Positions 1 to 20,000 of a stretch of 20,000 nucleotides of DNA are shown here, piece by piece (the stretch's first letter is position 1; every line of letters begins with the position of its first letter). Source of the DNA: Neocallimastix lanati (nom. inval.) (taxonomy: Eukaryota > Neocallimastigomycota > Neocallimastigomycetes > Neocallimastigales > Neocallimastigaceae); the NCBI GenBank assembly GCA_016946835.1, contig JACVTC010000129.1, forward strand, positions 30,001 to 50,000. Reading direction: 5' to 3'. Position numbers and translations under genes: made by a program. Below the pieces are notes generated by a model. It searched no databases and was not told the origin of the DNA. It worked only from the letters and a program-made list of their open reading frames with translations.

Positions 1-194
1 TCATATATATAATTTATTATTCTATATTTTTTTTTTTGTAATTATGTGATATAATATATATTATCATCGATATATATATTATATAAATAATACATGATTA
101 AAGTTTATAACTTCTATTATAAATATTCATTTGCTTAATTAATTTCCATAGAAAAAAAAGAATTTATTCTTTTTTTTTTTTTTTTTTTTTTTTT
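1..194. other. AT-rich sequence, no gene seen
   Basis: Low-complexity A/T sequence ending in a long T run (about 170-197). The T run abuts the 3' end of the receptor pseudogene on the minus strand. I see no coding or RNA signal. Confidence 0.6.
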
Positions 195-1385
195 TTTCAT
201 TTCGTGAAATCCTATGATGTAATTAATAATATTTCCTGAAGTAAATATATTAATGATTGTATTTCGACTATTAGTTATAGTATAATAACTTTCATTAACT
301 GTAGATTTTCTTAATCTTGATATATTATTACATGAATTATTTTTTGTGACTTATTAATAATGGACATAAAATACTTATTTCATATAAAGTGAAGTAATTT
401 GAAATAACAAATATCATATTATTATAATATCAACAAGAACTACGCCAATATAAAATCTAACGTCATAATATATTTCTTCAATATTCTATTCAACATATGT
501 TAAAAATAGGGACATTAGTATAATTGATATTCTAAGAATCGAAAATATTTTTTATAATAGAAATTAATATATTACTTTGACATATTTTGATATTTCTATT
601 ATTATAACTAATTATTTATTTTTAATATTTTTAATACTATAAGGAATAATAATTATTATTCCATTAAGAATTAAATCTTCAATAATAAATGTTAAAAGAA
701 ATATAATATATATTTATGATCAATAATTCATTGAGATATTCCATTTATTTCAGGAAAATTTTTCAATTAATTTTTTGTAGTATTGGTACCGAAATTAAAA
801 TAAAGCCAATGAATTGAAAAAGAAATTTTAAATAACTACTGTTGCTTTTATTAAATCGAGATAGTTGATATAAATAATCATAACTGCTTCAATAATGAAT
901 AAAACCCAAAAATCAATTGACAAGAAGCCAAAATATTCATTGAACTCTTTTTAAAAATTTAAAACTATTTTTGTTATTAAAATCATTATAGAAATGAGAA
1001 TATAACCAATGGTAATAATTATTCCATTAAATGAATTTATTGAAACATTATAAATACTTGAAATATCATCAACATATTTTAATACTTCTATTGCTTATTT
1101 ATCACCATATAAAAATTCATATATATTTTTTTTCTCATATTCTATTAGAAGAGCTGGTGTAGTCTTTTATTTTTGAAACATGTCTTGTAATGGATTGAAT
1201 ATCTTTATATAGTTCACATAAATCTCCATTCTTTTTACATATTTCTTCTTGATCATCATATAAACTAGATATTCCTGATAAAATTTAATAATTATTTACT
1301 ATTTTTTTTTTTTTTGCATTTCTTTTGAAGTTAGGACATTAAAAAGTTCAATTATTTTTTTTTTCTTCGATGAAGAATATTTATT
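195..1385 (-). pseudogene. Receptor pseudogene, C-terminal part: end of solute-binding domain, seven-helix domain and tail
   Basis: Reading the minus strand from about 1385 gives KKKIIELFNVLTSKEMQKK, then SSLYDDQEEICKKNGDLC in a shifted frame. After a second frameshift near 1170, one frame runs to about 360 with no indel, broken only by scattered stop codons. In that frame come EFLYGD, VLKYVDDISSIYNVSIN, and a series of hydrophobic segments starting NGIIITIGYILISIMI, FWVLFIIEAVMIIYINYL, IYIIFLLTFIIEDLILN, ILRISIILMSLFLTYVE and FYIGVVLVDIIII. The motif NIEEIYYDVRF follows the fifth segment. A Ser/Asn-rich tail (VNESYYTITNSR, then IIGFHEM) ends near 198. The layout is an extracellular type-2 periplasmic-binding-like domain followed by a class C GPCR-like seven-helix domain, a family I recall as expanded in anaerobic fungi. 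Many in-frame stops make it dead. Family identity is from memory of its motifs, not a search. Confidence 0.75.
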
Positions 1386-1424
1386 AATACAAAGATTATC
1401 ATTTTGCAGCAATGTTTATATATA

Positions 1425-1745
1425 TATATATATTAGCAATGTGTGTTGTTAAATGGCATACAAATACAATATGTCTTTATTTTGAAGCCCATATTAATAG
1501 ATGAACAACATAGGGGTTTGATGCTAAAACTATGCTAAAAACCATACCATTTTCATCAAAAAATAAAAATAAAAATAAAAAAATAAAAAAAATAAATAAA
1601 AACAATAAATCAAATATATGCATAGTTTTAGCATAATCATCACACAAATACACTTATATATTAGCAATATATGCATATATGTTCATCAACATCATCATCA
1701 TTTCTGAACTTTGATAACAACAATGACTGCATATATTGCTAATAT
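1425..1745. repeat. Diverged relatives of the adjacent fold-back element
   Basis: This stretch holds fragments related to the large fold-back element to its right. The 17-mer AAAAACCATACCATTTT at 1537-1553 is identical to 2262-2278 in the right arm and is preceded in both places by GGGGTTT. TTTTGAAGCCCATATTAATAG-like sequence (1480-1500) resembles the arm's CTGAAGCCTATATCAATA. It also has its own inverted repeats. ATGCTAAAACTATGC (1521-1535) pairs perfectly with 1620-1634 across an A-rich loop. ATATTAGCAATATATGCA (1658-1675) pairs perfectly with 1728-1745. These look like older, rearranged copies of the same hairpin family. Confidence 0.7.
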
Positions 1746-1798
1746 TTAACCTCAAAACTATGTACTTCATATATATGTCACAACTACTGTTTTTCAAT

Positions 1799-2471
1799 TA
1801 ATTGAACAGGTTTTATGGTTGTTTATTGAACTTTCAAAACTATATCATTTATATGCAATCATTGCTGTTTTGACCATATTTGATATAGGCTTCAATTATT
1901 AAAATAAACATACAGGTTTTTATGACAAATATATGTTCAAAACCATGTATTGATAAATCAATATTTTCTGAAGCCTATATCAATAAGTGTTAAAATGGAA
2001 TGGTTTTTATACAAAATCTATGCAAAAACTATATGCAAATAAACCCCAAAAACACCAGCAAGACCCGTTACACAATGCTGCTCACGGAGACAAGCGAGAA
2101 GAGCGAGCAAGGAACGCAGTGGAGCTGCGTAGATCTGTCGAGATTAGTCGGGAGTGAGCAAATGTAGTAACCAAACAATTCAAAAGAAAAAAAAAAAAGA
2201 ATTAAAAAAATAAAGTGTTTTTGGGGTTTATTTGCATATAGTTTTTGCATAGATTTTGTATAAAAACCATACCATTTTAACACCTATTGATATAGGCTTC
2301 AGAAAATATTGATTTATCAATACATGGTTTTGAACATATATTTGTCATAAAAACCTGTATGTTTATTTTAATAATTGAAGCCTATATCAAATATGGTCAA
2401 AACAGCAATGATTTCATATAAATGATATAGTTTTGAAAGTTCAATAAACAACCATAAAACCTGTTCAATTA
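1799..2471. mobile_element. Fold-back (long inverted repeat) MITE-like element
   Basis: The left arm 1799-2055 and right arm 2215-2471 are reverse complements of each other. Both are 257 bp, with three mismatches by my hand comparison. They enclose a 159-bp spacer (2056-2214). The outer ends read TA-ATTGAACAGG and CCTGTTCAAT-TA, so a TA target duplication with ATTGAACAGG termini is possible, as in Tc1/mariner-type MITEs. Because TA is self-complementary, it could equally be part of the arms. No transposase ORF is present, so mobility would depend on a helper. The element lies between the two halves of the receptor pseudogene. A palindromic duplication arising by a replication error is the main alternative. 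Confidence 0.85.
2056..2214. other. Fold-back spacer with GC-rich structured core
   Basis: From 2056 to about 2172 the base composition is far richer in G and C than the surroundings. The core has nested symmetry: GTTAC (2067-2071) and TGCTCAC (2079-2085) pair with GTGAGCA (2154-2160) and GTAAC (2168-2172). A central hairpin ACGCAG-TGGAG-CTGCGT lies at 2114-2130. The remainder, 2173-2214, is A-rich. No convincing protein is encoded. It may be a smaller element captured inside the large inverted repeat, or the structured apex of its hairpin. Confidence 0.7.
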
Positions 2472-2511
2472 TATTAACCTATAGTTGAACCAGAAATGAA
2501 AAAAATGCCTT

Positions 2512-2544
<33 letters not shown>

Positions 2545-2645
2545 TTTTCTAACATTAATAGAAAAATTTTTCATATAACAAAATTTAAAAATATTTCATT
2601 TCCATCCGTAATACTCTAATATTCATTAAAATTTCTTTTTTCAAA

Positions 2646-2686
<41 letters not shown>

Positions 2687-2699
2687 CCTTAAAATAATA
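2472..2699. repeat. T-run and (ATT)n tract within the decayed receptor gene
   Basis: Contains T-rich runs (about 2511-2549) and a continuous ATT microsatellite (2646-2685). On the minus strand this interval should hold the middle of the solute-binding domain. Only short uncertain snatches of coding-like sequence remain here, so this part of the gene is either deleted or decayed beyond recognition. Confidence 0.7.
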
Positions 2700-3089
2700 T
2701 CGAAATTTACAAAACCAACTAATTTGCTACTCTAAGTAAAAGATTCAGAATCAATGACAAGGAGAATATAGATTAAGTTGCTCTTATAATAAATAATCAT
2801 TTAAATTTAGTATATTAGATGAATATTTCATTGAATAAATATTATCACAAAAGAATAAATCATATCTAGGAGTTTTATTCTTTAAAAAAGAATTGACCAC
2901 TGAACCATTATTGTCAAAATATATAATTGAAGTGGATTTCGTTAAAAGTTTCAAATCTAAAGTAATTCCAAGATTATTTTATTTTATTTTAGTTTTGAAT
3001 ATTTATTGAATTTATTAGCTAATGGGTTATAAACATTTTTTCCTTCAATAAAATGAACAAACTAATGCATTAGTAGTGATATCACCTTT
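2700..3089 (-). pseudogene. Receptor pseudogene, N-terminal part: solute-binding-like domain remnant
   Basis: The minus strand reads KGDITTNALVCSFY from 3089, then a stop and a frame change to EGKNVYNPLANKFNKYSK. A further frame change gives LGITLDLKLLTKSTSIIYFD, NNGSVVNSFLKNKTPRYDLF and NIYSMKYSSNILNLNDYLL, before a stop and EQLNLYSPC. The order matches the N-terminal lobe of type-2 solute-binding proteins: a mature start, a PL..FNKYS helix, a beta strand, then 'RYDLFFCDNIY'. I recall this domain forming the ectodomain of seven-helix receptors in anaerobic fungi. Upstream, LLL and stop-riddled sequence near 3110 may be the decayed signal peptide. It lies on the same strand as, and in the right order to join, the remnant at 195-1385. 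The middle is missing or interrupted by the fold-back element. Confidence 0.65.
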
Positions 3090-3120
3090 TTATATAGCCT
3101 TTTATAATAATAATTTATAA

Positions 3121-3541
3121 ATATATTATTATTATAATTATAATTATTTTTATAATTATTTTTTTTTTTTTTTTTTGAAAAGATATATATATAATTTTGC
3201 TATATTAAATATATTAATTTTCAGAATACAAAGTGTTCTTAAAGAACTTTTTGAAAATTTTATGTTATTATATTGTATATACACATTTATATATATCAAT
3301 AAAACAAGTTTAACAGTACTAAAATAATAGTTTCTTTTTTTTTTTTTTTTTAACTTTTAGGTATACAAATATTTCACATTTTTTTAATTTAAAATAATGA
3401 AATAAAAAATTTTTATTTTAAAAAAATAAAAAATTATCCATATATTAAAATCTTTAAATAAAAATAATACTTTATAAAGTTTAAAAAATAATAATAATAT
3501 AAAAAGAATAATAATAATAATGTTTAAAATAATAATAATGA
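3121..3541. other. AT-rich sequence upstream of the receptor pseudogene, no gene seen
   Basis: A/T runs and imperfect A/T palindromes with a T run near 3331-3350. This would have been the promoter side of the receptor gene. I recognise no specific regulatory site. Confidence 0.5.
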
Positions 3542-3643
3542 TGTAAAAAGATAATAATAATAATAATAATAATAGTAAAAAGATAATAATAATAATAATA
3601 ATAATAGTAAAAAGATAATAATAATAATAATAATAGTAAAAAG

Positions 3644-3682
<39 letters not shown>

Positions 3683-3690
3683 GTAAAAAG

Positions 3691-3726
<36 letters not shown>

Positions 3727-3734
3727 GTAAAAAG

Positions 3735-3773
<39 letters not shown>

Positions 3774-4019
3774 GTAAAAAGATAATAATAATAATAATAG
3801 TAAAAAGATAATAATAATAATAATAATAGTAAAAAGATAATAATAATAATAATAATAATAGTAAAAAGATAATAATAATAATAATAATAGTAAAAAGATA
3901 ATAATAATAATAATAATAATAGTAAAAAGATAATAATAATAATAATAATATTAGTAAAAAGATAATAATAATAATAATAATATTAGTAAAAAGATAATAA
4001 TAATAATAATAGTAAAAAG

Positions 4020-4071
<52 letters not shown>
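3542..4071. repeat. Compound minisatellite: (AAT)n blocks punctuated by AGTAAAAAGAT
   Basis: The 11-mer AGTAAAAAGAT recurs 14 times, starting at 3574, 3606, 3635, 3682, 3726, 3773, 3799, 3828, 3860, 3889, 3921, 3953, 3985 and 4011. A variant TGTAAAAAGAT lies at 3542. Between copies there are only AAT units, and the tract ends in a pure AAT run. Spacings are 26, 29, 32, 44 or 47 bases, all differing by multiples of three. That is expected from gain or loss of whole AAT units. Two units carry ATTAGT in place of AATAGT (about 3950 and 3982). The unit length is not a multiple of three, so it does not encode a continuous repeat protein. Confidence 0.97.
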
Positions 4072-4074
<3 letters not shown>

Positions 4075-6368
4075 CTAAAAAAAATACTTCCAGATTATTA
4101 ATTTTTTTATAGATTAATAATAATTGACCTATATATAGGCTATATGCGAAACATCATACCAATTTAATTTTATTAGCTATTATTTATAATTTTTTTGTTT
4201 TAAAAAATTTAAAAGAAATAAATTTTCAGAATTTATTTTAACTTTTATTCATAAATAAATATAAAGCTATTCTTTTTTTTTTTTATTTTTATTTTATTTC
4301 ATTATTTTATGGTTTCTTATGAATTAATTGATTAAATTCTATTTACTTAAAATCCCTAGAAGCTTTAATAGATTGCCATTAATAATGAATTAAATAATAT
4401 GTTAGGTAATAAACTATGTTTAAATATATTTTCTAATAAACCATCATTTCTCTATAAAAAAAATATTTTTGCAACATTAATAATTTTGAAATAAAAAACA
4501 TAAATATGTTTATTATTATTATTATTATTAATTATTAGTATTACAATTAAAAAAAAAAAAAAAAAAAAAAAGAGGCAAAGTCCAAAAGTTAATATACATG
4601 ATCCTACTTCAAAAGTGGTAATACTTAATTCTTATGACTTAAAATCCTTCTTAAATTTTAAATACTAGATATAGAAGAAAATGTTTATGATAGAAATATA
4701 GTAGAAATAATTTTTTTTATTAATAAATGTATAAATTTTTACTATTATTTGAATAGTTTTTCTGTTATATAATGAAAAGTTATCACATAATAATACTATA
4801 TTATATTAAACACTATACATTTATATATATATATATTTTTTTAATATAAAAAAAAAAAGAATAAATAGTAGTAGTTTAAATAAAATTTAACTAAAAAAAA
4901 ATAAAAAATAAAAAAAAGGTTAAATAAATTACTTTTAATAAAAATATGTTAATTTTATTTATTATTATTATTATTATTATTTTAGGTATTATAAAATTTT
5001 GAAAAAAAAAAAAAAAAAAAAATATTAAAAAAAAAAAAAAAAACAGGAAAAATAAAATTTAAAGCTTTTTTTACTTTCATTATTATTATTATTTTAAATT
5101 TTTAATAATATGGATAATTATTTATAAACTTTTTAAAATTTAATTAACGATTTTTTTTTTTTTTAATCATTTTTTATTTTAATTTAAAAATAATTTAATG
5201 ATTAATTGAACCTTAAATAATTAAAATAAAATTTATATAAATAAATAAAACTCAGGTAACTCTAATTAATTAGAATATAATCTTAACTCTAAATCCATCA
5301 TTATCATTATTATAATTTGATTATTCATTATTAATAATAATTATTACTAATTGTTATTTACATTTAACTATTATTCATCTACTTTTTACTAATATTTATT
5401 TGGATTCATTACTATTTTATTATAAATTTTTTATTATTGAATTTATTAATTAAATAATAATTTAATTAATTAATATAATAATATTATTATTATTATGTTT
5501 TAAAGTCATGAATTCATTAGAAAATAAAAAAAAAATACCATAAAAACTGTGGATTATTTATATTTCTATAGAATTTTTTTTTTTTTTTGGTATTTAATAT
5601 TAACTATTATTCCATTTCTTCTTTTTTTTTTTTTTTTTTCATTTATTAATTTACAAAAGTCTAATATATGTATTAATAATGATTCAATATAATTTATATT
5701 ATAATTAAAATCAAAAAATTATCAACATAGAATGATGTAAGAGTTCAAAAATCAGCAAGAAAAAAATAACATATAACTTCAATGATTATGAATACATATG
5801 ATAAAACTCTTTTTTTTTAATATATATATTTATAGCCATAACTAATATAAAAATATAAATATATTTCAATTTCTATCGTGTTTTTATGTATATCCTCATT
5901 TTATAATAAGTATTACTTTTCATTCAATGCAATAAAATTTTATTATTATATATAAAAAAAATAAATTTATGAATAATCATAGCAATAAAACATTTATTTG
6001 TTATTTGTTATTTGTTATTTATTATAAAACAGTTATTATTAAATATTTAATATTATTTATTTATTTATAGCTAGTATTATAATTATTATAATTAATAATC
6101 ATTAATAATTAGTATTAGTTAAAATTGATGAACTCTTTTATATACCAATAATAATATTAATTTGAAATTACATATTTCATATTTATATATAAAGATTACT
6201 ATTGTATTTTAATAAAGTTTTAAAAAGTTTAAATTTTTATATACATTCTTAGATTAAAAAAGTTATTCTTTTTATTTTTTTTAATAATTTATTTATTTAT
6301 TTATAAATTATTAATTAAACCATATTTAAAACTTTAATATTTTGACGTAAAAATATTATAAGTAAAAT
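4072..6368. other. AT-rich intergenic desert
   Basis: Over 2 kb of A/T runs and short ATT tracts (for example about 4510-4530 and 4960-4980). I see no supportable gene. A palindrome around CCTATATATAGG lies near 4128-4139. The plus strand at about 4572-4660 reads about 28 coherent codons (SPKVNIHDPTSKVVILNS, then YDLKSFLNFKY) before a stop. It has no start or continuation, so I treat it as an unsupported coding-like scrap. Confidence 0.5.
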
Positions 6369-6415
6369 AAAAAAAAAAAAAAAAACGATGAATCATCGTT
6401 TTTTTTTTTTTTTTT
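6369..6415. repeat. Perfect 23-bp-arm palindrome (A17-CGATGA / TCATCG-T17)
   Basis: A run of 17 A (6369-6385) and CGATGA lead to a single central A (6392), then TCATCG and a T run (6399-6417). The arms are perfect for 23 bp. Any transcript would form a strong hairpin in either direction. It resembles a bidirectional terminator, but its role in a eukaryotic genome is unknown. Confidence 0.9.
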
Positions 6416-6501
6416 TTATGTTTGTTTTTATAATTTTAATAATAAATAATTATAAATCATTTTAAAAAAATTAAAATAAATAATAATCAATAAATAATTA
6501 A

Positions 6502-6655
6502 TAATAAATAATAAATAATAAATAATAAATAATAAATAATAAATAATAAATAATAAATAATAAATAATAATAATAAATAATAAATAATACATAATAAATA
6601 ATTGAATAATAAATAATTGAATAATAAATAATTGAATAATAAATAATAAATAGTA
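6502..6655. repeat. Heptanucleotide tandem repeat (AAATAAT)n with ATTGAAT variant units
   Basis: The period-7 unit AAATAAT is repeated many times from about 6502 to 6600. It then becomes a longer unit containing AATAAATAATTGAAT, present about three times (about 6595-6640). It is simple satellite-like sequence with no coding potential. Confidence 0.9.
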
Positions 6656-6708
6656 ATATTAATAATTATAATAACATATTAAAGAATTCAATATATATAT
6701 ATATATAT

Positions 6709-7007
6709 TTTACAACTGAAATTATTGAGAACTTTAAACTTTATTTATTTATTCATTTATTAATTACATGAACTTTTTTTTTTATAAAAAACATTCGATT
6801 AATAAAAAAAATAAATATTATTTGTCCAATAAGAACATAATAATATTTAGAATAGTAACATGAAATAAAAAATAGTGTTCAAAATAAAGTGTGTAAATAA
6901 ATTCAGAGAAAAGTTCAAAGGCACCGAACCTCACTTCCAAGAATATTAAAATTTCTGTTTAAAGGGAATTTTTATTTCGGATTAGGGTTTAAATTGAGAC
7001 TATCTAA
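6709..7007 (+). repeat. Dispersed 0.3-kb repeat, copy A
   Basis: This interval aligns along its length with 15020-15319 in the same orientation. Shared anchors include TTTTACA at the left edge, TTATTTATTTATTCATT, CCAATAAGAACATAATA, GTGT-AAATAAATTCAGA, AAAGTTCA..GCACC, ATTTCTGTT and, at the right edge, GA-CTATCT. The copies differ by many substitutions and small indels, so they are old. No ORF is present. It may be a non-autonomous element or the end fragment of a larger one. The strand given is simply the shared orientation. Confidence 0.85.
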
Positions 7008-8084
7008 TATATATTTTTGATATTATTAAATAACATGAATAATTTTAAAAATAATAATGAAAATAATAATTATAATTTAATAATAAAATGAAACTTAACA
7101 TTAAATTATTTGCTATTTATATATGACTTTAATGATTTATTTTTTATATATTGCACTTTTTTTTTTTATATTTTTTTTTTATAGATAACTCCCTGTTGAT
7201 ATATGAATGTTTATTATTTAAAGAAAGAGATTAATTTAAAATTTTTTTTTCTTATTTATAAGAATTACTCTCTGTAACATCATTTTTAATGGTTATCTTT
7301 TGATATTCTTTTTTTTTTGTGTTTTTTATTTTATTTTTATTATTATTTTTTTTCAAAAAAAAAATATTTATATTATTTGAAATAATAAATATTAGTTCAG
7401 TTTTACAAAATATTATACTACAATCATTATTTTAAAAAGAAAAATAAATGTACAAAAAGTCAAAAAAAGAATAATAGAAATAAAATTAGTATTAAAAATA
7501 GTATTTATTTACATTATTTTACAATTGGAGCAATAAATAAAATAAAATTAATTTTTTTTATTTATTAATTACATATTATTTTTATCTGAGAATAAAAAAT
7601 AAAAAAAAAAATTTTTTTATTTTAAATTTTATAGTTCTTATCCATTAGATTAATTACTTTTTTTAGTATTTTTTAGCATTATTCATTAATAATTTATATT
7701 ATTTTATAAAGTTTATATGTAGTAATTTATTTTTGAAAATATAAAATTATTAATTAGAATTGCACAGCTCTCTAAATAGAAGAAAAAATTTAAATAAAAA
7801 AGTATAATGGCGTATTATCATATTTTTTTTTTTATATTAATTATTTTTTATTTAAAATGAATCTATTAATTTGTTTTCATTATATCATATAAAAATAGGG
7901 GTATCTTTTTATATATATATATAATATTGAGCTTTTAAATATTATTATAAAGCCAAAGAAAATTATTATTGTTATAAAGAAATAACGTTTTGTATCATTG
8001 AATTTACATCAATAAAATGGTATCATATATAAAATAATACAAGTTGTATATTATTTATATATAAAGAGAATAAATTCAATTTAT

Positions 8085-8119
<35 letters not shown>

Positions 8120-8208
8120 CTTTCTTTCTTGATTTTGCTATTAGTAAAATAAAAAAGGAATTTTTTTTTTGTAATTTCGGTCGAATTTCTATGTTTTATA
8201 TTATCATC
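7008..8208. other. AT-rich sequence, no gene seen
   Basis: A/T runs, including a long T run at about 8089-8119, and short ATT tracts. I find no coding region, RNA gene or recognisable element. Confidence 0.5.
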
Positions 8209-8412
8209 TCAAGATTGGATAATGTTCTTTTCTTGTAATTGTTTAATAACTGCTTTTATACTGTCTTCACAAACAGCATTTCTTCTTCTGAAGATGTATG
8301 GTGATAACTTTGGAAACATTGGATTTAATGATACATTACAAGTATGATTAGATATTCTGTAAGATTCGGTTTCAATATACATATTTGTAGCAGTAATTGG
8401 TTCAAGAGCCAT
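8209..8412 (-). CDS. Short unassigned protein or gene fragment (67 aa)
   Basis: The ORF starts ATG-GCT at 8412 and stops at TGA 8209-8211; an in-frame TAA lies three codons before the ATG. Its composition is more varied than the surrounding simple sequence: MALEPITATNMYIETESYR, then a Cys/Asn segment, then FPKLSPYIFRRRNAV and a C-terminal amphipathic helix CEDSIKAVIKQLQEKNIIQS. No signal peptide or membrane helix is visible. I do not recognise the family firmly. The LSP..(spacer)..IK..L....II.S pattern resembles the segment just before the reverse-transcriptase core in Ty3-type Pol proteins, which would make this a truncated retrotransposon remnant. A genuine small host protein is equally possible. 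No obvious splice sites extend it. Confidence 0.45.
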   Translation of the reverse strand: MALEPITATNMYIETESYRISNHTCNVSLNPMFPKLSPYIFRRRNAVCEDSIKAVIKQLQEKNIIQS

Positions 8413-10191
8413 TTTATTTTAATGATAGATATTAAGAGTTATTCCAGAAGTACTCAAATAGAATAAAATAAAGAAAACTTTTTTTTATTTTTTTTTTAAT
8501 AAATAATCAATATTTATTTATATTTTACAAGTTGTTTATATTTCCTTTTTTTTAAAAAAAAAAAAAAAATAAATGATATCTAATATGGTCTAATTCAATT
8601 TATATATTTATTTATAAAAAAATATTATATTTATGCCATACAATATTTTATTTATAAATATTTTAAAAATAATGAAAAATTAAAAAAAAAAAAAAAAAAT
8701 AAAAAAAAAATGTAAAAAATTGTTACTTTTATAAAAAAAATTTTTTTTCACTGATTTTAAAAAAATTAAAGTTTATATTATTGAAATAAAAAAAAAACTT
8801 TTTTTAAATATAAAAATAATAATAAAAATGATATTATATAATTTATTTTTCTAAAAATTTTTTGTAATTATTAAATATAACCAATTTTTATGTAATGAAT
8901 GTACTAAATAAATGATAACTTTTACTATCTATTTTATAAATAATATATAATATATTTACTTAAGAATATATGTTTATTTGAATAAATAAAAAAGAAAAGA
9001 AAAAAGGAAATTTAAAGATAAATATTATTCTCCTTTTCTTTTTTATTATTCTTCTTTTTAAAATATGAAATTAATTTGAAAAGTTACGTTTTATTAAAAA
9101 AAAAACTTCAAAATCCAAAGAGGATTTCGTTCAATATTTATAATTTTTTTTTTTTTAAAATAAATATATGGAATATAAAAAAATATAATATATTTTTATA
9201 TTGGAATATGATTAGTAAATATGTTACATAATACTAATATGGAATGACACCGATACTATTATTCTATTATACTTTTTTTTTTTATTTTACTATTGTGATA
9301 TGTATAATTTTAAAAAAAATTTTTTTAAAAATAAAATAAAATAAAAATAATATAAAGTATGAATAAATTAAAGGTCATTTAATTACCGATATCATATAAA
9401 TTAAGTCTAATTTAATATATTTCAATTGAAAATGATGTAAAAATATAATATTATATAATAAAATAATATATATGGCAAAAAAAAAATATGATTAAATATT
9501 TTTATATTTATTTATATATTAAAAATAATTATTATTTATAAAAAATTTTAATTTTATTATTATTATTTCTTTTTTTATCTCAATTTATTTTACTTTAGTA
9601 ATTTTTTTTTATTTAATAATAAAATATTTAATATTATAATGTTTCTAAATATTTATAGTATTTATATATCCATTCGATACAATTTATAATATATAATTAA
9701 TATATATAAAACTAATATAAAATTTTAAGTACTGTATTGTATAATTAAATTAGTGTCATATTAAAACTATATCCATATAAAATGATATAAAATTAATAAT
9801 AAATTAATTATTCATGTATAATTTTAACTATTTAAATATTTTTAAATTTTTTTTTTGTACTATAATAGTACAAGTTATATATTTTAATGTATGTATGTAT
9901 AATATGTATATATATATTAATAGTATTATTCATTATTTGTATTAGATTTATTATATGCTATTTCTTTTTTTCTAAATACTTTTTTTTTTTTTTGTTTTAA
10001 AGACTGTATAATTTAAAGATTTTTAGGTTTTTTTCATGATAATTAAAATTTTAATTAGCTTATATATATGTAATATATAAGTAAATAGAATTAAAATATA
10101 TTTTAACACTATCTAAAATATACAACACCTATATATTATTTGTATAGACTTTTATATTTTATTCTTTAATACTTTCAATCGTACTTGTAAA

Positions 10192-10194
<3 letters not shown>
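8413..10194. other. AT-rich sequence, no gene seen
   Basis: A/T runs, TATA-like alternations and short ATT tracts fill about 1.8 kb. I see no gene, RNA or mobile element. Confidence 0.5.

Positions 10195-10258
<64 letters not shown>
10195..10258. repeat. (TTA)n microsatellite, about 21 units
   Basis: An uninterrupted trinucleotide run. On the minus strand it could encode an asparagine tract. The flanking minus-strand sequence in one frame reads SFIEEKNTIHNNSTNNNNNN before a stop, which is possibly a scrap of an Asn-rich protein but not supportable as a gene. Confidence 0.97.
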
Positions 10259-10260
<2 letters not shown>

Positions 10261-10990
10261 TTATTATTATTATTGTTATTGGTACTATTATTATGAATAG
10301 TATTCTTTTCTTCAATGAATGAATGACAAATACAAAGTCTATTCGTTTTGTATATGATAACAAAGTTTAATACATATATATAAATATAATATAAATAATA
10401 TGTAATCATTTATGTGAAAAGAAAAATTAACCTTTTTTTTTATTATTTTTTTTTTTTTTATTTTTTATTTTTCAATTTTCTACATTTAAAAATTTGAAAA
10501 ATTTTTATCAAATTAGTCTTTTTTTAAATTATAAAATATAATTGTAATAAATGAATTAATTGAAATAAACAATATTATACTTAAAGATGAAAAGTTTCTT
10601 TTAAAATAAAAGAATAATTATAAAATTAAAACTCTTTTTTATTATTTTTAGAATTAAAAGATAATAACAAAAAAAAAAAAAGTTCAAACGATTATAATGA
10701 ATAGTTGTAATACAAAAATAGTACTTTGTAGTAATGATAATAATAATAATAATTAATAGTAATAATGGGTGTCATTTTTTATCGTTTTAAATGTCTTTTT
10801 TATAGTGTCTTTAAAAAAGCTACCAAATGAACTATAAAATATTAAAAGTTAAATGAATTTTATTATTTTATTATTTTTTTTTATAATTGTTTTTATGGTA
10901 AATATATAAAAATAACTGTCATTAGTCATTTTTATTAAAAACAATAAAAAACAATAATGTTCAACTTTAAAATAATAAAGTATTACTCAT

Positions 10991-11025
<35 letters not shown>

Positions 11026-11507
11026 CTGTATTTTGAACATATTAAATTTAAAGTTTAGAGTAACAAATGATGATTATCTTTTTATTTACGTACATATATA
11101 TATATGTTTATATATATATTTATACATATATTTATATATATATTTATATTTATATATTTATATTTTATTTATTAAAATAAAAGTTCTTTTTTTTTTTAAA
11201 AAAAAAAAAAAAAAACTATTTCTATTTTTGTATAATAAAACTAATAAATGGAATTATTAAAGGAAATTAGTCAAAAAAAAAAATAAATAAAAAAAAATAA
11301 AATAAATTATAAAAAGTCAATTAATAAGTATTGATGATTTGTATGAATTAAAAAAAAAAAAAGGAAATACAATCGAATTTGTCGTGTCATAATATAATAA
11401 TAGTAGCAATAATAATAATAATAATAAAAAACATTTTTATTAAAATGAAAATATAAGAAAATTTTAAAATGAAAAAAAAATATTAATATCAGTATTATTA
11501 TTATTAT

Positions 11508-11541
<34 letters not shown>

Positions 11542-13104
11542 GCATTGTAAAGAGTATTTTTTTTTTTTTATTTCAATAAATAATATATATCAATTTTTTT
11601 TGATCATATTAATATAATATATTTCATTTATGAATATATTTTATATTTTTTTAATCCACCTTCGAAAGAAAAAAAATATTAACTCATTCTTGAATTTTTT
11701 CTTCTTCGTCTTCATTTATTGTAATATATTTTATATTATTACCACGTCATAATACATAAAATGATATGTATAAAATATCATATTTTTAAAATTATTTTAA
11801 TTTTATTTTGTTTTTAATTCTAATTTTAATTTTAATTTTTTTTATGACATGGAATAAATATAATTATAAAAAAAAAAAAGAAATGAAAAGAGTGAATAAA
11901 TATATATTAATAATTAAATGGAATTATATATATTATTATAAGTAATAATAATTGTTAATATATATATTATTATAAGTAATTATAAATATTAATATTCTCT
12001 ATACACAATTAATGAGTTTTAAAAGAGTCAGAGTAAAGTCACTGTCACATCTATCGGTATTAATGAAACAATCAACAAAATAATAAAAAATATTAATAAT
12101 TAAAATTTTAAAAAAAAAAATTTAAAATTTAAAATTTCTATATATATATAAATATTAATTAAACCAAAATAGTATTAATTAAATTTTGAAAAAAAATTTT
12201 TTTATTTCAATAAAAATTTTATTTCAAAATAAAAATAGATATATGTGATAACACGTGATATTGTCATTTGTATCATTTGAATTTGTATTATAGAATAGGC
12301 ATATAATTAAGCATGGAATGAACACGTGTTAGTATTATTATTATTATTATTATTATTATTTTTTTTTTACATATAATAAAAAGAAAGCATTAATAAAAGT
12401 TTGCATTAAACATTTTTTTTTTTTTGTAAAGAATGCGTTTAATCAAATCTGAATTTTTTATAAAATATATAATCAAGTTTTAAAAATAATTAATTAGTAA
12501 TTAAATTTATAGAAATTTCAAAATATATTTGAATCAACCTTAATATATAAAGCCAATATATATATACGTTCATTTGCATTATAAAAATTGGTTAATTTTT
12601 AAAAAAAATTGATTTTTTTTAAATATTATAATTATGGCAAAATAATAAAATATAATAAAATATTTTTTAATAATTAAAATAATAAATAATAAATAATAAA
12701 TAATTAATAATGAATAATAAATAATAAATAATAATTAAATAAATAATAATAATAATAAAAGATTATTTTAATAATAATAAATAATATTAATAAAATATTG
12801 TTCTAATAAAAATAAAATTATTATATAGCATTCATTTTTTTAAAGTTTTTTCTTTTTTTTTTTTATTAATTCACATGTAATAGTTTATAAAAACTTTAAA
12901 AAATAAATTTAAAAAAAATATTGAATAAAAAAATAAAAATGTTAATATATATATATTAATAGATAAAAGATAAAATTAAAATTTAAATTATTTAATAATA
13001 ATGGGAAGTATTATTACTAATTAATAAAAAAATATTAACAAATAATATTATTATTCATTATTGATTTTAGTTTGAAACAATTTAAAAGTATTTATGTATT
13101 AAAA

Positions 13105-13135
<31 letters not shown>

Positions 13136-13716
13136 GTTCTTATTTTCCTTTACAATGATATAAAGATTTATACAGTATCATTTTATTTATCATTATTATT
13201 ATTTTTATTACTATCTTTATCATTATCATCAATATTATTATTGAGGTCCATCTTATACTAATAAAGAAATTCAATATAATAATTTAAATGTTTTTTTTAT
13301 TTTATTATTATTATTTTTTTTCAATATCACATTTTAATATTTTTATTTTTATTTTTTTTTATTATTGTTGTTATTATTATTGATATTATTATTATGAATA
13401 TCTTTTTTTTTTAATTGTTTTACTGTAATTATCATCAAAACAGTATACACTTTATACTATTTAAATTCAAATTATTATATGAAAAATATGATTGACATTA
13501 TGATAAAATAATAATTGTATTTTTAAAATATTAATATCTTACATTATCTTAATATTGTTTAATTATTAAAATGTTTAAAAAAAATATATTAAAGAATTAT
13601 AAATCATATTTTTTTTTTTTTATTTTTTAATTGTCTTTATATATCATTTTAATTTGTAGTACAAGAAAAAGTATAAATCATTTTACACACCATACAATAC
13701 TACCATATTTTGATAA
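10259..13716. other. AT-rich intergenic desert with homopolymers and microsatellites
   Basis: About 3.4 kb without a supportable gene. It includes a run of 31 T (10992-11022), a TATATT-rich block (about 11090-11170), AAT tracts (about 11406-11426, 11512-11538, 13106-13134) and an ATT tract (about 12331-12360). CACGTG occurs at about 12253 and 12322, near the only slightly less AT-rich patch. The minus strand at about 13180-13250 reads MDLNNNIDDNDKDSNKNNNN and then a stop, which is low complexity. Confidence 0.5.
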
Positions 13717-13731
13717 TTTATAATTCTCCAT
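13717..13731 (+). repeat. Left target-site duplication of the SINE-like element
   Basis: TTTATAATTCTCCAT at 13717-13731 is repeated exactly at 14175-14189. The base before differs (A versus G) and the base after differs (G versus A), so the duplication is exactly 15 bp. It ends directly at tRNA position 1. Confidence 0.95.
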
Positions 13732-13738
13732 GCCATGT

Positions 13739-13750
13739 TGGTCCAGTCGG
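13739..13750 (+). promoter_or_regulatory. Pol III A box
   Basis: TGGTCCAGTCGG fits the consensus TRGYNNARNNGG at every defined position. It sits at tRNA positions 8-19. Confidence 0.85.
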
Positions 13751-13781
13751 TTAGGATGATACAGGTTACTGTAGAGGGCGG

Positions 13782-13792
13782 GGTTCGAATCC
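13782..13792 (+). promoter_or_regulatory. Pol III B box
   Basis: GGTTCGAATCC fits the consensus GGTTCGANTCC perfectly. It lies 31 bases after the A box, the usual tRNA-type spacing. Confidence 0.9.
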
Positions 13793-13805
13793 TCGGCATG
13801 GCACC

Positions 13806-13887
13806 AAATAATCGGATGAGGTTTCTATCCTATGATATCATGAGACCACACGTGATATTCATAAGGCTTTCCCTCAAATGATTATTT
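13806..13887 (+). ncRNA. Extended hairpin in the SINE body, directly after the tRNA head
   Basis: AAATAATC (13806-13813) pairs with GATTATTT (13880-13887). After a symmetric 3-nt internal loop, TGAGG (13817-13821) pairs with CCTCA (13872-13876). Further in, CCTATGATATCA (13829-13840) pairs with TGATATTCATAAGG (13853-13866) with two single-base bulges. Together they form one long rod-like stem closed by a 12-nt apex. The non-symmetric bulges make chance A/T palindromy less likely. Function is unknown. Confidence 0.65.
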
Positions 13888-14111
13888 CACCCAACCCTGA
13901 TACTACACTATGAATTGAAGCATAGACCTTGATGATTGTAATATTTCCAATCGCCAATGATTACACCCACTAGGGAGGAGTTAATGATTCCGTTCTGATG
14001 CTCGTGGTCATTAGAGATATATGTAGGAACGTTAGGAATGCATCTCCGGGCAGTGTATAACGACGATTGAGAGCGGCGAAGCTGATACAGTATGCCAATA
14101 ACTCATCACCT

Positions 14112-14163
14112 TACAGTTAAATAATAACTGTATGGCCATATTGAGAGATGGGTATCCAATATG
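14112..14163 (+). ncRNA. Two 3'-end stem-loops of the SINE
   Basis: TACAGTTA-AATAA-TAACTGTA (14112-14132) is a perfect 8-bp stem with a 5-nt loop. CATATTG (14137-14143) pairs with CAATATG (14157-14163) around a 13-nt loop. They lie just before the 3' end and could be the structure recognised by a partner reverse transcriptase. That role is inference. Confidence 0.6.
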
Positions 14164-14174
14164 TGCAGTCTATG

Positions 14175-14189
14175 TTTATAATTCTCCAT
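14175..14189 (+). repeat. Right target-site duplication of the SINE-like element
   Basis: TTTATAATTCTCCAT, identical to 13717-13731. It marks the 3' boundary of the inserted sequence. Confidence 0.95.
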
Positions 14190-14677
14190 AACTACCATAA
14201 ACTGAAAATAATAATATAATAATAATAATGATATTATTATTATGATTACTTATTAATTAAAATTTTCAAAACTTATTTAATCATAAATTAATTAAAACCC
14301 TAATTAAAATATTATGTAATCTAATACATTATCATTATTTTTTATTGAGCATACTATATTAATTAGTAAATAAATAAATAAATAAAAGAATATCGAATAT
14401 TATAATATATATATAACAATTAATTAAAAAAAAAAAAAAAAAAAAAAGTAAATAAAATTGTATTACTATTGTAATTATTAAATATAATTAAATTATATAC
14501 ATCATCTTTAAGTATTCTTTTTTTTACAAAAATATCATTTGAATTTATATAGAATAAAGGAAATGTGAAAATAATATTAAATAATAATAATAATGATAAT
14601 AATAATAATAATGATAATAAAGATTTAAATAATATATGCACACTTCTACAATAGAAAAAAAATATTCTAATTAATTG

Positions 14678-14724
<47 letters not shown>

Positions 14725-14842
14725 TTTAAGAATATAAAATAAATAAAGATAAATAAAAATAATAAAAAAATATATTTATATATTTAATCATTAAGATAAA
14801 ATATATATATATATATATATATATTATTTAAAATCTAATGTA
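14190..14842. other. AT-rich sequence with a 40-base T run
   Basis: Microsatellite-rich A/T sequence with an uninterrupted run of 40 T (14681-14720) and a (TA)n block (about 14801-14822). A 73-codon minus-strand frame at 14420-14641 is mostly Leu, Ile and Phe from simple repeats, so I do not call it a gene. Confidence 0.55.
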
Positions 14843-14985
14843 TTAAGTTAATAGAATTGATTCCTCTATTGTTGAGGTTCTTCCACTTCGAAATAGGTGA
14901 ATGTAAACTTCATTAAATAAAAGCTCTATAGGTATATCAGTTCAGCGTTACCACTCCGGAGAGTATCTATTTTCTTGGCCGTCCT
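14843..14985 (-). pseudogene. Coding-like remnant, possible C-terminal piece of a dead transposase
   Basis: A GC-richer island. The minus strand from 14941 reads 32 coherent codons to a TAA at 14843-14845: TDIPIELLFNEVYIHL then FRSGRTSTIEESILLT. Further upstream in the same frame, across two stops, are YYKDGQENRYSPEW and part of a longer region. Its composition is unlike the A/T desert. I cannot assign a family from this piece alone. It is grouped with the remnant at 15309-15945 only because of strand, order and composition. The dispersed repeat at 15020-15319 lies between them. Confidence 0.35.
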
Positions 14986-14991
14986 TATAAT

Positions 14992-15019
<28 letters not shown>

Positions 15020-15027
<8 letters not shown>

Positions 15028-15319
15028 TCGCAATTATTGCGATCTTTAAATTTTATTTATTTATTCATTAATTAATTGCATGAATATTTTCTTATATAAA
15101 AAAAAAATCAATTAATAAAAAAATTAAATACTATTTGCCCAATAAGAACATAATATTATTTTAAATAATAATGTGAAATAAAAGATATATTCAAAAAAAA
15201 GTGTATAAATAAATTCAGAAAAAAGTTCATATGCACCTCACAGTACCTTCAAATTATAAGATTTCTGTTATAAAGGTATTTCTTATTCTGGATTAATGTT
15301 TGAATTGACTATCTGAAAG
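15020..15319 (+). repeat. Dispersed 0.3-kb repeat, copy B
   Basis: It aligns with 6709-7007 in the same orientation and has the same left (TTTTACA) and right (ACTATCT) limits. It is preceded by a long T run (14995-15023). Near its left edge is a perfect small hairpin TCGCAA-TTA-TTGCGA (about 15029-15043), which is imperfect in copy A. It begins where the minus-strand ORF of the neighbouring coding remnant ends, so it may have inserted into that gene. Confidence 0.85.
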
Positions 15320-15945
15320 AAATTATTGTTTCCTTCTTCAGAGGTATTGGCCCTTCATTTTCAGTTTTGACTCTCCTGATTAGTTTGCGCATATATTTTC
15401 GGAATAGTAACCCTTGTCGAGTACTAGCGGAGGCATAATTTCTATAAAGAATGCCGCGGATTGCACCAAGAATGGGGTTTTTTAAAAAATCCCAAGATAT
15501 GATTTGGTTTTTAAACAAAACATTCCATTTCATTCCTTTTTATAATTTAAATCAATATTGTCTGCATCTCTCTTCCACCAATAAGGAAGTTATATAATCG
15601 GTACCACATCACATATATATTTGCATACTCATTATTCAGAAAATTATTTAAAATTAACATGATTTTCATCAATTGAATATTCTTTACATTATTAGTAACA
15701 ATACTATTATTTCTACTATAACTAATCTTAATATTCCTATTTTCACTATCACTAATTCTACTATTATTAACAATATTATTTCTATTGTTATTATTATTTA
15801 TTATTATTAATATTATAAACTTCGTTACTACTATAAGAATCTGTACTTGATTCTACATTATTCATATTTATGATGTACATTCCTTGTCATAACGATAGAT
15901 GGAATTCAAATCTATTCGTTGCCGTTTTACCTTGGAGTAAATCTA
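15309..15945 (-). pseudogene. Broken coding region, possibly a DDE transposase of IS4/IS1634 type
   Basis: The minus strand shows coding-like sequence in more than one frame. From about 15945: LDLLQGKTATNRFEFHLSL, stop, MNNVESSTDSYSSNEVYN, an Asn tract with a frameshift, then NRNIKISYSRNNSIVTNNVK through VMWYRLYNFLIGGREMQT and a stop. A 74-codon ORF (15533-15309) then contains ILYRNYAS and ends VKTENEGPIPLKKETIISFR. The overlapping frame reads PPLVLDKGYYSE at about 15439-15404. A hydrophobic strand, D(K/R)GYYSE and, further on, (I)IPLK(K/R) occur in that order in the second-Asp region of IS4-type transposases. Codons here include CGC, GGC, GCC and TCC, unlike the A/T-ending host genes, which would suit a bacterial or recently mobile origin. 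No DDE triad can be completed, so this is a tentative reading. Confidence 0.4.
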
Positions 15946-16246
15946 ATAAATAAAAAATTTTTAATACAATAATTCTAATATTCTAATATAGATATTTTTT
16001 TTTTATTTTAATATTTTTTATTTATTTATTTTATAATTTTTTTTAAAAAAAATTTTTTTTTTGATTATTCAAATTATTATTTCTAAATTTTATTTTATTT
16101 ATTTAATTATTTTTTATTTTTTCATTTTTATTTTTAATTTTTTTTTTCTTTTAATTATGCCACTTTTAAAAATTTTTTGTTAAAATCTTTTGAATCTTTA
16201 TTTATTAGTATTATTTCTCTATTAAAGTTTTCCATTTTTTCATATT
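15946..16246. other. AT-rich sequence, no gene seen
   Basis: Alternating T and A runs with short TTTATT repeats. Nothing recognisable. Confidence 0.5.
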
Positions 16247-16456
16247 ATTATTAATGTTTAATTTCTTTATTTTATATTTTTATTTATTACAACTAAATAA
16301 TCCACTGTACTTTTATTTTATTTGTAATTGTGAATAATTAAAAAAAAAAAAATTATTAATGTTTAATTTCTTTATTTTATATTTTTATTTATTACAATTA
16401 AATAATCCACTGTACTTTTATTTTATTTGTAATTGTGAATAATTAAAAAAAAAAAA
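16247..16456 (+). repeat. 105-bp tandem duplication
   Basis: Copy 1 (16247-16351) and copy 2 (16352-16456) are head-to-tail. Each begins ATTATTAATGTTTAATTTC and ends in an A run after GTGAATAATT. By eye they differ at one internal base (ACAACTA in copy 1, ACAATTA in copy 2). The near identity implies a recent duplication. Confidence 0.95.
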
Positions 16457-17150
16457 AAAGAATTACACTTTTTAAAGATATTTTAATCATTTTAATTTTG
16501 TTTTTATGAAAACTATTTTATTTAATATTTATTATTTTTTTTTTAAAAAAAAAAAAAAAACATGATAAATTTATACTAAAGAATTACTTTCTAAAAAAAA
16601 ATTATATTTAAAATTATTTAACAATAAAATTTTTAAAAAAGATAAAAAAAAAAAAAAATTTAAAAGTTGTATCTATTATTATTTTCTTTTTTTTTTTTTA
16701 CTAAAAAAATACTCTATTATAATTCAACATTAGTATTATATTTTTAGTACTTTACATATTAGTATTAAAAAATAAATTTCAATTTTTAAAGATCATTATT
16801 AATAAATAATTTTCTATTTCATAAAAAATTATTATTTTTTTTTCTTTTTTATATATTTTTAAATTTTATCATTTCTATTAAAGTAAATTATACCTAAAAA
16901 AAATTTTTTAAACAAAGAAGATGTAAATAAATGCTATTTATAATTTTGTTTATAAGAAAAAAAAAAAAAAAATTTTTTTTTAATTTCTTAATAGAAAATG
17001 TTTCATTGATTTAAACGAAAATAATAATTCATTTAATGTAATATATTTATATATTAATTATTTAATTAATATATATAATAGTAAATTATATGAAATGATA
17101 GCTTTAATCGCAAAAAAAAAAAATTTTTTTTTTGTGTTCCATTTTTTTTT
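16457..17150. other. AT-rich 3' flank of the PG-rich repeat gene
   Basis: A/T runs and A-T palindromes. The part next to 17151 is presumably the gene's 3' UTR, beginning with an A run on the minus strand. No polyadenylation site can be chosen among the many AATAAA-like strings. Confidence 0.5.
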
Positions 17151-17199
17151 TTAGTTTGGTGCATTATCATTAACATATAATTCATATTCAGAGTGCTAA

Positions 17200-17230
<31 letters not shown>

Positions 17231-19545
17231 TATTTATTAAAATGAGAATTTTTTATTAGGATATAAAATATATATATAAATATACAAATATTAATTATTA
17301 TTTAAAAAAAAAAAAAAAAAAAAATTTCTGTACCTTATTTCTGAAGGAGAATTTTGGTGAAGAATGTGTAACATATCCTGTTTTAACACTGTATGAATCT
17401 GGACTTGGGAATACAACTTTACGTGGCTTAACTGGACTAACTCTCTTTGTATTTTCTATATTAATTAATTATAAAAATAAAAATAAAAATAGAAATAAAA
17501 AGGAAAAAAAAAAAAAAAGTACGTTACATTAGTAATTCATTACATTATAAATATTAATATATTTCTTTTTTAATTCTTATAAAACTTCTATATAAAATAT
17601 ATAAGTATATGTAAAATACATACTCAAGGATTCCTCAACACTAACATATTCAGTAGATTGGAATCTTTGCTTCAAAGTGTAAGCTGGTGGTTCCTTCAAG
17701 TATACGTTATAATTAGTAGTAGCATAAGCTGCAGGTCCTGGAGAGATAGTAGAGGCTATTTACAAATCAAATAATATATTTATATATATTTATATGATTA
17801 ATTATTTATTTTAATATATTAAATTATTTTGTTTTAAATATTCTTCATAATAATATAACAAACTAAAATATTTTAAAGAAATGATAAAATTTTTTCTATC
17901 ATACATTTTAATTCTCTCTTTGGATTTATTGACCATGAAGGTGTACTTCCAATGGTTGTGGCACGTGAATATCTATTATGATGGAATAAAAATATGTATA
18001 TATATTTTTAGAAATATGAAATTATTATTTTTCTTTTTTTATTATAATATATATATGGATAATTACTGTGCAGGTCCTGGATTTGGATCAGCTATTTTTT
18101 ATCAAATTTTTGTGAATTATTTTTTTTTTTTATTTATTGAATTATTTATTGAATAATAATAATTATAAAAAGGTAAAAAAAATAATTATTATAATTAATA
18201 ATTTAATTCTGTATTTATGTATATATATTAGAATATAATTAAAGGCAGTATATATGTATATATATAAATTTAAGTACTTTTTAATGATTTTGTTCTTGAT
18301 TTCATTGAATAGGATGGGTTTTTCTTATAAATGGTATTACATGTTTGATCATAAGCACCTGGTCCTGGGAAATCAATAGCTTTTTAAGAAAAAAAAATAA
18401 TTATAAAAAAAAAAAAAGTTAGATTTTTTTTAAATAATTTTTTTTTATATATTTATATAAAATGCTATTGAATTAATATTTTATATTATTAAATATATAA
18501 TATATATATTTATATTTACTATCATTCTTGAATCCTTTTGTTTTCATTCTTAAAGAGTAAGCTGGTCTATTATATTGACCGGTACGACATACGGATGGGT
18601 AGAATTTATTTGGACTTGGGGAAACTAAATTTTATATATTTTTTTATTATTCATATTAAAAAAAAAAAATTAAAAAATTTTAATAAATTTATACTTCTCT
18701 TAATTATTCAAATATAAAATTTTATCAAAAATAAAAGATATATATATTATAATAATTACCAATTTCTATAATTTTAATAATTTATAAAACGTTTGTTTTA
18801 TAAATTTTATTATTTTTTATTTGTATAATTTATTAAATAAAGCCATAAAAAAGAATAAAAAAAATTAAAAAAGAAAAATTAATAATAAATATTATATTAT
18901 ATTTTATTACATTTTACAATAATTAAATATATTTATATATAAAATTTTATTTCATAAAATATATATACATATTTAAAAATAAAAAAAGATATTTACTTGG
19001 ATTTGGATCATAATAGATTCCAAAAGAATAGGCTGGTGCTCTTAATTTATATGATTTTCTTCCAATAGTAGTTGGTAATGAATAGGCAGCTGGTCCAGGT
19101 CCTTTTTTATTAATATTTTTTTTTGTTTGTTTGTTTTTACGTAGATATTTATTTTTAAATTTTTTATTTTTTATTAATTGATTTTTTTTTTTTTTTTTGA
19201 TTTATTTTTATATTTTTATTTTTAATTATTATTGATTTAAATATAATCATTATATAATTTTTTTTTTTTAAATATTATTAAAAAAATATATTTATATATA
19301 TAATATTTTAATATTTTAATTAATTTATTAATTTTAATACGAAATTATATTGAGAAAATAAAATAAAATTGTTTTTTTTTTTTATTTTCATTTTATATAC
19401 TATAAAATTATTTACCTTTTATTTTTGCTTGAATTGGATAATCCTTTGGTGGTTCAACAACAATTTGCTTTTTCTTTAAGTATTTTTTACTAGTTCCTTT
19501 AGCTGAAACATCTTTTTTAGAATCACTTTGTGGAGCTCCTTCCAT
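17151..19545 (-). CDS. PG-rich repeat (SHIPPO/ODF3-type) flagellar axoneme protein, 9 exons
   Basis: Exons in transcription order: 19545-19416, 19101-18997, 18624-18520, 18379-18278, 18091-18067, 17972-17905, 17755-17624, 17455-17334, 17195-17151. They total 834 nt (277 aa plus TAA), all with GT-AG introns and an unbroken frame. A Lys-rich N-terminus (MEGAPQSDSKKD) precedes PG-rich repeats: GPGPAAYSLP, SPSPNKFYPSV, FPGPGAYDQT, NPGPAQYSRATTIGS, SPGPAAYATT and FPSPDSYSVK. The ending is SEYELYVNDNAPN. Repeats also carry the usual P.YS(L/M/F) second half (for example RPAYSLRMK, SFRNK). The family binds microtubules in cilia and flagella, including sperm tails, and in a fungus implies flagellated zoospores. 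The length is typical of ODF3-like proteins (about 250 aa). The first ATG fits because the gene is intron-rich and the frame flows into exon 2. The exact paralogue is unknown. Confidence 0.93.
17196..19415 (-). other. Eight GT-AG introns of the PG-rich repeat gene
   Basis: Introns lie at 19415-19102 (314 nt), 18996-18625 (372), 18519-18380 (140), 18277-18092 (186), 18066-17973 (94), 17904-17756 (149), 17623-17456 (168) and 17333-17196 (138). Donors are GTAAAT (three times), GTACTT, GTAATT, GTATGA, GTATGT and GTACAG. Acceptors include AAAAAAG, ATTTAG, AAAATAG and TTTTAG. Six are phase 1. The fifth, inside a repeat, is phase 2, and the last is phase 0. Intron sequence is almost pure A/T, whereas exons contain balanced codons. 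Confidence 0.88.
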
Positions 19546-20000
19546 TTTTTTATAATTTAAATTTTTAATTTATTTCTTTTCTAAAATAAAAATTGATAGT
19601 AATTGATTATATATATATATTTATATATTTATTGAATTTTTTTTTTTTGATTGTATTATCAATAAAAAATTTTTTTAATGAATTTATCTTTCCAAAAAGA
19701 GGAAAAAAAAATAGAAAATATTATTTTGTATTTTGTATTGATTTAGTATAATTTGCTTTCGTTTGTTTTCTTCTCTGTTTTATTAATTCAAATAATAATT
19801 TGAATTTTTTTTATATCAAGATAGTACTGATTGTATATAATTATATATACCAATTATTTTTTTTATATAAAAAAAATTATAATATATATAAGAATTATAG
19901 AATAATAAAAAAAAAAAAAAATGAAATGAAATCGACCTTTATTTATTTAATTTTTTTTTATTATTAATTAAATGGACTTGAATTGGAATTTATAATCTAT
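19546..20000. other. AT-rich upstream flank of the PG-rich repeat gene
   Basis: Presumed 5' UTR and promoter of the minus-strand gene, with (TA)n just upstream (about 19609-19622). A small palindrome AATTCAAAT-AATA-ATTTGAATT lies at 19785-19806. No other gene is seen, and no specific transcription-factor site can be supported. Confidence 0.5.

Follow-up and report, generated by a model that had tools for sequence, protein, structure and literature searches.

Which kind of repeat is the GC-rich segment that interrupts a 20,000-nt stretch of the genome of the anaerobic gut fungus Neocallimastix lanati, and by what route did it get there? Within this stretch, which we refer to as the window (contig C34, nucleotides 30001–50000, of a 199-Mb assembly of 762 contigs), a preliminary description made from the letters had proposed an insertion of the short interspersed element (SINE) type with a tRNA as its source. 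We analyzed the element itself, its copies throughout the assembly and the LINE machinery encoded by the same genome. The results as a whole are best explained by a tRNA-derived SINE of about 400 copies that is now or very recently was mobile, carries a T tail and would be moved by LINE machinery, a reading to which we assign a probability of roughly 0.9. The testable defining features of a tRNA-derived SINE are all present, and transcription by RNA polymerase III (Pol III) and dependence on a LINE are predicted from the sequence.

Anatomy of the element in the window

The copy in the window extends from 13732 to 14174 on the forward strand, as do all its features given below, has a length of 443 bp and is flanked by perfect 15-bp target-site duplications at 13717–13731 and 14175–14189. 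The duplicated sequence TTTATAATTCTCCAT occurs exactly only twice across the whole window, starting at 13717 and at 14175, and the tRNA-like head starts at 13732, in agreement with the claim that perfect duplications abut nucleotide 1 of a tRNA. The claim of a GC content well above that of the surroundings was likewise borne out, with 42.7% in the element versus 12.4% in approximately 1 kb on either side. The head (13732–13806) comprises a 7-bp acceptor stem, the D, anticodon and T arms, a discriminator A and the trinucleotide CCA (13804–13806). It contains the A box TGGTCCAGTCGG (13739–13750) and the B box GGTTCGAATCC (13782–13792), both named in the preliminary description and both read from the letters by comparison with what we take to be the consensus; they would constitute an internal Pol III promoter.

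The remaining part (13807–14174) is a body unrelated to tRNA, as defined by a full-length alignment of ten copies, and a search of a 501-base stretch gave no Rfam family besides tRNA at E values up to 1. Two hairpins lie close to its 3′ end. In hairpin 1 (14112–14132), which can be read from the letters and is also predicted for the subfamily sequences, TACAGTTA and TAACTGTA pair around AATAA. In hairpin 2 (14137–14163), to which letters, variants and prediction all point, CATATTGAG and TCCAATATG enclose AGATGGGTA, with one broken pair in the window copy. The element terminates in TGCAGTCTATG (14164–14174), and in most other scored copies an oligo(T) run follows directly after this end; in the window copy, the tail merges with the right duplication, the first TTT of which is indistinguishable from oligo(T). 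At 442–443 bp across two subfamilies, compared to approximately 80–500 bp for the class, and with a longest stop-to-stop frame of 64 amino acids, the element is short and non-coding.

The statement that the element lacks an internal TTTT is true, T runs in the window copy reaching 3 nt at most. When the main-subfamily reference copy was shuffled by mononucleotide, TTTT was likewise missing from 638 of 5000 sequences, so that its absence carries little weight and, not being significant, was dropped as evidence. A pairing of the last 10 bases of the SINE with an internal CATAGAC was also dropped, as 168 of 2000 shuffles equal it.

Copy number, subfamilies and age

A sequence search of the assembly with the element gave 617 candidates, of which the 40 that were scored all show 96–100% identity. 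By pattern search with up to 3 mismatches, the 5′ 34-mer is found at 242 and the body 33-mer at 388 genome sites; the main 3′ 23-mer is found at 267 sites exactly and at 367 with up to 3 mismatches, and the 3′ 23-mer of the window type at 43 sites with up to 1 mismatch. Reversed-pattern controls returned 0 sites for every pattern (5′, body and both 3′ kinds), and three scans of viral contigs with exact SINE patterns likewise returned 0 matches. The family comprises about 400 copies, and the shortfall of 5′ ends relative to 3′ ends is consistent with 5′ truncation.

We examined 50 copies individually: (i) the 30 copies most similar to that of the window (L001–L030) and (ii) 20 copies from the pattern lists (L061–L080), 7 of which were chosen for the absence of a listed body match nearby. 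One copy without an intact 3′ end (L073) was dropped, leaving 49 scored copies; composed of best matches and pattern places, the sample favours young copies. The 5′ start coincides with nucleotide 1 in 33 of the 49 copies. The other 16 start at nucleotides 3, 19, 38, 38, 54, 98, 119, 119, 120, 120, 158, 169, 174, 174, 191 and 257, where starts 98 (L065) and 174 (L080) come from copies that later insertions have interrupted, which also holds for the dropped L073. Some truncation points recur, namely 38 in L061 and L062, 119 in L067 and L069, and 120 in L072 and L074; they are located just past the short anticodon loop and at the border between loop and 3′ arm of a predicted hairpin. RNA cleavage at fixed points or arrest of the reverse transcriptase could lie behind them.

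Among the 33 copies of at least 435 bp, ten full-length copies are identical and reside on ten contigs with different flanks. The next identical group contains six copies, which represent four independent sites because L002/L006 and L003/L004 share flanks. With ten such identical copies in different surroundings, the SINE appears to have moved very recently, and judged by these sequences it is, or very recently was, mobile; identity among copies could also come from gene conversion. Two young subfamilies of 442 and 443 bp can be distinguished, with mean identities of 99.0% within and 96.1% between them. The window copy belongs to the 443-bp subfamily and shows 12 changes relative to its majority sequence, of which 8 are G-to-A or C-to-T transitions; it appears to be an older, decaying copy.

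Origin of the tRNA-like head

With permissive filters on a 501-base stretch, the Rfam tRNA model (RF00005) matches over its full length at 13732–13803 (35.6 bits, E = 7.2e-6); the Rfam scan of the whole window with fast filters and ARAGORN on the window reported no tRNA. For the main-subfamily reference copy, ARAGORN predicts that nucleotides 1–75 form a tRNA cloverleaf, discriminator base and CCA included. The anticodon loop in this drawing is one base short and degenerate, and no isotype can be called. The CCA is invariant in the ten aligned copies, and the preceding base varies in one of them. Since to our knowledge CCA is not encoded by nuclear tRNA genes, a mature tRNA may be the source of the head: it probably derives from a mature, CCA-bearing tRNA that was fused to an unrelated body. 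It is also possible that the CCA arose by chance.

The tRNA-like fold of the reference copy would equally be expected if a cellular Pol III RNA with a head of this kind had given rise to scattered retro-pseudogenes, in the way that BC1 relates to the ID SINE. Ten identical full-length copies would fit such an origin from one or few functional source genes, and the family would then not be a SINE strictly speaking. Internal promoter boxes and a division into two young subfamilies represent SINE behaviour, and no Rfam RNA family fits the body; we consider the retro-pseudogene reading unlikely, even if it overlaps in practice with that of a SINE.

A search of the genome for tRNAs gave 9278 candidates. 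Of the 63 that were scored, 57 have exactly one and the same score, and the three that were read are tRNA-Arg(TCT). On a single contig (G000:C555:170732–399007) lie 34 of the 63 matches, several of them about 545 bp apart, an arrangement that suggests an array of strongly amplified tRNA-Arg genes.

Target-site duplications and site preference

Of the 49 scored copies, 39 have flanking duplications with 10 or more net matches, at 37 distinct sites. When upstream and downstream flanks of different copies were re-paired (40 re-pairings), 0.4 duplications were obtained on average and never more than 2. The duplications are 12–19 bp long, apart from one 26-bp call with 2 mismatches. The ten copies below the threshold include L013 and L014, for which a simpler search gives duplications of 12 and 14 bp. 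The preliminary description had proposed a genome search for multiple copies with different duplications as its check, and had named a single copy, or copies within larger homologous blocks, as the outcome that would speak against a SINE. The many copies found, with different duplications around most of those scored, uphold its assignment to the tRNA-derived SINEs, and nothing of the opposing kind was seen save the shared flanks of L002/L006 and of L003/L004. These shared flanks would suit a segmental or satellite repeat, or a DNA transposon, in place of a retroposon; against any of these argue the 37 distinct flanks with duplications of 12–26 bp, the T tail, 5′ starts that lie up to nucleotide 257 inside the element, and termini (GCCATG… and …CTATG, read from the letters) that are not inverted repeats of each other, and we regard them as very improbable.

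The simple-sequence 3′ tail of the SINE is oligo(T). Tails vary from 0 to 36 bases, some with a G, and at least one T extends beyond the duplication in 28 of the 39 scored copies, with 0 T in the other 11 under the scoring rule used. A T tail beside a target T biases base counts, and the control for site preference therefore includes the ambiguity of the tail: 300 insertion sets with T tails were simulated at randomly drawn flank positions. T is the first base of the duplication at 36 of the 37 sites, and TT its first two at 24, frequencies reached by 0 of 300 simulated sets in both instances. T at the second base (24/37) was reached by 4 sets and T at the third base (27/37) by none. On the other side of the junction, AA precedes the duplication at 20 of 37 sites (3/300), and an A stands two positions before it at 27 (2/300). 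The A directly before the duplication (27/37) is no evidence by itself, because 29 of 300 simulated sets reach the same value. Insertion prefers AA/TTT beyond what the tail artefact accounts for, and the T side of this preference is the stronger one.

3′ structure and the search for a partner LINE

For the last 73–74 nt of either subfamily, two hairpins are predicted (z = −2.1 in each case, a stability that 6 of 200 shuffles reach). The stem of hairpin 2 reads CATATGGG/CCCATATG in one subfamily versus CATATTGGG/CCCAGTATG in the other, a U and a G having been added at facing positions of the stem; bulged or mismatched variants occur in single copies. As the matched change is one event, structural support is modest, and to that extent the predictions favour a 3′ stem-loop conserved in both subfamilies. 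For the RNA in its full length, the predicted fold has no unusual stability (z = −1.3, with 11 of 100 shuffles as stable); it contains hairpin 1, and hairpin 2 is absent from it.

A 3′ hairpin kept in both subfamilies by one matched pair, with its predicted z score, is what mobilization of the stringent type would lead one to expect, where a specific LINE has the last 50–100 bases of the SINE, its reverse transcriptase recognizes the 3′ hairpin and the T run is minor. The 11 of 39 scored copies without a T tail beyond the duplication point in the same direction. This route is a tentative possibility, and the counts of 3′ ends and the search for the LINE itself weigh against it.

LINE-type endonucleases (PF14529) have at least 78 matches in the genome (150 scored of 485 candidates), in frames of up to 1481 amino acids and one of 2973, some exceeding the cut-off only together with their neighbours. 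Since such matches in long frames exist, possible mobilizing machinery is present. Four regions downstream of these endonucleases, not all of which reach the 3′ end of the LINE, have nothing longer than 11 bases in common with the SINE. Two of them share a stretch that ends in poly(A), TTCTCTTCTTAGT plus an A run, and their common 3′ end (L082:989–1052 and L084:763–827; GTATTCTCTTCTTAGT plus the A run) is 86% identical; this is the end of an A-tailed retroelement, unlike that of the SINE.

We also followed the 3′ end of the SINE itself. On contigs C1–C94, 83 exact places of the 3′ 23-mer are listed. An exact body match is listed close to 73 of them; three of the other ten show a 5′ end where its spacing predicts one, and seven were read. 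This check covered 83 of the 267 exact places, the remainder being 17 listed on later contigs and 167 outside the list. A 3′ 16-mer, with 100 of 301 places listed, contributed 11 more; no body match is listed for 8 of them, and 4 of these 8 were read. All 11 of the 3′ ends read in this way (7 by 23-mer, 4 by 16-mer) belong to SINE copies that are older, mutated or 5′-truncated, and exact 3′ ends as a lead to a partner LINE were rejected. The number of 3′-end sites (367 + 43) is close to that of body sites (388), without a clear excess of 3′ ends, so that a LINE sharing this end could hardly be numerous; a rare or diverged one is possible. A search for reverse transcriptases (RVT_1, 150 scored of 5028 candidates) was dominated by matches of about 160 residues, many in frames of 1335–1336 residues, which are most likely Ty3/gypsy-like and were set aside as a lead.

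The expectation that a LINE would share the last 50–100 bases or so of the SINE was thus not confirmed in the part of the genome examined. Of the related proposal, that the lack of a poly(A) tail points to 3′-structure-dependent retroposition, the retained 3′ hairpin stands, whereas the tail argument gives way to the oligo(T) run, and the LINE that it calls for was not found in the same part.

Proposed mechanism

The preferred reading of a LINE-mobilized, T-tailed SINE can be put into a sequence of steps. Pol III would start at nucleotide 1, directed by the A and B boxes, and stop in the T run, yielding an RNA that ends in U residues. A LINE endonuclease would nick the lower strand of the target, leaving a 3′ end …AAA, which could pair with the U tail and serve as primer in target-primed reverse transcription. 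The target-site duplication would come from a second, staggered cut, and the 3′ hairpins may aid the LINE reverse transcriptase in recognizing the RNA. The usual Pol III U tract is shorter than some of the SINE tails. Because tails of up to 36 bases exceed this tract and some contain a G, slippage or read-through must be added to the model.

We tentatively propose that the Pol III terminator of the SINE may itself be the priming site, its U tract pairing with the A-run 3′ end cut by the LINE endonuclease at AA/TTT, and that this may possibly be the main route here. Mammalian L1 and Alu have an A tail and a nick at TT/AAAA; the T tail and AA/TTT of the SINE described here are the complement of both. 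Alu and L1, of the relaxed, poly(A)-primed type (a type also treated in PMC3747384), resemble the present family in combining a homopolymer tail with a nick at an A/T junction. If our proposal is true, a terminator-primed SINE would be the mirror image of L1/Alu, operating in an AT-rich anaerobic fungus and needing neither poly(A) nor a common 3′ sequence. Because hundreds of young copies reveal their target sites, tails and truncation points, the family is a possible test bed for the priming of T-tailed SINEs. With ten identical copies, it could also serve as a strain marker.

Comparison with known SINEs

The stringent SINE/LINE pairs of eel and of plants and algae have, according to the same study (PMC3747384), a stem-loop near the 3′ end, as does the SINE described here; unlike in these pairs, no LINE with the same 3′ end was found here in the part of the genome examined. 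Fungal SINEs are covered by another study: Foxy of Fusarium oxysporum has approximately 160 copies, a tRNA-derived SINE apparently of M. grisea approximately 100, and AfuSINE2 of Aspergillus fumigatus, 140–493 bp long, has a low copy number and duplications of 4–14 bp (PMC5063351). Like Foxy, MgSINE (Magnaporthe) and AfuSINE2 as described there, the present family combines a tRNA head with Pol III boxes, an unrelated body, duplications and a copy number in the range from low to a few hundred (PMC5063351). It differs from these three ascomycete elements, on comparison of descriptions and not of sequences, in its neocallimastigomycete host and its oligo(T) tail. Poly(T) is named among known SINE tail types in the plant annotation literature (PMC8825457), where the tail type is alike and the host kingdom different. 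The available passages on the wheat Au SINE describe SINE 3′ regions as A- or AT-rich, with short repeats or poly(A), and do not name T (PMC5787218).

Our literature search, which covered titles, the beginnings of abstracts and partial texts, with subscription papers, Repbase, SINEBase and Dfam outside its scope and with three result lists cut at 20 of 5951, 15 of 502 and 12 of 21 entries, found SINEs from plants, a green alga, animals and ascomycetes; among the entries listed, none was from anaerobic gut fungi, and none described a SINE in Neocallimastigomycota or other early-diverging fungi. The suggestion that few SINEs are known from early-diverging fungi and that the family is undescribed agrees with this search, and we grade it as probable: the family is genuine, recently active and probably undescribed.

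Neighbouring elements and host genome

Several SINE copies have themselves served as targets. At L080:682–1981, a copy is split by a 1.3-kb element with direct terminal repeats of 193–196 bp that are 99.5% identical; its TG…CA ends and a CTTTG duplication are read from the letters, and by its sequence it would be a small, young LTR element. Two further copies (L065:8119–8679 and L073:627–1312) are split by elements that are related to each other (approximately 73% identical), inserted in opposite orientation and bounded by AAACAAATATG-type ends. Another relative lies upstream of the SINE at L018:213–647, and these three elements are MITE-like. The window itself contains a foldback element at 1799–2471, with two 257-nt arms that are 99% complementary, a 159-nt spacer and a GC content of about 0.31, above that of its surroundings. 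One 24-base piece of it had no exact match in 91 loci.

For comparison of base composition, the GC content of N. californiae is given as 18.2% in one report (PMC11003543). The fungal-dockerin domain PF02013 exceeded the cut-off in all 150 scored matches (of 1440 candidates) and in none of 14 control genomes; these are, as far as named, bacteria and archaea, so that the comparison says little. Fungal dockerins mark anaerobic gut fungi (Neocallimastigomycota), and together with the very low GC content and flagellar-type repeats in the window they indicate a host of this group. On the reverse strand of the window, at 17298–19201, three pieces with Sperm-tail PG-rich (SHIPPO) repeats are encoded, two of the three just below the Pfam cut-off. 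SHIPPO is a flagellar-type repeat, and these pieces would fit a zoospore-forming fungus.
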